Made by a program: the position numbers and the translations under genes. This document shows positions 1 to 64,000 of a stretch of 64,000 bases of DNA, piece after piece (the stretch's first letter is position 1; each line of letters starts with the position of its first letter). Below the pieces are notes generated by a model. The model worked only from the letters and a program-made list of their open reading frames with translations, was not told where the DNA came from and did no database searches. The stretch comes from an uncultured Flavobacteriales bacterium (GTDB lineage Bacteria > Bacteroidota > Bacteroidia > Flavobacteriales_G > Salibacteraceae): NCBI GenBank assembly GCA_913020435.1, contig CAJVZZ010000001.1, positions 1 to 64,000 of the forward strand, read 5' to 3'.

Positions 1-16
1 TAGGATTATCATTTAA

Positions 17-51
17 TAAAAAAAGCCTCTTGAATTTCTTCAAGAGGCTTT
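17..51 (-). terminator. Rho-independent terminator after tRNA-Lys
   Basis: A perfect 13-bp stem (22-34 with 39-51) closes a 4-base loop. On the minus strand it is followed by a run of U from the A tract at 17-24, so it should end the tRNA-Lys transcript. The T-rich right arm could also stop plus-strand transcription. Confidence 0.85.
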
Positions 52-60
52 GGTTAAAAG

Positions 61-133
61 TGACCTGGCAGGGGTTCGAACCCTGGACCCTCTCCTTAAA
101 AGGGAGATGCTCTACCAGCTGAGCTACCAGGTC
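61..133 (-). tRNA. tRNA-Lys (anticodon TTT)
   Basis: Reading the minus strand gives a 73-nt cloverleaf. The 7-bp acceptor stem GACCTGG/CCAGGTC carries discriminator A, the D-arm contains AGCTCAGCTGGTAGAGC, and the T-arm contains GGTTCGAACCC. The anticodon stem TCTCC/GGAGA encloses loop CTTTTAA with anticodon TTT, which reads lysine codons. CCA is not encoded. Confidence 0.97.
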
Positions 134-247
134 TTTTATTGAGGCGGCAAATATAAAATTCTCTTTCGTTTCAACAAGCTGCTTTTTTCTTTTTTTTCTT
201 TCTTTTTCTATCCTGCTGTTATACTACATTTTAGCTTCTTTTGTAGT

Positions 248-769
248 ATGAAAATATTCCTAATTGGACTATCAGGAACTGGTAAAAGTACTATCGGAAA
301 GCAACTATCAAGTAGATTAAAGGTCAGTTTTTTGGATTCTGATACAGTTATTGAAAAAAACGAACAAAAGTCTATCTCAGAGATTTTTAGAATTCATGGA
401 GAGCTCTATTTCAGAGGATTAGAGAGTAAGTTACTTTCAGGCTTACCGAATACTTCTGAACAAGACTGTGTTGTTTCAACTGGAGGAGGCATGCCTTGCT
501 TTAATCAAAACATGGATAAAATGTTGGAACAGGGTATTGTGATACAGTTAACAATGCCTCTCGAAATGTTGGCGAGTCGGCTAGAAAAATCTTCTAATCG
601 ACCTTTGCTAACTGAAAACACAATAGAAAAGTTGAAAAATCAATTTAATGATAGAAATTCAACTTATTCAAAAGCACACATAACGATTCAAAGTATAAAT
701 TGGAATGCATCAAAACTGAATGATTTAGTAGAACAACTAAACCAAATAGACTCCATCAGACCTTCCTAG
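248..769 (+). CDS. aroK: shikimate kinase
   Basis: Cytoplasmic enzyme that phosphorylates shikimate at the 3-hydroxyl with ATP in the chorismate pathway. Residues 7-15 form the Walker A loop GLSGTGKST. The shikimate-binding acidic pair lies at D30/D32, the family arginine at about R56 (YFRGLE), and the GGG substrate loop at 79-81. A lid-type arginine (NRPLL) sits near residue 118. At 173 residues it has the normal length of the family. The last 33 nt overlap the convergent phosphoribosyltransferase gene. The 5' neighbour is tRNA-Lys on the other strand, so it probably has its own promoter in 134-247. Confidence 0.95.
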   Translation: MKIFLIGLSGTGKSTIGKQLSSRLKVSFLDSDTVIEKNEQKSISEIFRIHGELYFRGLESKLLSGLPNTSEQDCVVSTGGGMPCFNQNMDKMLEQGIVIQLTMPLEMLASRLEKSSNRPLLTENTIEKLKNQFNDRNSTYSKAHITIQSINWNASKLNDLVEQLNQIDSIRPS

Positions 770-1240
770 TTCAACTTGAATGTGCTCTTTTAGCGTTGTA
801 GTTAAAGAAAGGCCAACAAAGTCTGCGGTAATAGGGTAGCGGTGGTGTTCTCTATTTACCAATATTGCAGTTTTGATCATTTTTGGGTCCAACTGCAATA
901 AATATGCAGCTGCATAAGCCAATGTTTTGCCTGAGTTTAAAACGTCGTCTACAAGTATAACAGCGCTACTCTTTATTGATTCTGGCTGTTTCAGCGTAAT
1001 CTCATTATTTATTGGATTGTCTTTATCCAAATCTATTTGAAGCAATTCAATTTTAAATGCCGCAATAATTTGTAATTCTTTTTGCAAGCGTTTGGCAAAA
1101 TCATAACCACGACCAGCAATTCCTACAAGGACTAACTTTTCTTCTTGGTAGCAATTTTCGTTAATCTGATGAGCAATTCTATCAACCTTTGCTTTGATTT
1201 CCGTTCCGTCTAAGATTTTATTTCGAGCTTTTGCGTTCAC
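737..1240 (-). CDS. PyrR-like phosphoribosyltransferase
   Basis: Type I phosphoribosyltransferase fold. The PRPP-binding motif is at residues 94-107 (VILVDDVLNSGKTL), with the two adjacent aspartates D98 and D99 that contact the ribose. The flexible-loop region precedes it and a basic HHRYP segment follows. Length (167 aa) and spacing resemble PyrR/hypoxanthine-type enzymes. The base specificity cannot be read from the sequence, so no symbol is given. The 3' end overlaps aroK convergently by 33 nt. The next gene upstream on this strand (methyltransferase, 1262-1849) lies 21 nt away, so the two may be co-transcribed. Confidence 0.85.
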   Translation of the reverse strand: MNAKARNKILDGTEIKAKVDRIAHQINENCYQEEKLVLVGIAGRGYDFAKRLQKELQIIAAFKIELLQIDLDKDNPINNEITLKQPESIKSSAVILVDDVLNSGKTLAYAAAYLLQLDPKMIKTAILVNREHHRYPITADFVGLSLTTTLKEHIQVELGRSDGVYLV

Positions 1241-1261
1241 CTTCCAAATGTATAAAAACCC

Positions 1262-1849
1262 TTATTTAGGCGCCATTTTTATAAATAATTCTGAATTTTT
1301 TCTTGGTTCGATTGAATTGTAAGCCGTTTCCATTTTTTGAATATTGAAAAATGGCTCGAATAATTTTCGATATATTTTTTCATTGCCACCAAAAGGCGGG
1401 TGATCTTTAAATAGTTCTTTTTGAAATAAGAGGCCAACTAGAAAACCACTAGGTTGGAGTATTTGATTGGCTTTTTTTATATAATTCTCGCGTTCACTAG
1501 GTGCAATGGCACAAAAAAATGTTTGCTCGAGCATGATATCAAACTGCTCTTCTATTTTAAAAAAGTCACCGCAAATAATATGTTGACTTGGGAAATCAGA
1601 AATTCTAATAATTAGTTTTTGACAAGCTTCCTCAGAAATATCAACAACTGTGACATTCTTAAATCCTTTAGCATACAAATATTCTGCTTCGTAAGCGTTT
1701 CCTGCGCCAGGTATCAATATTTTCAAGTTCCTGTCAGTAAGTGAGTCGATATACTCTTTTAGAGGCGTTGAGGGATAGCCTATATCCCAACCGGTTTCTT
1801 TATTAATGTATCGACTATTCCAGTATTCTTTATCAAGTTTCAGATGCAT
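1262..1849 (-). CDS. SAM-dependent methyltransferase, TPMT-like family
   Basis: A 195-residue class I methyltransferase of the thiopurine methyltransferase-like family. The N-terminus has the family pattern YWNSRY...GWDIG...PL, motif I is LIPGAGNAYEAEYL near residues 45-58, and an acidic end of strand 2 (TVVDIS) follows. Further on come CGDFF and a motif with ILEQTFFCAI-like spacing (MLEQTFFCAI). Bacterial members methylate small soft nucleophiles such as thiols, selenium, tellurium or halides; the substrate here is unknown. It sits 21 nt upstream of the phosphoribosyltransferase gene. Confidence 0.85.
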   Translation of the reverse strand: MHLKLDKEYWNSRYINKETGWDIGYPSTPLKEYIDSLTDRNLKILIPGAGNAYEAEYLYAKGFKNVTVVDISEEACQKLIIRISDFPSQHIICGDFFKIEEQFDIMLEQTFFCAIAPSERENYIKKANQILQPSGFLVGLLFQKELFKDHPPFGGNEKIYRKLFEPFFNIQKMETAYNSIEPRKNSELFIKMAPK

Positions 1850-2083
1850 TATTTTAAAATTTTATTTTCTGATAATAGATTTACGAATCAACGAAATTAC
1901 AGGTCGAAGCAGTTGTTCTGATTTAAAAAACCAATTAAAAGGACTTAAATAGTTGCTTGAAAAATTATAGGACTTCCAGAGATAAGGTTATAAAACGTGA
2001 CGACGGGTTTTTTGGAATAATTTGTAGATTAATAGATAACAACAAATTTCCTCTCTCGCACTTCAAGTAAAAGTAACTTGTGT

Positions 2084-3322
2084 TTAGAATTTCATTCCTA
2101 ATACTAATATATCATCCAATTGTTCTTCATTTTCACCTTTCCAATTAAGCAAGGTTTCAGTCAATAATTCACATTGGCTATTAGGAGACTCTAACAATAT
2201 ATCTTGCAGCGTTTTTTTTAGGAGTTTACTCATAAACCGTTTTTTTCTTGGGCCGCCAATTTGATCGGTATAGCCATCACTAAAAAGAAATAACTGGTCA
2301 TTCTCTTCAAGTTGGATTTCTATTTCTTCAAATTTTTTGTCTGGTAAACAAAATAGGCCGACAGAACTTCTATTCCCTTTGAATTCTTGTAATATTCCAT
2401 TTCTGAAAAGATAAAGTGGTCGTTTTGCTCCACAAAATCTAATTTTTTTTGTTTTGAAATCATACAAACATAAGCCTGCATCAAATCCACTGTTGAGTTC
2501 GCTGATTTCGTTATTTGAACTCGATATAGAAAGCTCATTTTCAGATTCGTAACCCGATAGAACTTTATCAATCTGTCTAAAAATAGCACCTATTTCATCG
2601 TAAGAATTTAGGGACTTAAGCGCATAGTTGAGCTGATAATTAACTAAAACAGACATTAAGGCACCAGGCACCCCATGGCCTGTACAGTCTATTACTCCAA
2701 ATAAAATTTTGCCGTCAGTTAAAACGCGATACCAAAAGAAATCACCTCCTAAATTGTCTTTTGGCATATTTAGAATAAAGGAATTCGGGAAGTATGACTT
2801 AAACCCAGACTCAGCTGGAAGTATGGCTCGTTGAATTTCTTTAGCACTTTTAAAACTATCTATTAGTTCTTTAGTTTGGTATGAAATGGTATCGTATGCC
2901 GCTTGAAGTTCTTGATTTTTTCTCTTTTCAACTTCTCGAATTGAAAGAGCTATGACCAAAGTTGACTTTAAAGTTTCTTTATTGTAAGGCTTTAATACAT
3001 AACCCAATGGAAAAGTACTTTTTGCTGAATTTATCGTTTCTTCTTCGTCATTTGCGGTAGCATATATTACTGGAATTCCAAATTTGGTAAGGATGATTTC
3101 GGCAGCTTCAATTCCATCCATTTCACCCTCCAAATTAATATCCATTAATACTAAATCGGGCTTATGTTTTTCAACTTCAATAATGGACTCTTCGCCAGAA
3201 ACAACACTTGCACAAACCTCATAGCCCATATCAGTAATGAGCTTCTTTAAGATAAAAGCCATAGTTGGCTCATCTTCTACAATTAATATTTTAGCGGCTT
3301 CTTTTTGCATACCTTTAATCAC
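2084..3322 (-). CDS. response regulator with SpoIIE-type PP2C phosphatase output
   Basis: Signalling protein of 412 residues. Residues 10-125 are a CheY-like receiver with acidic pocket E16/D17/E18, phospho-acceptor D61 (LMDINLEG), switch T89 and K111 (LKPY). A short coiled linker (about 128-160) leads to a PP2C/SpoIIE domain with KEIQRAILP, a GGDFF metal-binding motif, IDCTGHGVPGALMS and a C-terminal DDILVL. Such proteins dephosphorylate serine/threonine on anti-sigma or STAS partners once the receiver is phosphorylated. No kinase or anti-sigma partner lies nearby. Met5 at 3310 is an alternative start. The divergent lipoprotein gene starts only 17 nt away. Confidence 0.9.
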   Translation of the reverse strand: MIKGMQKEAAKILIVEDEPTMAFILKKLITDMGYEVCASVVSGEESIIEVEKHKPDLVLMDINLEGEMDGIEAAEIILTKFGIPVIYATANDEEETINSAKSTFPLGYVLKPYNKETLKSTLVIALSIREVEKRKNQELQAAYDTISYQTKELIDSFKSAKEIQRAILPAESGFKSYFPNSFILNMPKDNLGGDFFWYRVLTDGKILFGVIDCTGHGVPGALMSVLVNYQLNYALKSLNSYDEIGAIFRQIDKVLSGYESENELSISSSNNEISELNSGFDAGLCLYDFKTKKIRFCGAKRPLYLFRNGILQEFKGNRSSVGLFCLPDKKFEEIEIQLEENDQLFLFSDGYTDQIGGPRKKRFMSKLLKKTLQDILLESPNSQCELLTETLLNWKGENEEQLDDILVLGMKF

Positions 3323-3339
3323 GACTAAAGTATTATAAA

Positions 3340-3813
3340 ATGAAAGGCAGCTTTATCTTTATCAGAGCTAATCTTATTAAAAGTTTAAGCGTGTTTTTTG
3401 TCGTTTTAATGATTGCATCATGCAGTGGTGTAAAGACAGAAACCAACGGAGGAGAATCCGCTGTAAAGAGCGCAATGCAGCAACAAATGAATAGTTGGAA
3501 TAAAGGAGATATACCCGCATTCATGAATTATTATTGGGAAAATGATTCGCTACAGTTTGTAAGTAAAAATGGAATCTCAAAAGGGTGGAAAAAAGTCTTA
3601 GAGAACTATCAGAAAGCTTATCCCAATCAAGAACAAATGGGTCAGTTGTTTTTTGAATTGAATGAAGTAAGGCAACTGTCCGATGATTGTGTATTTGTTG
3701 TCGGTTCTTGGGAGTTATCCTATTCAAAAAAGCCCAATGTTGGAGGTTATTTTACGCTTTTATGGAAGTTAAAACCTGAGGGCTGGCGTATAGTAATTGA
3801 CCACACTAGTTAG
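3340..3813 (+). CDS. SnoaL/DUF4440-like small lipoprotein
   Basis: A 157-residue protein with an N-terminal lipoprotein signal: hydrophobic stretch about 10-27 ending in a lipobox ASC at about residue 28. The mature part reads as an NTF2-like/DUF4440 cone fold: MQQQMNSWNKGDIPAFMNYYWEN, then WKKVLENYQKAYP, and a C-terminal beta meander ending in WRIVIDHTS. This fold is used by isomerases and by non-enzymatic binding proteins, so function is open. Its 3' end overlaps the convergent MscS gene by 8 nt. Confidence 0.75.
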   Translation: MKGSFIFIRANLIKSLSVFFVVLMIASCSGVKTETNGGESAVKSAMQQQMNSWNKGDIPAFMNYYWENDSLQFVSKNGISKGWKKVLENYQKAYPNQEQMGQLFFELNEVRQLSDDCVFVVGSWELSYSKKPNVGGYFTLLWKLKPEGWRIVIDHTS

Positions 3814-5062
3814 ACATTAACTTCTTGAAGTCAGAACCTGATGGATTTTGAAATAACTCAATATCAAAAAATCCTGCTACTGCCAAAATATGATCAAATA
3901 TATCGGCTTGTATTTTTTCATAATTCACCCAGTCCTTATCTTTACTAAAACAATAAACTTCTAGCGGTAAACCTGTTTCTGTAAATTCTAATTGCCGCAC
4001 CATACAGGTCAGTTCTGTATTTACATCTGGATGTTTTTTTAAATACTGTTCAATGTATTGTCTAAATAAACCAACATTGGTTAATCGGCGACCATTTACC
4101 ATTGTTGAACCATTTTTTACAGCAGATTTATTGTATTGGTCTAACTCTTCAATTTTTTTGGAAACGTATTCTTCCAAATAATCAATTTGCAGCATTTGAT
4201 TTAATAAATCTTGATCGCAATGTTTAATGGAGTTTATTGCTACGCTTACTTTTCGTTTTATCCGTCGACCTCCACTCTCTTGCATGGCACGCCAGTTTTT
4301 AAATGAGTCCGAGATGAATGCATAGGTTGGAACTGTAGTGATAGTGTTGTCAAAATTTTTGACTTTCACTGTATTCAAGTTTATTTCTAAAACATCTCCA
4401 TCTGCTCCATAACTTTCTACACTTACCCAGTCACCAACGCGAATCATGTCGTTTGATGCTAGTTGAATACTAGCAACAAAACCTAAAATAGAATCTCTAA
4501 ATACCAAAATAAGCACTGCTGTTAACGCCCCTAGAGCACTAAATAGATACATTGGGGATTTACCAATTAGGATGCTTACTATTATGATTATTGCAATTCC
4601 ATAGTTTAAAATCGTGGCAACTTGTCGATAGCTCGTTAGCGGTTTATTTTTAAACGCTGATCGAGTCTCTGCAATATTTTGAAACGATTTAATAACGGCA
4701 TTTATAAGGGAAGCCGTAACGCCAATAACAAAAATATTTGTTGCGCCAATAATCAAATCTTTTGCGGGCCCTAGGTGGGCTAAAACAACTTCGTCAAATG
4801 CATAAATTGCAAAAGCAGGAAACAGAAAACTAAATTTTTGGAATACCTTATTCTCAAGGAATATATCATCATAGTTTGTCTTTGACTTTTTTGTTATTTG
4901 ATTGACTAGCCTCAAGAAAACACTTCTACCAACAATATGAAGGATTCCTGCAAGTATAAATAGGACTACAATTAAGACTCCTGATCTTGCAGATGATGCC
5001 CAGAAATCGGATAACCCATAATTGATTAAAAGGTCGTAAATAGGAGTGAATTCTTTATTCAT
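3806..5062 (-). CDS. MscS-family mechanosensitive channel
   Basis: Inner-membrane protein of 418 residues with about five hydrophobic segments between residues 20 and 200. A pore-lining helix (about 160-185) leads into the MscS beta domain with IRVGDWVSVESYGADGDVLEI and ITTVPTYAFIS, and then a C-terminal cytoplasmic alpha/beta region. The long insert with RRIKRKVSVAI...IDYLEEYV resembles the YbdG/Msc-M branch rather than MscS proper. It would release solutes on membrane tension. It lies 9 nt downstream of tamL on the same strand, so it may share its transcript. Confidence 0.9.
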   Translation of the reverse strand: MNKEFTPIYDLLINYGLSDFWASSARSGVLIVVLFILAGILHIVGRSVFLRLVNQITKKSKTNYDDIFLENKVFQKFSFLFPAFAIYAFDEVVLAHLGPAKDLIIGATNIFVIGVTASLINAVIKSFQNIAETRSAFKNKPLTSYRQVATILNYGIAIIIIVSILIGKSPMYLFSALGALTAVLILVFRDSILGFVASIQLASNDMIRVGDWVSVESYGADGDVLEINLNTVKVKNFDNTITTVPTYAFISDSFKNWRAMQESGGRRIKRKVSVAINSIKHCDQDLLNQMLQIDYLEEYVSKKIEELDQYNKSAVKNGSTMVNGRRLTNVGLFRQYIEQYLKKHPDVNTELTCMVRQLEFTETGLPLEVYCFSKDKDWVNYEKIQADIFDHILAVAGFFDIELFQNPSGSDFKKLMSN

Positions 5063-5071
5063 ATTCTTATA

Positions 5072-7504
5072 TTAGAAAGGATAACCTATCCCTAAGTTAA
5101 AATTAATTCCATATTTATATTCTCGTCCGTTCCACGATTGATAAATATCTTTTGGTTCCCAAAACCATCGTTCAGATTCAGCTAAAGATGGATCTCGAGC
5201 CTTAAAACCAAAATCACCCCGAATAACAAAGAAGTCGAGATCAATTCGTAATCCTGCACCAATACCAACTGCCATCTCTTTGTAAAAGCGGTTTATATTA
5301 AACTCTGCATTTGGTCGAAGTGGATCTTTTTCGCGCAACCAAACATTTCCAATGTCAGTAAAAAATGCGCCTTCTAAACCATCAACGATATTAAATCGAT
5401 ATTCCAAGTTGGCTTCTAAACTTAATTCGCCAATTCGGTCAATCGTATTTAGGGAATCTATCGCTGGTAAACCTCCGGGACCTAAAGTTCGAGCTACCCA
5501 AGCTCTATTTGTGTTTGCTCCTCCACCAAAGAAGGATTTTTCGAAAGGTAGTACATTCAAGTTTGATAATGGTAGACCTATTCCACTATATATCCTGTAT
5601 ACTAATTTCGAATTTTCTGTAAGTATACTATGGTATCTAAAATCACCATCAAGTTTAATATATTGAGCATATCGAATACCCAGTTTTGTATAGTATCCTT
5701 CAACAGGGTCTTGAGTACTGCCTGTAATTTTATCTAAGGCATGCAGAAGGTTACCAGTGCTTTCAATATTAGAACGAAAAAACACATAGTTTCTTTCATC
5801 AGATTTTTGATTTGTAAACGTATATTGAAATTTTGTGGCTGCTATTAAATGATCTTGATAGGAATTGATTAGTAGTGAGTTACCTGTAGCTTTTAATCTA
5901 TTTTCAAATGCTGAATCTTTTTCTAGTCTTACAAAACTGATGTCGATTGGACTCAATACAAAGCCATGTTTTCTTCCTAGGAACCATTTGTATCGATAGG
6001 CTATATTCAGCACATCCCTGTCATAAGAACCGCGATATTGATAGTTGTAAATAACTCCAATTTCAGTACTTGGATTCAAATATTTAGGTAAGCCAAACTT
6101 TATTTTTGGAATTAGTAGATCTGGAATTTTTAAAGTTACATCAGCTCCGTATTCTAAGGTGTTAAATGGTAATGCGTCATTAATTTGTTCGGTTTGGTCT
6201 TCAAATAAATCGTTATTGGTTTGCTGTGCTTCCAGTCCTCCGAACACACCAATACTTAAAGCCTCCGCTCCTTTAAATGTGTTTTTGTTTGTAAAGTTCA
6301 CGCTAGAGTTGACGCCGAGATTACCACCTCTATTAGTTCCTTCAGTTTCAAATGAAATGTTGTATTTCGGACTCATATTCAAGGTGATGTAAGCAATCAA
6401 ATTCGTTCCATTTGGATTAATTGGATCCACTGAAACATCAATATTTATGGTACTGAAAACACCTAGTGCAGTAAGCCTGCTGTATGTATATTCAATTTTA
6501 TTAAGTTGATATAGGTCACCTTTTTCAATAAATACGGCTCGTGCAATTACCTTGGGGCGAATTACATTACCCCTATAATTTACAAAGTCATATCCTTTAA
6601 ATTTTAAGGTATCATCTGCAGCAATTGAATTGCTTTTGTCTCCCATGGAAATCACAATTTTATTAATGTAAAATTTCTCATGCTTTTTACTTATCAAAGT
6701 ATCTAACCCAGCGGTTGTTCGAATTTTTACGTAACGATTTTTAATACTGATCTGATATTTTACTTTATGACTATTTAAATGGGTATCTACTTTATATTCA
6801 ATGTATTGCCGGCTAAAATTATAATAACCTCTATTTTTCATAAATCGATCCATGCGATCTCGTTCGGTCGCCAATTTGTACTCATCATAATTAGCGCCGA
6901 GTTCTAACGAAAGGCCTTCGTCTTTCTCATTATTTGAATAGTTTTTTATTACCGGTCTAAGACTGTCATCATCGAATGCAAATCCATACTTGCTTACAAC
7001 CCATGGTTTTTTTGGGGTAAGCGAATAGTAGACAGATGCCTTTCTCTTTTTTATTTTTTTTCCATTCCAGTTCGTTTTAACTTTATAATCCACAGAATCT
7101 GAACCAATAGACTCGAAGTAGCCTTTCTTTTTAAGGTAAAGGAGCATTTGAGTCGAGCTTTTGCTCACCAAATTAGTATCAATGATAACGGGAGATTCTC
7201 CAATTCGCACTAGCCAGTTTCTGAATTTATTGTCTTTTTTTGATCCAAAAGTGTAGACTCTCAAGTGAAATTTGAACAGACCTAGAAGTTTGTTATTTGG
7301 TTTTTGTTTTATAATGTCGGAAACATCATCCGTATTTAATTTTTTATAAAACTCGGAATCTCGCTTTTTTGAAGCAAGATCGTAATCAACTTCAACCTTT
7401 TCAAGAAGGTACTGACCATCAGCCAATTGTTTATAAGGGTTGCAGCTGGCTAGAAAAATTCCAGTAATTATAAGGGCTAATATGGGTTTAAGTAGGTTTT
7501 TCAA
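5072..7504 (-). CDS. tamL: TamL-like BamA-superfamily outer membrane lipoprotein
   Basis: An 810-residue outer-membrane assembly protein. The signal peptide ends at C21 (IFLASC), so it is lipidated, which in Bacteroidetes marks the TamL branch of the Omp85 family. Residues about 25-380 are POTRA-like repeats (for example YKVDTHLNSHKVKYQISIKN) and about 385-810 is the Omp85 barrel, with FFGGGANTNRAW corresponding to the conserved barrel loop and a terminal strand ending GIGYPF. Known TamL proteins work with TamB in envelope biogenesis. No tamB is visible here. Divergent from the TrmH gene, with mscS downstream. Confidence 0.85.
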   Translation of the reverse strand: MKNLLKPILALIITGIFLASCNPYKQLADGQYLLEKVEVDYDLASKKRDSEFYKKLNTDDVSDIIKQKPNNKLLGLFKFHLRVYTFGSKKDNKFRNWLVRIGESPVIIDTNLVSKSSTQMLLYLKKKGYFESIGSDSVDYKVKTNWNGKKIKKRKASVYYSLTPKKPWVVSKYGFAFDDDSLRPVIKNYSNNEKDEGLSLELGANYDEYKLATERDRMDRFMKNRGYYNFSRQYIEYKVDTHLNSHKVKYQISIKNRYVKIRTTAGLDTLISKKHEKFYINKIVISMGDKSNSIAADDTLKFKGYDFVNYRGNVIRPKVIARAVFIEKGDLYQLNKIEYTYSRLTALGVFSTINIDVSVDPINPNGTNLIAYITLNMSPKYNISFETEGTNRGGNLGVNSSVNFTNKNTFKGAEALSIGVFGGLEAQQTNNDLFEDQTEQINDALPFNTLEYGADVTLKIPDLLIPKIKFGLPKYLNPSTEIGVIYNYQYRGSYDRDVLNIAYRYKWFLGRKHGFVLSPIDISFVRLEKDSAFENRLKATGNSLLINSYQDHLIAATKFQYTFTNQKSDERNYVFFRSNIESTGNLLHALDKITGSTQDPVEGYYTKLGIRYAQYIKLDGDFRYHSILTENSKLVYRIYSGIGLPLSNLNVLPFEKSFFGGGANTNRAWVARTLGPGGLPAIDSLNTIDRIGELSLEANLEYRFNIVDGLEGAFFTDIGNVWLREKDPLRPNAEFNINRFYKEMAVGIGAGLRIDLDFFVIRGDFGFKARDPSLAESERWFWEPKDIYQSWNGREYKYGINFNLGIGYPF

Positions 7505-7527
7505 AGCACGCCCAAAGGCGAAAGTTA

Positions 7528-7535
7528 TACCTTTG
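7528..7535 (+). promoter_or_regulatory. Bacteroidetes -7 promoter element for the TrmH-comEC run
   Basis: TACCTTTG matches the Bacteroidetes -7 consensus TAnnTTTG and lies 33 nt before the GTG start of the TrmH-family gene. No convincing TTG -33 box is seen at the expected distance. Confidence 0.5.
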
Positions 7536-7568
7536 CAAAATTACTGAAAATGCAATCTAAAGACCCAA

Positions 7569-8348
7569 GTGCTTACTAAAAACAAAATCAAATTAATTAA
7601 TTCACTTGTTCGCAAAAAGAACCGAAAAGAATTCGGACTTTTTATAGTTGAAGGAGAGAAAATGGTCAACGAATTAATCCACGAATGTGAGACACGTGAA
7701 AAATGTCCTTATCGTATTTCTGAGCTTTTTTATACGCTTGATTTTAAATTAAAGTATTCTACTGAGTTAGAAAAGTTGAATGTTCCACAAACTGAAATTA
7801 CTGAAGGTGAATTAGAGAAAATTAGTAATTTTTCTAGTCCAAATCAAGTGTTGGCATTGGTTGAAGTGCCGCAAGATAAGATACCTTATTACGAAGAAGA
7901 TTTGGTATTGATGATTGATGGAGTTATAGATCCGGGCAATTTGGGAAATATAATTCGTTGTGCCGATTGGTTTGGGATAAACCATGTAATCTGTTCTACT
8001 AATTGTGTTGGATTGTATAACCCAAAGGTGGTACAAGCCAGTATGGGAAGTATTTTTAGAATAAATGTTCTGTATCAAGATTTGGTCATTATCCTAGCCA
8101 AAATGCGCAAGAACAATCCTCTAAAACCTATTTACGGAGCCACCTTAGAAGGAGAAAATATTTACGGAATGGATCTTAATGAAAACTCTGCAATAGTAAT
8201 GGGAAGCGAATCCCATGGAATTTCGGAAGAAGTGAAATCCTTTTTGACTAAAGAAGTGAAAATTCCTCAATTGGGACGCGGGGAATCATTAAACGTAGCT
8301 TCCGCAACTGCTATTTTGTGTTCTGAATTTAAAAGATTTTCAGTATGA
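7569..8348 (+). CDS. TrmH/SpoU-family RNA 2'-O-methyltransferase
   Basis: A 259-residue SPOUT RNA methyltransferase. The N-terminal substrate-binding part (LVRKKNRKEFGLFIVEGEKMVNELI) is followed by the trefoil-knot domain with motif 1 DPGNLGNIIRCADWFG, motif 2 IVMGSESHGIS and motif 3 IPQLGRGESLNVASATAI. It should methylate the ribose of a tRNA or rRNA nucleotide; the site is not predictable. GTG at 7569 is chosen because the N-terminus then aligns with the family, while the upstream ATG at 7550 is out of frame and stops. The stop codon overlaps the surE start by 4 nt. Confidence 0.9.
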   Translation: MLTKNKIKLINSLVRKKNRKEFGLFIVEGEKMVNELIHECETREKCPYRISELFYTLDFKLKYSTELEKLNVPQTEITEGELEKISNFSSPNQVLALVEVPQDKIPYYEEDLVLMIDGVIDPGNLGNIIRCADWFGINHVICSTNCVGLYNPKVVQASMGSIFRINVLYQDLVIILAKMRKNNPLKPIYGATLEGENIYGMDLNENSAIVMGSESHGISEEVKSFLTKEVKIPQLGRGESLNVASATAILCSEFKRFSV

Positions 8349-9106
8349 AAAAGCCATTAATTTTAATTTGTAATGATGATGGAGTCACCGCTCCAGGTAT
8401 CCAATCGCTTATAGAATCAGTTCGAGAGATAGGCGATATTATGGTTGTTGCGCCAGACAAACCACAAAGTGGAACTGGACATGGAATTACTATTAATTCA
8501 ACTCTCCGAATGCAAAAAATCAGCGAAGAAGCTGGGTTAACGATATATAGCTGTTCTGGAACTCCTGTTGATTGTATTAAGCTGGCGATTTATAGAATGG
8601 AAGTGAAGCCAGATGTTATTTTATCGGGTATAAATCATGGTAGTAATGCATCTATCAATGTAATTTATTCTGGAACTATGTCTGCAGCAGTAGAAGGTGC
8701 ACTGGAGGATATTCCGAGCATAGGGTTTAGTCTTCTTGATCACAGTATTGATGCCGATTTTTCTGCTTCAAAAGAGATTGCAAGGCAAATCACATTAAAA
8801 ACAATTGAAGAAGGACTGCCAAAGGGGGTTTGTTTGAATGTAAATATCCCAAAACTGCATTTAGAAGAAATTGCCGGAATTAGAGTTTGCCGACAAGCAA
8901 AAGGAAATTGGGAAGAAGAATTTGAGGCACGTAAAGATCCTATGGGCAAGGAGTATTTTTGGTTAACGGGAACGTTTAAAAATAATGATCATGGCGAGGA
9001 TACCGATATTTGGGCCTTAGAGAATAATTACGTTAGTATTGTTCCTGTGCAACATGATCTAACAGCGTATACTGCACTTAGTGAAATTAATAATTGGGAC
9101 CTGTGA
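8345..9106 (+). CDS. surE: 5'/3'-nucleotidase SurE
   Basis: A 253-residue metal-dependent nucleotidase that hydrolyses 5' or 3' nucleoside monophosphates. The diagnostic ICNDDG (N10-D11-D12-G13) metal site is at the N-terminus, with the loop PQSGTGHGIT following, then YSCSGTPVDCIKLA and SGINHGSNA, both family signatures. It is translationally coupled at both ends: ATG overlaps the TrmH stop, and its TGA overlaps the GTG of the next gene. Confidence 0.95.
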   Translation: MKKPLILICNDDGVTAPGIQSLIESVREIGDIMVVAPDKPQSGTGHGITINSTLRMQKISEEAGLTIYSCSGTPVDCIKLAIYRMEVKPDVILSGINHGSNASINVIYSGTMSAAVEGALEDIPSIGFSLLDHSIDADFSASKEIARQITLKTIEEGLPKGVCLNVNIPKLHLEEIAGIRVCRQAKGNWEEEFEARKDPMGKEYFWLTGTFKNNDHGEDTDIWALENNYVSIVPVQHDLTAYTALSEINNWDL

Positions 9107-9366
9107 AAGACAATTTAATAATAGGCTTAATTGCTGGAGCAATCTTTCCACTAATTGTGGTTGAGACTCTTATTATGTCCGTTAATGAGGATTTACTAAC
9201 TTTTTCTCAAACCTATTTGGAGAACGTTTGCTTATTGGCAATCGGATTAAATGCTGGGTTGATGTGGGTAGTTTTAAACACCTTCAAAAAAGACAAAATA
9301 GGACGAGGAATTCTATTGTCCAATTTCGGATATGTGATAGCTTTTGTAATTTATTTTTACACGTAG
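9103..9366 (+). CDS. small two- to three-helix membrane protein, unknown
   Basis: An 87-residue integral membrane protein with hydrophobic segments near residues 4-24, 42-62 and 70-86 and a KKDKIGRG basic loop. The GTG at 9103 overlaps the surE TGA as GTGA and is a better start than the in-frame TTG at 9094. It ends just before lpxB. I do not recognise a named family. Its fixed position between surE and lpxB suggests an envelope role, but this is inference. Confidence 0.75.
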   Translation: MKDNLIIGLIAGAIFPLIVVETLIMSVNEDLLTFSQTYLENVCLLAIGLNAGLMWVVLNTFKKDKIGRGILLSNFGYVIAFVIYFYT

Positions 9367-9367
9367 T

Positions 9368-10495
9368 TTGAAGCTTTACATTATATCGGGAGAGGCATCG
9401 GGTGATTTGCATGGCTCTAATTTGGTAAAAGCCCTAAAGAATCAGAATTCTGATTTAGAAATTCGAGCATGGGGTGGAGATCTGATGGAATCTGCCGGAG
9501 CCACAATTGTAAAGCACATTCGAGATCTAGCTTTTATGGGGTTTTTAGAAGTAATTCTAAATTTAAGAACCATAATTGGGAATATCAGTTTTTGTAAAAA
9601 AGATATTGAAGAATTCGAGCCTGACGCAATTATATTAATTGATTACCCTGGATTCAATCTTCGCATAGCTAAGTGGGCAAAAGAAAGAGGTATAAAAGTC
9701 CTCTACTATATATCTCCTCAAATTTGGGCTTGGAATCAAAAACGAGGATTTAAGATTAAAAAAATCGTGGACGAAATGTTCGTGATTTTACCTTTTGAAA
9801 AGGAATTTTATAAAAAGTTTGATTTAGATGTTCATTTCGTAGGTCATCCGTTATTAGATGCAGTCAAAGAGTACAAAAATCAAAAACCAGACTTTGCTGC
9901 TTTTTGTAAAAAGAACGATTTACCCGAAAAACCAATTGTTGCTTTACTTCCAGGAAGTAGAAAACAAGAAGTAACTAAAATGTTACCAGTTTTCTTAAAT
10001 GTGGTAGATCGTTTTCCGGATTATCAGTTTGTATTAGCTGCTGCTCCTGCATTAGAGTTAGATTATTATCAACCGTTTTTAACGAAACAGAATGTTTCAA
10101 TAATTGAAGGTAAAACGTACGAATTACTCTTGCAGGCAAAAGCTGCATTGGTAAGCAGTGGAACCGCTACTTTAGAAACTGCTCTTTTTAAAGTACCCGA
10201 AGTTGTTTGTTATAAAGGTGGAGCATTGAGTGTGGGAATTGCAAGAATGCTCATTAAAGTAAAATTCATCTCACTGGTTAATCTTATTATGGATAAGGAG
10301 ATTGTTACTGAGTTGATTCAATCTGATTTGAACGAAAAACGCTTAGTTCAAGAATTAGAGCGGATTTTAAACTGTGAAAATGATAGAAATGAACTCTTGG
10401 CTAATTATGAAATCCTCATAACTAAATTGGGAGGTGAAGGTGCATCTGAGCTTACTGCCAATCTCATGTTGAAAACTCTGGAGCCAACAGCCTAA
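9368..10495 (+). CDS. lpxB: lipid-A-disaccharide synthase
   Basis: A 375-residue GT19 glycosyltransferase that joins UDP-2,3-diacylglucosamine and lipid X to make the lipid A disaccharide. The N-terminal SGEASGDLHG motif (6-15), the GFLEVI segment, IDYPGFNLR, YYISPQIWAW, HVGHPLLD-like FVGHPLLDA, and LLPGSRKQEV are all LpxB signatures, and VSSGTATLETAL marks the donor side. It starts with TTG two bases after the preceding stop. Its presence shows a Gram-negative envelope with lipid A. Confidence 0.95.
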   Translation: MKLYIISGEASGDLHGSNLVKALKNQNSDLEIRAWGGDLMESAGATIVKHIRDLAFMGFLEVILNLRTIIGNISFCKKDIEEFEPDAIILIDYPGFNLRIAKWAKERGIKVLYYISPQIWAWNQKRGFKIKKIVDEMFVILPFEKEFYKKFDLDVHFVGHPLLDAVKEYKNQKPDFAAFCKKNDLPEKPIVALLPGSRKQEVTKMLPVFLNVVDRFPDYQFVLAAAPALELDYYQPFLTKQNVSIIEGKTYELLLQAKAALVSSGTATLETALFKVPEVVCYKGGALSVGIARMLIKVKFISLVNLIMDKEIVTELIQSDLNEKRLVQELERILNCENDRNELLANYEILITKLGGEGASELTANLMLKTLEPTA

Positions 10496-10512
10496 GTCCA
10501 TTTTAAGCCGAT

Positions 10513-10520
10513 TACCTTTG
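10513..10520 (+). promoter_or_regulatory. -7 promoter element before the SpoIID-like gene
   Basis: TACCTTTG lies 9 nt before the ATG at 10529 in the 33-nt gap after lpxB. If used, the transcript would be leaderless or nearly so. No clear -33 TTG is visible. Confidence 0.4.
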
Positions 10521-10528
10521 CTCGCTGC

Positions 10529-11701
10529 ATGGCACGTCTGATTCTCATACTAATTATTTCAAGTTTATCCTTTTCTGCATTTGCATTAAGGGAGGTAATC
10601 AATGTTGGAATACTTTGGGGAAAAAGACCTGCAAGTTCACTGGTTTCTATTCATAACGGTTCTTACACGTTATATGGAGATAATAATCCTGTAAAGCAAT
10701 TCACCATCAATCAAACAATGGTTTTGCGTACAAATGGAGCTCTTGTACAAGTTACTTCAGGTGGTAAAGTTGTTGGTAGTTTTAAGAGTATTCGATTGAA
10801 AAGAAATACTTGGGGATCTGCTTTTAATTTAAAAGCGATGTCTCCTGCTACTGCTAAAAGAACTTATAACGACAACCTGAAGGTCTCCGTTTATTTGAAC
10901 AAGCTAAAGCTGATAAACAACGTTTATATAGAGCATTATATTGGCGGTGTAGTAGAAGCAGAATCAGGAAGTAGAGAAACCTATGAGTACTATAAGGTAC
11001 AAGCGATTATTGCTCGTACTTATGTGTTGAGTAATTTGAGTAAGTATTCCAAATTTGGTTTTAATGTTTGCGATAGAGTAAATAGTCAAGTTTACAAAGG
11101 AATGAGTACGAGAAATCCAGATATAATAAAGGCCACTAACGCAACTCGTGGACTGGTTTTGGTGGACAGTGATATCAATTTAATTCAAGCGGTATTTCAC
11201 TCAAATTCTGGTGGACAAACTGCTAACAGTGAGGATGCTTGGAGTAAAGCGTTAGGGTATTTAAGATCGGTTCCAGATACGTTTAGTCTGAATCAACCGC
11301 ATTATAATTGGAAAACATTTCTAGAAAAAGAAGAATGGCTCACCTATTTGAAGAAGAAGTACGGCTACCCAATTGAGGATAGTATTTATTTAGAATACGT
11401 ATTGGATTACTGCCCAACAGAGCGCGATCGTTGTTTGTCTCCTTTAGCTCCCAATACGCTCTTAAAAACCATTCGAATAGATTGGGGGTTTAGATCTACT
11501 TTCTTCACCATCAAGGAAGGAGAAGAAAGTAAGTATGTGTATTTCGAAGGGCGAGGTTTTGGACATGGGGTCGGCTTAAGCCAAGAAGGAGCTATGCGTA
11601 TGGCTGAATTAGGAATTCCCTACAATAAGATTTTAAAATATTATTACAAAGACACCCACCTCATTCATCTATCCGCTTTAGACTTCTTTAGAGGAGAGTA
11701 A
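10529..11701 (+). CDS. secreted SpoIID/LytB-domain protein
   Basis: A 390-residue exported protein with a Sec signal peptide (about residues 1-19, LSFSAFA). The SpoIID domain occupies about 90-380: YIGGVVEAESG, YYKVQAIIARTYVLSN, DRVNSQVYKG, FHSNSGGQTANSEDAW, and the C-terminal GRGFGHGVGLSQEGAMRMA with its two histidines. SpoIID is a lytic transglycosylase that cleaves glycan strands lacking stem peptides. In non-sporulating Bacteroidetes the role is peptidoglycan remodelling. It lies in the lpxB-comEC run. Confidence 0.9.
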   Translation: MARLILILIISSLSFSAFALREVINVGILWGKRPASSLVSIHNGSYTLYGDNNPVKQFTINQTMVLRTNGALVQVTSGGKVVGSFKSIRLKRNTWGSAFNLKAMSPATAKRTYNDNLKVSVYLNKLKLINNVYIEHYIGGVVEAESGSRETYEYYKVQAIIARTYVLSNLSKYSKFGFNVCDRVNSQVYKGMSTRNPDIIKATNATRGLVLVDSDINLIQAVFHSNSGGQTANSEDAWSKALGYLRSVPDTFSLNQPHYNWKTFLEKEEWLTYLKKKYGYPIEDSIYLEYVLDYCPTERDRCLSPLAPNTLLKTIRIDWGFRSTFFTIKEGEESKYVYFEGRGFGHGVGLSQEGAMRMAELGIPYNKILKYYYKDTHLIHLSALDFFRGE

Positions 11702-11725
11702 CCAGATATTTCCTACTTTTAGGAA

Positions 11726-13657
11726 ATGCCAATCCGACTATCGCCTTTTTCTAGGTTACTTCCCTATATCATATTTGGAATTATCCTTAATGATACAGTT
11801 CATATGGATCAATCCTTGCTTTGGTCAATGCTATCGTTTGGAATTTTTACAGCTCTATTTTTCCATTTTCTTTATTACAAGTACAGTAGGCCGAAAAGAG
11901 TCATGGGTTTTCAGTTGGGAGTATTTCTGGTTTTTTCTTGTGTTGGTGCACTGTTAATTCATGATGCAGAAAATGAACTGGGGATAAAAGACCTTCAATA
12001 CGGTACTAAATTCTATGCAAAAGCTATTGTTAAGGATGTACATTTTTCGGACAGTTCCTCTACGATAAATATCTCACTACTAAACGGATACATTGGTGAT
12101 ACGGTTTTTGATTGTGCTGTAGGTGCGATAATAAAGGACAAGAAGAATGAGTTTCTAAATATATTACCCGACGATCAAATTTTTATTAGAGGAAAAGCAC
12201 AGAAATTTTTTGAAAATACTAATCCAGGTGCTTTTAATTATCGGCAGTATATGGAGGAAAATGGTAATTACCTTCAAATTAGAGCCAATACTATAAAGAT
12301 CCTTCATCGGCCAAAATGGAGTATTTGGAGGGCAGTGTATCGTGTTAGAAATTATCTGGCAACGTTGCTCGAAAGCCATCTGGAAATACGTGAAACGGGT
12401 GTTGCACAAGCATTGGTTTTAGGTCAAAAACAATTTTTAGAAACAGAAACAAAACAAGCATTTGCAGGAGTAGGTGCAATGCATATTTTGGCAGTATCTG
12501 GATTACATGTAGGCCTTGTATTTCTATTGTTTAGCTGGCTTTTAAAACCATTAATTAGCCTGCCTCAGGGTAACGCTATTCACACTGTTTTAGTGATAGC
12601 TGTAATTGTGTGCTATGCAGCGATCACCGGATTTTCGCCTTCGGTAACCCGAGCATCCTTAATGTTTATTCTAATAAGCTTGGGCATTTTATTGCGCAGG
12701 GTAGGAGATACCTACAACACCATTTTTGCATCCGCTTTTTTGATGCTTATTTATCAACCAAAGCTGCTGTTTAACATTGGCTTTCAACTCTCTTATATTG
12801 CTGTTTTGGGTATAATTTTTATATATCCTAAGCTCTTTAAATGTCTAGAACCAAAACGCTGGATAACTAGTAAAATTTGGAGTTTATTATGTTTAGCAAT
12901 CGCAGCTCAATTGGTTACATTTCCGCTGGGATTATATTATTTTCATCAGTTTCCAACCTATTTTTTTATTACAAACCTTGTTGTAATTCCAGCTGCATTT
13001 TTAGTGCTGTTTGGTGGATTTGCTCTATTCTTTAGTAGTGCTTTTACCGAGTTAGGATTTTCAATAATCGAAAAGTGTATCGGTTGGCTGCTCCAAAAAG
13101 TAATTTGGTTGCTCAATGAATTTATTGAAATTCTCTATTCCTTTCCTTACAGTTCTATTACTCAAATTGAAATATCGTTAGCACAGCTCTTCGTACTATA
13201 CCTATTTATTCTTTGCAATATAATTTTTTTGGTATACAGAAAAGGGTTCTTTTTAAAAGCTGGATTTGCTATAGCATTAATGCTTTGTATTTCGTTTTCA
13301 TGGAGAAAATATGAAGTATTGAGTTCTTCTGGAGTTTTGGTTTATCAATACAATTCACCTGTGATTGAGGTTTTTGAAGGGGAAAAAAGCAGGTGTTATT
13401 CTGGTTTTATCTATCCTAAAAAGCAAATCTATTTTGATAGAATGATTCAAGATTTTAATCGACAAGAAGGAAGACTTACTGATACAATCGTTAAAACTAA
13501 GCTGCTGAAGTGGAAAAGCGTTGATTATATTTCACTTACCCAAGGAGAAAATGAGATTGAGATGGTAGAAAAAGTAATTTTATTTAAAACAACTGCAGTT
13601 TCACAAACACAGAATTTTAATTTGGATTCGGCTAGGATGTTGGTGCTGGCTAAATAA
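11726..13657 (+). CDS. comEC: ComEC/Rec2-type membrane protein without MBL domain
   Basis: A 643-residue polytopic membrane protein. The N-terminus has two transmembrane helices and a DUF4131-like OB region (NPGAFNYRQYME). The competence domain begins near residue 225 (GVAQALVLGQKQFL) with the hallmark GAMHILAVSGLHVGLVF and continues through several helices to about 520. The C-terminal ~125 residues carry no HxHxDH motif, so the metallo-beta-lactamase nuclease domain of longer ComEC proteins is absent, as in many Bacteroidetes. The predicted role is moving single-stranded DNA across the inner membrane. Confidence 0.88.
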   Translation: MPIRLSPFSRLLPYIIFGIILNDTVHMDQSLLWSMLSFGIFTALFFHFLYYKYSRPKRVMGFQLGVFLVFSCVGALLIHDAENELGIKDLQYGTKFYAKAIVKDVHFSDSSSTINISLLNGYIGDTVFDCAVGAIIKDKKNEFLNILPDDQIFIRGKAQKFFENTNPGAFNYRQYMEENGNYLQIRANTIKILHRPKWSIWRAVYRVRNYLATLLESHLEIRETGVAQALVLGQKQFLETETKQAFAGVGAMHILAVSGLHVGLVFLLFSWLLKPLISLPQGNAIHTVLVIAVIVCYAAITGFSPSVTRASLMFILISLGILLRRVGDTYNTIFASAFLMLIYQPKLLFNIGFQLSYIAVLGIIFIYPKLFKCLEPKRWITSKIWSLLCLAIAAQLVTFPLGLYYFHQFPTYFFITNLVVIPAAFLVLFGGFALFFSSAFTELGFSIIEKCIGWLLQKVIWLLNEFIEILYSFPYSSITQIEISLAQLFVLYLFILCNIIFLVYRKGFFLKAGFAIALMLCISFSWRKYEVLSSSGVLVYQYNSPVIEVFEGEKSRCYSGFIYPKKQIYFDRMIQDFNRQEGRLTDTIVKTKLLKWKSVDYISLTQGENEIEMVEKVILFKTTAVSQTQNFNLDSARMLVLAK

Positions 13658-13762
13658 CTTGTATAAAGGCAGATAGGTGTGTTTCATTCAATTACAAGCC
13701 CTTTAGATTAAATATATTTGTTATTGCTACAAGGGGGATATATGTAACGGTGCATATAGCGA

Positions 13763-13775
13763 TTTGTTGGCAAAC
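13763..13775 (+). repeat. inverted repeat upstream of YwqK-like gene
   Basis: TTTGTTGGCAAAC lies 9 nt before the ATG. Its reverse complement recurs with one mismatch at 14474-14486 just after the stop, so the gene is bracketed by inverted repeats. A short palindrome TATATG/CATATA precedes it near 13739-13758. Confidence 0.6.
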
Positions 13776-13784
13776 ATTAAATAA

Positions 13785-14468
13785 ATGAAACTCATTCTTT
13801 CAATAATTCTTATTTCTATCCTAACCTCGTGTCAATCTCAGGAAGTGTATCAAGAATTTCATGAAAATGGAAAATTAAAGTTTGAAGTCCCATTAGTTAA
13901 TGGCAAAAAAGAAGGACTTGGTAAGACTTACTTTGATGATGGTGAATTGAAGATTGAAGCCAATTATAAAAACGACCTGCTAAATGGAGAGTTGGTACAA
14001 TTTTATTACGGTCGGACAATAAAAAAAGTTCACTACAAGAATGACAAATTGGACGGATATGCTATCTACTACAATCCTGCCAAACTTCCAACTAAAGAAG
14101 GCACATATGTAGATGGTAAAATGCACGGTAAATGGAAAATCTATGAAGATGACGGATGTTTAAGATTTGAGTACACATATATAAATGACATCAAAGAAGG
14201 CCCTTATAAAGTTTTTTACTGTACCGGTGAATTAGAGACAACTGCATATTGGAAGGACGGCCTACCAATTGATTTAATGGTATCCTTCAGCAAGGAAGGC
14301 GACACAGTTGGTATAGGATTATGGACGATTGAAAATCAAATGAGAACATTTCTTGAAGATTCCTCTCTAGTCTCCAAAGGAAAGCCCTCATTCACACTAG
14401 AGGAAAAAGATGGTAAGTATTTCTATTGGATGAATGGTGTGCGCACTGAAGGAAGAAAAATTGAATAA
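13785..14468 (+). CDS. YwqK/MORN-repeat lipoprotein
   Basis: A 227-residue lipoprotein (lipobox LTSC at about residue 16) made of tandem MORN_2/YwqK-type repeats: YQEFHENGKLKFEVPLVNG, GKTYFDDGELKIEANYKND, VQFYYG..., YKVFYCTGELETTAYWKDG. Bacterial YwqK proteins are often annotated as antitoxins, but no toxin gene is adjacent and the lipid anchor argues for an envelope location. The bracketing inverted repeats and the following hairpin suggest it may be a moved cassette. Confidence 0.8.
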   Translation: MKLILSIILISILTSCQSQEVYQEFHENGKLKFEVPLVNGKKEGLGKTYFDDGELKIEANYKNDLLNGELVQFYYGRTIKKVHYKNDKLDGYAIYYNPAKLPTKEGTYVDGKMHGKWKIYEDDGCLRFEYTYINDIKEGPYKVFYCTGELETTAYWKDGLPIDLMVSFSKEGDTVGIGLWTIENQMRTFLEDSSLVSKGKPSFTLEEKDGKYFYWMNGVRTEGRKIE

Positions 14469-14486
14469 AAAACGTTTGCCAATAAA

Positions 14487-14525
14487 GGCTAACAAAGCAT
14501 GCCCTTCGGGACACGTTTGTTAGCC
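14487..14525 (+). repeat. long imperfect hairpin after the YwqK-like gene
   Basis: A perfect 10-bp arm pair, GGCTAACAAA at 14487-14496 and TTTGTTAGCC at 14516-14525, encloses a partly paired interior with CCC-TTC-GGG at its tip. There is no U run, so it is a weak terminator candidate. The AAC...GTT ends recall attC-like recombination hairpins, without a full match. Confidence 0.6.
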
Positions 14526-14554
14526 AGAACCATTATGCTTTAATGTACATACGA

Positions 14555-14941
14555 TTAATTACTTGAGCCAAAAAAAATGAATTGATCTCCTTTATCACTA
14601 CTGTGAATTAACATAATATTACCATCATCAGACACCTCTAATTGCTCATTGGGATCAACTGAGAAATAGGTTTTTGAGGAATAGTATCTCTTTTTATCGA
14701 TTTCAACTTCATATGTTGGAAAAGCATCACTAACTACTGAAATTTTGCTATTATCAATCTCTTGAATTAGGACTTCTGTATTGCTTGAAACAAGAGTATC
14801 GTTTCTATTTAATGAACCCATATAAGTGTCAGCTACTTTTTCTGCATGCTTTGAGCATGATAATAGCAAGTTTGTTCCTATTAAGATTCCGAAAAATATA
14901 ATTTTAAAATAAGTGATTTTCATTTTGATAATTTTCTTCAT
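14555..14941 (-). CDS. hypothetical small lipoprotein
   Basis: A 128-residue protein with a lipoprotein signal (hydrophobic 11-28, lipobox LLSC at about residue 29, then SKHAEKVADTYMG). The mature ~100 residues look all-beta: IDNSKISVVSD, TYEVEIDKKRYYSSKTYFSV, LEVSDDGNIMLI. I do not recognise the family. It is isolated, with 510 bases of non-coding sequence upstream and the hairpin at 14487-14525 downstream. Met7 is an alternative start. Confidence 0.65.
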   Translation of the reverse strand: MKKIIKMKITYFKIIFFGILIGTNLLLSCSKHAEKVADTYMGSLNRNDTLVSSNTEVLIQEIDNSKISVVSDAFPTYEVEIDKKRYYSSKTYFSVDPNEQLEVSDDGNIMLIHSSDKGDQFIFFGSSN

Positions 14942-15404
14942 GACGATTGGTGTTTTAGATTATTGCCTTTTAAAATTGAATTTACATTAATTTAATATTG
15001 AACATCTTTGGCTGACTGTTTATTTTCAGATGAAAGACGAAAAATAGAGAGCTGAGAGCATAGAAAACAAAAGCATAACAAAACCTAAAATGCGTTCTCT
15101 GTTTATACTTTGCAAAGCTAGTTTATTCTAAAACTACTATTTAAGTATACAAATTAATCTTGGGTAAATGGCTCATGTCATTTTAGATCAGAACGTAAAT
15201 AATAAAGCCAACTTCAAATTTCTTCAAGAGTAGGACGTTTATTATAAAATCTTAGGTGAAGGAAAAGTTACCGGATCAACAGTTAGGGCCAGTATTCCGA
15301 AATCAAAAAGTATTTGACTGGTTTATATTGATTCTTGAGCAAAGGAAATTGAGTTGCTTGTAAAATTAGTTTGAATTTGACTTAAATATTGGTTGAGTTA
15401 AAAT
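14942..15404. other. intergenic gap, no supported gene
   Basis: No open reading frame with coding character is seen. A short stretch near 15245-15318 in one plus frame (KILGEGKVTGSTVRASIPKSK) looks protein-like but has no start and runs into stops, so at most it is a decayed gene. The interval presumably holds the promoter of the minus-strand lipoprotein gene. Confidence 0.5.
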
Positions 15405-15432
15405 AAAAAAAGCGGCATAAGGCCGCTTTTTA
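15405..15432 (-). terminator. terminator after 3-hydroxyacyl-CoA dehydrogenase gene
   Basis: A 10-bp stem (15407-15416 with 15422-15431) has a GCGGC/GCCGC core, a 5-base loop, and an A-rich tract at 15403-15411 that gives a U run on the minus strand. Confidence 0.85.
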
Positions 15433-15451
15433 ATTTCGTAGGTAGTTGAAC

Positions 15452-16342
15452 TTATTTCTTGAAGTTATCAGCTACAATCCAATCCTTGGTTCCGTGGTTA
15501 TGAGAATAGAACCCTTCGCCGCTTTTAGCACCTAATTTCCCTGCCATAACCATATTTACGAGTAATGGACATGGAGCGTATTTGGAATTGCCAAATCCGT
15601 CATAAAGCACGTTCATGATAGACAAACAAACATCTAATCCAATAAAGTCGGCCAATTGCAATGGGCCCATAGGATGAGCCATTCCTAATTTCATAACCGT
15701 ATCAATTTCCTCTACACCGGCCACACCCTCATGTAAGGTAATGATGGCCTCGTTAATCATTGGCATAAGAATTCTATTGGCTACAAAACCAGGGTAATCA
15801 TTAACCTCTACCGGAATTTTACCAAGACTTTTAGACGCATCCATTATGGTTTTAGTTACCTCGTCAGAAGTAGCATATCCTCTAATGATTTCTACCAGTT
15901 TCATAATCGGAACTGGATTCATAAAATGCATGCCAATTACTTGCTCAGGCCTGTTGGTTACTGCGGCAATTTTAGTAATGGAAATAGATGAAGTGTTGGT
16001 GGAAAGAATACATGCTTCGTTGGCATGCTGATCCAATTCCTTGAATATTTTAAGCTTTAAATCTATGTTTTCAGTTGCTGCTTCAACTACTAAATCACGA
16101 TCTTTCACACCTTCGGCTATAGAAGTTAGCGTTGAAATATTATTCAAACAATCTTCTTTTTGGGCTGCTGTAATTCTTTCTTTAACAAGCAGACGGTCGA
16201 GGTTTTTGGTAATAGTTGCAACAGCTTTGTCGAGGCTAGATTGCTGAATATCAATTAAATTTACTTGGTAACCACTTTGGGCAAAAACGTGGGCGATTCC
16301 GTTTCCCATGGTTCCTGCACCTATAACTGCTATTTTTTTCAT
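15452..16342 (-). CDS. 3-hydroxybutyryl-CoA / 3-hydroxyacyl-CoA dehydrogenase
   Basis: A 296-residue NAD-dependent dehydrogenase. The Rossmann motif GAGTMGNGIAHVFAQSG is at the N-terminus, SSISITKIA and GMHFMNPVPIMKLVEII contain the catalytic-region histidine, and DYPGFVANRILMPMINEA begins the C-terminal dimerisation domain with a second helix set (GAKSGEGFYSH). This single-function, Hbd/PaaH-like type oxidises 3-hydroxyacyl-CoA in beta-oxidation, butanoate or phenylacetate routes. A -7-like TAATTTTG at 16366-16373 precedes the gene on the minus strand. It is monocistronic, with its own terminator. Confidence 0.92.
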   Translation of the reverse strand: MKKIAVIGAGTMGNGIAHVFAQSGYQVNLIDIQQSSLDKAVATITKNLDRLLVKERITAAQKEDCLNNISTLTSIAEGVKDRDLVVEAATENIDLKLKIFKELDQHANEACILSTNTSSISITKIAAVTNRPEQVIGMHFMNPVPIMKLVEIIRGYATSDEVTKTIMDASKSLGKIPVEVNDYPGFVANRILMPMINEAIITLHEGVAGVEEIDTVMKLGMAHPMGPLQLADFIGLDVCLSIMNVLYDGFGNSKYAPCPLLVNMVMAGKLGAKSGEGFYSHNHGTKDWIVADNFKK

Positions 16343-16431
16343 ATTGTAATGGTAAAAGTGTTTGGCAAAATTAAATATCCTGTTTTGGATACTTATAGTT
16401 CTTGTCTAAAAGTGATGAATTTCGTTAAGAA

Positions 16432-19400
16432 CTAACGATCAAAAAGATTCAGTAACTTTCTGAAAAAGTCAAAGAATAGTGTAACAATAAGAAGTACAGT
16501 CATCAGCCAGATCATTACAATATTTACCCAAAAGGTTTTTAAGTAATTCCCAAAGAATTTTTTCTGCGGAGCAAAAAAGTGACTGTTGATAGATTCACTA
16601 TCTCTATAAATTGGGTTTTCCTGAGGAATTAACCTACCTTGATACTCTATTATGTGACTTATTTCCAGTTTGTTAGAAACCAAATCTGATAAAGCTTGAT
16701 TTCTATGCTTATTCTTGGCTTCAGTAAAATTAATATTAGCGTCTTTAGTCAAATAGTTAATAGCATCATCTCTATCATCCAAGGTCCTATTGTGTAACTT
16801 GTTGTAGAAGGTTCTTTGCAATTTCAAGTAATCTTTAAGGGCTTGAAAATCTTGATCGGTTACTGTTCCAAACACTAAGTTTTCCGCACCTGCATAAGCA
16901 AGTTTTGGATAGACTTTATTTTGTGCAGTAATTTCATTGCGCACTAGTTCAAGAGATTTTTGAACCTTTTCTTGTTTCTCAGGATCGTTATAATAATTCT
17001 CTATGTATCCAATTTTAGAGTTCAATTCGGGTATCCAATACACCTTTTTAAAATTAGCCATCGACTGAATTTTGTCGTAAGGGTAGAGGTATCTTTCAAA
17101 TTTATTTTCGATAAATTGATTTACAGCTAGTGCTTCAAATGCCCAACGCGAGGCCATTGCTTCTCCAATAAACGGAACTTTAATTCTTGAAGAAATACTT
17201 GGATTTAACTTATCAAATTTCACAATTACACCGCTGAAGATAAGTTGAGGGATAATTATGAATGGGATAAGAATGTAAATGGTAACGGCACTATTGAAAC
17301 TTGCTGAAATATTAAGGCCTAACACATTAGCAAAGCAAGCGATTGTAAACAAGATTAGATAGTAGTCCCAAAACATACCCTCAATTTCTAGTATATTGTT
17401 ACCAATAAATACAAATGTAAATGTCTGAATAGCAGAGATTAAAAACATGATTAGGATTTTACTAATCAAGTATGCGCTATTGTTAAGATTAAGAAAAGAT
17501 TCTCGTTTCCGGATTTTTTGGTCACGGATAATTTCCTCAGCACTCACTGTAAGCCCTATAAAAAGAGCAACTACAACTGACATAAACATGTAAGCTGGAA
17601 TATTTTCATTTTCTAGGAAAACATATTCACTATCTTCACCGTTAAATGGATAATAGCGAACGAAATAACTCAAGATTAAAGCCAATACAGGAGCTTCCAA
17701 CATGTTGATCAGCATGTACTGACGGTTCGTTAGTTTTGACAGAATATCTCTTGTAACAAAGATTTTAAACTGCTTAACTACACCGGAAAGATTAAAATCA
17801 ATAGTTGGCGCAGACGGCGGGTCCGGCAGCATTTCTACGGTGCTGTCAATTTCCTTTAAATATAAGTTATACCACTGTTGTGGATCAACTTTCCGGTCTT
17901 CGGTTAAGTTTCCGAATTCATCAACCACTTTTTGGTCAATGATATTAAAGATGATTTCTGGATTTACATTTCCACTAGAATCTTCTTCGTCTGCATTTGC
18001 AAATTTGGCTGCTCTTTTGAAATATTTAATTCCTTCTACGGGATTACCATTATAAATCAAATAACCACCAACATCTAAAATCATCAGTTTGTCAAACATT
18101 TTGAAAATGTCTGAAGATGGTTGATGTATTACCACATAAATCAATTTGCCTTTTAAGGTTAGTTCCTTTAGCAAATCCATAATGTTCTGAGAATCTCTAG
18201 AACTTAAGCCTGAAGTAGGCTCATCAACATAAAGCAATGCAGGCTCTCGAATTAATTCAAGAGCAATGTTCAATCGTTTACGTTGACCACCACTTATGTA
18301 CTTTTCCATTGGGCTACCCACCTTAAGGTCGATAGTTTCTTTCAGTCCAAGACTCACTAATAAGTCCATCACCTTTGTGGTAATTTCTTTATCAGATTTT
18401 CCACCAAAAATTAATTTGGCATTGTAATATAAGTTTTGGAATACAGTCAGTTCTTCAATTAGGAGATCGTCTTGAGAAACGTAACCGATTACTCCTTTTA
18501 TTTTTTCTGGGTTTTTATGAATATCTATACCGTTCAAGGTAACTTGACCTTCTGTAGGTATATATTCTCCATTAAGAATATTGAGTAAAGTAGATTTACC
18601 TGCACCAGAACCACCCATAATACCAATGAGTTTTCCGTTTTCCTCGCACATTTTAAATGGCTGAACTCCTATATTTCCAGTTGTAAAGCGGTAAACTAAG
18701 TCTTGTGCTTTAAAAACAATTTTTTCACTTTCAGTTCGTACCAAAAATGAACTTACTACATCGCTATAGAAAATCGGAGAAACCTTTCCACTTCTTACAC
18801 TAGATCCAACATTGAGCGGATACGCTCTGTTGGCAAATAAAATTTGACCGTTTAGGTACAAATCGTCAACTCCCAAATAGCGTAACACATACATTTCTAC
18901 ACTTGGAAATTTGAGAAAGATTATTTTCCCTTCAATTCCGGGTCGGTGTATAAATTGTGATTTTTCAAGTTCAGGTTTTTCCTCTGAAGATATAATAAGA
19001 ATATCAAGCAGGTCAGGGATAGACTGAGGTTCAGCTTCCAAAAACTTCAAGCAATCGTCAAACTCATCAGTCGGTATTTTAAAGGTTGCAGATGTGGTTC
19101 TTAAAAACTGAAATTCGTGATCTGATATATTTTCATCAGCTAAAATGTACTCTAGCAGTCTTATTAAAATTACTACCTTCTGCTTTTGTTGGAGTACTGT
19201 ATTGATCTTGGTGCAAACTTCAATGACATTTTTATCTGCCAACGCGTCTTTACCTTCACCGTGATGAATTTCTTTTATGTTTTTATCGTAAAGATCTAAG
19301 TAGGTTGGAACAAGCTCCGAGTTTAGTTCTTGAGTAAGATAACTCTCAACAATATTTCTACTTTCTTGAGTAATGTCATCGACATCTGAGGCCATTGCAA

Positions 19401-19437
19401 ACAGCTTCATCAGTGCTTTCAGTAGCTCTTCACTCAT
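16432..19437 (-). CDS. ABCG-like ABC transporter, ATPase-permease fusion with N-terminal TerB-like domain
   Basis: A 1001-residue half-transporter. Residues 1-145 are helical and look TerB-like (LMKLFAMASDVDDITQESRNIVESYL). An all-beta region (about 160-260) follows, then the ATPase with Walker A GGSGAGKST near 275, signature ISGGQRKRLNIAL and Walker B LLYVDEPTSGLSS. An ABC2-type permease of about six helices runs from about 580 to 770. A long soluble insert rich in charged residues (about 790-950) precedes a final helix near 970-990. The layout matches eukaryotic-like ABCG/White exporters; the substrate is unknown. Confidence 0.85.
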   Translation of the reverse strand: MSEELLKALMKLFAMASDVDDITQESRNIVESYLTQELNSELVPTYLDLYDKNIKEIHHGEGKDALADKNVIEVCTKINTVLQQKQKVVILIRLLEYILADENISDHEFQFLRTTSATFKIPTDEFDDCLKFLEAEPQSIPDLLDILIISSEEKPELEKSQFIHRPGIEGKIIFLKFPSVEMYVLRYLGVDDLYLNGQILFANRAYPLNVGSSVRSGKVSPIFYSDVVSSFLVRTESEKIVFKAQDLVYRFTTGNIGVQPFKMCEENGKLIGIMGGSGAGKSTLLNILNGEYIPTEGQVTLNGIDIHKNPEKIKGVIGYVSQDDLLIEELTVFQNLYYNAKLIFGGKSDKEITTKVMDLLVSLGLKETIDLKVGSPMEKYISGGQRKRLNIALELIREPALLYVDEPTSGLSSRDSQNIMDLLKELTLKGKLIYVVIHQPSSDIFKMFDKLMILDVGGYLIYNGNPVEGIKYFKRAAKFANADEEDSSGNVNPEIIFNIIDQKVVDEFGNLTEDRKVDPQQWYNLYLKEIDSTVEMLPDPPSAPTIDFNLSGVVKQFKIFVTRDILSKLTNRQYMLINMLEAPVLALILSYFVRYYPFNGEDSEYVFLENENIPAYMFMSVVVALFIGLTVSAEEIIRDQKIRKRESFLNLNNSAYLISKILIMFLISAIQTFTFVFIGNNILEIEGMFWDYYLILFTIACFANVLGLNISASFNSAVTIYILIPFIIIPQLIFSGVIVKFDKLNPSISSRIKVPFIGEAMASRWAFEALAVNQFIENKFERYLYPYDKIQSMANFKKVYWIPELNSKIGYIENYYNDPEKQEKVQKSLELVRNEITAQNKVYPKLAYAGAENLVFGTVTDQDFQALKDYLKLQRTFYNKLHNRTLDDRDDAINYLTKDANINFTEAKNKHRNQALSDLVSNKLEISHIIEYQGRLIPQENPIYRDSESINSHFFAPQKKFFGNYLKTFWVNIVMIWLMTVLLIVTLFFDFFRKLLNLFDR

Positions 19438-19551
19438 AGGATGTTATGGATATAAATATCAATTGTAATTTTTTTTTTGAAAATCAAATATAAACAAGTA
19501 CTTCAAAAGTGCAAATATTGCATGACATCTTATTTTTAACAGTTCGGCATT

Positions 19552-20010
19552 TTAAGCTTCTCTATCGATTTGTCGCTTCAAATCTTTTTGCTTTAGACTT
19601 TCTCTTTTGTCGTGTAATTTTTTACCCTTTGCTAAAGAGAATTTGAGTTTTGCAAGTCCTTTTTCATTTACAAAAAGAAGAGTAGGTACGGCTGTAAAAC
19701 CTTTAATTAGCATGTGTTTCCTGATCTTTTTTATTTCTGTTTTATTCAGTAATAATTTACGGTCGCGTTTTGGTGTGTGGTTATCATAAGTTCCTTCGGT
19801 ATATTCAGCAACGAACATATTTCTCACGTACACTTCTTGTCCTAATAAACTTACAAAAGCTTCATTGATGTTGGCCTTGCTTTCTCTGATCGATTTTATT
19901 TCGGTTCCAGCCAATTGAATACCAGCAATGAAATCATCCATCAACTCAAATTCGTATCGAGCCTTATTGTTTTTTATATGAACGTCGTTAGTAAATCTTT
20001 TGTTAGCCAT
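19552..20010 (-). CDS. smpB: SsrA-binding protein SmpB
   Basis: A 152-residue tmRNA partner that places alanyl-tmRNA in stalled ribosomes for trans-translation. The OB-fold motif YEFELMDDFIAGIQLAGTEIKSIR is followed by AFV...VYVRNMFVAEY, and the basic tail ends KGKKLHDKRESLKQKD. The start at 20010 (MANKRFTND) fits the family. A longer frame with Met at 20052 adds 14 atypical residues. The tmRNA gene itself is not seen in the window. Confidence 0.95.
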   Translation of the reverse strand: MANKRFTNDVHIKNNKARYEFELMDDFIAGIQLAGTEIKSIRESKANINEAFVSLLGQEVYVRNMFVAEYTEGTYDNHTPKRDRKLLLNKTEIKKIRKHMLIKGFTAVPTLLFVNEKGLAKLKFSLAKGKKLHDKRESLKQKDLKRQIDREA

Positions 20011-20108
20011 TGTCCCACAAATGTATTCCTTTAAATGAGCTGTTATGCCCATTTATTCTGTCTTTTTATAGATATTGAGTATTAAAAAAATTTGCATTTT
20101 TTTCAAAA

Positions 20109-20128
20109 AATACCTATCAATAGGTATT
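20109..20128. promoter_or_regulatory. operator-like palindrome in the DUF4856-TonB receptor promoter
   Basis: A perfect 9-bp inverted repeat, AATACCTAT-CA-ATAGGTATT, whose right arm overlaps the -33 TTG of the promoter at 20127-20157. This geometry fits a repressor site. The regulator is not identified; by gene content a metal-responsive one is likely. Confidence 0.65.
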
Positions 20129-20157
20129 GTGGAGGTTGAACTCTGAGAGTACATTTG
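20127..20157 (+). promoter_or_regulatory. promoter of the DUF4856-imelysin-HTTM-TonB receptor operon
   Basis: TTG at 20127-20129, 20 bases, then TACATTTG at 20150-20157: a full match to the Bacteroidetes TTG-N17-23-TAnnTTTG promoter, 36 nt before the ATG at 20194. Confidence 0.75.
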
Positions 20158-20193
20158 CACCGTTATTTAAAATAAGTCTAAATAAAGATAAGG

Positions 20194-21369
20194 ATGAAAA
20201 AGATAGGTTATTTACTAGTTGGATTAGCAGTTTTTACTGCTTGTAAGAAAGAAGGTTGTACTGACAGTGCAGCTAATAATTATGTTGAAAAAGCTAAGAA
20301 AGATGATGGTTCTTGTACATATAATGCAGTCGTCACTCCAGTAGCAACCGCACCAAGTACTTATATGTTCGAACGAAACGGTGAGTCTTCGGTAAGTTTT
20401 TCGGGACAAGTAGAACGTTTGGATATGTTGTCTGAAATGGTTACTTACATGAAAACTGCGAATACTCCTGGTACTTCGATTGATGCTACTAAGCTGCTTA
20501 ATATGTATGCGAATGAAGCTTCTCCTTTTTCGAATGCGGATTTGAACGCTTCTACGAAACAGTTGAAAAATAAAACAGCTGGAGAAGATCCTGCGATAGT
20601 CGCTGAATTTGAAAAATTGATCAACGATATGGACATGGCTTCTGATTCTACTGAAGCCGGAAAATACGCTGCGGAAAGTGGGAAAATAGGTGTAGCTCAA
20701 TCAGGGTCTAAAGCATATTTACAAAGTGCATCTGGTCATGAATACACTCAGTTAATCGAGAAAGGTTTGATGGGAGCTGTAATGATGTATCAAATTTCTT
20801 TTGTCTATTTAGGAGATGATAAAATGAATGTTGATAATGAAGCAGTTGTAGAAAGCAAATCTTATACGAAAATGGAACATCATTGGGATGAAGCATTTGG
20901 TTATATGTTTGGAGCAACAGACTTTCCTACTGAAGGTTCTGATCGTTTTTGGGGTAAATATGCAGATGGTAGAAATGACTTGTTAGAATCGAATTCTAAG
21001 TTAATGAATGCGTTTATTGCAGGTAGATTTGCTATCACGCAAAAAGATAACGTTGCAAGAGATGCACAAATTACCATTATTAGAACTGAATTAGAAAAAG
21101 TTTGTGCTGGCACAGCTATTCATTATTTAAATTCTACAAAAAGCAAAATTACTGATGACGCTTTAAGAAATCATGCATTAAGTGAAGCTTGGGCTTTCAT
21201 AGGTGGTTTACAATTTGCTAAAGATGGTAAACTTACTGCTGCTCGGATTCTTGAACTCAAAGCATTGATTGGAACTGATTTTTATGCTGTTACAGCTGCA
21301 AATCTTACTGCTGTGAGAGATGCTTTAGCTACAACTTATGGTTTTGAATCTATTAAAGAGCAACTTTAA
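20194..21369 (+). CDS. DUF4856-family lipoprotein
   Basis: A 391-residue lipoprotein (VFTACKKEGC, lipidated Cys at about residue 17). A short GCTDSAANN...DDGSCTYN motif typical of marine Bacteroidetes secreted proteins comes first, then a long helical domain of the DUF4856 type: SFSGQVERLDMLSEMVTYMKTAN, HYWDEAFGY-like HHWDEAFGYMFGATDFP, and AHALSEAW-like NHALSEAWAFIGGLQF. Members are found beside imelysin genes, as here (2-nt gap), and resemble imelysins in fold, so a role in periplasmic or surface metal capture is inferred. It is the first gene of a four-gene operon. Confidence 0.85.
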   Translation: MKKIGYLLVGLAVFTACKKEGCTDSAANNYVEKAKKDDGSCTYNAVVTPVATAPSTYMFERNGESSVSFSGQVERLDMLSEMVTYMKTANTPGTSIDATKLLNMYANEASPFSNADLNASTKQLKNKTAGEDPAIVAEFEKLINDMDMASDSTEAGKYAAESGKIGVAQSGSKAYLQSASGHEYTQLIEKGLMGAVMMYQISFVYLGDDKMNVDNEAVVESKSYTKMEHHWDEAFGYMFGATDFPTEGSDRFWGKYADGRNDLLESNSKLMNAFIAGRFAITQKDNVARDAQITIIRTELEKVCAGTAIHYLNSTKSKITDDALRNHALSEAWAFIGGLQFAKDGKLTAARILELKALIGTDFYAVTAANLTAVRDALATTYGFESIKEQL

Positions 21370-21371
21370 GT

Positions 21372-22499
21372 ATGCGATTGAGTTTAGGATTTTTGATAAT
21401 AGTTCTGGGTTTATTGTCTTGCAAAAAAGAGGATCCCAACTTACCTGAGCTGCCAAATACGAGTAGTGCCTTTTATTTAGAAGACTTGCTTAAAAGTTGG
21501 TCGGGTTCTATCATTGTTCCAAATTATGAAAAGTACAATACAGATGCAGCTGACTTGAAGTCAGCTGCATCTGCTTTTCAATCCGATGTTTCTGTATCTA
21601 ATCTAGAAATTTTGAGAGCTAAATGGAAGGTTGCTTATCTTTCTTGGCAAACAGTATCAATGTACGAATTTGGACCTGCTGCGAATATTACATTGCGGGG
21701 ACAAACCAATATTTATCCTTTAGATACTGCAGAATTGAACGGTTTAGTGAGAGCAGGTTCAACTAACATCACGGGTGCTAATCGATTGGATGTGAAAGGT
21801 TTTCCTGCAATTGATTATTTAATTAATTCGGGTTCAATTGAATCTGTGTTATCTACTTTCACAGATGCTTCTTCTGGGAGTAATCGTTTGGGTTATTTAT
21901 TGGAGGTTGTATCTCAAATTGCTGATAATGCCTCTGGAGTTAGCACGAAATGGTCAAGTGCTGGAAGCAATTATGTTAGTCAATTTAATTCGGCAATAGG
22001 AACAGATGTCGGTAGTAGTTTAGGATTAACTATAAATGCTTTGAATGAGCATATTGAACGTTTTCTTAGAGACGGTAAATTGGGAATACCGAATGGAAAT
22101 AGAAATTTTTCGGGAACAGCTTTGCCAAATCATGTTGAAGCATTTTATAATGGTGAAAGTTCTAATGAATTAGCACTTCAAAATGTGATTGCAATTCAAT
22201 CACTTTACTTAGGACAACCTGTTGATGGAACAGATGGAATTGGACTCGATGATTATTTAGTGAGTTTAAACGCAACCTATAACAGCGGCTCATTGAATGA
22301 TGCTATAAAAAATCAATTTTTGATGTGTATAGAAACTATCGAAGCACTTCCAAAACCATTGAAAGATAATCTGGTTAGTAATAAAGCTAAAGTTGACGAC
22401 GCTGTAAAGGCTCTTCAAAAGCTTGTGGTACTTCTGAAAGTCGATGTCCCATCTGCGACAGGAATATTAATTACGTATCAAGATAATGACGGAGACTAG
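21372..22499 (+). CDS. imelysin-family lipoprotein
   Basis: A 375-residue lipoprotein (LGLLSCKKED, Cys at about 17). The imelysin/M75 fold is indicated by RAKWKVAYLSWQTVSMYEFGPA, then GFPAIDYLINS (the family's G-x-D/E-x-L segment), and NALNEHIERFLRDGKLGIPNG. The canonical GxHxxE iron motif is not obvious, as in imelysin-like proteins that lack it. Such proteins are induced on iron starvation and are thought to bind iron or haem-like ligands. Its 3' end overlaps the HTTM gene by 14 nt. Confidence 0.88.
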   Translation: MRLSLGFLIIVLGLLSCKKEDPNLPELPNTSSAFYLEDLLKSWSGSIIVPNYEKYNTDAADLKSAASAFQSDVSVSNLEILRAKWKVAYLSWQTVSMYEFGPAANITLRGQTNIYPLDTAELNGLVRAGSTNITGANRLDVKGFPAIDYLINSGSIESVLSTFTDASSGSNRLGYLLEVVSQIADNASGVSTKWSSAGSNYVSQFNSAIGTDVGSSLGLTINALNEHIERFLRDGKLGIPNGNRNFSGTALPNHVEAFYNGESSNELALQNVIAIQSLYLGQPVDGTDGIGLDDYLVSLNATYNSGSLNDAIKNQFLMCIETIEALPKPLKDNLVSNKAKVDDAVKALQKLVVLLKVDVPSATGILITYQDNDGD

Positions 22500-23850
22500 T
22501 AAATTACTTTTTTCTAGAATTAAAAATAATTTAATCACCAAAGAAGTAGATATTGCTCCTTTGGTGATTTTTCGTTTAGTATTTTCTCTATTGATGCTAT
22601 CGAGTTTAGTTCGTTTTTGGGCTAAAGGTTGGATCTATGATGTATACATTCTACCTACATTTCATTTTAAATATTTTGGATTTGAATGGATAGAAGCACT
22701 TGGTGATCCGGGCATCTATGTTTTATTTTTACTTGTAATGCTGTCCTCAGTATTTATGTTCTTTGGTTTTTTTTACCGAATAGCTGCTGCAGTATTTTTT
22801 CTGGGTTTCACATACATTGAGCTCATTGATAAAACTACTTATTTGAATCACTATTATTTCGTTAGCTTGATTGCTTTTTTAATGGTTTTTTTGCCAGCTA
22901 ATCAGTACTTTTCTATAGATTGTAAATTGAATCCTAAACTGCAGAGTAGAACTATTCAGGCTTGGTCTGTTAATCTTTTGAAATTGCAATTGGGAATCGT
23001 TTATTTCTTCGCTGGAATTGCAAAACTCAATTATGAATGGCTCGTAAATGCAATGCCACTAAAAATCTGGTTACCAGCGCATGCCTCAAAACCAGTTATA
23101 GGATTCTTGTTCAAATATACTGGTGTGTCTTATTTGTTTAGTTGGTTTGGTGCCCTGTACGATTTGGCAATTCCGTTTTTATTGCTGTCCAAGAAATTTA
23201 GACCCATGGCTTACCTATTGGTTATAATATTTCATGTTTTAACTTATTGGTTGTTTCCAATCGGAATGTTTCCTTTCATCATGATTAGCTGCACCTTGAT
23301 TTTTTTCTCTGAAGAATTCCATAAAAATTTGCTTCGTAGATTGGAAGTTATGGTGCAATGGAAGAATAAGGACAGTTCAGTATTCTCGACCCCAAGAATT
23401 GGTTCTTTTGGAATACTAAGTATCGTATTACTGATATGTTTTCAAGTAGTGTTTCCTTTTCGCCATTTGGTATATGAAGGTCCATTGTTTTGGCATGAGC
23501 AAGGCTACCGTTTTGGTTGGAGAGTAATGCTAATTGAAAAGGCTGGAACTGCTTTTTTTTATGCTTCAGAACTCGAAACCAATAAACATTTTGAAATACG
23601 AAATTCGGATTATCTTACCGCCAACCAAGAGAAAATGATGGCAACACAACCCGATATGATTTTAGAGTTCGCTCACCATATTGCAGACGATTTAAAGACT
23701 AAAGGCTGGGAGAATCCAGAGATAAGGTCTGAAGTGTATGTTACTTTAAATGGCAGTGGAACTAGACCGTTTATTGATTCAAAAATTAATCTTGTTTCTA
23801 TCCAAGACTCTTGGAAAGAAAAGCAATGGATTTTACCATTTGAAAATTGA
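22486..23850 (+). CDS. HTTM-domain membrane protein (vitamin K-dependent carboxylase-like)
   Basis: A 454-residue polytopic protein. The N-terminal HTTM module has IDIAPLVIFRLVFSLLMLSSLVRFW-like sequence (DIAPLVIFRLVFSLLML), DKTTYLNHYYFVSLIAFLMVFLP, LLKLQLGIVYFFAGIAKLN and FHVLTYWLFPIGMFPFIM, which match the bacterial homologues of gamma-glutamyl carboxylase. The C-terminal ~130 residues are soluble with HLVYEGPLFWHEQGYRFGWRVML. Carboxylase activity in bacterial HTTM proteins is unproven. It overlaps imelysin upstream and the TonB receptor downstream (TTGA), so it is translationally coupled. Confidence 0.88.
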   Translation: MTETSKLLFSRIKNNLITKEVDIAPLVIFRLVFSLLMLSSLVRFWAKGWIYDVYILPTFHFKYFGFEWIEALGDPGIYVLFLLVMLSSVFMFFGFFYRIAAAVFFLGFTYIELIDKTTYLNHYYFVSLIAFLMVFLPANQYFSIDCKLNPKLQSRTIQAWSVNLLKLQLGIVYFFAGIAKLNYEWLVNAMPLKIWLPAHASKPVIGFLFKYTGVSYLFSWFGALYDLAIPFLLLSKKFRPMAYLLVIIFHVLTYWLFPIGMFPFIMISCTLIFFSEEFHKNLLRRLEVMVQWKNKDSSVFSTPRIGSFGILSIVLLICFQVVFPFRHLVYEGPLFWHEQGYRFGWRVMLIEKAGTAFFYASELETNKHFEIRNSDYLTANQEKMMATQPDMILEFAHHIADDLKTKGWENPEIRSEVYVTLNGSGTRPFIDSKINLVSIQDSWKEKQWILPFEN

Positions 23851-26267
23851 GTATCAGAAATTTCATAACGATTGTGTTACTTGTCATTGGACAATTACTC
23901 TCCGCCCAAAAAGCAAGTCTTGAAGGGAGAGTTGTGTGGGAAAGTAATGGAAAAGCTGCTACGGAAAGTGAAATAATTCTGAAATACACACCTTATAAAA
24001 CCAAAACAGATAAACAAGGAAATTATAAATTAAGTCATTTAAAATCAGGGAATTATACGGTCGTAGCTTTTACGTTAGGTCTTGAAACAACCGAACAAGA
24101 TGTTGTTTTAAAACCAGGAAAAAATACCTTGGATTTTGATTTGGACAGTATTTCTATTGAATTGAATGAATTTGTGGTTCTGGAGGAGGCAAGTTCAAGT
24201 TTTGGTCTAATGCACATGTCAGCAGTAGAGGGAATGGATATCTACTCAGCAAAAAAGAGTGAGGTAATTATAATGGATCAAATAGATGTGAACTTGGCAA
24301 CCAATAACTCTAGACAAATTTACAGTCGAATTGCAGGCCTAACCATTTGGGAAAGTAGTGCTGGTGGTTTGCAATTAGATATTGGTGGAAGAGGTCTAAG
24401 TCCAAATAGAACCAGTAATTTCAATACCAGACAAAATGGATATGATATTGCAGCTGATGCTCTAGGTTATCCAGAAAGTTATTATACTCCACCTTCAGAG
24501 GCTATCGAACGCATTGAAGTAACGCGTGGAGCATCTAGTTTACAATATGGAACTCAATTTGGCGGAGTATTAAATTTTGATTTAAGAGGACCTAATCCTG
24601 ATAAAAAAATGGATGTCTTGTTGAGACAAAGTATTGGCTCTTACGGCCTTTTTAATACGTTTAATTCTATTGGTGGAACGAACAAGGATATTGGCTATTA
24701 CGGTTTTATTAATTATAAACAAGGAAACGGTTGGCGTCCAAATAGTGAGTTTAATTCTATTGTTGGCCATGTGCAGTTACACCACAAAATCAATGATAAG
24801 CTCAGTTATAAAATTGAATTTACAAAAATGAATTATACTGCCCAGCAACCAGGAGGATTAACAGATACCTTGTTTAATAGAGATGCTGGACAGAGTATCC
24901 GAGAAAGAAATTGGTTTGCTGTAGATTGGAATGTTGGTGCAGTAGTTTTGAGTTATCGCTTGAATTCAAAGTGGAGATTTGAAATGCGAAATTTTGGGTT
25001 AATTGGCTCAAGAGATGCGCTAGGAATTCTAGGCTATATAAACCGACCCGATCCTTTGGGAAAGAGAGATTTAATAAAAGACGAATACCTAAATGTAGGG
25101 AATGAAACGCGGATGATTCATACCTACAACTTTTTAGGAAATCCAAATAATTTGTTGTTGGGCGTTAGATATTATCGTGGTTTTACAAAAAGAAAACAAG
25201 GAGATGGCTCTATTGACAGTGATGCTAATTTTGAATACGCTGATCCCGATAAGCCAGAATACAGCAATTATAGATTTCCAAGTCAAAATATAGCTGCTTT
25301 CACAGAGAATGTATTTCAATTCTCTGAACGTTGGAGTATTACCCCAGGATTTAGAATGGAACATATTATTACAGAATCAGTAGGAAGTTACAATGTTCAA
25401 TATTTTAATTTGGCGGGTGAGTCTTTGTTTGACACAACTATTGCAGATCATCAAAGTAGTTCCCGTGGTTTTGCGATTGGAGGAATTGGAACAGCATATA
25501 AATTCAAGAATAATGAGGTTTATGCTAATATAAGTCAGAATTATCGAGCAATCAATTTTAACGATATGCGCATAAATAATCCTAATCTGCGAGTAGATCC
25601 AGATTTGCAAGATGAAACCGGTTTTTCGGCTGATCTTGGTTTACGAGGTAATTTGAGTAAATACTTTATTTACGATGTAAGCCTTTATTATTTGCAATAC
25701 TCAGGCAGGATTGGAACAGTTGCTAGAGTAAATGAAAATACGTTTAGAATTTATCGCTTTAGAACAAATGTATCGGACTCAAGAAATCTTGGAATAGAGT
25801 CTTTTGGTGAAGTTGATTTGTTGGGAATTATAACCAAAGGAAAATCTAAAATAAATTTGAATTTGTTTAGTAATTTCACTTTGCAAGACGCTCGATATGT
25901 GAATTCTGCAGAAGCAGCCTTTGAAAATAAAAAGGTAGAAAATGCACCAAGCCTGATTTTAAAAACGGGTATGAATATAAAATGGAAAAAATTTAAAATT
26001 GGTTATCAATACTCATATAATTCGGAGCAGTTTTCAGATGCTACCAATGCAGTTTACACTGATAATGCTTTGGCAGGAGTTATACCAGCCTTTTGGGTTA
26101 TGGATTTAAGCACCAGTTACGAGTACAAAAAATGGAAATTCGAAACGGGTATCAATAACCTAACTGACAATCGATATTTTACAAGACGTGCTGCAGGTTA
26201 TCCAGGACCTGGAATTATACCTGCTGATCCAATTAATTTTTATGGAGCAGTTCAGCTGCATTTTTAA
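23847..26267 (+). CDS. TonB-dependent receptor, FecA-like
   Basis: An 806-residue outer-membrane receptor. A signal peptide (1-20, LLSAQ) is followed by a carboxypeptidase-like beta sandwich (ASLEGRVVWESNGKAATESEI; about 22-105), a plug domain (about 125-245) with RGLSPNRTSNF and the plug end IERIEVTRGASSLQYGTQFGG, and a 22-strand barrel ending AVQLHF. The TTG start overlaps the HTTM stop. The plug resembles FecA-type siderophore receptors. With the imelysin and DUF4856 lipoproteins it probably captures an iron complex at the cell surface. No TonB, ABC transporter or surface sensor follows. Confidence 0.92.
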   Translation: MSIRNFITIVLLVIGQLLSAQKASLEGRVVWESNGKAATESEIILKYTPYKTKTDKQGNYKLSHLKSGNYTVVAFTLGLETTEQDVVLKPGKNTLDFDLDSISIELNEFVVLEEASSSFGLMHMSAVEGMDIYSAKKSEVIIMDQIDVNLATNNSRQIYSRIAGLTIWESSAGGLQLDIGGRGLSPNRTSNFNTRQNGYDIAADALGYPESYYTPPSEAIERIEVTRGASSLQYGTQFGGVLNFDLRGPNPDKKMDVLLRQSIGSYGLFNTFNSIGGTNKDIGYYGFINYKQGNGWRPNSEFNSIVGHVQLHHKINDKLSYKIEFTKMNYTAQQPGGLTDTLFNRDAGQSIRERNWFAVDWNVGAVVLSYRLNSKWRFEMRNFGLIGSRDALGILGYINRPDPLGKRDLIKDEYLNVGNETRMIHTYNFLGNPNNLLLGVRYYRGFTKRKQGDGSIDSDANFEYADPDKPEYSNYRFPSQNIAAFTENVFQFSERWSITPGFRMEHIITESVGSYNVQYFNLAGESLFDTTIADHQSSSRGFAIGGIGTAYKFKNNEVYANISQNYRAINFNDMRINNPNLRVDPDLQDETGFSADLGLRGNLSKYFIYDVSLYYLQYSGRIGTVARVNENTFRIYRFRTNVSDSRNLGIESFGEVDLLGIITKGKSKINLNLFSNFTLQDARYVNSAEAAFENKKVENAPSLILKTGMNIKWKKFKIGYQYSYNSEQFSDATNAVYTDNALAGVIPAFWVMDLSTSYEYKKWKFETGINNLTDNRYFTRRAAGYPGPGIIPADPINFYGAVQLHF

Positions 26268-26370
26268 ATTATTATCCGCTTTTTGTTGAAACAGATTCTT
26301 GCTTACTCTGTAATGCTTGGAGCAACTTCTGTTCAAATACGATTACTAATTAGCGCCTATTAAGCTATTC

Positions 26371-26396
26371 GTTATGCTTGCGAAAGCTGGAATCTC
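26371..26396 (-). repeat. REP-like stem-loop element
   Basis: On the minus strand it reads GAGATTCC-AGCTT-TCGC-AAGC-ATAAC. It has the same GAGAT...CATRAC frame as the elements at 28194-28261 and 41332-41358, around a different small hairpin. Confidence 0.45.
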
Positions 26397-26433
26397 AAGT
26401 TAAACCAGCACGTATTCAACAAGCTGTAAATTA

Positions 26434-26441
26434 TAACTTTG
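26434..26441 (+). promoter_or_regulatory. -7 promoter element of the SulP gene
   Basis: TAACTTTG matches TAnnTTTG and lies 15 nt before the ATG at 26457. No clear -33 box is seen. Confidence 0.45.
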
Positions 26442-26456
26442 ACACTTAGTTAAGTT

Positions 26457-28175
26457 ATGTCTCAAAAGCGTGTTTTTCCTATTCTCAGTTGGCTTCCCGG
26501 ATATAAAAGGGAGTGGTTATCCGGTGATATTTCAGCCGGATTAACTGTTGGGGTAATGCTAATTCCTCAGGGAATGGCATACGCTATGATAGCAGGAGTG
26601 CCGCCAATTTATGGGTTATACGCTTCCACTTTTCCACTCATTATTTATGCTCTTTTTGGTACTAGCAGACAATTGGCAGTTGGACCAGTAGCAATCGATT
26701 CTTTATTGGTTTTAGCTGGAGTAAGTGCTTTTGCAGAAGTAGGTTCAGAATATTTTGTGGAACTGGCTATTCTCCTTGCATTTATAGAAGGACTTATTCT
26801 AATACTCTTTGGTTTTTTGCGTTTAGGTTTCTTGGTGAATTTTCTTTCGAAACCTGTTATAGGCGGGTTTACTGCTGCGGCAGCCATTATTATAGGAGTC
26901 AGTCAGTTACGGCATTTGTTAGGCATTCAAGTTCAAAGTTCTGGAAACGTTTTTGAAACACTCTTTTTGTCATTTTCTGAATTCTCAAATTGGTCAGTTT
27001 TGAGCTTAGTAATCGGACTGCTTGGGATTGCTTTAATCCTTTCGGTTAAGAGAATCAATCGCAAAATACCAGGAGCTCTCACGGCAGTTGTTGTTAGTAT
27101 TCTGGCGGTTTATTTTTTAAATCTCAGTTCAGAATCCATTCGAATTGTAGGAGATATTCCAGCTGGGCTTCCAGCTTTTAGGTTACCTAATTTTAATTTG
27201 GAAATAATGAAGAAGTTACTTCCAGCAGCATTTACTATTGGTTTAATTGCATTTACAGAAGCGATTTCAATTTCTAAGGCCATTCAAGCTAAACACAGAG
27301 ATTACGAAATCTTTCCGAATCAAGAATTGTTTGCTATTGGAATTGCGAATATTGTAGGTTCAATGTTCCAGTCGTTTTCTGTAACTGGTGGTTTAGGAAG
27401 AACTGCGGTTAACGATCAAGCAGGAGCTAAGACGGGACTTGCGTCATTGATTAGTGCCGCTTTGGTAATGCTCACATTACTTTTTCTAACTCCACTTTTT
27501 TATTATTTGCCTCAAGCTATTTTAGCTTCTATTATCATGGTAGCGGTATCTGGACTAATCGATATTAAATACGGGAAACACCTATGGAATACGGATAGAA
27601 GAGAGTTTATAATGCTGATTTCAACCTTTCTAGCCACGTTGGTATTTGGAATTGTAAATGGAATTTTGATTGGTGTTTTATTGAGTATCGGTTTGGTCAT
27701 TTTTAGAGTAAGTAAACCACACTTTGCAAAATTAGGCCGAATAAAAGGGACCAATTATTACCGAAATGTTTTACGATTTAATGAAGCCGAAGAATTTGAG
27801 GAGTTACTTATCGTTCGATTTGATGCTCAATTATTTTTTGCCAATTGCGAGTTTTTTAAAGATAGCGTATTAGATTGGGCCGAAAAAAAGCCAAAGCTCA
27901 AGACAGTCTTGATTGATGCACAACCGTTAAATCAAATTGATTCTACAGCCTCATACATGCTGCTTGATTTGATAAAACATTTTAATGATAATGGAGTAGA
28001 GGTGATATTTGCTGGAGTCAAAGGTCCCGTTCGAGATAAATTCCGAAAAGCTAAAATCGCAACGGCTTTAGGTTCAAACCACTTTTACATGAATGTGCAT
28101 GAGGCTGTTTCGCATCACTTAAAAGAAGGCGGTTTACCTCCAGAGAAATTGGTTACGCAAAGTAATGAGCAGTGA
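26457..28175 (+). CDS. SulP-family anion permease with STAS domain
   Basis: A 572-residue inner-membrane transporter. The SulP signature begins at residue 13 (PGYKREWLSGDISAGLTVGVMLIPQGMAYA, read in two parts) with PPIYGLYAS following. About 12-14 helices run to residue 415, including FTEAISISKAIQAKHRDYEIFPNQELFAIGIANI, read here only as the conserved TM8-10 loop. Residues about 445-555 form a cytoplasmic STAS domain (VRFDAQLFFANCEFF, DAQPLNQIDSTASYMLLDL). The family carries sulfate, bicarbonate or other anions; the substrate cannot be fixed. Monocistronic. Confidence 0.92.
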   Translation: MSQKRVFPILSWLPGYKREWLSGDISAGLTVGVMLIPQGMAYAMIAGVPPIYGLYASTFPLIIYALFGTSRQLAVGPVAIDSLLVLAGVSAFAEVGSEYFVELAILLAFIEGLILILFGFLRLGFLVNFLSKPVIGGFTAAAAIIIGVSQLRHLLGIQVQSSGNVFETLFLSFSEFSNWSVLSLVIGLLGIALILSVKRINRKIPGALTAVVVSILAVYFLNLSSESIRIVGDIPAGLPAFRLPNFNLEIMKKLLPAAFTIGLIAFTEAISISKAIQAKHRDYEIFPNQELFAIGIANIVGSMFQSFSVTGGLGRTAVNDQAGAKTGLASLISAALVMLTLLFLTPLFYYLPQAILASIIMVAVSGLIDIKYGKHLWNTDRREFIMLISTFLATLVFGIVNGILIGVLLSIGLVIFRVSKPHFAKLGRIKGTNYYRNVLRFNEAEEFEELLIVRFDAQLFFANCEFFKDSVLDWAEKKPKLKTVLIDAQPLNQIDSTASYMLLDLIKHFNDNGVEVIFAGVKGPVRDKFRKAKIATALGSNHFYMNVHEAVSHHLKEGGLPPEKLVTQSNEQ

Positions 28176-28193
28176 TCCAGTCATTTTTCTTGG

Positions 28194-28261
28194 GTGACTC
28201 TGAACTCGTTTCAGAATCTCAATATTAATTGTTAGAGATGCTGAAATAAATTCAGCATGAC
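28194..28261. repeat. pair of inverted REP-like elements
   Basis: Two 27-nt units in opposite orientation, 14 nt apart. The right unit (28235-28261) reads GAGAT-GCTGAA-TAAA-TTCAGC-ATGAC. The left (28194-28220, reverse complement) matches it at 20 of 27 positions. Each unit is itself a hairpin. A third copy lies at 41332-41358. Confidence 0.6.
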
Positions 28262-28282
28262 AGAGTAGTTTTGGAAAACAAG

Positions 28283-28314
28283 AAAGCCCCTTCCGAATAA
28301 TCGAAAAGGGCTTT
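28283..28314. terminator. bidirectional terminator between sulP and gap
   Basis: An AAAGCCC...GGGCTTT stem with a mismatch-containing extension. It is T-rich on the plus side and A-rich on the minus side, between convergent genes. Confidence 0.7.
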
Positions 28315-28338
28315 TGAATTTTATTTAAAAACTAATTT

Positions 28339-29799
28339 CTAGTAGTAATGCAATCTTCTCACCTTAGCAATGTATTTCGCTAAACGAATTACCTGCTTAG
28401 TATATCCAAATTCGTTATCATACCATACATATAGAACTGCGTTCTTGCCGTCGTTACTCATTATTGTAGCAGGCGAATCGAATACCGAACAACAAGTGTT
28501 GCCAATGATATCGCTAGAAACCAATTCTTCATCCATTGAGTAGTGGATTTGATTTACCAAGTTTCCTTCTAAAGCAGCTTTCTTCAACAGAGTATTGATT
28601 TCTTCTCTGGTACTTTCCCTCTTCAAATTCAAACTCAAAATAGCCAATGAACCATTTGGAGTAGGAACACGCACTGCATTTGCTGTCAGCTTATTTTCGA
28701 AACTTGGAATTACTTTAGTTACTGCTTTACCAGCACCTGTTGATGTAATAACCATATTGATAGCAGCAGAACGACCTCGTCGAGGTTTTTTGTGCATGTT
28801 ATCCAATAAGTTTTGGTCATTTGTATAAGCATGTACCGTTTCAATATGACCTCTTTCAACTCCAATATTATCCTCGATTACAGACAAAACTGGAGAGATA
28901 GCGTTTGTTGTACAAGAAGCTGCTGAATAGATAGTCTCTTCATCTATATCAACCGTACCTTGGTTAATAGAATAAACGATATTTGGTATTTCTTTTCCTG
29001 GGGCAGTTAACAATACTTTATGAACACCTTGAGATTTTTTGTGTCTCATTAGTGCTTCACGATCTGTGAAAACACCTGTATTATCGATCAATAAACATTT
29101 ATCAATTCCGTAAGAAGTATAATCTACATCTTCTGGATTTTTAGCTTCAATCATTTGAATACGCTGACCGTTTAAGATCAAACATTTTCCATCTAAATCA
29201 ACATCAACAGTTCCTTCGAACTGTCCATGCACGGAATCGTTGCTTAACAAAGAAGCTCTTTTCGTAATCTGCACGTCAGAAGCATCTCTAGTTACAATTG
29301 CTCTTAATCTTAATTGTTGACCTTTTCCAGCTTGTTTGATTAACTCACGTGCCGCCAGTCGACCAATTCTACCAAAACCATAAAGTACTACGTCTCTTGG
29401 TTCTGTTTTCTTTGTTGAGGTTCCATTAACAATCTCTCCTAATTTATCGCTTATAAACTCAGCTTGGGAGGCGTAATTGCTTCCTTCGGTTTTCCACTCG
29501 TAAGAAAGCTTTCCAATATCAATTTTCGCTGGAGGCAGGTCCATAGCGTTTAATGCAGAAGCTAATGCTACTGTATCTGCTACTTCAATTGGTTTCTGAA
29601 CCACGTTTGCAGCATATTCGTGCAGTCTCAGAATTTCTGAAGAAGAAACGTTTACTAAATGATTTCTAAAAAGCACCAATTCAACTTGCTTTTCGTACAT
29701 TAATTTCCCAACTGCAGAGATTAATTCAATAGCAGCTCTTTCTTTGGAAAGCCACTGACCGTGTGCTTCACTGTAACTTGTCAAACCCGTATTAGCCAT
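28339..29799 (-). CDS. gap: glyceraldehyde-3-phosphate dehydrogenase, long form
   Basis: A 486-residue enzyme. The GAPDH core begins near residue 162 (VVLYGFGRIGRLAAREL, NAD(P)-binding). It holds the catalytic cysteine in SAASCTTNAISP near 315, the phosphate-site HAYTNDQNLLDNMHKKPRRGRSAA and the substrate arginine region, and ends WYDNEFGYTKQV. The ~160-residue N-terminal extension (ELISAVGKLMYEKQVELVLFR) is found in a Bacteroidetes group of long GAPDHs and has no assigned function. It oxidises glyceraldehyde 3-phosphate or works in gluconeogenesis. TACTTTTG at 29871-29878 is a likely -7 box. Confidence 0.92.
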   Translation of the reverse strand: MANTGLTSYSEAHGQWLSKERAAIELISAVGKLMYEKQVELVLFRNHLVNVSSSEILRLHEYAANVVQKPIEVADTVALASALNAMDLPPAKIDIGKLSYEWKTEGSNYASQAEFISDKLGEIVNGTSTKKTEPRDVVLYGFGRIGRLAARELIKQAGKGQQLRLRAIVTRDASDVQITKRASLLSNDSVHGQFEGTVDVDLDGKCLILNGQRIQMIEAKNPEDVDYTSYGIDKCLLIDNTGVFTDREALMRHKKSQGVHKVLLTAPGKEIPNIVYSINQGTVDIDEETIYSAASCTTNAISPVLSVIEDNIGVERGHIETVHAYTNDQNLLDNMHKKPRRGRSAAINMVITSTGAGKAVTKVIPSFENKLTANAVRVPTPNGSLAILSLNLKRESTREEINTLLKKAALEGNLVNQIHYSMDEELVSSDIIGNTCCSVFDSPATIMSNDGKNAVLYVWYDNEFGYTKQVIRLAKYIAKVRRLHYY

Positions 29800-29909
29800 A
29801 GCGGATAAAAATTTCTTTTAGTTAATATTATTAAATAAAACAGCGCTAAATGATTGCTCAAATAGCGCCGCAAAAGTATTATAATTCAATTGTTTAAAAG
29901 TGACTTTTA

Positions 29910-30770
29910 TTAACCCAAGTAAGCTCTTAAAAGTTTGCTTCTAGAGTTGTGTCTCAATCGACGAATTGCTTTTTCTTTTAATTGTCTCACTCGCTCACGA
30001 GTCAGGTCAAATTCAGATCCGATTTCATCCAAAGTCATTCCTTGTTTTTTTCCAATTCCGTAGAACATTCTAATCACTTGTCTTTCTCTTTCTGATAGTG
30101 TGGCGAGAGATCTTTCAATTTCTTGTAGCAAGGATTCTTGAATAAGACCATCATCTGTTTTTGGACCATCTCCACTCATCATGTCAATCAATCCAAAATC
30201 TTCACCCTCTCTAAATGGGGCATCTACAGAAACATGTCGTCCAGAGCTTTTCATTGAATCGCGCACCTTTTTAGCATCTAGGTCTAAGTGTATACCAATT
30301 TCCGCTGCACTAGGAGCTCTTTCGTATTCTTGTTCTAATTGCGAAAAGGTTTTATTGATTTTAGAAATAGTACCAACTTGATTCAAGGGCAAACGAACAA
30401 TACGCGCTTGCTCAGCCAACGCTTGAAGAATAGATTGTCGAATCCACCAAACCGCATAAGAAATGAACTTAAAACCGCGCGTTTCATCAAAACGTCCTGC
30501 AGCTTTTATTAATCCAAGATTACCTTCATTTATTAAGTCGGGTAAAGTAAGACCTTGATTTTGATATTGTTTGGAAACCGATACCACAAAACGAAGATTG
30601 GCACGAACCAATTTTTCCTTTGCTTTTTCGTCACCTTCTTTAATCTGAATTGCCAGTCGAACTTCTTCTTCAGCCGTTATCATTTCCTCTCGACTTATAT
30701 CCTGTAGATATTTGTCCAAAGATTTGTCCGACCGATTTGTAATCGACTTCGATATTTTTAACTGTCTCAT
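29910..30770 (-). CDS. rpoD: RNA polymerase primary sigma factor RpoD/SigA
   Basis: A 286-residue sigma-70. Region 1.2 is [20 protein letters not shown], region 2 contains [41 protein letters not shown] and [10 protein letters not shown], region 3 follows, and region 4 has [15 protein letters not shown] and an HTH ([18 protein letters not shown]). Region 1.1 is absent and the protein is short, which is the Bacteroidetes form of the housekeeping sigma that reads TTG/TAnnTTTG promoters. The gene lies between a Deg protease (upstream, same strand) and gap. Confidence 0.96.
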
Positions 30771-30850
30771 AGTTTTCCTTTCGTTTAGTAATTAATGCAC
30801 CCCTGCTGCTAAATCGAATTTTGGAATAACCAACCAACCAATTATATTCG

Positions 30851-32293
30851 TCACATACCTAAACCATAGTAAGCCATTTTACCATTTGGATAAATTCCCT
30901 CAATCAAAACTCCTCCTTGTTTTCCCTTGAGTTGAGCGTTTAATTCATCCTGATTTTTAATGTGCTTTCCATCAACACGTACAATTATAAATCCTTCTCT
31001 TACTCCAGCTTTCATGAGTTTACCAGATGATAAGTCTTGCACTTGCACGCCATTTTTCAAACTCAATCGTTTCTTCATTTTATCATTAATAGGCGCAAAC
31101 TGTGCTCCCAATGAAATAGACACTTCAACGACCGTTTTGTCAATTAATTCTGTATTTCCGTATTGATTTCTTAGCGTAATGTCCAGTTTTTTTGATGTGC
31201 CTTGACGATCTACCGTTACCGATATTTTATCTCCTGGTCTAAAATTGCTTAGCTGTTCCTGAAATTCTGGAACATTATTTACTTTTTTATCATTGATATT
31301 TGTAACGATATCTCCAACTAATATGCCGCCTATTTTTGCACCTCCGTTTTCGGCAAGTGCAGCAATGAAAATACCATCTCTTAGTTTTAGATCATTTTTC
31401 TTAATTACTTCTTCAGACAAGTCTTGGATTGATACACCCACAAAAGCACGTTGGACCGCCCCAAATTCTATTAAATCGCTCACCACTTTTTTAGTGATGT
31501 TTGATGGAATTGCAAAAGAATAACCTGCAAAAGAACCTGTATTTGACTTTATCGCAGCGTTAATTCCAACTAATTCTCCCTGAGTATTTACCAAAGCTCC
31601 ACCGCTATTTCCTGGGTTCACAGCTGCATCGGTTTGTATAAACGCCTCAACTGGACTAATGCCAGAATTTGGATCTGATTGAAGAATATTAATATCTCGA
31701 CCTTTTGCGCTAATAATTCCAGCGGTAACAGTTGAATTAAGATTAAACGGATTACCTACTGCCAATACCCATTCACCAACTTTAATGTCGTCTGAGTTTG
31801 CATATTGCAGATATGGAAGTTCGGTAGCATCTATTTTTAATAACGCCAAATCAGTGCTTGGATCGCGACCAATAATTTTGGCTTCGTAATGTTTTTTGTT
31901 GTTCAAGGTAATTTTTACTTTTTCAGCACCATCAACAACGTGGTTATTGGTAACGATATAACCATCGTCTGTTATGATAACTCCAGATCCAGTACCCTCG
32001 GGTTGTGGCATATATCTTGGACGACCATATAATAAATCAAATATTGGATTGGAATTGTAATCCTGCCCTCTAAAAATGGTTTTTACGTGAACCACTCCAG
32101 CTAAGGATTTTTCGGCAGCATAAGTTAAATCAGGAACTCCCGGAGAAGTACCCCTCGCAAAATGTACAGGAACTTCTCTTTCTGAAATAGTGGTCTGTGA
32201 TAAAGCTTCTTTGACTAAGAAAGATTCATGGATACCCAAAGCGACAAATCCGCCTACCATTGCACTTGCTATTAATACCAATGTCTTTTTCAT
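30851..32293 (-). CDS. Do/DegQ-like periplasmic serine protease
   Basis: A 480-residue HtrA protease. A signal anchor or signal peptide spans about 1-35. The trypsin-like domain has GTGSGVIITDDGYIVTNNHVV (catalytic His), DPSTDLALLKI (Asp) and DAAVNPGNSGGALVN (Ser). Two PDZ domains follow at about 265-360 and about 385-475. It degrades or refolds misfolded envelope proteins. The chain is typical in length, with full catalytic triad. An inverted repeat (32306-32338) lies just before the start codon. Confidence 0.94.
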   Translation of the reverse strand: MKKTLVLIASAMVGGFVALGIHESFLVKEALSQTTISEREVPVHFARGTSPGVPDLTYAAEKSLAGVVHVKTIFRGQDYNSNPIFDLLYGRPRYMPQPEGTGSGVIITDDGYIVTNNHVVDGAEKVKITLNNKKHYEAKIIGRDPSTDLALLKIDATELPYLQYANSDDIKVGEWVLAVGNPFNLNSTVTAGIISAKGRDINILQSDPNSGISPVEAFIQTDAAVNPGNSGGALVNTQGELVGINAAIKSNTGSFAGYSFAIPSNITKKVVSDLIEFGAVQRAFVGVSIQDLSEEVIKKNDLKLRDGIFIAALAENGGAKIGGILVGDIVTNINDKKVNNVPEFQEQLSNFRPGDKISVTVDRQGTSKKLDITLRNQYGNTELIDKTVVEVSISLGAQFAPINDKMKKRLSLKNGVQVQDLSSGKLMKAGVREGFIIVRVDGKHIKNQDELNAQLKGKQGGVLIEGIYPNGKMAYYGLGM

Positions 32294-32305
32294 TTCTTTT
32301 TTGAT

Positions 32306-32338
32306 TTAGAGTTAAACGTTCTATTAGTAGAACTCTAA
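32306..32338 (-). promoter_or_regulatory. inverted repeat in the leader of the Deg protease gene
   Basis: TTAGAGTT at 32306-32313 pairs with AACTCTAA at 32331-32338, and inside it GTTCTA (32318-32323) can alternatively pair with TAGAAC (32328-32333). The two hairpins are mutually exclusive and lie 13-45 nt before the ATG. This could be an operator or a leader RNA switch; neither is shown. Confidence 0.4.
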
Positions 32339-32477
32339 GCCCATTTTTTAGTTCAATTTTTTTGGTTAAAATTAGTTAACCATTTGACATTCAGTATATT
32401 GTTGAGTTCCTGAATATTGTTTAATTTTTCTCTGCTACTTAAAAAACGTACATTTATAGGCTATAGTTGGGGAATAG

Positions 32478-33266
32478 ATGATGGAGTTTTACAAATACCA
32501 AGGAGTAGGCAACGATTTTGTAATGGTTGATAACCGAAAAGGTGAATTGGAGCTGGGTACAAACCTAGATACTGATGCCATAAACCGCATTTGCAATAGA
32601 AACTTCGGAGTAGGTGCTGACGGTCTAATTTTGTTAGAAAACGACGCAGAATCCGACTTTAAAATGGTCTACTTCAATTCGGATGGAAATGAGAGTACCA
32701 TGTGTGGAAATGGTGGACGTTGCATTGTGGCTTTTGCCAAATTCTTAACTGTTTTTGAAGGTGAAGTTTGCGTCTTTAGAGCTATTGATGGAATTCACCA
32801 TGCTAAACTCAGTGGAGATTGGGTAGAACTTCAAATGATTGACGTAAATGAAATCGAACAAATAGGAAATGACTATTTCCTAGATACTGGTTCTCCGCAT
32901 TACGTTTCATTTAGAGAGCAAGTGAAAAGTCTAGATTTAGTTTCTCAAGGACGCGCCATTAGAAACAACAATCGATTTAAAGATGAAGGCACCAATGTGA
33001 ATTTCGTAGAAATCCACCAAGAATATTTAGAAGTTCGAACCTATGAACGAGGAGTCGAAAACGAAACTCTTGCTTGTGGAACCGGTGTAACTGCAGTAGC
33101 CTTGGTAGCAGAACTGGAAGTCAGAAACACTAAGGCTAATGCTTCAAGAATGAAAGTCCTCGGCGGTGAATTAGAAGTGTCTTACCAAAAGAATACTGCC
33201 GGAACTGGCTTTACAAACATCTGGTTGAAAGGACCTGCAGAGCAGGTTTTTAGAGGAGAGTTGTAA
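32478..33266 (+). CDS. dapF: diaminopimelate epimerase
   Basis: A 262-residue epimerase that converts LL- to meso-diaminopimelate for lysine and peptidoglycan. The two catalytic cysteines are seen in STMCGNGGRC (about residue 75) and ENETLACGTGVTAVA (about 202), and the N-terminal YQGVGNDFVMVDNR is the family start. Met1 or Met2 (32481) could initiate. It is divergent from the Deg protease. lysC and lysA of the same pathway lie at 41.4-43.9 kb. Confidence 0.95.
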   Translation: MMEFYKYQGVGNDFVMVDNRKGELELGTNLDTDAINRICNRNFGVGADGLILLENDAESDFKMVYFNSDGNESTMCGNGGRCIVAFAKFLTVFEGEVCVFRAIDGIHHAKLSGDWVELQMIDVNEIEQIGNDYFLDTGSPHYVSFREQVKSLDLVSQGRAIRNNNRFKDEGTNVNFVEIHQEYLEVRTYERGVENETLACGTGVTAVALVAELEVRNTKANASRMKVLGGELEVSYQKNTAGTGFTNIWLKGPAEQVFRGEL

Positions 33267-33291
33267 ATCAGCCAGCCAGCTGAGGCTAAAT

Positions 33292-33393
33292 TTACTTAGC
33301 GGCTTTCTTTATTCTCTTTTCTTCTTTTTTCTCTTTTGGAGATTTAGCTGCTTCTTTTTTTACGCTTTTTTTTGCGTCTTTTCCTTTACCCAT
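33292..33393 (-). CDS. 33-residue lysine-rich protein
   Basis: A short open frame, ATG at 33393 to TAA at 33292. It begins MGKGKDAKKSVKKEAAK and ends KKEEKRIKKAAK, about 45% lysine, with no hydrophobic residues to speak of. The MGKG start recalls the tiny basic Thx-like proteins of Bacteroidetes, but the glycine/arginine pattern of Thx is missing. It is convergent with dapF, 25 nt from its end. The skewed composition could also arise by chance in an A-rich region. RNA or ribosome binding is only a guess. Confidence 0.5.
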   Translation of the reverse strand: MGKGKDAKKSVKKEAAKSPKEKKEEKRIKKAAK

Positions 33394-33644
33394 GATATTA
33401 TTTTTTAAGTATAATAAGTTGTTCTAAAAACTTGTTGCAAATTAACGAAATCAATTAAAAATAAGCTGTTTTGAAATTAAGCTTTTAGTCTTTTTTTAGT
33501 ACCTCCCTATTAATTCCAATATAGCACCTAATACTTAGTGAAAACACGCTTCGTTTTTCTATAAAAAAGCACTAGTTATTTTCCAAATAGTTCATCTAAA
33601 CAGAATAGCTCTATTTTTTTCGTTTTCTAAAAATCTAAAAAAGC

Positions 33645-34493
33645 TTAAGTAGTGCCAAATTGTTTGTGTACACTTTTAAGATCATTTGCTACCTCATCTA
33701 CTTCTTTTTCTTTTTCAAATTCAATAAATAAGTGTCCATCGGTGAGAATTTTGGGGTTTATAGACAGATCAAAAATCTCCTTATAAACTTCTCGTTTTGT
33801 CTGCTCATCAAAGTCCTTATTCTTTCTCAGGCGTTTTCGATAGGTAATCCAATTTGAGATTAATATGAATGGATAAAATAAAAACATGAGCAACACTGAA
33901 GTTGGTTTTAAACGCGTAAACTGGATATGCTTGATTTTAAAACCAGATAATTTTGCGAAACAACGCAGTTTTAATGCACCAATCAAAAATATATGACCGT
34001 AGTATATTTCGTTGGTTAATTTCTTATCCGACATCCAAATGCTGTCCAATTCGTTAGGGGCTATTATTGAATTAAATCGTTCACTTTCGGATAATAGGTA
34101 ACTCATTTTAGCCCTTAAGTTTGAGTAATTCGGTGTTGTTATTATCAGGCTTCCGCCTTTTTTTAGGATACGATTGAATTCTTTAAAGCTTCCTAATTGA
34201 TCTGAAAAATGCTCAATTCCTTCTTGACAAAGCACAAAATCGACACTTTTAGATTCTGCAGGAATTCCTTCCGCAATATTAGCTTGCAGACATTCTAGAC
34301 CATCAATTTTAAAATATTCAGGGAATAAATCGTAGGGTATAGGATCGGCACCTATATCTTGTAAAATCTTGGTTGTAACTCCATTACCAGCAGGAAAGTC
34401 GATTACTTTTTTGCCCGTGAACCTAAGTTTATGTTTAGTTAAGTACTTCTTTACATGATATTTAATACTCCTAGGGTTTTCAGTATAATCCAT
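33645..34493 (-). CDS. class I SAM-dependent methyltransferase
   Basis: A 282-residue methyltransferase of the type 11/23 group. Motif I is VIDFPAGNGVTTKILQDIGA (about 26-45), followed by DLFPEYFKIDGLEC and the post-motif DFVLCQEGIEHFSD with IKKGGSLIITTPNYSNL-like sequence. A hydrophobic patch (VLLMFLFYPFILISNWI) near 210-228 may tether it to the membrane. The start at 34493 (MDYTENPRS) is preferred; the longer frame from 34562 adds a cysteine-rich, non-conserved 23-residue tail. The target is unknown. Confidence 0.82.
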   Translation of the reverse strand: MDYTENPRSIKYHVKKYLTKHKLRFTGKKVIDFPAGNGVTTKILQDIGADPIPYDLFPEYFKIDGLECLQANIAEGIPAESKSVDFVLCQEGIEHFSDQLGSFKEFNRILKKGGSLIITTPNYSNLRAKMSYLLSESERFNSIIAPNELDSIWMSDKKLTNEIYYGHIFLIGALKLRCFAKLSGFKIKHIQFTRLKPTSVLLMFLFYPFILISNWITYRKRLRKNKDFDEQTKREVYKEIFDLSINPKILTDGHLFIEFEKEKEVDEVANDLKSVHKQFGTT

Positions 34494-34666
34494 TATAACA
34501 CAATTAAAATTGGTAATGTATTTAGATATTAAGCAAAGAAAACAAAGACGAAGACAATTCAATAATTAAAACATTCCATTTTGGAGTGCAGCGTTCACAA
34601 GTTTAGCCTGCATTGTAATTTATCTCGTGGCAAATTTTCTAGTGGGAAAGAATCAGTAAACTTTTA

Positions 34667-34879
34667 CTATTTCTTACAGGCTCCTTCAGTATAGTCAGTT
34701 ATACTGTTGCAATTTGCGCTTCCGCGATTACTATATGTGTTTCCATCACAACCACATACTGGAGCATACTCTAATGTAGTTATACAATTCAGTTTTTCTT
34801 TGGCTGTGCAGTTGTCTTTTTTGCAACAAATTAAAGTGGCAAATAATAGTGTTCCTATTGTAATTGAGAGGTTTTTCAT
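34667..34879 (-). CDS. Kazal-type domain lipoprotein
   Basis: A 70-residue lipoprotein (hydrophobic 6-17, lipobox ending at C18 or C19). The mature part carries YAPVCGCDGNTYSNRGSANC (38-57), the core of a Kazal serine-protease-inhibitor domain, with other cysteines at 24, 32 and 68. The usual cysteine after TYxN is replaced (NRG), so the disulfide pattern differs from the textbook one. It could guard the cell surface against proteases. No protease gene is adjacent. Confidence 0.8.
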   Translation of the reverse strand: MKNLSITIGTLLFATLICCKKDNCTAKEKLNCITTLEYAPVCGCDGNTYSNRGSANCNSITDYTEGACKK

Positions 34880-35015
34880 TGAATCGTTTTTTTGTTTCTT
34901 CGAAACGTTAGCGGACTGTAGTTTATTGCCTTGCAGTTCGGCTTTGTAAAAAATGAATATTTCAAAATTATTAATTTAAATGGTCAAGTTTCTTTAACGT
35001 TTAGAATAATCATAT

Positions 35016-36266
35016 TTACGGGTTGTTTGTTTCCTTTGGGATTTGAGAAATTTCATCCTTTTCATTTTTGCCTTGCTTAAAATTAAGTGAAATTATTGTG
35101 GCTAGCGCGCAAATAATTAGGGTTCCTAGACCTAAAAACCCATGTGAATCGATGATTTTAAACCATTCGTTCCCCCATAAATCGCCTCCATAACTGGCAA
35201 TAAAAAACCAGGGCAATCCAAACAAACAGAGAAGGAGTTCGCTCCTTTTTAGAACTATTTGATAACCAACGACGCCTATCATAGGCAGTACAAATAGGAA
35301 GTGTTCTGTGTCAGTGATTAAAAAAACAGGTACTAATGCTATAGTGAGAAAATAGAATACAAAGAATTTTCGTTCTTCAGTTTTGTTTAATATTTTGCTT
35401 TTAAATAGGCCTGTAAATCCGATAGATTGCCAAAAGAGCAAGAACAAAACGACAATAGTGATCACCAATAAAATCATTGATGATATGGTGGAGATTTCAA
35501 AATTGACATAGGTTTTAGCCAAAGAAGAAATGGTTTGAGCACTCGTCAAATAGGCTGAGTGTTCAGTCATCGATATTATCCATTCTTTATGAAGGGTAAT
35601 TCCAATTTCGAATCCTTTAATCAAAAAGATCGACAGCATTAATCCCAGTATAAACAAAACACTCGAAAATAACGTTCTCCATTTACCAAAAAGTATCAAA
35701 GGCAAAAATAAAAGACCAAAATATGGTTTGGTCATAATGACTATAGCCAAGAGTAAACCACTAAGAATCGATTTTTTTTTAATGGAAAAGTTAAAGGCAT
35801 AAAAGCAGAGTAGCAATAGAAGTAAGTTGGTATTACCTAGGTGTAACTCTCGAATTAAGTGCACTGCAATTGAGAGCATTAAGAAGATTGAAAACCAGAA
35901 TTTAAGTTGCTGGTTTTTTTCTTTTTTAAACCAAAATTGTGTGATTGAATTTAAAAGAAGTACCACCGCAAAACTTAGCAGAAAAAAGTAAATACTCATG
36001 GCTAATGAGTAGGGTAAATAAGCTAACGGAACAAACAAAATAAGAGTCGAGGGAGAATATTTATAGAATCCCGTATCCAATCCGAAATTTTTACCATAAA
36101 CCTGCTGGTCTGCTAATAATGCATTACAAGCATCGTAGAACACTCGGAAATCATTTAACCACAAACGTTCATTTATAAACTCAAATGAGAACATAGTGAT
36201 AAAAAATGCCAGAATTAGCACTAATAACCAACGAGAATAAGGCTCAGAAAAATATTGACGAATCAA
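35016..36266 (-). CDS. GT87-like (DUF2029) membrane glycosyltransferase
   Basis: A 416-residue polytopic protein with about 10 hydrophobic helices. The first helix is followed by the periplasmic DFRVFYDACNALLADQQVYG motif and FYKYSPSTLILFVPLAYLPY, both typical of GT-C enzymes of family 87, which use polyprenyl-phosphate sugars. Typical acidic catalytic residue: D near 36 (NDFRVFYD). It is monocistronic. The acceptor is unknown; cell-surface glycan or lipid modification is inferred. Confidence 0.8.
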   Translation of the reverse strand: MIRQYFSEPYSRWLLVLILAFFITMFSFEFINERLWLNDFRVFYDACNALLADQQVYGKNFGLDTGFYKYSPSTLILFVPLAYLPYSLAMSIYFFLLSFAVVLLLNSITQFWFKKEKNQQLKFWFSIFLMLSIAVHLIRELHLGNTNLLLLLLCFYAFNFSIKKKSILSGLLLAIVIMTKPYFGLLFLPLILFGKWRTLFSSVLFILGLMLSIFLIKGFEIGITLHKEWIISMTEHSAYLTSAQTISSLAKTYVNFEISTISSMILLVITIVVLFLLFWQSIGFTGLFKSKILNKTEERKFFVFYFLTIALVPVFLITDTEHFLFVLPMIGVVGYQIVLKRSELLLCLFGLPWFFIASYGGDLWGNEWFKIIDSHGFLGLGTLIICALATIISLNFKQGKNEKDEISQIPKETNNP

Positions 36267-36360
36267 GTGTAACGTGTTTAGTGACTTGTTTTACAAATTT
36301 ATATAAACGATTGAGTCTCTTTGTTCAATATCGCTGCAAGAGCGCAAAAACCTTTAAATG

Positions 36361-36394
36361 AAAAAGCCTCGCCAAAAATTTGGAGAGGCCTTTT
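36361..36394 (-). terminator. terminator after dnaN
   Basis: A stem GCCTC-x-CCAAA / TTTGG-x-GAGGC with one bulged C and a 2-base loop, flanked by AAAAA on the left, which is U on the minus strand. It sits 24 nt past the dnaN stop. Confidence 0.75.
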
Positions 36395-36417
36395 CAATAC
36401 GTTAGATACTTTTCCGA

Positions 36418-37542
36418 TTAACTATTCAACATAACTGGCATAACTAGCATAAGCAAGTTTTCGTTTTCATCATTCCCCTCTGCTGGCAACAATAACCCTG
36501 CGCGGTTTGCTGCAGACATTTCTAAGGAAACATTTTCAGTCTCAATATTACTTAACATTTCGATTAGAAATCGAGAGTTAAATCCAATTTCGATATCCTC
36601 TCCTTGGTGATCGCAAGTTAAACGCTCGTTTGCTTCATTCGAGAAATCAAGATCTTCAGCAGAAACACTTAGTTCGTTTCCAGAAATCTTTAAACGCACT
36701 TGATGTGTAGTTTTATTGCTGAAAATAGAAATCCTTTTAATCGAGCTTAAAAAAGCACCTTTTGCAATAACTACTTTATTTGGATTTTCTTTGGGAATTA
36801 CTGCGTCGTAGTTTGGATATTTCCCGTCAATCAAACGGCAAATTAGAGTGATTTGACCAAATTCGAAATAACAATTCGTATCGGTATACTTTACAGTTAT
36901 ATCACCTTCAACGCTAGATAACAAGCCTTTTAATAAATTGGAAGGCTTTTTTGGAAGAATAAATGCAGCGCCTTTTTTAGCCTTAGCGTCAGTTCTTCTG
37001 TAACGCACTAATTTGTGGGCATCAGTTGCAACGAACGTTACATTATCGCTATTTAATTCGAAATATACACCAGACATTACCGGTCTTAGCTCATCGTTAC
37101 CACTTGCAAAAAGTGTTTTGTTTACTGCATTGAATAAAATATCAGAGGTCAATATTATAGTCGCTGGAGATTCTAATTCTGGTGTCTTTGGAAATTCATC
37201 TCCGTTGTGACCAGCCAGTTTATATTTACCATTATCGGTAACTACTTCAACTCCAAAATTATCATCAGATACGTTAAAAGTTAATGGCTGCTCAGGAAAT
37301 GTTTTTAACGTATCCAATAAAAGTTTAGCAGGAATTGCGATATTTCCGTCTTTGTCAGATTTGTCCAATTTTATTTTAGTGAAAATGGTGCTTTCCAAAT
37401 CAGAAGCTGAAACAGTTAGATCGCCTTTTTTAATATCGAACAAAAAATTGTCTAATATCGGTAGGGTATTAGACGTGTTTAGCACGCCAGCTATAGCGCT
37501 TAGTTCTTTTAAAAGGTGAGAACTGGATACAATGAATTTCAT
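36418..37542 (-). CDS. dnaN: DNA polymerase III sliding clamp (beta subunit)
   Basis: A 374-residue beta clamp with the three-domain pattern: MKFIVSSSHLLKELSAIAGVL, then NTLPILDNFLFD, FPKTPELE, VMSGVYFELN...FVATDAHKLVRY, and the C-terminal VMPVMLNS in place of the common PMRL tail. The dimeric ring tethers polymerase III to DNA. No dnaA, recF or gyrB is adjacent, so an origin cannot be inferred. TAAATTTG at 37568-37575 (minus) is a probable -7 box. Confidence 0.95.
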   Translation of the reverse strand: MKFIVSSSHLLKELSAIAGVLNTSNTLPILDNFLFDIKKGDLTVSASDLESTIFTKIKLDKSDKDGNIAIPAKLLLDTLKTFPEQPLTFNVSDDNFGVEVVTDNGKYKLAGHNGDEFPKTPELESPATIILTSDILFNAVNKTLFASGNDELRPVMSGVYFELNSDNVTFVATDAHKLVRYRRTDAKAKKGAAFILPKKPSNLLKGLLSSVEGDITVKYTDTNCYFEFGQITLICRLIDGKYPNYDAVIPKENPNKVVIAKGAFLSSIKRISIFSNKTTHQVRLKISGNELSVSAEDLDFSNEANERLTCDHQGEDIEIGFNSRFLIEMLSNIETENVSLEMSAANRAGLLLPAEGNDENENLLMLVMPVMLNS

Positions 37543-37635
37543 ATTATTTCCTTTAATTTAAGTAAAACAAATTTATTGCAATCGAAGGTCGGTTCACAGA
37601 ATTAGTAAGTGGGTGTGGGTCTACTTTTCAACAAG

Positions 37636-38670
37636 TTATGAGGGAGCAATAAACTCTTCCAAACTTACTGTTAATGGGTCAAACACAAAGAATTGAATGA
37701 TCACTAATTGATCATTGTTAATCGTTGCATACATACGCTCCAAATCATGCGGTATAGCATTTCCCTCCCAATCTTCTGCATCTAGTTTCGCAGGCTTTAG
37801 ATACGATTTTATTTCTGTAATATTTCCTTTGTCATCTTCAAGGGTCCAAACCGTTTTAATCGGAGTCTCCAACAGCAGACTATCGCAATATACTTTTGTT
37901 CTATTTTCTTCAAACCCTTCGTAACTAATAGTTCTGTAACGTTTTAGGTACTCATAAATACCACCCATATCTGGAACTGCAACAGGATTTCCGTTACCAT
38001 CTTTCAGGGTGTATTCGCTTTCTGAGTTTTTGCTGATTTCAAAGGATTTTGTTGGTTCTTGTGGATATTCCACTTTAAGGTTTTTTATGCCAGTTATTTT
38101 TTCACCAGGGAAATACCAAATGGCATTGTCTCTCCAGTCGTTCATTCTTGGTGAGTATCGACTCTGAATAAAACCATAATGCCCTTCAATGTGCATCAGG
38201 AAGGGTACACTCGATTTTTCCAGTAACATAAATGTTCCTGTATTTTCTCCATTTGCACCGCCAACATAATAGACTTTCGAAGGTGAGTTTTCTCCATTTT
38301 GATAAATGGCTACTTTAGTTGAATTGGCCGCAATCTGTTTTACAGTATAATCAAATCTGGCTTTTGAAACTGGAGCCCTTACTGTCAATTCTTTGATCGT
38401 TTTAAGCATGTTTTGAACAACATCTTGACGAGCCTTAAAGTCTTGATCTTCTGATTTGACAGACCATTCACTAGCACTCATGCGACTTAGAACCAATCTG
38501 TTACCGTTTTTATCGTTCAAAACAACTTTAGTAATACTTGCGGTATCCTCTATCGAAAAATCGTGGAGCTGTTTTTTTAAGGTTGAACCGTTGTTTTTGC
38601 TTGCAAAGAAGACCACAAAAGACAATAACCCAATAGCAATTAGTAAACCTATTATTCCGCTTTTTTTCAT
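37636..38670 (-). CDS. DUF4340-family protein of the gld operon
   Basis: A 344-residue protein with one N-terminal transmembrane helix (about 5-25) and a periplasmic beta-rich region: repeated LVLSRMSASEWSVKSEDQ, VAIYQNGENSPSKVYYVGG and MNDWRDNAIWYFPGEKI patterns typical of DUF4340. It overlaps gldG by 4 nt and is the last gene of the gldF-gldG-DUF4340 transcript. DUF4340 proteins accompany GldG-like ABC transporter components in many phyla. Its biochemical role is unknown. Confidence 0.85.
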   Translation of the reverse strand: MKKSGIIGLLIAIGLLSFVVFFASKNNGSTLKKQLHDFSIEDTASITKVVLNDKNGNRLVLSRMSASEWSVKSEDQDFKARQDVVQNMLKTIKELTVRAPVSKARFDYTVKQIAANSTKVAIYQNGENSPSKVYYVGGANGENTGTFMLLEKSSVPFLMHIEGHYGFIQSRYSPRMNDWRDNAIWYFPGEKITGIKNLKVEYPQEPTKSFEISKNSESEYTLKDGNGNPVAVPDMGGIYEYLKRYRTISYEGFEENRTKVYCDSLLLETPIKTVWTLEDDKGNITEIKSYLKPAKLDAEDWEGNAIPHDLERMYATINNDQLVIIQFFVFDPLTVSLEEFIAPS

Positions 38671-40358
38671 CCTTTTGATCCGTATATTTTTTTTCTGAGA
38701 AAGAAAACGAGTACTCCAAATAGCGCAATTACCGAAACCGGAATCACTAAATTAACCATTTGCCACTTTCGCTTTTCTTTTAACGTTCTAGTTCTGTCCA
38801 ATAATCTGATTTTAAACTCTTTTGCTCTAACTTCCAATAAACCGGAGTCATCTAAAAGGTAGTTCATACAGTTCAACAAAAAGTCTTTATTAGCATAAAT
38901 CCTGCGGGTGTATTTATCGTATCCTAAGGCGAAAAATTCTCCACGTTCTTCATTGATTTCGTTCTTTATAATATCCGCATCTGACAAGAAAATTTGTTGT
39001 GTTGGAGTGCTCATTTCTTTGAATGCAATGGAAGGGTCATTCAGTAATCTCGTCGGAATCCTATTGGCAAAATTGGATTTAAAAACACCCTCAACTAGCA
39101 CACCTATTTTCTGAGGTCCATTGTTGTACTGCCTTTTATCTGGCTTATTACGCAGTACATTAAAGCTTATTCGAGCAGGAGTACTCACCAACTTTGAATA
39201 GTTTGATGAGGCCAATAAGGTGATTTTCTTCAGACCATCATTTTTACCTACATAATCTATGCTCGAAGCAAAATGGACGGCAATTGCATCTAAGTTTTTG
39301 ACAATTGGGTTTTTTGCTTTTGTCATGACCATTGGAAAATAGGGCCAAGGGAAAAACTCTTGTCTTGGTGCATCTCCAATTTGTCCAGTTACAATTGGTA
39401 GGGGCAAGGATTGGATATCCATAATTAAATCACGATTGACGCGAATGCCGTATTTAAAAAATAGATCGTCAAGATTTAAGTCACGAGGAATTGACATGGT
39501 GGTATTGGCTCCCTTGAGGCTATCCATTGAAGCAATAATGGGTTCGTATAACCAGACTACTTTTCCACCTCTCATTACGAATTGATCAATGATAAACTTG
39601 TCTTTTTCGTTAATACTAGATTCAGGACCCGCAACAATAATCGCATGAAAGAGCTTTAGAGCGTTTAATTGGCCATCAAGAGTAACATGACTTACACCAT
39701 AAAATTCGCCTATAGATTTTTCAAAGTCGGCTACATGTAATTCGTCATATTCGCCATGGCCATGAATGAATGCGATTTGTTTTTTGGAAACGTTAGTAAG
39801 GTTCTTGATTAGGCTCGCAAACTCATATTCCAATTGCTGAACTGAATTGTTGATCATTACAGCTTCAGGAACTCCAATCTGAGATTTTAGAATTTGCCAA
39901 GGCAAGGTTTTACTGCGATAAGTTACCACTGCGCCAGCGAAGATTATTTTTTCAGAAGCTTCCTCAACAGATTGCTTTCGCAGAGTAGTGGGCTGCAGTC
40001 CTTCTTTAAATAATTTTTGATAAACCTTTTCGCGTTCTTTTTCATTAATTCCAGAACTAGGATCAATGAATTCGTATTGGATATTATCGCCGGCATATGC
40101 TCTAAACTCGTCCAGTAATTCTTTGGTTGCATCCCGCAACATTTTATAGTCTGCAGGAAGATCACCTTCTAAATAAACACGCACAAAGATTACGTCTTCC
40201 AATTCCGATGCTTGCAGCTCTGATACTTTAGAAAGCGAGTAGCGTTTATCTGAAGTAAGATCTAGACGCTCGAAGAAATAACCTCCAACAATGTTGAGTA
40301 GCACAATTAGCACAAGACCTAGAACTAAGCCTAATATATCGTTTAGCTTTTTACTCAT
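38667..40358 (-). CDS. gldG: gliding motility-associated ABC transporter substrate-binding-like protein GldG
   Basis: A 563-residue protein with an N-terminal helix (about 9-32) and a C-terminal helix (about 533-555) that holds it in the inner membrane. Between them is the GldG/ABC_transp_aux region: RYSLSKVSELQASEL, YEFIDPSSGINEKEREKVYQ, IAFIHGHGEYDE, and GGKVVWLYEPI. In Flavobacterium, GldA-GldF-GldG form an ABC transporter needed for gliding. gldA is not in the window. It sits 3 nt after gldF and overlaps the DUF4340 gene. Confidence 0.92.
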   Translation of the reverse strand: MSKKLNDILGLVLGLVLIVLLNIVGGYFFERLDLTSDKRYSLSKVSELQASELEDVIFVRVYLEGDLPADYKMLRDATKELLDEFRAYAGDNIQYEFIDPSSGINEKEREKVYQKLFKEGLQPTTLRKQSVEEASEKIIFAGAVVTYRSKTLPWQILKSQIGVPEAVMINNSVQQLEYEFASLIKNLTNVSKKQIAFIHGHGEYDELHVADFEKSIGEFYGVSHVTLDGQLNALKLFHAIIVAGPESSINEKDKFIIDQFVMRGGKVVWLYEPIIASMDSLKGANTTMSIPRDLNLDDLFFKYGIRVNRDLIMDIQSLPLPIVTGQIGDAPRQEFFPWPYFPMVMTKAKNPIVKNLDAIAVHFASSIDYVGKNDGLKKITLLASSNYSKLVSTPARISFNVLRNKPDKRQYNNGPQKIGVLVEGVFKSNFANRIPTRLLNDPSIAFKEMSTPTQQIFLSDADIIKNEINEERGEFFALGYDKYTRRIYANKDFLLNCMNYLLDDSGLLEVRAKEFKIRLLDRTRTLKEKRKWQMVNLVIPVSVIALFGVLVFFLRKKIYGSKG

Positions 40359-40361
40359 TAC

Positions 40362-41093
40362 TTACCATTTTCGGCTGTCTAATTTTACTTTAGTAAGCAT
40401 CAGAAATAAGGCGATTAAACTCAAGAAATAAAGAATATCTCTACTGTCTATAACACCTCGACTCAGAGAAATGTAATGTTCGTTTACACCTAATTTTAAA
40501 ATGACATGATCAGCAATACCGAATAATTCTAAACTGCTCAATGACTCAAATCCCACGTAAGAGAAAAAGCAAAGAAATAAAGCTATTACGAAACTTACAA
40601 TTTGGTTGCTACTGATGCTTGATGCAAAGATTCCAATAGAAATAAATGCAGAGGCAAGGAAAAATAATCCAATATAAGAGCCCCACATAGCTCCGGTATC
40701 TACATTGTTTTTTGGTAATCCTAATTCACTTACTGTAAGAAAGTAGACTAGTGTAGGTAGAAGAGAAAACATAACCAGCAAAACACCAGCAAGATATTTA
40801 CTCCATACAATTTGCCATTCTGATAGCGGTTTAGTTAGCAGTAATTCAATAGTACCGTTCCTTTGTTCTTCTGAGAACATGCGCATAGTTACTGCCGGAG
40901 CAAGAAACATGAATACCCATGGAGCAAGAATGAAAAGCGAATCAATATTAGCATATCCCGAATCCAATATATTGTATTCGCCAGGGAAAACCCAGAGAAA
41001 AAGTCCCACTACAACTAGAAAGATGATGATGACCATGTACCCGATAAGCGAGTTCAAAAAATCATTTATTTCTTTTTGCAGTAATACCAGCAT
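40362..41093 (-). CDS. gldF: gliding motility-associated ABC permease GldF
   Basis: A 243-residue ABC-2 type permease with six hydrophobic helices. The first is LIGYMVIIIFLVVVGLFLWVF-like; the motif APAVTMRMFSEEQRNGTIELLLTKPLSEWQIVWSKYLAG, read in pieces, is the conserved cytosolic coupling loop of this family. It would pair with the GldA ATPase encoded elsewhere. First gene of the operon; TAATTTTG at 41113-41120 on the minus strand is a likely -7 element. Confidence 0.92.
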   Translation of the reverse strand: MLVLLQKEINDFLNSLIGYMVIIIFLVVVGLFLWVFPGEYNILDSGYANIDSLFILAPWVFMFLAPAVTMRMFSEEQRNGTIELLLTKPLSEWQIVWSKYLAGVLLVMFSLLPTLVYFLTVSELGLPKNNVDTGAMWGSYIGLFFLASAFISIGIFASSISSNQIVSFVIALFLCFFSYVGFESLSSLELFGIADHVILKLGVNEHYISLSRGVIDSRDILYFLSLIALFLMLTKVKLDSRKW

Positions 41094-41331
41094 ATAAGCG
41101 TGTTTCGACGGTCAAAATTAGGATAAATTGATAGGGATAAAATTTGAGGTTGTAAAGAATTCTAAAAGATATGAATTGAGGTTTTAATGAATCGATTTTC
41201 TTTGATGATTAACTGCTGGATGAGTTTTTTTTAAATTTAGAAGATGCACTGTGAACTATAAAGATTCTCTTTTCTTCAATTTATATCATTCCAGATTTAT
41301 TTTCAGAACATTATAATTTAAATAGCGGTAA

Positions 41332-41358
41332 GAGATACTGAGATAAAATCAGCATGAA
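41332..41358 (+). repeat. REP-like element, third copy
   Basis: It matches the unit at 28235-28261 in 23 of 27 positions: GAGATACTGAGATAAAATCAGCATGAA. One arm base is changed, so the internal hairpin is weaker. Confidence 0.55.
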
Positions 41359-41432
41359 CACTTGCAGAGGTAATGAGAGTTGTTTGGAAGTGAATATCGG
41401 TATCGAAAAGTTTAAAAATTCTAAGTTCCTTT

Positions 41433-41440
41433 TACATTTG
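41433..41440 (+). promoter_or_regulatory. -7 promoter element of lysC-lysA
   Basis: TACATTTG followed by CAGCC, 18 nt before the ATG. The same TTTGCAGCC extension follows the -7 box of the initiator tRNA gene. Confidence 0.6.
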
Positions 41441-41457
41441 CAGCCAATTTTAGAATC

Positions 41458-42783
41458 ATGATAATACAAAAGTTTGGAGGTACATCATTAGGCACACCAG
41501 AACGAATGCAGTCAATTGCTCAACTAATTGCAGATGGTGAGAGAAAGGTAATTGTACTTTCTGCTGTTTCTGGAACTACAAATACCTTGGTCCAAATATG
41601 CACTGCATTGCACAAAAGGGATGAAGATGAAGCTTTGTTGCTTGCGGATAATCTTGAAAGTTTATACAAGCAGTTTATCGAGTCTTTATTCTCCAAAGTT
41701 TCTGAGCCCTCATTTAAGGAAGAAACATTCGAAATTATCGAGGCTTATTTAAATGGAATTCGATCGTATTCTAAAAAGTTATTCAGTCCGTTCATTGAGC
41801 GTTCAATTCTTGCACAAGGGGAATTAATATCTACTAATATTTTTCACCAATACTTAAAAAGCGAAGGAAAAAAGTCGGTTTTACTGAACGCATTAGATTT
41901 TATGCGTACTGATTCGAGTGGTGAGCCAGATCAAAAATTCATAGAAGAAAATCTACAATTTGAACTTTCAAAACATCCAAAAAAGAATCTTTTTATCTGC
42001 CAAGGTTATATCTGCAGAAATGCGTTTGGAGAAATTGACAATTTGAAAAGAGGAGGATCGGATTACAGCGCTTCTCTTATTGGTGCTGCAATACATGCTA
42101 AAAACATCCAAATCTGGACAGATATTGATGGAATGCACAACAATGATCCTAGGGTAGTAGATAATACACAGCCTATTAAAGAGTTGTCTTTTAAAGAGGC
42201 AGCCGAGTTGGCATATTTTGGTGCAAAGATTTTACATCCAGCAAGTATTCGACCAGCTGAGGAAAAGAACATTCCTGTTTGGTTAAAAAATACATTGGAT
42301 TCAAATGCGCATGGAACATTGATTCATGCAGAAAGTTTAACGAAAGGATTTAAGGCTGTAGCTGCAAAAGAGGGGATTACTGCTATAAAAATCCGATCGG
42401 GAAGAATGCTTATGGCCTATGGTTTCTTGAGAAATGTATTTGAAGTTTTCGAACGATTTAAAACTCCAATTGATATGATTACAACATCAGAAGTTGCTGT
42501 TTCTGTGACAATTGATGAAGTAACCAATTTAGAAGGAATTGTTAAAGAACTGAAGAATTTTGGAAGCGTTGAAGTAGATCAAGATCAGACAATTGTGTGT
42601 GTTGTTGGGAATTATTCGGCAGAAGGAATGGGCTATGCAAGTAAAATATTTACGGCTCTAGATAAAATTCCAATCCGAATGATTTCATATGGTGGGAGTA
42701 ATCACAACGTTTCGGTTTTAATAAAGACAGAGCAAAAGAAAGCGGCACTTACTGCATTAAATAAAGGCGTTTTTAATCTTTAA
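41458..42783 (+). CDS. lysC: aspartate kinase
   Basis: A 441-residue monofunctional aspartokinase, first step of the aspartate pathway to lysine, threonine and methionine. The N-terminal KFGGTSLGTPERM is the family signature. LKRGGSDYSASLIGAA and WTDIDGMHNNDPRVV follow, then HPASIRPAEEKNIP, and two ACT domains at about 300-440 (IKIRSGRMLMAYGFL; VVGNYSAEGMGYASKIF) that sense feedback inhibitor. It lies 2 nt upstream of lysA, in one transcript, which favours lysine-responsive control. Confidence 0.94.
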   Translation: MIIQKFGGTSLGTPERMQSIAQLIADGERKVIVLSAVSGTTNTLVQICTALHKRDEDEALLLADNLESLYKQFIESLFSKVSEPSFKEETFEIIEAYLNGIRSYSKKLFSPFIERSILAQGELISTNIFHQYLKSEGKKSVLLNALDFMRTDSSGEPDQKFIEENLQFELSKHPKKNLFICQGYICRNAFGEIDNLKRGGSDYSASLIGAAIHAKNIQIWTDIDGMHNNDPRVVDNTQPIKELSFKEAAELAYFGAKILHPASIRPAEEKNIPVWLKNTLDSNAHGTLIHAESLTKGFKAVAAKEGITAIKIRSGRMLMAYGFLRNVFEVFERFKTPIDMITTSEVAVSVTIDEVTNLEGIVKELKNFGSVEVDQDQTIVCVVGNYSAEGMGYASKIFTALDKIPIRMISYGGSNHNVSVLIKTEQKKAALTALNKGVFNL

Positions 42784-42785
42784 TC

Positions 42786-43937
42786 ATGAACTCTAGACTG
42801 ATAGATCGATTTGGAGTCCAAGATACTCCTTTCTTTTACTACGACCTTAAAATGCTGCAAGGTAATGTTGATGCATTAAAAGCAGCTTCTAAGCCCTGTG
42901 GATTTCATGTTCATTATGCAATTAAGTCTAATGCCAATTCTCGGGTTCTTGAGTTAATTAGCGAAAGCGGACTAGGTGCAGATTGTGTTAGCGGAAATGA
43001 AATAAAAGCTTCAATTGAATCTGGTTTTTCACCAGATAAGGTCTTATTCGCTGGAGTAGGTAAGAGCGATAAAGAAATTAATTATGCGCTTGAAAAAAAC
43101 ATTTTTTGTTTCAATTGCGAGAGCATTCAAGAGATTGAAGTAATCAACGAATTGGCTGAAAAGCAAGATAAGGTTGCTAAGATTGCTATTCGATTGAATC
43201 CAAATGTAAATGCCTACACACATGCCTACATTACAACTGGATTAGAAGAGAATAAATTTGGAATAAATGCATCGCAGTTAGAAGAGGTACTGGAAGTGAT
43301 TTCTAATTCAGAAAACATAAAGTTGATTGGCCTGCATTTTCATATTGGATCTCAAATTACTGACTTGACTCCATTTAAGAACCTTTGCAATAAAATCAAC
43401 GAATTACAACAGTGGTTTTTGACTAGAAATGTAACAATTGAGCACATTAATGTTGGTGGTGGTTTAGGTATAGATTATGAAACACCAGACTTACATCCGA
43501 TACCACCTTATGAAGAGTATTTTCAGATATTCAAAGATTTCTTGGAATTACAATCAGGCCAAGAAGTACACTTTGAATTGGGACGCAGTATTACTGGAAA
43601 CATGGGAACATTGGTCAGTAGGGTGCTATATGTGAAGAAAGGAATCAATACTAATTTCCTGATTCTAGACGCAGGAATGACCGAGTTGATTCGACCAGCT
43701 TTGTATCAATCCTATCATAAAATTGAAAACCTTTCTAAACGACACCTGGATGATATTTCAAGAGAAAAGTACGATGTTGTAGGTCCTATTTGTGAGTCAT
43801 CGGATTGTTTTGGAAAAGATGTAACGTTAGAAGATACTAAGCGAGGCGATCTCATCGGTATCCGCTCTGCAGGTGCTTATGGAGAAGTAATGGCTTCTTC
43901 TTATAATTTAAGAGAGAAGGCTAAGGTGTTATTTTAA
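42786..43937 (+). CDS. lysA: diaminopimelate decarboxylase
   Basis: A 383-residue PLP enzyme that decarboxylates meso-diaminopimelate to lysine. The PLP lysine is in HVHYAIKSNANSRVL (about residue 46), the glycine-rich phosphate loop is NVGGGLGIDY, and CESSDCFGKD carries the active-site cysteine with the family's GAYGEVMASSYN near the C-terminus. It is somewhat shorter than proteobacterial LysA (~415-420). Co-transcribed with lysC. Confidence 0.92.
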   Translation: MNSRLIDRFGVQDTPFFYYDLKMLQGNVDALKAASKPCGFHVHYAIKSNANSRVLELISESGLGADCVSGNEIKASIESGFSPDKVLFAGVGKSDKEINYALEKNIFCFNCESIQEIEVINELAEKQDKVAKIAIRLNPNVNAYTHAYITTGLEENKFGINASQLEEVLEVISNSENIKLIGLHFHIGSQITDLTPFKNLCNKINELQQWFLTRNVTIEHINVGGGLGIDYETPDLHPIPPYEEYFQIFKDFLELQSGQEVHFELGRSITGNMGTLVSRVLYVKKGINTNFLILDAGMTELIRPALYQSYHKIENLSKRHLDDISREKYDVVGPICESSDCFGKDVTLEDTKRGDLIGIRSAGAYGEVMASSYNLREKAKVLF

Positions 43938-43976
43938 ACCGATAGCTTTGACAGTTGTTTAAATATAAAGGAAACT

Positions 43977-44510
43977 ATGAAAACAATATTCAAATTAACA
44001 CTGGCAATAGGTGTTTTATTATCAAATTTCGGAACTATGGCACAATCCTCTATCTATGATTTTAAAGTTGACGGTCTTACCGGCGGAGAAATCAATTTTG
44101 CTGATTACAAAGGCAAGAAAATATTAATAGTAAATACTGCTTCTAAGTGTGGTTATACCAAACAATATGAGCAGTTACAAGAGCTACATGCAAAATATGG
44201 AAGTAACATTGTTGTAGTTGGATTCCCCGCAAATAATTTCGGGAAACAAGAACCAGGTTCTAATGAAGAAATCGAGTCCTTCTGTAAAAAGAATTACGGA
44301 GTATCTTTTCCAATGGCGGCTAAAGTTTCTGTTAAAGGAGATGACACCCATCCTCTATTCACTTGGTTAAATGCTTTAGAAAATCCAGACTTCACAGGAA
44401 ACATTAATTGGAATTTTGAAAAATTCATGATTGATGAAAACGGTAAGTTAATCCACAGATATCGATCAAGAACTTCTCCAATGGACGAAGAAATTACGAG
44501 TATCCTTTAG
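43977..44510 (+). CDS. glutathione peroxidase-family thiol peroxidase, exported
   Basis: A 177-residue peroxidase with an N-terminal signal peptide (about 1-22, FGTMAQ). The peroxidatic cysteine lies in NTASKCGYT, the glutamine/tryptophan tetrad in FPANNFGKQEPG and NINWNFEKF, and a probable resolving cysteine in ESFCKKNYG. Cysteine-type GPx enzymes of bacteria usually use thioredoxin rather than glutathione. The signal peptide places this one in the periplasm, where it would reduce peroxides of lipids or H2O2. Confidence 0.92.
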   Translation: MKTIFKLTLAIGVLLSNFGTMAQSSIYDFKVDGLTGGEINFADYKGKKILIVNTASKCGYTKQYEQLQELHAKYGSNIVVVGFPANNFGKQEPGSNEEIESFCKKNYGVSFPMAAKVSVKGDDTHPLFTWLNALENPDFTGNINWNFEKFMIDENGKLIHRYRSRTSPMDEEITSIL

Positions 44511-44534
44511 GAAACAGTTCGATTAAAAAGTTCA

Positions 44535-44571
44535 ATAAAAAAGGGGTGCAGTTATTTGCTCCCCTTTTTTT
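44535..44571. terminator. bidirectional terminator between gpx and the PNGase F-like gene
   Basis: AAAAAAGGGG (44535-44544) pairs with CCCCTTTTTT (44561-44570), with GCA/TGC paired inside across a T-T mismatch. It serves both convergent genes. Confidence 0.85.
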
Positions 44572-44591
44572 ATTCTATTTAATTCAAGCTG

Positions 44592-46871
44592 CTATTGCAA
44601 AACAATTTGTTTAAAGCCTTTACTAGTGTTGTCCGTTAGCTCAAGGAAGTATACACCTGATTCCAAATTTGAAATATCAAACTCGAAGCTTTCTAGCTCT
44701 TCAACAGAACTAAACGAGTAACGTTTGTGCTGGGTTCCATCGACTGAATACAAAGCGCCAGTAACTCGAGAATTAAAATTTTCAACCTGAATATTGAACC
44801 GTCCATTATTAGGATTGGGGAATAACGAAAAAGCATAATCAATTACTGACTCATCAAGTACTGATGCGAACTCAATTATTCTATTACTTATACCGTAAGC
44901 CATTGGTTTGTTTCCAAAGAAAGCCGCATGCACGTCAACATTATAATGCGGATTATAACCTGCATTACAATCTACACAAGTACTGCCAGAAACACAGTTT
45001 GGGTTATTGGGATGACAAAAATCTCTGTAGTTGCTCTGAAATTTATAATCCAAGTCTATAGAAGCAGCACTTTTGAAAGTACTCAAATTGACAATATTTG
45101 GAGGCGCAATAGCCCCAGGACACCAACCCGCTCTATCATATGGCCAAGTACCTTGTTGGTTAAGACAATTGTCAGGATTAGGGTCACAATCGTTCCATAA
45201 ATCTTGTTCATATTCTTTATTTCCATTCACCAATAAATCGTGTTTGGCACGATAAAATTCCGCAGCATTTCCTGTATTATTTTGTCCCCATCCGTGACCA
45301 GAAGTTGACATAATCAGAGAAATTTCCTCAGTATTTCTAGGAATATACACCTTTTTCTGCGGCACAGGCTCAAGGTTGGCAATATTGCCAAAATCAAATG
45401 CACCATCCCAAACTTCAGTAAGGGTAGAATAGGTGTATTTTGGTGTTCCCCTTATGTATTCAAAATCTAAAGTAAGCTGCCAACCTCCAGTTCCCCATGT
45501 ATCTATGAACACATGAAAATCAACTGTTCCTTGAAGTAAAGAAGCATATTCCGTTACATCAATTTCGTGATTACACCCAACATTATATGGAGTCATGTAA
45601 CGAATAATTTGAATCCAATCTCCTCCTGGAGCCTTGATATCAAAATGTGCCCAACGATCCCAATCGTCACAATTTCCATTTGGACATTCAACGTTTAGCT
45701 TAGCAATAACTTTATCGTAAGTGCCTACAAATTGCGGTAGATCATGTGCTCCATAGTAATCCCTGCTGTTAGCAGTTTGAAATTCGATTACAACGTCGTC
45801 CAAGCTCGTTACCGTTTTAGTGGAACCACCTTCAATAATATTTATTGTTTTTGATAAATTGGCAGTTTCACCATTAGAGGCAATAGTTGTCATATTTACA
45901 ATATAACTTTTAAAGTTTTTTGGTTTCCAAGCTAGGTAATAGCTGCCTTGACTAATCTCTCTTGCAGTTACAATTTCGCCTTCTATTTCAATCTCAATTT
46001 TATCAATACTCAAAAAATCTTTTTCATCAATATCTGCATCAACATAAATCATATAAATACCATTGGAATCCGCCAGCTCAATAGGATAGCTTTCCGTTAA
46101 TCGAGTTGACATAGTAGGCTTGTATGTTGCAAGATCAATTACATCAAATTCGATATCTGTAGAATTTTGATAATGGGTTGCAGTTCCATTTATAGAAGCT
46201 CTAACGATTACTTTTCCAGCTTGTTTTGTTAAGCTTAGGGTAGAACCATTTACTGCGGCTGGACCAGATACTATGGCGTAAGTTAACGTTCCTGAGCCAT
46301 TAGAATTTGCAATAAGCTGAATAGGGTCTGAGTTGGTTTCTTTTTTGGTAATTTCTGTAAAACGAATTGGCTGATTTTGTTTGCCAGTAGACGCGCAGGT
46401 GTTTTTGAAAAATCTTAACTCCGACAATTGTAGATCTCCAGCCGTAGAAGTGCATTTTAGTTTGATATAACGGCCTTTAATGGCGCCAAAGTAAATTGTG
46501 TCAGAAGTATTGCTTTTAGAGTAATCACCAAGTCCAAACTGCTCTCCTTGACCCCATTGAGAAGAAATATTCGTTACGAAAATTTCAAAGTTGTTTATTT
46601 TACCACTTCCTGTCCAACGCGTTTTATAGCTCATCGCAGTTATATCCTGCAGCGAACCTATATCTACGACAATTTCATGGTCAGTTCCGCCTTTGGTTCT
46701 CCACCTTGAGTTGTTGTCTGAATCAAAAGTTTTATCTCCAGTATTTGAGCCATTTTCAGAAGAGATAGAGTTAACAGAGTAATTTGCAGGCGCAATTAAA
46801 ATAGTATCGCATTGGGCTTTTGCAATAATAGCTATTGTTATTAATGCAATCGAAAGTATAATATTTTTCAT
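44592..46871 (-). CDS. secreted PNGase F-like protein with discoidin domain and T9SS sorting signal
   Basis: A 759-residue exported protein. A signal peptide spans 1-19. An F5/8 type C (discoidin) carbohydrate-binding domain follows at about 25-155 (DKTFDSDNNSRWRTKGG). A linker beta region runs to about 350. Residues about 370-640 are peptide-N-glycosidase F-like: DDWDRWAHFDIKAPGGDWIQI, RYMTPYNVGC, SGHGWGQNNTGNAAEF and GTWPYDRAGWCPG. The last ~75 residues (LFPNPNNGRFNIQV, LESGVYFLEL) are a type A T9SS sorting domain. PNGase F removes N-glycans from glycoproteins; activity here is inferred. Confidence 0.88.
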   Translation of the reverse strand: MKNIILSIALITIAIIAKAQCDTILIAPANYSVNSISSENGSNTGDKTFDSDNNSRWRTKGGTDHEIVVDIGSLQDITAMSYKTRWTGSGKINNFEIFVTNISSQWGQGEQFGLGDYSKSNTSDTIYFGAIKGRYIKLKCTSTAGDLQLSELRFFKNTCASTGKQNQPIRFTEITKKETNSDPIQLIANSNGSGTLTYAIVSGPAAVNGSTLSLTKQAGKVIVRASINGTATHYQNSTDIEFDVIDLATYKPTMSTRLTESYPIELADSNGIYMIYVDADIDEKDFLSIDKIEIEIEGEIVTAREISQGSYYLAWKPKNFKSYIVNMTTIASNGETANLSKTINIIEGGSTKTVTSLDDVVIEFQTANSRDYYGAHDLPQFVGTYDKVIAKLNVECPNGNCDDWDRWAHFDIKAPGGDWIQIIRYMTPYNVGCNHEIDVTEYASLLQGTVDFHVFIDTWGTGGWQLTLDFEYIRGTPKYTYSTLTEVWDGAFDFGNIANLEPVPQKKVYIPRNTEEISLIMSTSGHGWGQNNTGNAAEFYRAKHDLLVNGNKEYEQDLWNDCDPNPDNCLNQQGTWPYDRAGWCPGAIAPPNIVNLSTFKSAASIDLDYKFQSNYRDFCHPNNPNCVSGSTCVDCNAGYNPHYNVDVHAAFFGNKPMAYGISNRIIEFASVLDESVIDYAFSLFPNPNNGRFNIQVENFNSRVTGALYSVDGTQHKRYSFSSVEELESFEFDISNLESGVYFLELTDNTSKGFKQIVLQ

Positions 46872-46980
46872 TTTGAATATTGTATTTGTAACAAATGTAG
46901 CTGTTGAACAATAATTTGCTTAGAATAAATTCATAATAAACTGCATTTTCATTTTTAATACAGAGAAGCTCAGAAAACGT

Positions 46981-48453
46981 TTACTTAGCCATAGTTGGTT
47001 TTCCGGCAGTCGAAACAAAGAGAAGACCAAGTATAGTTAGCAACGCATTTAGAATTAACAGCTCAAAGCCGAAGGTATAGTCGAATAGTTTTAGACTAAA
47101 ATCTTTCAGGAAATAACAAAATATCGGGCTAATAATGCAGATTAAGGGAATCCAACGATCGTTTGCTTCTTTTTTACTTAGAATTCCAAAAGCGAACATT
47201 CCAAGCAATGGACCATAGGTGTATCCGGCCGCTATAAAAAGAGATTTAATTACACTTTCATTATTTATCATTTGAAAGCCAGTAATCACAATTAATAAAA
47301 CGATTGACATTCCTACATGTACGAGTTTTCTTGTTTTAGCTGGATTCAGAAAATTCTTTCGTTCAATTCCTAAAATATCAACGCAAAAGCTGGTGGTTAA
47401 GGCTGTTAAAGCTGAATCGGCGCTGGAATATGCTGCTGCAATTAAACCCAATATAAACAGCATACCAACCACTGGCCCTAGATATCCACCAACTGCAAGC
47501 ATAGGGTAGAGGTAATCCGCTTTTTCGGGTAATGGGATTCCTTGTTGGCTGATGAAAATGTATAAGACTGCTCCAAGCGTTAGAAATAAGAGGTTGACTA
47601 ATACTAGACTAGTACTGAACCAAAACATGTTTTTTTGCGCATCTCTTAAGTTTCTGCAGGTTAGGTTTTTTTGCATCATATCTTGGTCAAGCCCGGTCAT
47701 GGCTATAGCTATAAATGTTCCTGCTAGAAATTGTTTCCAGAAGAATTTTCCAGATTTCCAGTCGTCGAAAAAGAATATTTGAGAGTATTCGTGGTTTGCA
47801 ATGGTCTCGATTAATCCATATTCGCCAGCTAAATTAAGTTCGTTTCCAACTACATAAAGTGTTACACCAACTGCAGTGAGCATGAACAAAGTTTGTAGAG
47901 TGTCAGTATATACTATGGTTTTAATTCCTCCTCTAAACGTATACAACCAAATGAGAAGTATTGTGAGCAACACAGTAACGAAAAAGGGTATATCCCAGTT
48001 TAAAGGTTTAAAAATGGCCAGTTGAAATACCATAGCCACTAAATAGAGGCGAAAAGAAGCTCCAAGAACTCTACTTATCAAAAAGAACCAAGCACCGGTT
48101 TTGTAAGCTCTAAATCCAAAACGCGATTCTAAGTAACTATAAATTGAAACGAGATTCATTTTGTAATACAGAGGCATCAGCACTAAGCCTATTACTAAAT
48201 ACCCTACTAAGTAACCCAACACCATTTGCATGTAGCTGAACTGGCTAGTTGCTACCCAGCCAGGAACCGAAATGAAAGTTACCCCTGACAAGCTTGTTCC
48301 AATCATTCCAAAAGCTACGATGTACCATGGAGATTGTCGGTTTCCTGTGAAAAATGCCTCATTGGAATTGTTTTTGGAGGTAGTGAAATACGAAATTCCT
48401 ATAAGAAAGGCGAAGTAGCCTAGAATAAAAAGTATAATGATGAGTGGAGACAT
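46981..48453 (-). CDS. sodium:solute symporter (SSS family)
   Basis: A 490-residue inner-membrane symporter with about 13 helices. It has the SSS core GTSLSGVTFISVPGWVATSQF, YLESRFGFRAYKTGAWFFL, GGIKTIVYTDTLQTLFML and GLIAAAYSSADSALTALTTSF, where the serines in the last motif form the sodium site. The closest group by pattern is the sialic acid/proline-type transporters of Bacteroidetes. The substrate is not predictable. Neighbours: PNGase F-like gene downstream and recR divergent. Confidence 0.9.
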   Translation of the reverse strand: MSPLIIILFILGYFAFLIGISYFTTSKNNSNEAFFTGNRQSPWYIVAFGMIGTSLSGVTFISVPGWVATSQFSYMQMVLGYLVGYLVIGLVLMPLYYKMNLVSIYSYLESRFGFRAYKTGAWFFLISRVLGASFRLYLVAMVFQLAIFKPLNWDIPFFVTVLLTILLIWLYTFRGGIKTIVYTDTLQTLFMLTAVGVTLYVVGNELNLAGEYGLIETIANHEYSQIFFFDDWKSGKFFWKQFLAGTFIAIAMTGLDQDMMQKNLTCRNLRDAQKNMFWFSTSLVLVNLLFLTLGAVLYIFISQQGIPLPEKADYLYPMLAVGGYLGPVVGMLFILGLIAAAYSSADSALTALTTSFCVDILGIERKNFLNPAKTRKLVHVGMSIVLLIVITGFQMINNESVIKSLFIAAGYTYGPLLGMFAFGILSKKEANDRWIPLICIISPIFCYFLKDFSLKLFDYTFGFELLILNALLTILGLLFVSTAGKPTMAK

Positions 48454-48545
48454 TCTGCAAAGAAATCATTAGCTGAAGTGATTTATTGGGTTCTACTACA
48501 TTTTCATGCACATTCAGAAGTTGAATAGCATAATTTTACCGCCTC

Positions 48546-49163
48546 ATGGAATTACCTTCAAAATACCTTCAAGAAGCAGTAGAAGCTATCGCCAGTTTAC
48601 CTGGTATTGGAAGAAAATCAGCGCTTAGATTGACGTTGCATTTATTGCGACGAGACAATTTGGAAGTGAACCAATTTGCGAATGCAATCACTAGCATGAA
48701 GGAAAATGTAAAGTTTTGCGATACATGTGGGAATATTTCGGATGGTCCAAAATGTAATATCTGTACTCAATCTAAAAGAGACCAGTCGGTTATTTGTGTG
48801 GTTGAAGATTTGCGGGATGTGTTAGCAATTGAATCGACTCAGTTGTTTCAGGGATTATATCATGTTTTGGGTGGAATAATTTCTCCTATGGATGGAATAG
48901 GACCAAGTGATTTGAATATTTCATCATTATTTGGTAGGGTAGAATCCGGTAAAGTATCAGAAATCATTTTAGCGTTAAATGCAACCATGGAAGGAGATAC
49001 AACCTCCTTTTATTTGTACAAAAAACTAGAATCATTTGAATGCAAGGTAACCTCGATTGCGAGAGGAGTTAGCATTGGAGATGAATTGCAGTACACCGAT
49101 GAAATTACGTTGGGTCGTAGCATACAGCACAGAACACCCTTCGAACAAACGTTGTCTAGATAG
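48546..49163 (+). CDS. recR: recombination mediator protein RecR
   Basis: A 205-residue RecR of the RecFOR pathway, which loads RecA at gaps. A helix-hairpin-helix (IASLPGIGRKSALRL) near residues 14-28 is followed by the zinc finger CDTCGNISDGPKCNIC (about 57-72), a Toprim domain (VICVVEDLRDVLAIE) and the conserved GLYHVLGGIISPMDGIGP. Complete and normal in length. Divergent from the SSS gene. Confidence 0.96.
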   Translation: MELPSKYLQEAVEAIASLPGIGRKSALRLTLHLLRRDNLEVNQFANAITSMKENVKFCDTCGNISDGPKCNICTQSKRDQSVICVVEDLRDVLAIESTQLFQGLYHVLGGIISPMDGIGPSDLNISSLFGRVESGKVSEIILALNATMEGDTTSFYLYKKLESFECKVTSIARGVSIGDELQYTDEITLGRSIQHRTPFEQTLSR

Positions 49164-49270
49164 TTTGATGCGTTAACTGATGCATAATATGATCTTACCC
49201 AGCCGCCTATATTATGGTAGGTTTCAGGATTTTACCTCATGTTAGACAACTGATTGAAAAAACAAATAGT

Positions 49271-50578
49271 CTACTTCGCTCTAAAGAAAATCGAAATAGG
49301 AACTCCTGTAAAATCGTAATGTTTTCTAAGCTTATTTTCTATAAACCGTTTATACGGTTCCTTAATGTATTGAGGTAAATTACAATAAAAAGCAAATGTT
49401 GGATAACGCACAGGAAGTTGGGTTATATACTTGATTTTAATGTGTTTACCTTTAAGCGCTGGTGGAGGACTTTTCTCAATGATAGGCAGTAGCAAATCAT
49501 TTAATTCACTAGTTTTTATTTTTTGAGCACGACTTTCATAAACAGCGACGGCTCTTTCGAGTGTCTTGTGTAATCGTTGTTTTTCATGAACAGAAACAAA
49601 CAGTACATCAACGTCGTCAAAAGGTTCCAACTTTTCTTTTATGCTTATTTCCAGATCGCGAGAAGTATTGGTTTCTTTATTGATCAAATCCCATTTATTA
49701 AACAGTACAACAACTCCTTTGTTGTTTTTGATCGCTAGTCCAATAATATTGAGATCTTGAGAGCTAATTCCTTCTACGGCATCAATCATCACAATACACA
49801 CATCAGCTCGTTCGAGAGCCTTAATGGCTCGCATAACAGAATAGAACTCTAGATCTTCATGTACTTTTTTCTTTCTGCGGATACCAGCTGTATCGACCAA
49901 TACAAAGTCAAATCCATAGGCATTGAATCGGATATCGTTTGTATCTCTGGTTGTACCAGCAATATCGGTTACAATGTTTCTTTCTTGACCGATTAAAGAA
50001 TTAATCAAAGATGATTTTCCTGCATTTGGCCTTCCAACTACAGCAAAACGGGCAAGGCCTTCATATTCATCAACAAAATCTGTATCCGGCAATGCCTTTA
50101 CTATTCCGTCTAAAACATCACCTGTGCCACTTCCATTGATAGAGGAAACACAATAATACTCTTCAAGCCCCAAAGCATAGAACTCAACTGCATCCTCAGC
50201 ACGTTTATGGTTGTCAACTTTGTTTACCACCAGAAAAACCTTCTTTTGGCTTTGTCGAAGCAATTGCGCAACTTCTTGATCTAAGTCTACAATTCCAGTC
50301 ATTACATCAACAATAAACACAATCACTTGTGCCTCATCAATTGCAACTTGAACTTGCTTACGAATTTCAGCATCGAACACATTGTCTGAGTTTTTGACAT
50401 AACCACCTGTATCTACAACAGTAAAATCTTTACCATTCCAGTTGGTTTTTCCATAATGGCGATCTCTTGTCACACCACTAAACTCATCAACGATGGCATC
50501 GCGTGTACCGACTAGTCGGTTAAAAAAAGTAGATTTTCCAACATTTGGACGGCCAACAATTGCTACAACTGAATTCAT
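49271..50578 (-). CDS. der: ribosome-associated GTPase Der
   Basis: A 435-residue GTPase with two tandem G domains: G1 motifs GRPNVGKST (about 8-16) and GRPNAGKSS (about 180-188), DTGGY and DTAGI switch II motifs, NKVD and NKWD specificity motifs, and a C-terminal KH-like domain (HIKIKYITQLPVRYPTFAFY). It acts in 50S subunit maturation. It lies 54 nt downstream of era on the same strand, so the two GTPases may be co-transcribed. Confidence 0.96.
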   Translation of the reverse strand: MNSVVAIVGRPNVGKSTFFNRLVGTRDAIVDEFSGVTRDRHYGKTNWNGKDFTVVDTGGYVKNSDNVFDAEIRKQVQVAIDEAQVIVFIVDVMTGIVDLDQEVAQLLRQSQKKVFLVVNKVDNHKRAEDAVEFYALGLEEYYCVSSINGSGTGDVLDGIVKALPDTDFVDEYEGLARFAVVGRPNAGKSSLINSLIGQERNIVTDIAGTTRDTNDIRFNAYGFDFVLVDTAGIRRKKKVHEDLEFYSVMRAIKALERADVCIVMIDAVEGISSQDLNIIGLAIKNNKGVVVLFNKWDLINKETNTSRDLEISIKEKLEPFDDVDVLFVSVHEKQRLHKTLERAVAVYESRAQKIKTSELNDLLLPIIEKSPPPALKGKHIKIKYITQLPVRYPTFAFYCNLPQYIKEPYKRFIENKLRKHYDFTGVPISIFFRAK

Positions 50579-50632
50579 TTTTCGGTAATTTTTTGCAAAG
50601 AAACACTTATTTAAATGCTGAAGGGGTAAAGC

Positions 50633-51514
50633 TTAGTTTAAGTATCCAAATCGTTTTAGCTCAGGATTTTTGTTACGCCAGTCTTTATTCACTTTTACAT
50701 ACATTTCTAAAAAGACTTTTTTATCCAGAAAAACTTCCATTTCCTTTCTTGCTTCAGTCCCAACTCTCTTTAGACCTAGTCCTTTGTGCCCAATGACAAT
50801 ACCCTTTTGACTGTCACGTTCAACATAAATTTCAGCCCTAATTCTCGTAATAGTTGGTTCTTCTTTAAACTCTTCAATTACCACTTCACAGGCATAAGGA
50901 ATTTCTTTTTTGTAATGATTGAAGATTTTTTCTCTGATTATCTCAGACATAAAAAATCGCATGGGCTTGTCTGTAATCTCATCTTTAGGAAAATAAGCCG
51001 GAGATTCAGGAAGATTTCTAAGAATATGATCCCAAACCGGTTGAATGTTGGCTCCATGTAATGCGGAAATAGGAATTACTGTTGCTTTGGGCATTCTTTC
51101 TTTCCAGAGATTAACTTGTCCTTCTAAAGTTTCCTGATCGCTGAGGTCAATTTTATTGAGAACAACTATGACAGGAATGTGCATTTCTTGCACTTTTCGG
51201 AAGATTTCTTCATTCTTTATTTTCGTTTCTCCTACTTCACTGACAAATAATAGAATATCGGCATCTTGCAATGAACTCTGTACGAAATTCATCATGCCTT
51301 CGTGCATTTTGTAAGCAGGAGTAAGGATTCCAGGGGTATCTGAGTACACAATTTGAAAGTCTTCACCAGATACAATACCTTGTATTCGATGTCTTGTTGT
51401 CTGTGCTTTTGAAGTAATTATTGATAGCTTTTCACCGACTAACTTATTCATTAGCGTGCTTTTACCAACATTAGGGTTGCCTATGATGTTTACAAATCCA
51501 GCTTTGTGCGACAT
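50633..51514 (-). CDS. era: GTPase Era
   Basis: A 293-residue GTPase that binds 16S rRNA and aids 30S assembly. G motifs are GNPNVGKST (residues 12-20), DTPG, and NKID. The C-terminal KH domain has EIYVERDSQKGIVIGHKGLGLKRVG. Normal length. It is upstream of der and divergent from the initiator tRNA gene. Confidence 0.96.
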   Translation of the reverse strand: MSHKAGFVNIIGNPNVGKSTLMNKLVGEKLSIITSKAQTTRHRIQGIVSGEDFQIVYSDTPGILTPAYKMHEGMMNFVQSSLQDADILLFVSEVGETKIKNEEIFRKVQEMHIPVIVVLNKIDLSDQETLEGQVNLWKERMPKATVIPISALHGANIQPVWDHILRNLPESPAYFPKDEITDKPMRFFMSEIIREKIFNHYKKEIPYACEVVIEEFKEEPTITRIRAEIYVERDSQKGIVIGHKGLGLKRVGTEARKEMEVFLDKKVFLEMYVKVNKDWRNKNPELKRFGYLN

Positions 51515-51553
51515 ATTTTAGTTTTATTTAGGTGCAAAATTAAAGAAAGGATG

Positions 51554-51561
51554 TATATTTG
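51554..51561 (+). promoter_or_regulatory. -7 promoter element of the initiator tRNA gene
   Basis: TATATTTG followed by CAGCC, 37 nt before the mature tRNA 5' end. The -33 region lacks a clean TTG. Confidence 0.6.
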
Positions 51562-51597
51562 CAGCCGCGAAATTAACCAATACCAACAAAGATATAT

Positions 51598-51702
<105 letters not shown>

Positions 51703-51707
51703 ATTAC

Positions 51708-51962
51708 ATGAATTTATTTGTCGTTTATACATTAAAGTCAAATCTTAACGATAAGCGATATATCGGTTTTACCAGCAACTTGATAAACCGATTTCACTCA
51801 CACAATACATTTGGAACAAAAGGTTGGACAATTAATTCTCGTCTATGGAGAGTAATTTACGTTGAGTTTTTTGAGTCCAAGCAAGAAGCTATGAAGAGAA
51901 AACAGTTTTTAAAATCAGGCCAAGGCAGGGCGTGGCTAAAGTTGAACGTAAAAGATTACTAG
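51708..51962 (+). CDS. small GIY-YIG nuclease-domain protein
   Basis: An 84-residue protein that is almost only a GIY-YIG domain: VYTLKSNLNDKRYIGFTSNLINRFHSHN holds the two tyrosines (VY and YIG) and the catalytic arginine, and the last part has VIYVEFFESKQEAMKRKQ with the metal-binding glutamate. This is the UPF0213-like short form, common in Bacteroidetes near tRNA genes. It starts 6 nt after the tRNA-fMet terminator and ends 23 nt before a copy of the tRNA 3' end. Its natural substrate is unknown; DNA nicking within a small mobile unit is the inference. Confidence 0.88.
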   Translation: MNLFVVYTLKSNLNDKRYIGFTSNLINRFHSHNTFGTKGWTINSRLWRVIYVEFFESKQEAMKRKQFLKSGQGRAWLKLNVKDY

Positions 51963-51985
51963 TAGGGATCTTATTCGCCAGAGAC

Positions 51986-52046
51986 GGACGCAGTTTCGAG
52001 TCCAGTCCCCGCAACTAGAAAAGCCGCTTTTGGAGCGGCTTTTTTT
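51986..52046 (+). repeat. tRNA-fMet 3'-end remnant with terminator, right copy
   Basis: It matches 51642-51702 in 57 of 61 positions. The T-stem pairing is partly lost (GCAGT/CCAGT) and no 5' tRNA half precedes it, so it is not a functional tRNA. The terminator hairpin 52019-52046 is intact apart from one G-U pair and would end the GIY-YIG transcript. Confidence 0.88.
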
Positions 52047-52116
52047 GAATAAATAGTCAAGTTATAAATTATTAATGATTTGATTTGAGTAGATAATGGT
52101 TTTCCAAATAATTGTA

Positions 52117-52126
52117 TAGTATTGTA
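52117..52126 (+). promoter_or_regulatory. shared upstream motif TAnnATTGTA, copy 1
   Basis: TAGTATTGTA, with its G at 52124, 31 nt before the ATG of the first mini-lipoprotein. It differs from TAnnTTTG at the fifth base in all four copies. Confidence 0.5.
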
Positions 52127-52154
52127 TTTTATTAATTGTTTCAAACTTATTTTT

Positions 52155-52376
52155 ATGAAAAAAATGCTAATGATTGCAGCAGCAGGACTAATGATTGCTG
52201 GAATGTCTTCTTGTAAAAAAGATTATACATGTACTTGTACGGCTGCAGGTGTAACAATTTTTGGAGTAACGACTCCAGATGTATCATCTTCTACTACAAT
52301 TAAAGATACGAAAAGTAACGCTAAATCAACTTGCGAAGGTGCTTCAATGGAAGGTGTTACTTGTGTTATCGACTAG
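52155..52376 (+). CDS. cysteine-rich mini-lipoprotein, type A, copy 1
   Basis: A 73-residue lipoprotein. The signal peptide MKKMLMIAAAGLMIAGMSSC gives a lipidated Cys at 20, followed by KKDYTCTC. The mature chain has four more cysteines (a CxC pair and two near the end: STCEGAS, GVTCVID), enough for two disulfides. Start chosen at 52155, not the upstream in-frame ATG at 52122, because the signal peptide begins there. It belongs to a four-member local family (52588, 53011, 54353). I know no assigned function. Confidence 0.75.
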   Translation: MKKMLMIAAAGLMIAGMSSCKKDYTCTCTAAGVTIFGVTTPDVSSSTTIKDTKSNAKSTCEGASMEGVTCVID

Positions 52377-52400
52377 TTCACTAGAATTATATTATAAATT

Positions 52401-52426
52401 AAAAAGCCGCATTCTGTGGCTTTTTT
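52401..52426 (+). terminator. terminator after mini-lipoprotein copy 1
   Basis: The AAAAGCCGCA/TGTGGCTTTT stem includes one G-U pair and is followed by T residues. Confidence 0.8.
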
Positions 52427-52549
52427 ATTACCCAAATTTTCAGAAGATAGAATTGTCAGAGACAATTTTTTATACTAAGCTCAGGGATTTTAAAGGAATA
52501 AGTTTCATGAATTATTCATGTTTTTAAACTGAATAATGCGGTTTTCTTT

Positions 52550-52559
52550 TATTATTGTA
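52550..52559 (+). promoter_or_regulatory. shared upstream motif TAnnATTGTA, copy 2
   Basis: TATTATTGTA, with its G 31 nt before the ATG, the same spacing as copy 1. Confidence 0.5.
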
Positions 52560-52587
52560 TTCTCTTGTAACTTTTTAAATTTATTGT

Positions 52588-52824
52588 ATGAAAAAGATAT
52601 TAATGATTGTTGCTACAGTGCTCATAATAGCGGGACTGTCTTCTTGTAAAAAAGATTACGAATGTTGTTATGTAGATGCTAGTGGAACTAAATTAGATGC
52701 AACTTCTGGGTTTGGTTGTGCTACTGGAAATATGAGCAAAAGTGATGCTGAAGATTTAGATGCAAGAATGACTGCAGTTGCTGCCGCTGAATTCAATGGT
52801 ACCGCTGCTTGTGAGAAAAAATAA
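52588..52824 (+). CDS. cysteine-rich mini-lipoprotein, type B, copy 1
   Basis: A 78-residue lipoprotein. MKKILMIVATVLIIAGLSSC ends at the lipidated Cys 20, then KKDYECCYVDASG. The mature part has four further cysteines (CC, FGCATG, AACEKK) and a helix-like segment MSKSDAEDLDARMTAV. It is closest to the gene at 53011: both share YECCY, a mid-chain GxxC, MSxxxxxDLxxRM and a C-terminal CE. Monocistronic, with own terminator. Function unknown. Confidence 0.78.
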   Translation: MKKILMIVATVLIIAGLSSCKKDYECCYVDASGTKLDATSGFGCATGNMSKSDAEDLDARMTAVAAAEFNGTAACEKK

Positions 52825-52841
52825 TAATAGTATTCTTTGTT

Positions 52842-52878
52842 AAAGCCGTGTTCAATAAAATGAATACGGCTTTTTTTT
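52842..52878 (+). terminator. terminator after mini-lipoprotein type B copy 1
   Basis: A 13-bp stem, AAAGCCGTGTTCA with TGAATACGGCTTT (one G-U pair), then an uninterrupted T run. Confidence 0.88.
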
Positions 52879-52981
52879 GCTGTTTTTTGACAAAAAGGTT
52901 ACAATTTGTGCTGTTCCAATCACCAATAAATAGGATTTCAGAAATTTCATAAATTTAAGAAAGTGAATTCTTCAAATCATG

Positions 52982-52991
52982 TAATATTGTA
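52982..52991 (+). promoter_or_regulatory. shared upstream motif TAnnATTGTA, copy 3
   Basis: TAATATTGTA, with its G 22 nt before the ATG at 53011. Confidence 0.5.
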
Positions 52992-53010
52992 AGAAGTTTA
53001 AAAAACGAAA

Positions 53011-53253
53011 ATGAACAAAAATAAATTTCTACTACTAGCCTTCGCACTGACTTTAGGGCTATCTTCTTGCAAAAAAAATTACGAATGTTGTTACTTCAAT
53101 TCTGAAGGTGAAAAAATAGAAGAGGGTGATTTTATTTGTGGCGAAAAAAAAATGAGTGAGAACGAGGTTGTAGATTTAGAAGTAAGGATGAATGAAGCTT
53201 CTGCGGAATGGACTGGTTCCGGGAAATGTGAAACAATTACATTAGTTAAATAG
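53011..53253 (+). CDS. cysteine-rich mini-lipoprotein, type B, copy 2
   Basis: An 80-residue lipoprotein. MNKNKFLLLAFALTLGLSSC ends at lipidated Cys 20, then KKNYECCYFNSEG. Four further cysteines (CC, FICGEK, GKCETI), a charged helix KKMSENEVVDLEVRMNEA, then WTGSGKCE. It pairs with 52588 as the B subtype. 96 nt separate it from the MauE-thioredoxin gene on the same strand; only a weak hairpin lies between, so read-through is possible. Confidence 0.78.
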   Translation: MNKNKFLLLAFALTLGLSSCKKNYECCYFNSEGEKIEEGDFICGEKKMSENEVVDLEVRMNEASAEWTGSGKCETITLVK

Positions 53254-53349
53254 ATTTTCACGTGAGAGTGCAAAGTCCTTTTTGTCGAAAGGGTATTTTG
53301 AAACCTTTGTTGTACCAACCGAAGCAACACATTTGGTAAAACATTGAGC

Positions 53350-54279
53350 ATGACTATCGATAAAAAATTTGTTTTAAGGTATTTTCTTCAAGTTCTTCTT
53401 TCCATTGTATTTTTAGTGTCGGGTTGGTTAAAACTATCACCGATAGAGCCATTTGAATTAACGCTCGTAGATACCGGTATAATTCCATGGTCGTTAGCGC
53501 CATACACCGCTCGATTGCTCATAGCTTTGGAAGTATTTATAGGATTAGCACTTCTATTTAACACTAAGCATACAAGGTTTTTTTTAAAATGTGGTCTTTA
53601 TTTAACGCTATTTTTTTGTATCTATCTTTTGCTTTTGTGGTGGTTTAGAGGTAACGATATTAACTGCGGTTGTTTTGGTACCCAATTCAGTATGACTCCA
53701 ATTGAGTCACTCTTAAAAAATGCACTTCTTATAATCGCAGTAATGGGAGCATTGAGGTTATCTGTTCCAACAAAAAGAAATTTTAAATGGGTTTATCTCT
53801 TTGGAGGGTTAGTAATTATCGTAATGCCCTTCATACTAAATCCGCCAGATGGATATTTTTCTTCTGTTGATGAAACCAATTATCCATATGAGTTAAGAAC
53901 GGAATTGATTCCAGATACTATCAAAATGCATATCCCTTTTAATATTGAAAAAGGAGAATACCTGATTGCTTTTCTAAGTATAACCTGTCCTCATTGTAAG
54001 GTAGGTGCTCAAAAACTGTCAGTTGCAGATAAGAAACATGAACTTCCACGAATACACGCGTTTTTTATTGGAGACGAAGATAAAATGGATGAGTTTCAGT
54101 TTGAATCGAATAGTAATTTACCCTATACAATGTATCACGATCAGAGCTTTTTTAAATTTACTAAAGGACTTCTTCCTACATTTTTACTGATAAAAGATGG
54201 ACAAGTTCTCAAGCGTTGGTCGGGCTCTGAATTCTCCTATGATGAAATTTCTAGGATTTCAAGCTATATAGATGAGTAA
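53350..54279 (+). CDS. MauE/DoxX-like redox membrane protein fused to thioredoxin domain
   Basis: A 309-residue inner-membrane protein. Helices at about 10-27, 50-70, 78-98, 122-137 and 147-163 form a MauE/DoxX-like module with NCGCFG (C106, C108) on the loop after helix 3. A periplasmic thioredoxin-like domain (about 190-309) has SITCPHCKVGA (C213, C216) and LLPTFLLIKDG with the cis-proline. The pair of dithiol motifs suggests electron relay from a membrane site to the periplasm, as in VKOR-DsbA fusions. The ATG at 53350 is preferred over the in-frame TTG at 53344. It lies between two cysteine-rich lipoprotein genes. Confidence 0.8.
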   Translation: MTIDKKFVLRYFLQVLLSIVFLVSGWLKLSPIEPFELTLVDTGIIPWSLAPYTARLLIALEVFIGLALLFNTKHTRFFLKCGLYLTLFFCIYLLLLWWFRGNDINCGCFGTQFSMTPIESLLKNALLIIAVMGALRLSVPTKRNFKWVYLFGGLVIIVMPFILNPPDGYFSSVDETNYPYELRTELIPDTIKMHIPFNIEKGEYLIAFLSITCPHCKVGAQKLSVADKKHELPRIHAFFIGDEDKMDEFQFESNSNLPYTMYHDQSFFKFTKGLLPTFLLIKDGQVLKRWSGSEFSYDEISRISSYIDE

Positions 54280-54321
54280 GGCATTCTTTTGATTTATGAT
54301 AAGCTAAAACTAAATTTCCTT

Positions 54322-54331
54322 TATTATTGTA
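54322..54331 (+). promoter_or_regulatory. shared upstream motif TAnnATTGTA, copy 4
   Basis: TATTATTGTA, identical to copy 2, with its G 24 nt before the ATG at 54353. Confidence 0.5.
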
Positions 54332-54352
54332 ATAAATAGAAAAATAACGAAA

Positions 54353-54583
54353 ATGAAAAAATTAATATTTGTATTAGCTACGGGAGCATTATTTATAGGA
54401 ATGTCTTCTTGTACAAAAGATTATGATTGTACATGTGTTACAACTGATCCAATTGTAGGATCTACTACTAACGTTAGCACAGTGAAAGGAACAAAGAAAA
54501 CGTCTGAAACACTTTGTGATGCTGGTGATATTACCATAGGATCAGGAGATGCTGAAGTTAAAACTGAGTGTTCTATTAATTAG
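54353..54583 (+). CDS. cysteine-rich mini-lipoprotein, type A, copy 2
   Basis: A 76-residue lipoprotein. MKKLIFVLATGALFIGMSSC ends at lipidated Cys 20, then TKDYDCTCVTTDP. It has the CxC pair of type A (compare 52155) and two late cysteines (ETLCDAG, KTECSIN), four in all after the lipidated one. A Ser/Thr-rich middle (STTNVSTVKGTKKTS) parallels the SSSTTIKDTKSNAKS of its sister. Function unknown. Confidence 0.78.
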   Translation: MKKLIFVLATGALFIGMSSCTKDYDCTCVTTDPIVGSTTNVSTVKGTKKTSETLCDAGDITIGSGDAEVKTECSIN

Positions 54584-54599
54584 AGAACTAAAAATTATT

Positions 54600-54632
54600 T
54601 AAAAAAACTCTTGAATTTCAAGAGTTTTTTTT
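54600..54632. terminator. bidirectional terminator between mini-lipoprotein and HHH gene
   Basis: An A-rich arm with AACTCTTGA pairs with TCAAGAGTT across a 3-base loop. It has A and T tracts on the two sides and lies between convergent genes. Confidence 0.85.
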
Positions 54633-54635
54633 TGC

Positions 54636-56747
54636 TTAAAACTTCCAAATAATCTGACTTTTTATTTCTGCACGTGTTCGGGTTTCAATCAAATCCTTGC
54701 CACTTCCAAAGTACTCTCTATCAGCTAAGAAGGTCTGGCCAATCTTAAAATTTAAGGTTAGACCTTCTAATATTTTATAGCGAACTACGCCATAAATTCT
54801 ACTCCCGGTTAGGTAATAAGCAGGAACATTAAATTGATATAATAAATCATGCTCATAGGCATAGATTCGTGCATTGTAATCAGGTGCATCAAATAAGGCA
54901 TAACGAATCTTTAGGGTTAATTTATTATCTAACATGTTAAAATAAAGGTCGTTATAATATAAGTAGCCAATACTCAAGCTTTCTGGTGCATGCTCAAATT
55001 GTCTCACCTCGATCCGCGTTCTGAATCCAACCCAATCGGTGATGTTTGCACTAAATTGGAAGCGATATCGACTTGATTTTTCATCTGAAAGTACATTCGT
55101 AACAGTTGTCTCTTCTATTGGTGCATTGCGTTCTTTAGTCTCATGACGATAAAGCAGAATTACTTCTTGTCCCCGTTTTGGCTTAATGGTTAGTTGTCCA
55201 CTAAATTCTTGACCTCCAGAAGGAGCATCTGCTCGGAAGGAAAGCCAGGGAAATGAATAAACATCATAGAATGCATTAAAGATCACTTTCTTGATGGGGT
55301 ACATTTCCACTCCAAAGTAGACACCGTTTTCGTTTAGAACTCCATTTTTCTCACCAAAAGCATTCGCAAATTGAGAACGATAATCTTTGGCATAGTAGCG
55401 TTGTAAAACACTCATTTTTAAACGACTATCTAGATTCATTAATACTCCATTCAAGGTTGCGTTGCCACCTCCAATACTTTGTGCCGTTTCCCCGAAAAAG
55501 TGAAATTTTCCTAGTGTCCATTGATAATCAACCCCAATATTGGTGAGCTTATCACCTTCAAATTCATGAAATTGGTAGTAAGTAAGAGCTCTATCTAATG
55601 TTTGATCGTATTCTGATTGAACACCTAAGACACCAATTTGAAACCCTTTTAAATCTAAACCTAGCCGCGCTGCAATAATTTTTTCTTCAATGGCATCTTT
55701 ATCTATAAGCTCAGATGGTAAACGGTGCATTCCACTTGCTTGAAAGGAACTAAAACTTGATGTTTCTTCACCTGTCAAGGTATCTAATTGAAGGTTTAGG
55801 TTTCCATCAATTTGTTTTTGAGAATAGGCGATTGTAAGTTTTAGTTTATCTGTACCCAGAACCGCTGCTGCTCCGCGCAAAAAGTTATTCTCGTCAGTAG
55901 AGGTATAAGCACGTATTTGCTGTGCATATCGTTTTATGTTTACTGTTTGAGTAGGGGATTTTCTAAAACCAAAACCTGACCAAACAGTCAAACCTTGCCC
56001 CATTTGTAATTGGTAATCTCCAATAGCAATCTTGTCTATTGGACCTATGTTCTGTAAAAACAAATGTGCCGAATAAAAATCAAATCCATTTTGTTGACTT
56101 CCTGAGGCAAACTCTTCTCCAGGATCTTTTTCACCTGTTATTCCTGCGCTTATAGTTTTACTGTATCGAAAGCGATAACGTGCATAAACCCTATCTGGAC
56201 CACCTAGGTATTTTGCATTAGGATTTGCGGCCAATATTGAATCGCTTACTTCATTGTATCCTAATGAAGTTGGCAATGTTCTTATGTGACGCACAATGAG
56301 TTCATGTCGCCCATATTTTAATACATTTTTTGGCCGAATTTTTCTTTTCGATACAATCGGTTGAACGTTAATAAAAGGAAGTATTTGCTGAATTATTTCC
56401 GGTTCAAACCCATCAATTGTTCGCAGTTCATAAACACTAGCAAATCCTCTATTTTTCGATTGGTAGTAAAGAAGAGCTTGGATTTGAAAATCATTCAATA
56501 ATTGAAGATCAATTAGTTCTTCTTTAGTTGCGTCATTTAGATTGATGGGATTTTCCAAATAGAAGTAAAGTTGGTCAAAAAGTGTGGTCAAATCAACTTC
56601 CTCTGCCTCTAAAGATTGCATTAGATATTCAATTCTATCCTCAATTATTTTGGTTGATTCTTTTTCCAATTTTTCTTTTTGTGCAAAACTTAAAAACGAA
56701 CCTAAGGAAAAGGCAATAAGCAATATGTACTTATTCCATTTAATCAT
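54636..56747 (-). CDS. helix-hairpin-helix outer-membrane protein
   Basis: A 703-residue exported protein. After a signal peptide (about 1-22) and a helical stretch, residues about 60-135 carry two HhH units: INLNDATKEELIDLQLLNDFQ and FASVYELRTIDGFEPEIIQQILPFI, the ComEA-type pattern. The rest (about 160-703) alternates as beta-strands and turns, with an aromatic last strand (AEIKSQIIWKF), so it looks like an outer-membrane barrel. HhH units usually bind DNA non-specifically, which is odd in a barrel protein. Its start overlaps the PorV-like gene by 8 nt. Function not established. Confidence 0.82.
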   Translation of the reverse strand: MIKWNKYILLIAFSLGSFLSFAQKEKLEKESTKIIEDRIEYLMQSLEAEEVDLTTLFDQLYFYLENPINLNDATKEELIDLQLLNDFQIQALLYYQSKNRGFASVYELRTIDGFEPEIIQQILPFINVQPIVSKRKIRPKNVLKYGRHELIVRHIRTLPTSLGYNEVSDSILAANPNAKYLGGPDRVYARYRFRYSKTISAGITGEKDPGEEFASGSQQNGFDFYSAHLFLQNIGPIDKIAIGDYQLQMGQGLTVWSGFGFRKSPTQTVNIKRYAQQIRAYTSTDENNFLRGAAAVLGTDKLKLTIAYSQKQIDGNLNLQLDTLTGEETSSFSSFQASGMHRLPSELIDKDAIEEKIIAARLGLDLKGFQIGVLGVQSEYDQTLDRALTYYQFHEFEGDKLTNIGVDYQWTLGKFHFFGETAQSIGGGNATLNGVLMNLDSRLKMSVLQRYYAKDYRSQFANAFGEKNGVLNENGVYFGVEMYPIKKVIFNAFYDVYSFPWLSFRADAPSGGQEFSGQLTIKPKRGQEVILLYRHETKERNAPIEETTVTNVLSDEKSSRYRFQFSANITDWVGFRTRIEVRQFEHAPESLSIGYLYYNDLYFNMLDNKLTLKIRYALFDAPDYNARIYAYEHDLLYQFNVPAYYLTGSRIYGVVRYKILEGLTLNFKIGQTFLADREYFGSGKDLIETRTRAEIKSQIIWKF

Positions 56748-57576
56748 TGCGATTCAGTTGCCATCTAATGGTCATATTGGGTATAAAGCCCAATGCCTGG
56801 TGATATTCTGAGGCTATGTCTATTTCCCAATCATCAAGATTGATTCCAGCACCGAAGGAAACTTTACGTTGGAAAGAATTTATCCCGAATCGTACATCAA
56901 ATTTTTCATGAACGCTATATTCAGTTCCAGCTTTCACGTTCATTTTTGCTTCTAAGTCTTTTTCAATTTCAAAAACAGTTACGAGTTTATCATTAAACTG
57001 ATAGCTTATTCCTGATTTTAGGATGGTAGGAACTCTATCGTTTAATGTTTTGTCTAAGCTTGTCCTGGTTGGATTGTATACATGAACACCTAAAACTAAG
57101 TTTTCGGTGAGTTGGCCTCGAATTCCAAACTGCGCAAAAAGAACACCTTTACTGCCATAAGGCTCAGTAAATCGAGTTTGCAAGTAATCGAGCTGTAGGC
57201 CCATAGAAATAATATCTCCAAACTTTTTTGCGAAAGCAAGACCATATTTATTTTCTGCATATTGGTCAAACCCAAAAGAAGAAACATTGATTCCAATTAC
57301 ACCAATAGATTTTATTGGAATGGCTAAAGCAGCCGATTTTAGACCAGTTTCGCTTAATAGAAAGTTATTTTTATATGCTATTCCAACTCCAAAATGAGAT
57401 ATACCAGCTAAGCCAGCTTGGTTATGAAAGTTTGAAAATACATTTACGAAAGTACTCGAAGCATTTCCCATTGCCGAGGCTCTGGAGCCAATCGGATAAT
57501 TATTATTCGATGCGAATATCGAAGAGGAGGTTAGCAAAAACATTGAAAAACAAACCACCCAAATGGAATTTTTCAT
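56740..57576 (-). CDS. PorV/PorQ-like outer membrane beta-barrel protein
   Basis: A 278-residue protein from the preferred start at 57576 (MKNSIWVVCF..., signal peptide to FASNN). A longer frame from Met at 57609 adds 11 residues. YPIGSRASAMGNASSTFVNVFSNFHNQAGLA, in pieces, is the FadL/PorV-type N-terminus (RxxxMGnAxtA..d.nA.xxNPAgLA pattern), and paired strands continue to a terminal strand with MTIRWQLN. PorV proteins shuttle T9SS cargo; PorQ-like paralogues are often of unknown role. The 8-nt overlap with the HHH gene ties the two. Confidence 0.75.
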   Translation of the reverse strand: MKNSIWVVCFSMFLLTSSSIFASNNNYPIGSRASAMGNASSTFVNVFSNFHNQAGLAGISHFGVGIAYKNNFLLSETGLKSAALAIPIKSIGVIGINVSSFGFDQYAENKYGLAFAKKFGDIISMGLQLDYLQTRFTEPYGSKGVLFAQFGIRGQLTENLVLGVHVYNPTRTSLDKTLNDRVPTILKSGISYQFNDKLVTVFEIEKDLEAKMNVKAGTEYSVHEKFDVRFGINSFQRKVSFGAGINLDDWEIDIASEYHQALGFIPNMTIRWQLNRND

Positions 57577-57626
57577 TTCTGAAAAATAGGAAGATGCTTT
57601 CTGTTCCATGTTTCGATTAGGTTAAG

Positions 57627-58130
57627 CTATTGCTTAGATTCCATTTCATTAGCGGAAGCTAAAACTTTAGCTTTTAGATCCATTTTAAATTTTTCTATAT
57701 TTTCATAGATAGCAGGATGATGGGCGCCAATCATTTGAGCGGCAAGAATACCAGCGTTTTTTGCTCCATTAAGAGCAACGGTAGCTACAGGTATACCATT
57801 CGGCATTTGCAGTATAGACAGAATACTGTCCCAGCCATCAATGGAGTTACTCGATTTTATAGGTACACCAATAACAGGCAGCGAAGTTAACGAAGCTGTC
57901 ATTCCAGGTAAATGTGCAGCTCCACCTGCACCTGCAATTATTACTTTTAGTCCACGGCCATAAGCTTCTTTAGCATAGTCAAACATCCTTTCTGGCGTGC
58001 GGTGCGCAGAAACAACAGTTAGTTCATATTCAACTCCAAGTTCTTTTAAAACGTCAGCTGCATCTTGCATAACAGGGAGGTCACTTTTACTGCCCATTAT
58101 GATTCCTACTTTACCAACCATACCAATCAT
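57627..58130 (-). CDS. purE: N5-carboxyaminoimidazole ribonucleotide mutase
   Basis: A 167-residue mutase of purine synthesis, converting N5-CAIR to CAIR. The N-terminal [30 protein letters not shown] (active-site His), [14 protein letters not shown] and [35 protein letters not shown] motifs, read in parts, are class I PurE. No purK is adjacent. The ATG at 58130 overlaps the rlmB stop (TAATG). Met4 (58121) is an alternative start. Confidence 0.96.
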
Positions 58131-58879
58131 TATTTAAAATTTTGTTGTCGTTCTACTTCCGATAAAATCATTCCTGCTGCAACGGCAACATTGAGTGAAG
58201 CCATTTTGCCTCCCATCGGAATTTTAGCAACGTGATTTACTTTCTCTAATGTTTTTGGATGCACACCTTCACCTTCATCTCCCATGATAATGGCAATTGG
58301 CCCCGTAAGATCAGTTTGATAAATATTATCTTTTGCTTGCTCTGAGCTTGCAACCAATTTTACACCGCAACTTTGAATAAATTCAATAGTACTTCCAAAA
58401 TGAATTTCCTTACATATCGGTAAATTGAAGATTGCTCCGGCAGAGGTTTTTACAACATCAGCATTGATGGGTACAGAATTTCTTGCCGGTAAAACAATTG
58501 CATTAACTCCCATGCATTCGGCAGTTCTGACTATAGACCCAAAATTTCTGACATCTGTAATTCCATCAAGAATTAAGATTCTAGGCACAATACCTGCTTC
58601 AATTAATTTGGGCAGTATTTCTTCAATAGATCCATTTTCAATTGGAGAGACAAACCCAACAAAACCTTGATGATTTTTTGGTGTTAATCGAAATAATTTC
58701 TCAGCCGGGACCTCCTTAACTACTACTCCTGCTTTTCGAGCCATACGCTTAAGTTCGGTCGCGTTTTCTCCTTTAAGTCCTGTTTGGACTAGTAGTTTGT
58801 CAATCACTTTTCCGGTTAAAATTGCTTCTTTAACTGGGTGAATTCCATAAATCAGATTATCGTTTTCTTCTTCTTGCAT
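58130..58879 (-). CDS. rlmB: 23S rRNA 2'-O-methyltransferase RlmB (TrmH family)
   Basis: A 249-residue SPOUT methyltransferase that should methylate G2251 in the 23S rRNA P-loop. It begins [21 protein letters not shown], with an L30e-like substrate domain ([30 protein letters not shown]). The knot motifs are [32 protein letters not shown] and [20 protein letters not shown]. The start at 58879 fits the family. A longer frame from 58972 would overlap the GWxTD gene by 92 nt and adds non-family sequence. The stop overlaps purE. Confidence 0.9.
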
Positions 58880-58880
58880 T

Positions 58881-60155
58881 CTAATAGTTATATACTCTTC
58901 CTTGTCTCCAAGTGTCAACCGCATTGTACCAAAATGATTTGTATTCAGGACTTCTTTTAAGCCTAAAATCATTGTCGCTAAACGGGTTAAAGGTTTTTGT
59001 AAAATTAAAAGTTAAATTGGGTTGAGATTTGTTGTTTCCATAAATCCAACTTTCGCCAGATACTGATCGGTAAATATTATCGGGAGGCCCAAATACAACG
59101 TACACTAATCCTCTATCACTTTTCCAACCAGGAACATGCGAAGTAAAGAATTCATTCGAGTCTTCAATACGACTGTAATAGTTACGTATTAATCTCCTCG
59201 ATTTGTCTGGACTTGATGTTCTATCCAGCCAAAATTCATCCACAGCGTCTTGCGAATCTATCGCTTCAGATATGGCTTTATATTCTTTGTTAGTGCTAAT
59301 AAATCGAAGTGAGGGCAGCATGTCTTCATGCTTTTTAATTGCTGGGAAGTATTTGTCAACTCGCATAATGGTTAATCCTTCTGTGGCCGTTGAATCTGAC
59401 TGAATATGATATAATCCTTCTAGCATAAAATTAGTTTCAAAGGAACTATTCTCGTCTAAAGTCACGTAATAGAAACTATCGGGCTCAAAATCAAATCGTT
59501 TAGCACTATAACTTATGAATGGCGGTGGAGAAAGCGGAAATTCTCTATCGTAGTATTTTACGATTATGCGTTTGATCATTTTGTCGCTGTGCGTGACTCG
59601 CACCGCACCATTATTATTGATTTGATAACTCAGCAGTGGCTGTTGAGTTTTTACGTTTTCCGTGAAGTAGTTCTGCCTGTTTTGACGAGAAGTTTTATCA
59701 ATTTGAATCAACTGCTCTTCCTCAATATCTCTGTTCAAGTCTTTTACAATTACTCTAAGTATGTAACGCTTAGGATACTGTGCTTTTATGTTAAACATGC
59801 CAGTAATGGATTTATTAACTTTTTCATTATTTACATCGGAAATGACAAAAGACGCCGAATCAATTATAGTGGTTGAAGTAAAAGATTCATAAAGCAAATA
59901 CATGAATTTTAGATTAGCGGTATAATCTTTTAAATTTTCAGGTTTGTTATATAATAATCCATTGCTAAGTATTTGAAAATGAACTTCTGAATTACCCTCT
60001 GTCTCATGAAAAACAGTAAATTTTGGTTTGATAATAAGCTCGGAGCCTTTGTACAATTTAGCGAAATTGTATTTGCTCATATTCTGGGTTGTAGTGCAGG
60101 AGCAGGCTAGCCAACTTACTAATATTATAATACCCAAAAGGCGAAAAATGCGCAT
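58881..60155 (-). CDS. GWxTD-domain lipoprotein
   Basis: A 424-residue lipoprotein. From the preferred start at 60155 the signal MRIFRLLGIIILVSWLACSC gives a lipidated Cys at about 18-20. Beta-rich repeats fill about 60-300 and the C-terminal GWxTD domain follows: VDEFWLDRTSSPDKSRRLIRNYYSRIEDSNEFFTSHVPGWKSDRGLVYVVFGPPDNIYR, read in pieces, with GWKSDRG in the GWxTD position. The family is widespread in Bacteroidetes and Acidobacteria, with no fixed function. It precedes rlmB by 1 nt, in a minus-strand run. Confidence 0.85.
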   Translation of the reverse strand: MRIFRLLGIIILVSWLACSCTTTQNMSKYNFAKLYKGSELIIKPKFTVFHETEGNSEVHFQILSNGLLYNKPENLKDYTANLKFMYLLYESFTSTTIIDSASFVISDVNNEKVNKSITGMFNIKAQYPKRYILRVIVKDLNRDIEEEQLIQIDKTSRQNRQNYFTENVKTQQPLLSYQINNNGAVRVTHSDKMIKRIIVKYYDREFPLSPPPFISYSAKRFDFEPDSFYYVTLDENSSFETNFMLEGLYHIQSDSTATEGLTIMRVDKYFPAIKKHEDMLPSLRFISTNKEYKAISEAIDSQDAVDEFWLDRTSSPDKSRRLIRNYYSRIEDSNEFFTSHVPGWKSDRGLVYVVFGPPDNIYRSVSGESWIYGNNKSQPNLTFNFTKTFNPFSDNDFRLKRSPEYKSFWYNAVDTWRQGRVYNY

Positions 60156-60189
60156 CCGACAAAGGTAATGGTTCGTCACGGTTTTATAT

Positions 60190-61935
60190 TTAGAAAAAGT
60201 TTACAAATCCAAAATGAATTTTAGCCGCTCTAATTAGAATAGGATTGGACATTTGTTTACCTAAGGCATAAGAGACAGAAAAGATACCAATCTTTGTATC
60301 GAAGCTAATACCAGTTCCAAAACCGAAAGGCGTATCCGTAATAAAGGCAGTTGAACTTTGATTTTCGTACCACCCTTGGTCATAAAAAATGCTGAAGTAT
60401 GAGTTTTCTTCTAGTATAAATCGGTATTCGAACGTGAAAACGGAATAACTGCTTGCAAATATTGATTCCTCGTCAAATCCTCTTAAAGTTTTAAGTCCAC
60501 CTATTCTGAATAATTCATTTGTAAATAAGTTTTCATTGATCAAAACACCTGAGTTATTTCCAAACATTATCGTGTGTCTTGCAAAAAGAGGAATAAAATA
60601 TCTTGCAGTTACTTGTCCCTTAATTCTTGTAGTTTTTAACTTCAGAGAATCATATAAAATTGGATTGATAGAAGGGTTTTGTCTTATTTCTTTATTACCA
60701 AATCCAACTTGCCCTTCAATATCAAATCCTTTTGTGGGATTAAGCCGATAATCCAATTCTTCAATTTTACTTCCAAATCCAAAGGAGTTTATTATCACAT
60801 CCGCATATTCTGGTAATGCAGAGGCAATGTCCAAATCCAATGTTGAAATGAGGTTGGATTGTTCTTTTTCCCAAAACACTTTTACATAATCACCACCTCT
60901 AAATATATATTGTATACCAACATCTGTAGTTACAGTGCTAAAAGTGGTGTCTCTGCGATAAATGTGTAAAGTTGCATCAACGCCTAATGGCGTATCGAAT
61001 AAAAAGGGATATTGGATTCTAGCCTTTAGATCTTGAGTTTGAGTTTGCATTTTTTTCCAACTTACATCTAAAACTTCTCCTTTTCCAATTGCATTTTGAA
61101 GTTTCAGTTTAATGTCTCCGGTAACAAGCAGTTTTCCGGTAACATCATCAGGCATAAAACCAATAATTCCATCAAAATCATTGGCTTTTTTATGGTTGAT
61201 ATAAACGTACAGTTTAGTTGAATTTGCTTCAATTCCAAATTCAACTTCAGCAGCGCGGTATTCATCAGTAAAAGCGAGTTCTTTAATGCGTAAAGGGATA
61301 TCTCGAATTAATTTTTCATTGTATAAATCCCCAGATTTAATCCCTAGGTAATTACTTAAATATCGATTGCTGATTTTTGCTGTTCCCGTTATTATTACGG
61401 TATCGATTGTTATTTCAATCGATTTGTCAATTTTTAATTGTGCTTCAATTTGCTGCTTTTTCACGTTCACTGAGTCGAATTGAATAGAGGCAAATGGATA
61501 ACCATTATTTTCATAATAATCGATTACTCTGCTAAAAAGCTCATTTACGTTAGATGATGAAATTGGTCGGTTTTGATAAATTTTGTCGCGAAAACCAATT
61601 TTACTGAGCATGCCTTCTTCTGCATTACCAGCATCTAATTTTTTCCATTCAAATTGTTTTCCAATGGCAACTTCAATGATCCATGGTGTTGAAGTTGAAT
61701 CAAATTTCACGATTTCACTTGAAATGTAGCCTTGAGCAGATAGTTTACCGAACAACCGATCCTTCTGAATTTTAAATTCCTTGGCTGTTAGGTTTTTTCC
61801 ATTAGAGTTCTTTTTTAGCTTTTTAGTCGGCTCACTATCAGACCAGTATATCTGATAGGAAATTTTTTTTTGCTGCTGTCCATGTAAAGTGACTGTAGCA
61901 AGTGTAAAAACGAATATGAGAAATAGTCTTACCAA
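60190..61935 (-). CDS. BamA/TamA-like outer membrane protein with POTRA domains
   Basis: A 581-residue Omp85-superfamily protein. A Sec signal (1-19, TVTLHGQ) is followed by POTRA-like segments (ENNGYPFASIQFDSVNVKKQQIEAQLKID about 140-170, and ITIDTVIITGTAKISNRYLS), then a 16-strand barrel from about 270 with RIGGLKTLRGFDEESIFAS as the conserved loop motif, and final strand AKIHFGFVNFF. It lacks a lipobox, unlike the TamL-like gene at 5072. It may insert or translocate a specific partner; the adjacent GWxTD lipoprotein is a candidate only by position. Confidence 0.85.
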   Translation of the reverse strand: MVRLFLIFVFTLATVTLHGQQQKKISYQIYWSDSEPTKKLKKNSNGKNLTAKEFKIQKDRLFGKLSAQGYISSEIVKFDSTSTPWIIEVAIGKQFEWKKLDAGNAEEGMLSKIGFRDKIYQNRPISSSNVNELFSRVIDYYENNGYPFASIQFDSVNVKKQQIEAQLKIDKSIEITIDTVIITGTAKISNRYLSNYLGIKSGDLYNEKLIRDIPLRIKELAFTDEYRAAEVEFGIEANSTKLYVYINHKKANDFDGIIGFMPDDVTGKLLVTGDIKLKLQNAIGKGEVLDVSWKKMQTQTQDLKARIQYPFLFDTPLGVDATLHIYRRDTTFSTVTTDVGIQYIFRGGDYVKVFWEKEQSNLISTLDLDIASALPEYADVIINSFGFGSKIEELDYRLNPTKGFDIEGQVGFGNKEIRQNPSINPILYDSLKLKTTRIKGQVTARYFIPLFARHTIMFGNNSGVLINENLFTNELFRIGGLKTLRGFDEESIFASSYSVFTFEYRFILEENSYFSIFYDQGWYENQSSTAFITDTPFGFGTGISFDTKIGIFSVSYALGKQMSNPILIRAAKIHFGFVNFF

Positions 61936-62253
61936 TTCAGCTAAATAAATTCTAGAACGATGTTCGTACCAAAATATTGGTCAAAAATAGAGGCACTAAT
62001 CCAGATAAGTGCCAGTCAGACTGAATTTAGTTCATCATCTTTCCAATTTCAAACAATTAAGAGATACTGAATCCTTCTCAAATGGTCAATTAGTCAAGTT
62101 TAAAATGACGTTTTGTAATTTAAATGCATACCTAAAAAATGTTCATAAGCTCGTTTATAAACTCGTTCAAAACTTAAATTTTCAGTGTAAAACAATTGTT
62201 TGTAATCTCATTTTTATTTGTTGATTTCTGTTTAATCCCGTTACTTTGTAATT
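61936..62253. other. intergenic gap before dnaB
   Basis: The 318-base interval between divergent genes holds a promoter-like pair at 62221-62248. A 71-codon open frame within it has no recognisable features and is not called. Confidence 0.5.
62221..62248 (+). promoter_or_regulatory. probable dnaB promoter
   Basis: TTG at 62221-62223, 17 bases, then TTACTTTG at 62241-62248, close to TAnnTTTG. The last G is only 5 nt before the dnaB ATG, so a leaderless transcript is possible. Confidence 0.45.
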
Positions 62254-63771
62254 ATGGACAGTGTTAAAAAAGTCATGCAGAACAAAGGGACCGGTCAACG
62301 AAAAAAACCATCAGATTTCAAAGGCTTGGAAACGGGTAAATTACCGCCTCAAGCTGTTGATTTGGAAGAGGCTGTGCTGGGTGCTATGATGCTTGAAAAA
62401 GAAGCATTAAACGATGTTATCGATATCCTAAAACCGGAATCTTTTTACAAAGAATCTCATCAACATATATTTGAAGCTATAGGTCAATTGTTCAATAATT
62501 CTGAGCCAGTTGATATTTTAACGGTTACCCAAGAGTTAAAGAACAATGGGAAATTGGATATGGTAGGCGGTCCATATTACATTTCTCAATTAACGAATCG
62601 TGTGGCCTCTGCAGCCAATGTAGAGTTTCATGCCAGAATTGTTGCTCAAAAATACATTCTTCGAGAACTGATTCGGATTTCTTCAGATACGATTCGTGAT
62701 GCCTATGATGATACACAAGATGTATTTGAACTCTTAAATCGTTCAGAACAAGATTTATTTAGCATTGCTGAAGGTAATTTGAAAAGAAGCAGTCAAAAAA
62801 TGGCTGAATTAATTTCAATGTCCATTAAAAATATTGAAGAGGTTTCTAAGAAAGAAGGCGGTGTTTCTGGCGTTCCAACTGGATTTAGAGACTTGGATCA
62901 GTTGACCAGTGGATTTCAGCCATCCGATATGGTGGTCCTTGCAGCAAGACCTGGTATGGGTAAAACTGCATTTGTTTTATCAATGGCCAGAAATACTGCG
63001 GTTGATTTTGGGCAAGGTGTAGCTGTGTTTTCTTTAGAAATGAGTGCTGCTCAATTGGTAAATCGTTTGATTTCGAGCGAAACCGAGTTGGCCCAAGATA
63101 AATTGAAAAAAGGAACTCTAGAGAAGCATGAATGGAAACAATTGCATGCAAAAATCACAAAGCTTGCTGATGCTCCGTTATTTATTGATGATACTCCTGC
63201 TTTATCCATATTTGAGTTAAGAGCAAAGTGTCGAAGATTAAAATCACAACACGATATTAAAATGGTCATTATTGACTATTTGCAACTCATGACAACCGGC
63301 GGTAATGAGGGTAACCGTGAACAAGAAATTTCTTCTATATCTCGGTCTATAAAAAGTATCGCGAAAGAATTGAACGTACCAATTATTGCTCTTTCTCAGT
63401 TAAGTAGGGCAGTTGAAACTAGGGGAGGGGAAAAAAGACCAATGCTTTCTGACCTTAGAGAATCTGGCGCGATTGAGCAGGATGCAGATATGGTAATGTT
63501 TATTTATCGGCCAGCATATTATGGCATTGAAGAAGATGATGACGGATTGCCAACCGATGATTTAGCAGAATTAATTCTTGCAAAACACAGAAATGGAAGT
63601 TTGGACACTGTCAAGCTCAAATTCGTAGGAAAGCTTGCGAAATTCTCGAACCGTGAGGAGTTTAATGCGGAAGGCGCCTTTGGTGCTTTAGAAGCAAATG
63701 GCGGATTTGATGAAGACGGCGGAATGATTATGGGTTCTAAAATGAACGATGATGATAAAGCTCCATTTTAA
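62254..63771 (+). CDS. dnaB: replicative DNA helicase
   Basis: A 505-residue hexameric helicase. The N-terminal DnaB domain has PPQAVDLEEAVLGAMMLEKEAL (about 30-50). The RecA-like motor has Walker A ARPGMGKTAF (about 230), VFSLEMSAAQLV, and Walker B VIIDYLQLM, with LSQLSRAVETRGGEKRPMLSDLRESGAIEQDADMV, in parts, as the H4/arginine-finger region. It unwinds the chromosome fork. The C-terminal tail is acidic (DEDGGMIMG...DDDKAPF). No intein interrupts the gene. Confidence 0.96.
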   Translation: MDSVKKVMQNKGTGQRKKPSDFKGLETGKLPPQAVDLEEAVLGAMMLEKEALNDVIDILKPESFYKESHQHIFEAIGQLFNNSEPVDILTVTQELKNNGKLDMVGGPYYISQLTNRVASAANVEFHARIVAQKYILRELIRISSDTIRDAYDDTQDVFELLNRSEQDLFSIAEGNLKRSSQKMAELISMSIKNIEEVSKKEGGVSGVPTGFRDLDQLTSGFQPSDMVVLAARPGMGKTAFVLSMARNTAVDFGQGVAVFSLEMSAAQLVNRLISSETELAQDKLKKGTLEKHEWKQLHAKITKLADAPLFIDDTPALSIFELRAKCRRLKSQHDIKMVIIDYLQLMTTGGNEGNREQEISSISRSIKSIAKELNVPIIALSQLSRAVETRGGEKRPMLSDLRESGAIEQDADMVMFIYRPAYYGIEEDDDGLPTDDLAELILAKHRNGSLDTVKLKFVGKLAKFSNREEFNAEGAFGALEANGGFDEDGGMIMGSKMNDDDKAPF

Positions 63772-63871
63772 TTTCTAGCTAACTAAGCAGCTATTCAATT
63801 GTATTCTAAGAGGTCGAAGATGTGCTTTACTTAATAATTACATTTGACGACTTTATTTTTAAGTGGAACTT

Positions 63872-64000
63872 ATGACTCGAATTTTATATTTATGCTTAGC
63901 ACTGGTTGCCTGTTTTTCTAATGTAACGGCGCAAAATGCTTCATGGACAGAATTAATGATGCAGGACAATGCAAATTACTTTGATATTGTAAAAGCATAT
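63872..64000 (+). CDS. N-terminal fragment of a secreted protein, cut by the window edge
   Basis: Only 43 codons are visible. MTRILYLCLALVACFSNVTAQ is a clear signal peptide, followed by NASWTELMMQDNANYFDIVKAY. The WTELM-DxNAN-F-D-xKAF pattern is seen at the start of large Bacteroidetes surface proteins that usually end in a T9SS sorting domain; that is a family-level guess. The frame is open to the end of the window. Confidence 0.65.
   Translation, partial: MTRILYLCLALVACFSNVTAQNASWTELMMQDNANYFDIVKAY

Follow-up and report, generated by a model that had tools for sequence, protein, structure and literature searches.

Iron-uptake control in Bacteroidota, the gut and mouth species included, is scarcely known, and the mechanism of CdhR is unclear (PMC10434189, excerpt). 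CdhR was reported as a transcriptional activator of the hmu genes (PMC10101095, excerpt), and the excerpt of PMC10434189 gave no operator for it. The system of CdhR (PG1237) and the hemerythrin PG1236 in Porphyromonas gingivalis resembles the one analysed here, since it is of the GerE type, is induced by iron starvation and is tied to the hmu genes. BT_0519-0520 of Bacteroides thetaiotaomicron was grouped with it as the closest known system. In the case of HaeR, a haem two-component regulator, the hmuY upstream region was shifted in EMSA but was not enriched in ChIP-seq; HaeR was considered as a candidate reader of the operator described below, and the same excerpt gave no motif (PMC3764172, excerpt). 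A site centred at -44.5 serves E. coli NarL for activation; it is of the 7-2-7 type, defined as inverted heptamers with a 2-bp gap (PMC7419079, excerpt). In Riemerella anatipestifer, a Fur-box consensus, ATTTAGAATTATTCTAAAT, was reported together with EMSA, and a four-gene set (TBDR, vitamin K-dependent gamma-carboxylase, imelysin and hypothetical protein) was responsive to iron and Fur (PMC5609570, excerpt). The fur mutant kept iron control, with values of 2.70-3.07 across the four genes, and the operon was absent from the Fur-box table in the excerpt of that paper.

The same four-gene set was found in the 64,000-nucleotide stretch of DNA analysed here (the window), on the plus strand. A DUF4856 lipoprotein gene (20194..21369) is followed after a 2-nt gap by an imelysin (Peptidase_M75) gene (21372..22499). 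The third gene (22486..23850), which is HTTM / vitamin K-dependent gamma-carboxylase-like with a VKGC lumenal domain, overlaps the imelysin gene and is itself overlapped by a TonB-dependent receptor gene (23847..26267, TTG start in the ORF list). These coordinates agreed with the coupling of four genes by overlaps or a 2-nt gap that was claimed in the preliminary description. The receptor had been called FecA-like; it is a TonB receptor, but this label was loose because every match to FecA and siderophore-receptor models fell under the model cut-off. The predicted fold of DUF4856 had a mean pLDDT of 50.6 and was set aside, not used as evidence.

The palindrome proposed to control this operon was found at 20109..20128 on the plus strand as AATACCTAT-CA-ATAGGTATT, a perfect 9-bp inverted repeat with a 2-nt spacer. 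This putative operator, E1, has the core TACC-N8-GGTA and is centred at about -42.5. The full-match promoter TTG-N20-TACATTTG was also present, with the -33 TTG of the Bacteroidota type at 20127..20129 and the -7 box TACATTTG at 20150..20157, both on the plus strand and separated by 20 nt. The same spacing was observed at other E1 sites. The right arm had been described as covering the -33 TTG, and it covers the two T of this element, whereas the G lies outside the arm. Symmetry was dropped as evidence and the case rests on conservation, since mononucleotide shuffling gave 0.7 expected perfect 9-2-9 palindromes per 64-kb window, with 1 observed. Allowing up to 3 mismatches, the whole promoter pattern was expected 0.21 times in a window, and the window site had 0 mismatches. 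The conserved pattern was TACC-N8-GGTATTG, then 20 nt, then TAnnTTTG. The conserved feature was this TACC-N8-GGTATTG core at its 20-nt spacing from the -7 box, and not the 9-bp symmetry first described.

E1 also showed the NarL-type 7-2-7 layout, as TACCTAT-CA-ATAGGTA, with inverted heptamers 2 bp apart. The consensus of the NarL heptamer is TACYYMT. Fur and DtxR were ruled out as readers of E1, in agreement with the earlier statement that the site is neither a Fur box nor a DtxR box. The AATnATT core was absent from 20109-20128, and the arms (ACCTAT...ATAGGT) were reversed relative to the TTAGG...CCTAA arms of DtxR-type boxes. No published name for this operator was found in the literature searched.

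The palindrome is probably not the only control of the operon, because a putative Fur box that had been overlooked follows it. This Fur-box-like repeat, E2, TTATTTAAAATAAGTCTAAATAA (20163..20185, plus strand), had 2 mismatches to the 21-bp pattern TATTTAGAATNATTCTAAATA; when up to 3 mismatches were allowed, 0.05 matches to this pattern were expected in a window. E2 matched the Riemerella consensus, whereas E1 did not. Given a transcription start near 20161, E2 would lie directly past the start point. In the own genome, which has two Fur-family genes, E2-type boxes were found at 13 places compared to 2 for the reversed pattern, and they were located at iron genes. One of them (C12, 79896) belonged to a secreted protein for which a Por secretion tail was the only domain match; it was read by eye as a possible HmuY. 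E2 was found in 26/26 DUF4856 promoters of the order. A Fur box was present at most E1 sites outside feo, while the feo sites had no E2.

E1 is real, as it recurs at the same promoter position before iron genes. In the order, 36/42 genomes had an E1 match, and the matches summed to about 92 places compared to 11 for the reversed pattern. DUF4856 promoters were represented by 26 of 27 loci, with L406 excluded as a fragment of DUF4856. E1 was kept in 21 of the 26 at up to 2 mismatches, and the reversed control never gave fewer than 5. The operator idea had been made to depend on the palindrome being present in orthologous promoters, and it survived this comparison. In the class, 134/395 genomes matched E1, compared to 2 for the reversed pattern. 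For named Bacteroidota, the scan covered 94 of 121 sites, namely those with a first gene that encodes 80 aa or more and has its start no further than 130 nt away; the other 27 were left out. These first genes (n = 94) included 26 TonB plug, 16 FeoB_N, 7 hemerythrin and 6 GerE genes. In the family, 7/21 FeoB_C genes had E1 about 1.4-1.7 kb upstream, as compared by eye. In P. gulae, a close relative of P. gingivalis, E1 heads the hemerythrin-cdhR operon and hmuYR, at which locus one protein was taken by us to be HmuY. Other Bacteroidales carry the same operator before their hemerythrin-GerE operons. The few E1 sites of Flavobacterium antarcticum and Flavobacterium IB48 stood before no clear iron gene. 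E1 is a conserved site before iron genes across Bacteroidota and probably acts as a switch.

In the own genome, five sites matched the E1 promoter pattern at up to 1 mismatch. Four of them stand before iron operons, namely the window operon, feoAB, one operon with imelysin and one with flavodoxin, and the fifth precedes the gene of a NarL-type regulator. Sites of the whole promoter at 3 mismatches were at background (19 places compared to 23 in the control), and therefore only sites with 0-1 mismatches were used, plus one 2-mismatch site (C12:79925) that was accepted next to an E2 box. A 3-mismatch site at 35786-35832 of the window was left out. In a separate E1 search of this genome, one of five sites (C18) was intragenic and was counted as chance.

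Judged from sequence, the best candidate for the reader of E1 is a NarL-type protein, an orphan in which three cysteines are invariant. Of the two such paralogues in the own genome, RR-A (G000:C12:82129-82770, minus strand) carries both E1 and E2 in its promoter, whereas RR-B (G000:C6:64451-65047, minus strand) carries E2 only. Among the listed matches, 150 E1 sites and 150 three-cysteine regulators, 17 of the 105 same-genome pairs were at most 1 kb apart, compared to 0.11 expected. All 17 were on the same strand, and in 6 of them E1 was located 29-57 nt before the regulator. Also among the listed matches, 59 of 94 genomes with an E1 site fell within the 140 genomes with a three-cysteine regulator. 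The cysteines C108, C128 and C148 (RR-A numbering) were present in 31/31 members and in 28/28 class-wide, compared to 0/17 paralogues; this group numbers 17 because L338 is a three-cysteine member and not a paralogue. E2 was found in the promoters of 27/28 three-cysteine regulators and of 0/17 other NarL paralogues.

Both RR-A and RR-B have receiver and GerE domains, the receiver of RR-A being borderline (29.8 bits compared to a cut-off of 30.2) and that of RR-B reaching 31.3 bits. In the case of RR-B, the acceptor Asp, Ser and Lys of the pocket were kept and one of the acidic pair remained. In the case of RR-A, the acidic pair was lost and Arg replaced Lys. The neighbours of RR-A include DUF6607 and FMN_bind genes, and some 0.7 kb upstream of RR-A there is an ORF that resembles a PAS/histidine kinase. 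No hemerythrin domain was found in RR-A or RR-B, and no hemerythrin partner beside RR-A. Two genomes (G032 and G034) kept E1 without an RR-A-like best match, so RR-B or both would have to act there. In G037, an E1-like site was present but no regulator was found at E 1e-45.

The own regulators and CdhR are linked to the same operator, E1, and share the helix HT[VI]xTHR[KR]N. However, the own regulators differ from CdhR in their three cysteines, and RR-A has no adjacent hemerythrin partner and retains Asp where 6/6 CdhR-type proteins have Asn. CdhR and the three-cysteine regulators were not joined as sisters in the tree. A structure model of a CdhR-type protein (pLDDT 65.7) matched NarL/FixJ response regulators (NarL, VraR, LiaR), with low overall TM-scores of 0.3-0.4 for full-length chains, and was used solely for the resemblance to NarL-like proteins. 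E. coli NarL also uses paired inverted heptamers 2 bp apart, in a site abutting the promoter as in E1, but the acidic pocket of RR-A is degenerate and the target genes concern iron, not nitrate. The reader of E1 is most likely a little-known regulator acting alongside Fur, and in Bacteroidales the same operator would most likely be read by CdhR with its partner hemerythrin.

These results suggested, with a probability of about 0.78, an iron-starvation uptake operon under two stacked controls, a predicted activator site at about -42.5 and Fur repression at E2. A dimer of an orphan NarL-type (GerE) regulator would bind E1 and assist RNA polymerase at the -33/-7 promoter, and iron-loaded Fur on E2 would repress. 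When iron drops, Fur would leave the operon and the regulator gene, and the regulator level would rise, with RR-A activating itself. The raised regulator would then switch on the window operon, feoAB, the second imelysin operon and the flavodoxin operon, forming a feed-forward loop. We infer the direction of this loop and the iron sensing. The preliminary description had placed an operator over the -33 box of a metal-uptake operon tied to iron, with a regulator that may be unusual, and this was supported by the DUF4856 promoters that keep E1 and by the iron-responsive counterpart in Riemerella.

E1 shares two bases with the -33 TTG, and its position would suit blocking as well as class-II activation. 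A repressor dimer might therefore block the polymerase there and be released on iron starvation. We considered this unlikely, since the Fur box already provides repression at most non-feo sites, CdhR is a reported activator of hmu genes (PMC10101095, excerpt) and the hmuYR genes of P. gulae have E1 before them, and the 7-2-7 site at -44.5 is one from which NarL of E. coli activates (PMC7419079, excerpt). In three Bacteroidales genomes, a gene that was recognized as TetR-like by reading its translation follows an E1 site, with 0 mismatches in B. caecigallinarum and 1 each in P. uenonis and Prevotella koreensis. E1 might thus be read by another member of the regulon, such as the TetR of an iron-induced transporter operon, and the proximity of NarL-type genes would reflect shared iron control. 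However, no TetR was seen behind 91 E1 sites inspected, whereas GerE genes follow E1 in Bacteroidales, in the family to which the window belongs and in further families, and NarL-type proteins use a 7-2-7 layout (PMC7419079, excerpt), which made this very improbable. Slightly more doubtful still was the reading of E1 as no more than a longer -33 element shared by one class of promoters, such as those of an alternative sigma factor, with no regulator bound. The spacing of 20 nt is fixed and the TTG lies within the motif, but the symmetry TACC...GGTA is not needed for sigma contact, and the best own-genome sites occur only at iron genes and the regulator, with strong class-wide enrichment there. 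That the palindrome arose by chance in AT-rich DNA between genes, with Fur alone in control, is compatible with the shuffling result and with the Fur response of the Riemerella operon (PMC5609570, excerpt) but is hardly tenable against the conservation of E1 in the order, the class and the DUF4856 promoters, its placement at iron genes and its linkage to the regulator.

Beyond the activator and Fur reading of this operon, we tentatively propose that most Bacteroidota may carry a second iron regulator beside Fur, a GerE-type activator with one shared operator, which would have exchanged its iron sensor during evolution. In one branch, iron might be sensed via C108/C128/C148, which may form a site for iron or for iron-sulfur, and the Bacteroidales branch (CdhR) might sense through a hemerythrin partner or fusion. 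The defined operator makes the regulon readable from sequence and links CdhR with feoAB and with operons for flavodoxin and TonB receptors. In addition, it names a candidate family of three-cysteine regulators in other Bacteroidota and makes it directly testable whether iron is also sensed independently of Fur. If true, a second regulator with an exchanged sensor would account for the residual iron response of the Riemerella fur mutant.

The window operon (20194-26267) was preceded by two elements. E1 (AATACCTAT-CA-ATAGGTATT, 20109-20128) was a perfect inverted repeat, as the preliminary description had claimed. Its right arm had been said to cover the -33 TTG (20127-20129); the two shared the TT, and the G lay outside. 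The full-match promoter stood, with the -7 box TACATTTG (20150-20157) 20 nt past the TTG. The four genes reported there as coupled, DUF4856, imelysin, HTTM/vitamin K-dependent carboxylase-like and TonB receptor, were confirmed as the same families in close packing. E2 (TTATTTAAAATAAGTCTAAATAA, 20163-20185) was located past the -7 box, ahead of the DUF4856 gene. The palindrome was unremarkable by itself because 0.7 of this kind were expected per 64 kb of shuffled sequence.

The palindrome was searched for in the 2.95-Mb genome of the window (G000) at up to three mismatches. The metal genes anticipated earlier were partly found: four of five places headed iron operons, one was inside a gene, and the reversed pattern, used as background control, gave three places. 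The whole promoter pattern (TACC-N8-GGTATTG-N20-TAnnTTTG) gave five sites at 0-1 mismatches. One was that of the window operon; the others preceded feoAB on C5, an operon of two imelysin genes with a di-haem oxidoreductase gene between them on C37, a ferredoxin and flavodoxin operon on C36 with a solute-binding protein gene behind it, and, on C12, the gene of a NarL-type regulator. Sites with more mismatches were at background level except C12:79925, which had two mismatches and an E2 box immediately past its -7 box. The C37 oxidoreductase gene (L006:3690-5111) was read as two ORFs, through a frameshift or an assembly error. The C36 flavodoxin operon began with the gene of a 110-aa protein (L009:4033-4365) with no Pfam match over the cut-off; this gene, with E1 and E2, also occurred in another Bacteroidota record (L258).

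Within the order, the promoter pattern was present at one mismatch or fewer in 36 of 42 genomes. By our count these places summed to about 92; the reversed pattern had 11. An unbiased test started from genes. It used 27 DUF4856 loci in 26 of the 42 genomes, and 26 promoters were compared after one fragment was left out. The palindrome expected at orthologous promoters was largely present: 17 were exact at all 17 specified bases and four more had two mismatches (21/26), four others had a recognisable site with different spacing or a changed end, and among the 26 only the promoter of G001 had no E1 site. The best reversed match had five mismatches. E2 was found in all 26 at up to four mismatches. 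The spacer from TTG to -7 box was always 20 nt and variable in sequence, a length that was partly by construction in the order-wide and later searches because the pattern required it; the window, C37, C5, C36 and several relatives' sites showed it though found without this requirement.

Across the class, the exact pattern occurred in 134 of 395 genomes, against 2 for the reversed pattern. The exact scan of named genomes gave at least 119 stretches, and all 80 titles listed were Bacteroidota or a subgroup. At 94 of at least 121 sites listed, a first gene coding for 80 aa or more started no more than 130 nt away. These first genes were partly non-iron, and included 26 TonB plug, 16 FeoB_N, 14 FeoA, 7 hemerythrin, 6 GerE, 3 DUF4876, 2 DUF4856 and 1 imelysin. 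Two Flavobacterium genomes had few E1 sites, with no clear iron gene behind any. A conserved methyltransferase gene of several families (L361, L372, L375, L108) had E1 ahead and an E2 box within the 20-nt spacer; an iron-responsive SAM-methyltransferase locus is described in Porphyromonas gingivalis and Bacteroides thetaiotaomicron (PMC10434189).

Layout, own promoters and linkage pointed to a NarL-type (GerE) protein as the candidate reader of E1. TACCTAT-CA-ATAGGTA is a 7-2-7 inverted repeat, laid out as in NarL-bound sites. NarL can activate from a promoter-adjacent site centred at -44.5 (PMC7419079), and the centre of E1 would be at about -42.5 if the start point is near 20161, as the box names imply. 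E1 was ahead of regulator genes in ten genomes, including G000. Among the matches listed, 17 of 105 same-genome site/regulator pairs were within 1 kb (0.11 expected), all on the same strand, with E1 29-57 nt before the regulator in six and after it in 11; only three pairs were 2 to 52 kb apart. Of the two candidate regulators of the window genome described below, RR-A and RR-B, either may read E1: in the family regulator search, G032 and G034 had E1 and no RR-A-like best hit. Of the family genomes with completeness of 90% or more and contamination of 5% or less, only G026 lacked the regulator in that search, and it had no E1 site at one mismatch; this is a single case. A TetR protein as the reader was the weaker explanation, based on three Bacteroidales genomes in which a TetR gene followed E1.

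The NarL-type candidates in G000 were RR-A (C12:82129-82770, minus) and RR-B (C6:64451-65047, minus). Their cysteines C108, C128 and C148 (RR-A numbering) were invariant in 31/31 set members, counting L338, placed there after further comparison and tree, and absent from 17/17 other NarL paralogues. All 28 readable class-wide best hits carried them (one of 29 gave no ORF). E2 preceded 27/28 and 26/28 three-cysteine genes in two overlapping sets, versus 0/17 paralogues. The tree divided these regulators into two clades. Their receiver pocket was degenerate in many, with the phospho-acceptor Asp kept in 23/31, Lys in 13/31 and the second acid in 0/31; RR-A had lost the acidic pair and carried Arg for Lys, and RR-B retained the acceptor Asp, Ser, Lys and one acid. 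Their invariance leads us to guess that the cysteines might sense iron. An E1-like repeat, TACCATAGTGATGGTATTG, was located just beyond the RR-A gene end (C12:82104-82150) and was kept in G033 (C3:389711).

In Bacteroidales, E1 headed hemerythrin and GerE regulator operons or genes fusing both. The whole Porphyromonas gulae genome had four sites at one mismatch or fewer, at hmuYR, the hemerythrin-cdhR operon, a gene whose protein we take as secreted, and no clear gene. CdhR of P. gingivalis is reported to activate transcription of hmu genes (PMC10101095). PG1236-37 (hemerythrin and CdhR) and BT_0519-0520 go up under iron limitation, by a mechanism termed unclear (PMC10434189). A structure model of a CdhR-type protein (Alistipes) had receiver plus GerE topology, and its 50 best solved matches were all NarL/FixJ-type regulators or their DNA-binding domains. 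However, the CdhR-type receiver was not recognised by Pfam, and CdhR-type proteins had Asn at the acceptor position in 6/6. The tree did not recover CdhR and the three-cysteine set as sisters.

The pattern TATTTAGAATNATTCTAAATA was found at 13 places in G000 at up to three mismatches, against 2 for its reversal. Besides the window operon, these boxes preceded the flavodoxin operon, the second imelysin operon, the genes of both three-cysteine regulators and of the solute-binding protein, and others that included ferritin, NqrA and a gene like SufA/IscA, several names being our reading of translations. E2 was named a putative Fur box because the pattern equals the Riemerella anatipestifer box ATTTAGAATTATTCTAAAT, and EMSA showed Fur binding to promoters with that box (PMC5609570). 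G000 has two Fur-family genes. At the SufA/IscA-like gene (C5 near 117098; L143 about 5080-5160, minus) the E2 box overlapped the -7 region, with TACCTACTATTAGGTATA, a repeat resembling E1, more distal upstream than usual; E1 may therefore also act from further upstream. The boxes at C27:4508, C7:38799 and C17:59393, near ferritin, NqrA and a succinate dehydrogenase cytochrome b-like gene, had positions unlike those of uptake promoters. Fur possibly works differently on such iron-using genes.

Most likely, iron-loaded Fur on E2 would block the window operon and the regulator gene. Both would be released when iron falls, and the regulator would then activate the window operon from E1. We favour activation over repression from the position of E1 and by analogy with CdhR. 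In the Riemerella fur mutant, the same four gene types stayed iron-responsive (printed ratios 2.70, 2.77, 2.92 and 3.07), and the Riemerella operon is absent from the Fur-box table of that report (PMC5609570). The remaining response calls for a second iron input, and would fit a model in which Fur acts together with a second regulator.

Follow-up and report, generated by a model that had tools for sequence, protein, structure and literature searches.

What does a membrane protein with a thioredoxin domain do in the midst of four small cysteine-rich lipoproteins? This question is raised by a locus within a 64,000-nucleotide stretch of DNA (the window) from an uncultured Flavobacteriales bacterium, for which the original prediction proposed that the lipoproteins are substrates, clients or redox carriers of a MauE-thioredoxin fusion protein.

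Gene content of the locus

Four lipoproteins of 73-80 residues were indeed found around the fusion gene, with all five genes on the + strand, and the mature start C-[KT]-K-[DN]-Y-x-C, a lipobox and exactly four further cysteines were confirmed in each of the four. The predicted split into type A (CxC) and type B (CC) also held, with a tyrosine directly after the CC in type B. The NCGCFG and CPHC motifs of the fusion are present as described and belong to a MauE domain and a thioredoxin fold respectively. The start of the locus had been placed at 52117; this position marks a promoter-like element, and no gene begins there.

52117..52126, + strand: TAnnATTGTA promoter-like element before A1
52155..52376, + strand: A1, type A mini-lipoprotein, mature CKKDYTCTC..., 73 aa; open reading frame, lipobox and four further cysteines; AF2 pLDDT 89.5
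52550..52559, + strand: TAnnATTGTA promoter-like element before B1
52588..52824, + strand: B1, type B mini-lipoprotein, CKKDYECCY..., 78 aa; open reading frame, lipobox; type B alignment A6
52842..52873, + strand: terminator-like hairpin after B1
52982..52991, + strand: TAnnATTGTA promoter-like element before B2
53011..53253, + strand: B2, type B mini-lipoprotein, CKKNYECCY..., 80 aa; open reading frame, lipobox; alignment A6; dN/dS 0.12
53344..54279, + strand: MauE-thioredoxin fusion, 311 aa (309 from the ATG at 53350); PF07291, AF2, Foldseek
53662..53679, + strand: NCGCFG motif in the MauE domain of the fusion (C106, C108), predicted periplasmic loop, TM3-TM4
53986..53997, + strand: CPHC active-site motif in the thioredoxin domain of the fusion (C213, C216), conserved cysteine pair
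54322..54331, + strand: TAnnATTGTA promoter-like element before A2
54353..54583, + strand: A2, type A mini-lipoprotein, CTKDYDCTC..., 76 aa; open reading frame, lipobox; 97% identical ortholog
54601..54631, no strand assigned (scored on the - strand): terminator-like hairpin between A2 and the convergent gene

The gene arrangement is kept in 4/4 genomes of the genus. Between sister genomes the five genes have dN/dS values of 0.12-0.36, and the A1 ortholog is 88% identical (dN/dS 0.20).

The promoter-like elements were recognised from a motif count in the 64 kb, where TAnnATTGTA occurs only 7 times on both strands and four of these occurrences precede the lipoprotein genes. In the wider family the shorter form TAnn[AT]TTG was found upstream of 97/168 lipoprotein genes, against 13.6 in shuffles and against 15/81 for the fusion genes. 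An own promoter-like element is thus usual for the lipoprotein genes and not for the fusions, as would be expected of abundant clients of a catalytic enzyme.

The MauE-thioredoxin fusion protein

The redox nature of the fusion is supported. Its membrane part matches PF07291 (MauE) with an E-value of 2.5e-22 and 80 bits against a curated cut-off of 27, PF07291 is also matched by 59/59 homologs, and the AF2 model (pLDDT 90.9) presents five membrane helices followed by a thioredoxin fold. This fold is closest to ResA/TlpA, with ResA as the best Foldseek match (E 3.7e-5). C213 and C216 and a proline at the cis-Pro position (Pro276) are present in 59/59 sequences of alignment A11, as in a thioredoxin-fold oxidoreductase. 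The histidine of CPHC is found in 54/59, and in a second alignment (A5) both cysteines are kept in 28/28. NCGCFG is kept in 24/28 sequences of A5 and in 59/59 of A11, although the latter alignment was partly selected on this very motif. Four divergent fusions have no CGC pair, and three of them still lie near cysteine-rich lipoproteins (L115, L118, L122).

The only conserved cysteines of the fusion are C106, C108, C213 and C216, that is, the two pairs CGC and CxHC, and positive-inside charges place both pairs on the predicted periplasmic side. This arrangement bears on the direction of electron flow. Many ResA/TlpA proteins reduce their partners and prepare thiols, and the fusion might likewise keep the lipoprotein thiols reduced, or shuffle them, so that a metal, for instance Cu(I) or Zn, can bind. 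However, a reductant relay of the DsbD/CcdA type would need cysteines at the inner face to deliver cytoplasmic electrons, and none is conserved among the fusion homologs of A11. Moreover, CPHC is the motif of DsbA, and apart from their cysteines, which vary pairwise, the lipoproteins have no metal-site or His/Met-rich pattern. A precedent for the reducing direction is given by the bufferin/oxazolin clusters, in which small cysteine-rich exported proteins, some of them lipidated and the bufferins copper-binding, are found next to a membrane protein of the DoxX family (DoxX/HvfX) (PMC12452194). These clusters contain an MNIO enzyme, whereas the genome studied here has no match to PF05114, so that maturation of the bufferin/MNIO RiPP type was rejected; neither is there a repeated EGKCG in our lipoproteins. 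The same genome does encode another MauE domain, fused to a heavy-metal domain, which would fit a role in metal handling. Taking both sides together, we consider the reducing direction unlikely.

No match to DsbB (PF02600) or VKOR (PF07884) was found in the genome or in the fusion itself, and both are rare in relatives (VKOR in 2/60, DsbB in 1/60). The fusion is therefore neither a DsbB protein nor a VKOR-thioredoxin fusion. It also differs from the BT_3928 family (NF045576), with which it shares a MauE-type N-terminal domain, since it scores 49 bits against a cut-off of 250 and matches over residues 12-139 only. A true member of that family is encoded elsewhere in the genome (L229).

The mini-lipoproteins

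A G[ML]SS-C lipobox, judged by pattern, marks all four proteins as bacterial lipoproteins. Among type A sequences, 65/65 keep the lipid cysteine C1, K3, C7, C9, C41 and C51 (alignment A10), whereas most other positions vary freely and K3 is the only conserved non-cysteine position named. In a larger set of 190 lipoproteins, the number of non-lipid cysteines is even in 188, once the miscalled lipid cysteine was corrected in ten CYEC sequences with apparently odd counts. The two true exceptions both come from genomes in which no fusion was detected (Fisher p 0.007, a post hoc test with a hand-set denominator). Within this set the cysteines vary in pairs and not as single sites, and C9 and the helix cysteine are lost jointly in the 2-Cys, CTY, type B and CSTCYEC variants.

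This pattern also bears on the suggestion that the lipoproteins are redox carriers, whose exposed CxC or CC would cycle, shuttling electrons to other envelope proteins or donating them to the fusion. The small size of the proteins, the several paralogs per locus and the position of CxC beside the membrane anchor would suit such a role. However, a carrier needs just one active pair, whereas all four cysteines are equally invariant, and apart from K3 there is no conserved surface for a partner. We regard the carrier role as very unlikely. Among the roles originally offered, that of structural disulfide clients fits best, because no one of the four cysteines is better conserved than the others and variation affects them two by two.

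The type B profile matches that of type A (98% probability), a match to which the signal peptide contributes. Type B is a relative of type A confined to the level of the genus and no separate component. Pfam and NCBIfam scans of the lipoproteins returned noise only, Foldseek gave no match of the type A model to the PDB at E 0.001, and the type A profile matched no PDB sequence. They thus form a compact family that carries no annotation and has a predicted fold with no confident PDB match. NVEALA peptides were considered as an analogue, but are not named in the literature searched. The export signal of surface lipoproteins (LES) is C-X-K-(D/E)2 after the lipid cysteine (PMC5080379). Lysine is at +3 in 65/65 type A sequences and Asp or Asn at +4 in the proteins of the window, but Tyr or Arg is the usual residue at +5, and the minimal LES is thus only half matched.

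Linkage and co-occurrence in Bacteroidota

The neighbourhood is conserved well beyond the genus. Cysteine-rich mini-lipoproteins were found at 58/80 fusion loci from other Bacteroidota (a script counted 59/80, one of which was a spurious opposite-strand ORF and was removed). On the fusion strand lie 109/112 of the lipoprotein ORFs, 102 of these upstream, with the nearest usually 50-180 bp away. Linkage was seen in 17/31 fusion-bearing relatives, far beyond the roughly 0.2% expected per locus by chance, and the linked loci sit in differing flanking contexts. Across the phylum, in 148 genomes, the lipoprotein occurs in 3, all within the 7 that have the fusion (Fisher p 6.6e-5; 0.0014 when the genome studied here is left out). 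One of these three, G076, has five lipoprotein matches, none of them near its fusion.

Strong as it is, the pairing is not obligatory. At 22/80 fusion loci there is no such lipoprotein nearby, nor is there one in four genomes of one family, and when the unlinked loci were searched again under relaxed settings, no convincing cysteine-rich ORF turned up. Conversely, solo lipoproteins occur elsewhere in fusion-bearing genomes, and solo type A lipoproteins in G024, G047 and G043, where no fusion was detected and where another oxidant must serve. Linked and unlinked loci are interspersed in the fusion tree (13 changes against a shuffled mean of 21; several branches are long and the details unsure), which suggests that linkage has changed repeatedly.

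These solo genes might be taken as signs of a chance neighbourhood or a passive hot spot, and it had been proposed that lipoproteins scattered in this way, with varying cysteines, would make the link a matter of chance. Scattered copies do exist; however, type A cysteines are invariant, the count of non-lipid cysteines is even in nearly all the lipoproteins, and the constant strand and spacing in different contexts, the linkage statistics and the unlinked co-occurrence in G076 contradict chance, which we consider practically negligible. A functional link between the lipoproteins and the fusion is thus supported by the neighbourhood, by co-occurrence at genome level and by the invariant cysteines.

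The fusion could also be a general periplasmic oxidase for many proteins, with the lipoproteins as one abundant client. The lack of DsbB and VKOR would favour this, as would the solo lipoproteins elsewhere in the genome, which must be served in trans. However, the linkage is specific to the mini-lipoproteins, and with a fusion in only 7/148 genomes this is not the oxidase on which the phylum generally relies; such a general role seems to us quite improbable.

A proposed oxidative folding unit

Our best reading, which we think somewhat more probable than not, is that the locus is a client-dedicated oxidative folding unit, in which a MauE/MauD-like oxidase puts two disulfides into small lipoproteins of a new family. 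The observations beneath this proposal are the linkage and co-occurrence, the invariance and pairwise variation of the cysteines, the predicted folds, charges that fit the topology and the absence of DsbB and VKOR; from these we infer the oxidising direction, the quinone acceptor, the exact cysteine pairing and the sorting. Against the proposal speak the closeness of the thioredoxin fold to ResA/TlpA, the divergent fusions that have no CGC pair and yet lie near cysteine-rich lipoproteins, the fusion loci without such lipoproteins, and the solo type A lipoproteins in genomes where no fusion was detected. The lipoproteins would be exported by Sec, lipidated on the first cysteine and reach the periplasm with all four remaining thiols reduced, which the CPHC of the thioredoxin domain would oxidise to two disulfides. 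In type A, C7 would pair with the cysteine of the C-terminal strand and C9 with that of the helix; in type B, C8 and a loop cysteine would form the second pair. Electrons from the reduced CPHC would pass to the CGC cysteines in the MauE part of the chain, which face the same side, and from there to the membrane pool (quinone), much as DsbB and VKOR act with DsbA or Trx partners. The folded lipoproteins may then be sorted to their final membrane.

MauD is thioredoxin-like, and the mau operon of Paracoccus resembles the locus in combining a MauE membrane domain, a MauD partner and a small cysteine-rich exported client. It has been speculated that MauE assists disulfide formation in the methylamine dehydrogenase beta-subunit (summarised in PMC7794033). 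In contrast to the separate MauE and MauD of that operon, the membrane and thioredoxin modules here form one chain, and the place of the client is taken by an unrelated mini-lipoprotein that is often encoded by several genes. With this fused chain, and with none of its ORFs recognised, on reading and not by a profile scan, as a structural gene for methylamine dehydrogenase, the locus does not belong to the MauE-MauD maturation system. In candidate RiPP clusters of Streptomyces found by decRiPPter, mauE (in one family also mauD) lies beside a precursor with at least 8 cysteines, whose modification has been proposed (PMC7794033). These share with our locus a MauE beside a small cysteine-rich protein, but they are predicted only, whereas here Bacteroidota lipoproteins with 4 (2 or 6) cysteines are involved. 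The DsbB-DsbA pair and the VKOR-thioredoxin fusions are alike in joining a helical membrane module to a thioredoxin fold, with two periplasmic cysteine pairs and a DsbA-like CPHC, and unlike in that the membrane module of our fusion is a MauE domain with CGC. The original prediction knew of no described system of this composition; nothing matching the fused enzyme together with the lipoprotein family appeared in the libraries and papers searched, although the mau operon and the clusters of PMC7794033 and PMC12452194 are close analogues.

It is possible, and we put it forward tentatively, that such fusions form a client-specific disulfide-installing class, a third membrane generator of disulfides beside DsbB and VKOR, dedicated to disulfide-stabilised mini-lipoproteins of a new fold in Bacteroidota that lack both of these enzymes. 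The genomes of such bacteria do not readily reveal how disulfides are formed in the envelope, and the locus provides both a candidate enzyme and the proteins that are likely its clients. This combination opens MauE function, so far a matter of speculation in the mau system, to direct testing.

Organization and distribution of the locus

The original prediction described five genes, four cysteine-rich mini-lipoproteins and a MauE-thioredoxin fusion, and all were found as described in the host genome (Bacteroidota, 2.95 Mb, 98% complete). They lie on the forward strand in the order A1, B1, B2, fusion, A2, with A1 and A2 of type A (CxC) and B1 and B2 of type B (CC). The lipoproteins are 73, 78, 80 and 76 residues long and every one has a lipobox and, as had been claimed, the lipid cysteine plus exactly four others; Pfam and NCBIfam scans of them gave no family above noise. 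Comparison with a sister genome showed purifying selection on all five ORFs (dN/dS 0.12-0.36), which are therefore real genes. The fusion and two other features of the window are:

53344-54279 (+): fusion of a MauE domain with a CGC motif and a thioredoxin domain with a CPHC motif
51598-52048: GIY-YIG ORF at 51708-51962 (PF01541, E 9.1e-12), flanked by tRNA-Met with a terminator and by another copy of the tRNA 3' end with a terminator (about 51990-52048)
34667-34879 (-): small cysteine-rich lipoprotein with six non-lipid cysteines, unrelated to the fusion finding; weak Kazal-type inhibitor match below the cut-off (E 0.0063)

The GIY-YIG region looks like a small tRNA-targeting element. In sister genome L094 the tRNA 3' end occurs once and the ORF survives only as a remnant of its start, and a related ORF start is present in L095.

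At the lipoprotein-fusion locus the host comes closest, among named relatives, to Flavobacteriales UBA6770 and Crocinitomicaceae MAGs. When 60 relatives were searched, matches to type A, type B and the fusion adjoined one another; at E <= 1e-4, 29 of 56 lipoprotein matches fell within 3 kb of a fusion, and such linked lipoproteins occurred in 17 of the 31 fusion-bearing genomes. Genome contigs were then scanned with the fusion as query, and the 80 named loci obtained belong to Flavobacteriales, Chitinophagales, Cytophagales, Sphingobacteriales and unplaced Bacteroidota. The neighbourhood is conserved across Bacteroidota; a lipobox search placed cysteine-rich mini-lipoproteins near the fusion at 58 loci (59 before a spurious ORF at L162 was taken out). 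There are one to four copies per locus, in tandem, the nearest usually 50-180 bp from the fusion; 109 of the 112 ORFs share its strand, 102 of these being upstream, and non-lipid cysteines number four in 100 ORFs, six in six and two in five. What flanks the locus changes from clade to clade (Era and Der in the genus of the window, others in other genera), and therefore the association is not one frozen chromosomal block. At 22 of the 80 loci the fusion stands without these lipoproteins, as it does in the four genomes of one family; conversely, three genomes (G024, G047, G043) have lipoproteins and no detected fusion.

Among 148 genomes drawn across Bacteroidota, the fusion was present in seven and type A lipoproteins in three, all inside the seven (p 6.6e-5). 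The rarity of the fusion weakens the alternative that the fusion is a general oxidase. One of the three, G076, has five lipoprotein matches and a single fusion with no lipoprotein near it, and this unlinked co-occurrence speaks for a functional link over and above gene order.

Cysteines of the lipoproteins

Across 65 mature type A sequences the invariant positions are limited to C1, K3, C7, C9, C41 and C51 (A1 numbering); all four non-lipid cysteines are among them, and the remainder is highly variable. AlphaFold2 run on the type A alignment predicts with confidence (pLDDT 89.5) a beta-beta-alpha-beta domain in which strand 1 holds C7 and C9, the helix C41 and the final strand C51; comparison with the PDB gave no confident structural match. 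The window's type B (alignment A6) is counted as a genus-level variant; its match to the type A profile reaches 98% probability, in part through the signal peptide. With regard to surface display, the lysine at +3 is invariant, and the second acidic residue that the export signal includes (PMC5080379) is absent.

Of 190 different mature sequences collected over all loci, only twelve depart from an even number of non-lipid cysteines, and ten of the twelve are CSTCYEC-type sequences with a miscalled lipid cysteine. The two truly odd ones (L216:4326-4613 and L217:4863-5039) come from genomes without a detected fusion, which hints at relaxed constraint once the enzyme is lost. Where C9 is replaced (CTY, two-cysteine, type B CCY and CSTCYEC types) the helix cysteine is gone too, C7 and the C-terminal cysteine being retained, and six-cysteine type A forms add extra cysteines two at a time. 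Such pairwise variation is what structural disulfides would give, and we infer that C7 pairs with the C-terminal cysteine and C9 with the helix cysteine.

In one genus of the same family (L106-L117, L121), a six-cysteine lipoprotein family (A7) is also found at the fusion locus, and a CSTCYEC family (A8) lies a few kb off, beside a glycosyltransferase that resembles BshA of bacillithiol synthesis.

The fusion and the proposed direction of electron flow

The MauE domain of the fusion matches its family profile strongly, and sequence profiles and structure place the thioredoxin fold near ResA/TlpA. In the AF2 model (pLDDT 90.9) the thioredoxin domain comes after five long hydrophobic helices. 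Loops 71-76 and 138-145 are positive (inside) and loop 30-49 is acidic (outside), a charge pattern by which the CGC motif (loop 101-116) is predicted to lie in the periplasm, as is the thioredoxin domain. Only cysteines 106, 108, 213 and 216 are conserved in an alignment of homologs gathered partly with a CGC-containing pattern (A11), which keeps His215 in 54 of 59 and Pro276 in 59 of 59; in a set gathered without that pattern (A5), CxxC is kept in 28/28 and CGC in 24/28. K28, R55, E61, K123 and N124 are invariant, inside or adjoining membrane helices, and we speculate that they would suit a quinone site. Neither VKOR nor DsbB was found in the window genome; among the 60 relatives, VKOR occurs in two genomes and DsbB in one.

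The best reading is that the fusion is a DsbB/DsbA-like relay in a single chain. The lipoproteins would be oxidised after export, with electrons passing from client to CPHC, then to CGC and the membrane pool. The main rival is that the fusion works in reverse and keeps lipoprotein thiols reduced for metal binding, as the ResA-like fold and the analogy with bufferins would suggest. However, no cysteine is conserved on the inner face, as a DsbD/CcdA-type reducing relay would use, the active site is a DsbA-like CxHC, and the lipoprotein cysteines behave as pairs; together with the topology, these features favour the oxidising relay. Among the roles first proposed for the lipoproteins (substrates, clients or redox carriers), that of oxidised clients is preferred, subject to this rival on direction.

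Four divergent fusions (L115, L118, L119, L122) have lost the MauE CGC pair and kept the thioredoxin CxxC, and therefore the thioredoxin domain there must have another partner; three of the four still adjoin cysteine-rich lipoproteins. A second MauE protein of the host genome (L228:3862-4575, contig C42) has an N-terminal heavy-metal-associated domain, which suggests that the MauE module can serve in metal transport.

Expression and relation to known systems

The element TAnnATTGTA, which resembles the Bacteroidetes -7 promoter box TAnnTTTG, precedes each of the four lipoprotein genes, with 19 to 28 bases from its end to the start codon; the whole window has only seven such sites on both strands. 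Across loci, TAnn[AT]TTG within 70 bases upstream was found for 97 of 168 lipoproteins versus 13.6 in shuffles, and for 15 of 81 fusions versus 9.1. Terminator-like hairpins lie 3' of B1 and A2. The simplest reading is that the lipoproteins are produced in excess while the fusion is expressed mostly through read-through, which would fit clients and their catalyst.

Bufferin clusters pair DoxX proteins with cysteine-rich exported peptides, which are lipidated in about 16% of the Buf2 group (PMC12452194), but the clusters need an MNIO enzyme, and none was found in the window genome. A known Bacteroidota RiPP-lipoprotein is likewise MNIO-dependent (PMC12636315). In Streptomyces candidate RiPP clusters, MauE homologs lie beside precursors with at least eight cysteines (PMC7794033). 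The original prediction knew of no described system with this composition. For the gene set itself this held in the open-access literature searched, where we found no description of it, but not for its logic, since MauE, a thioredoxin and a small cysteine-rich exported client are common to mauE/mauD in methylamine dehydrogenase maturation and to the Streptomyces clusters.
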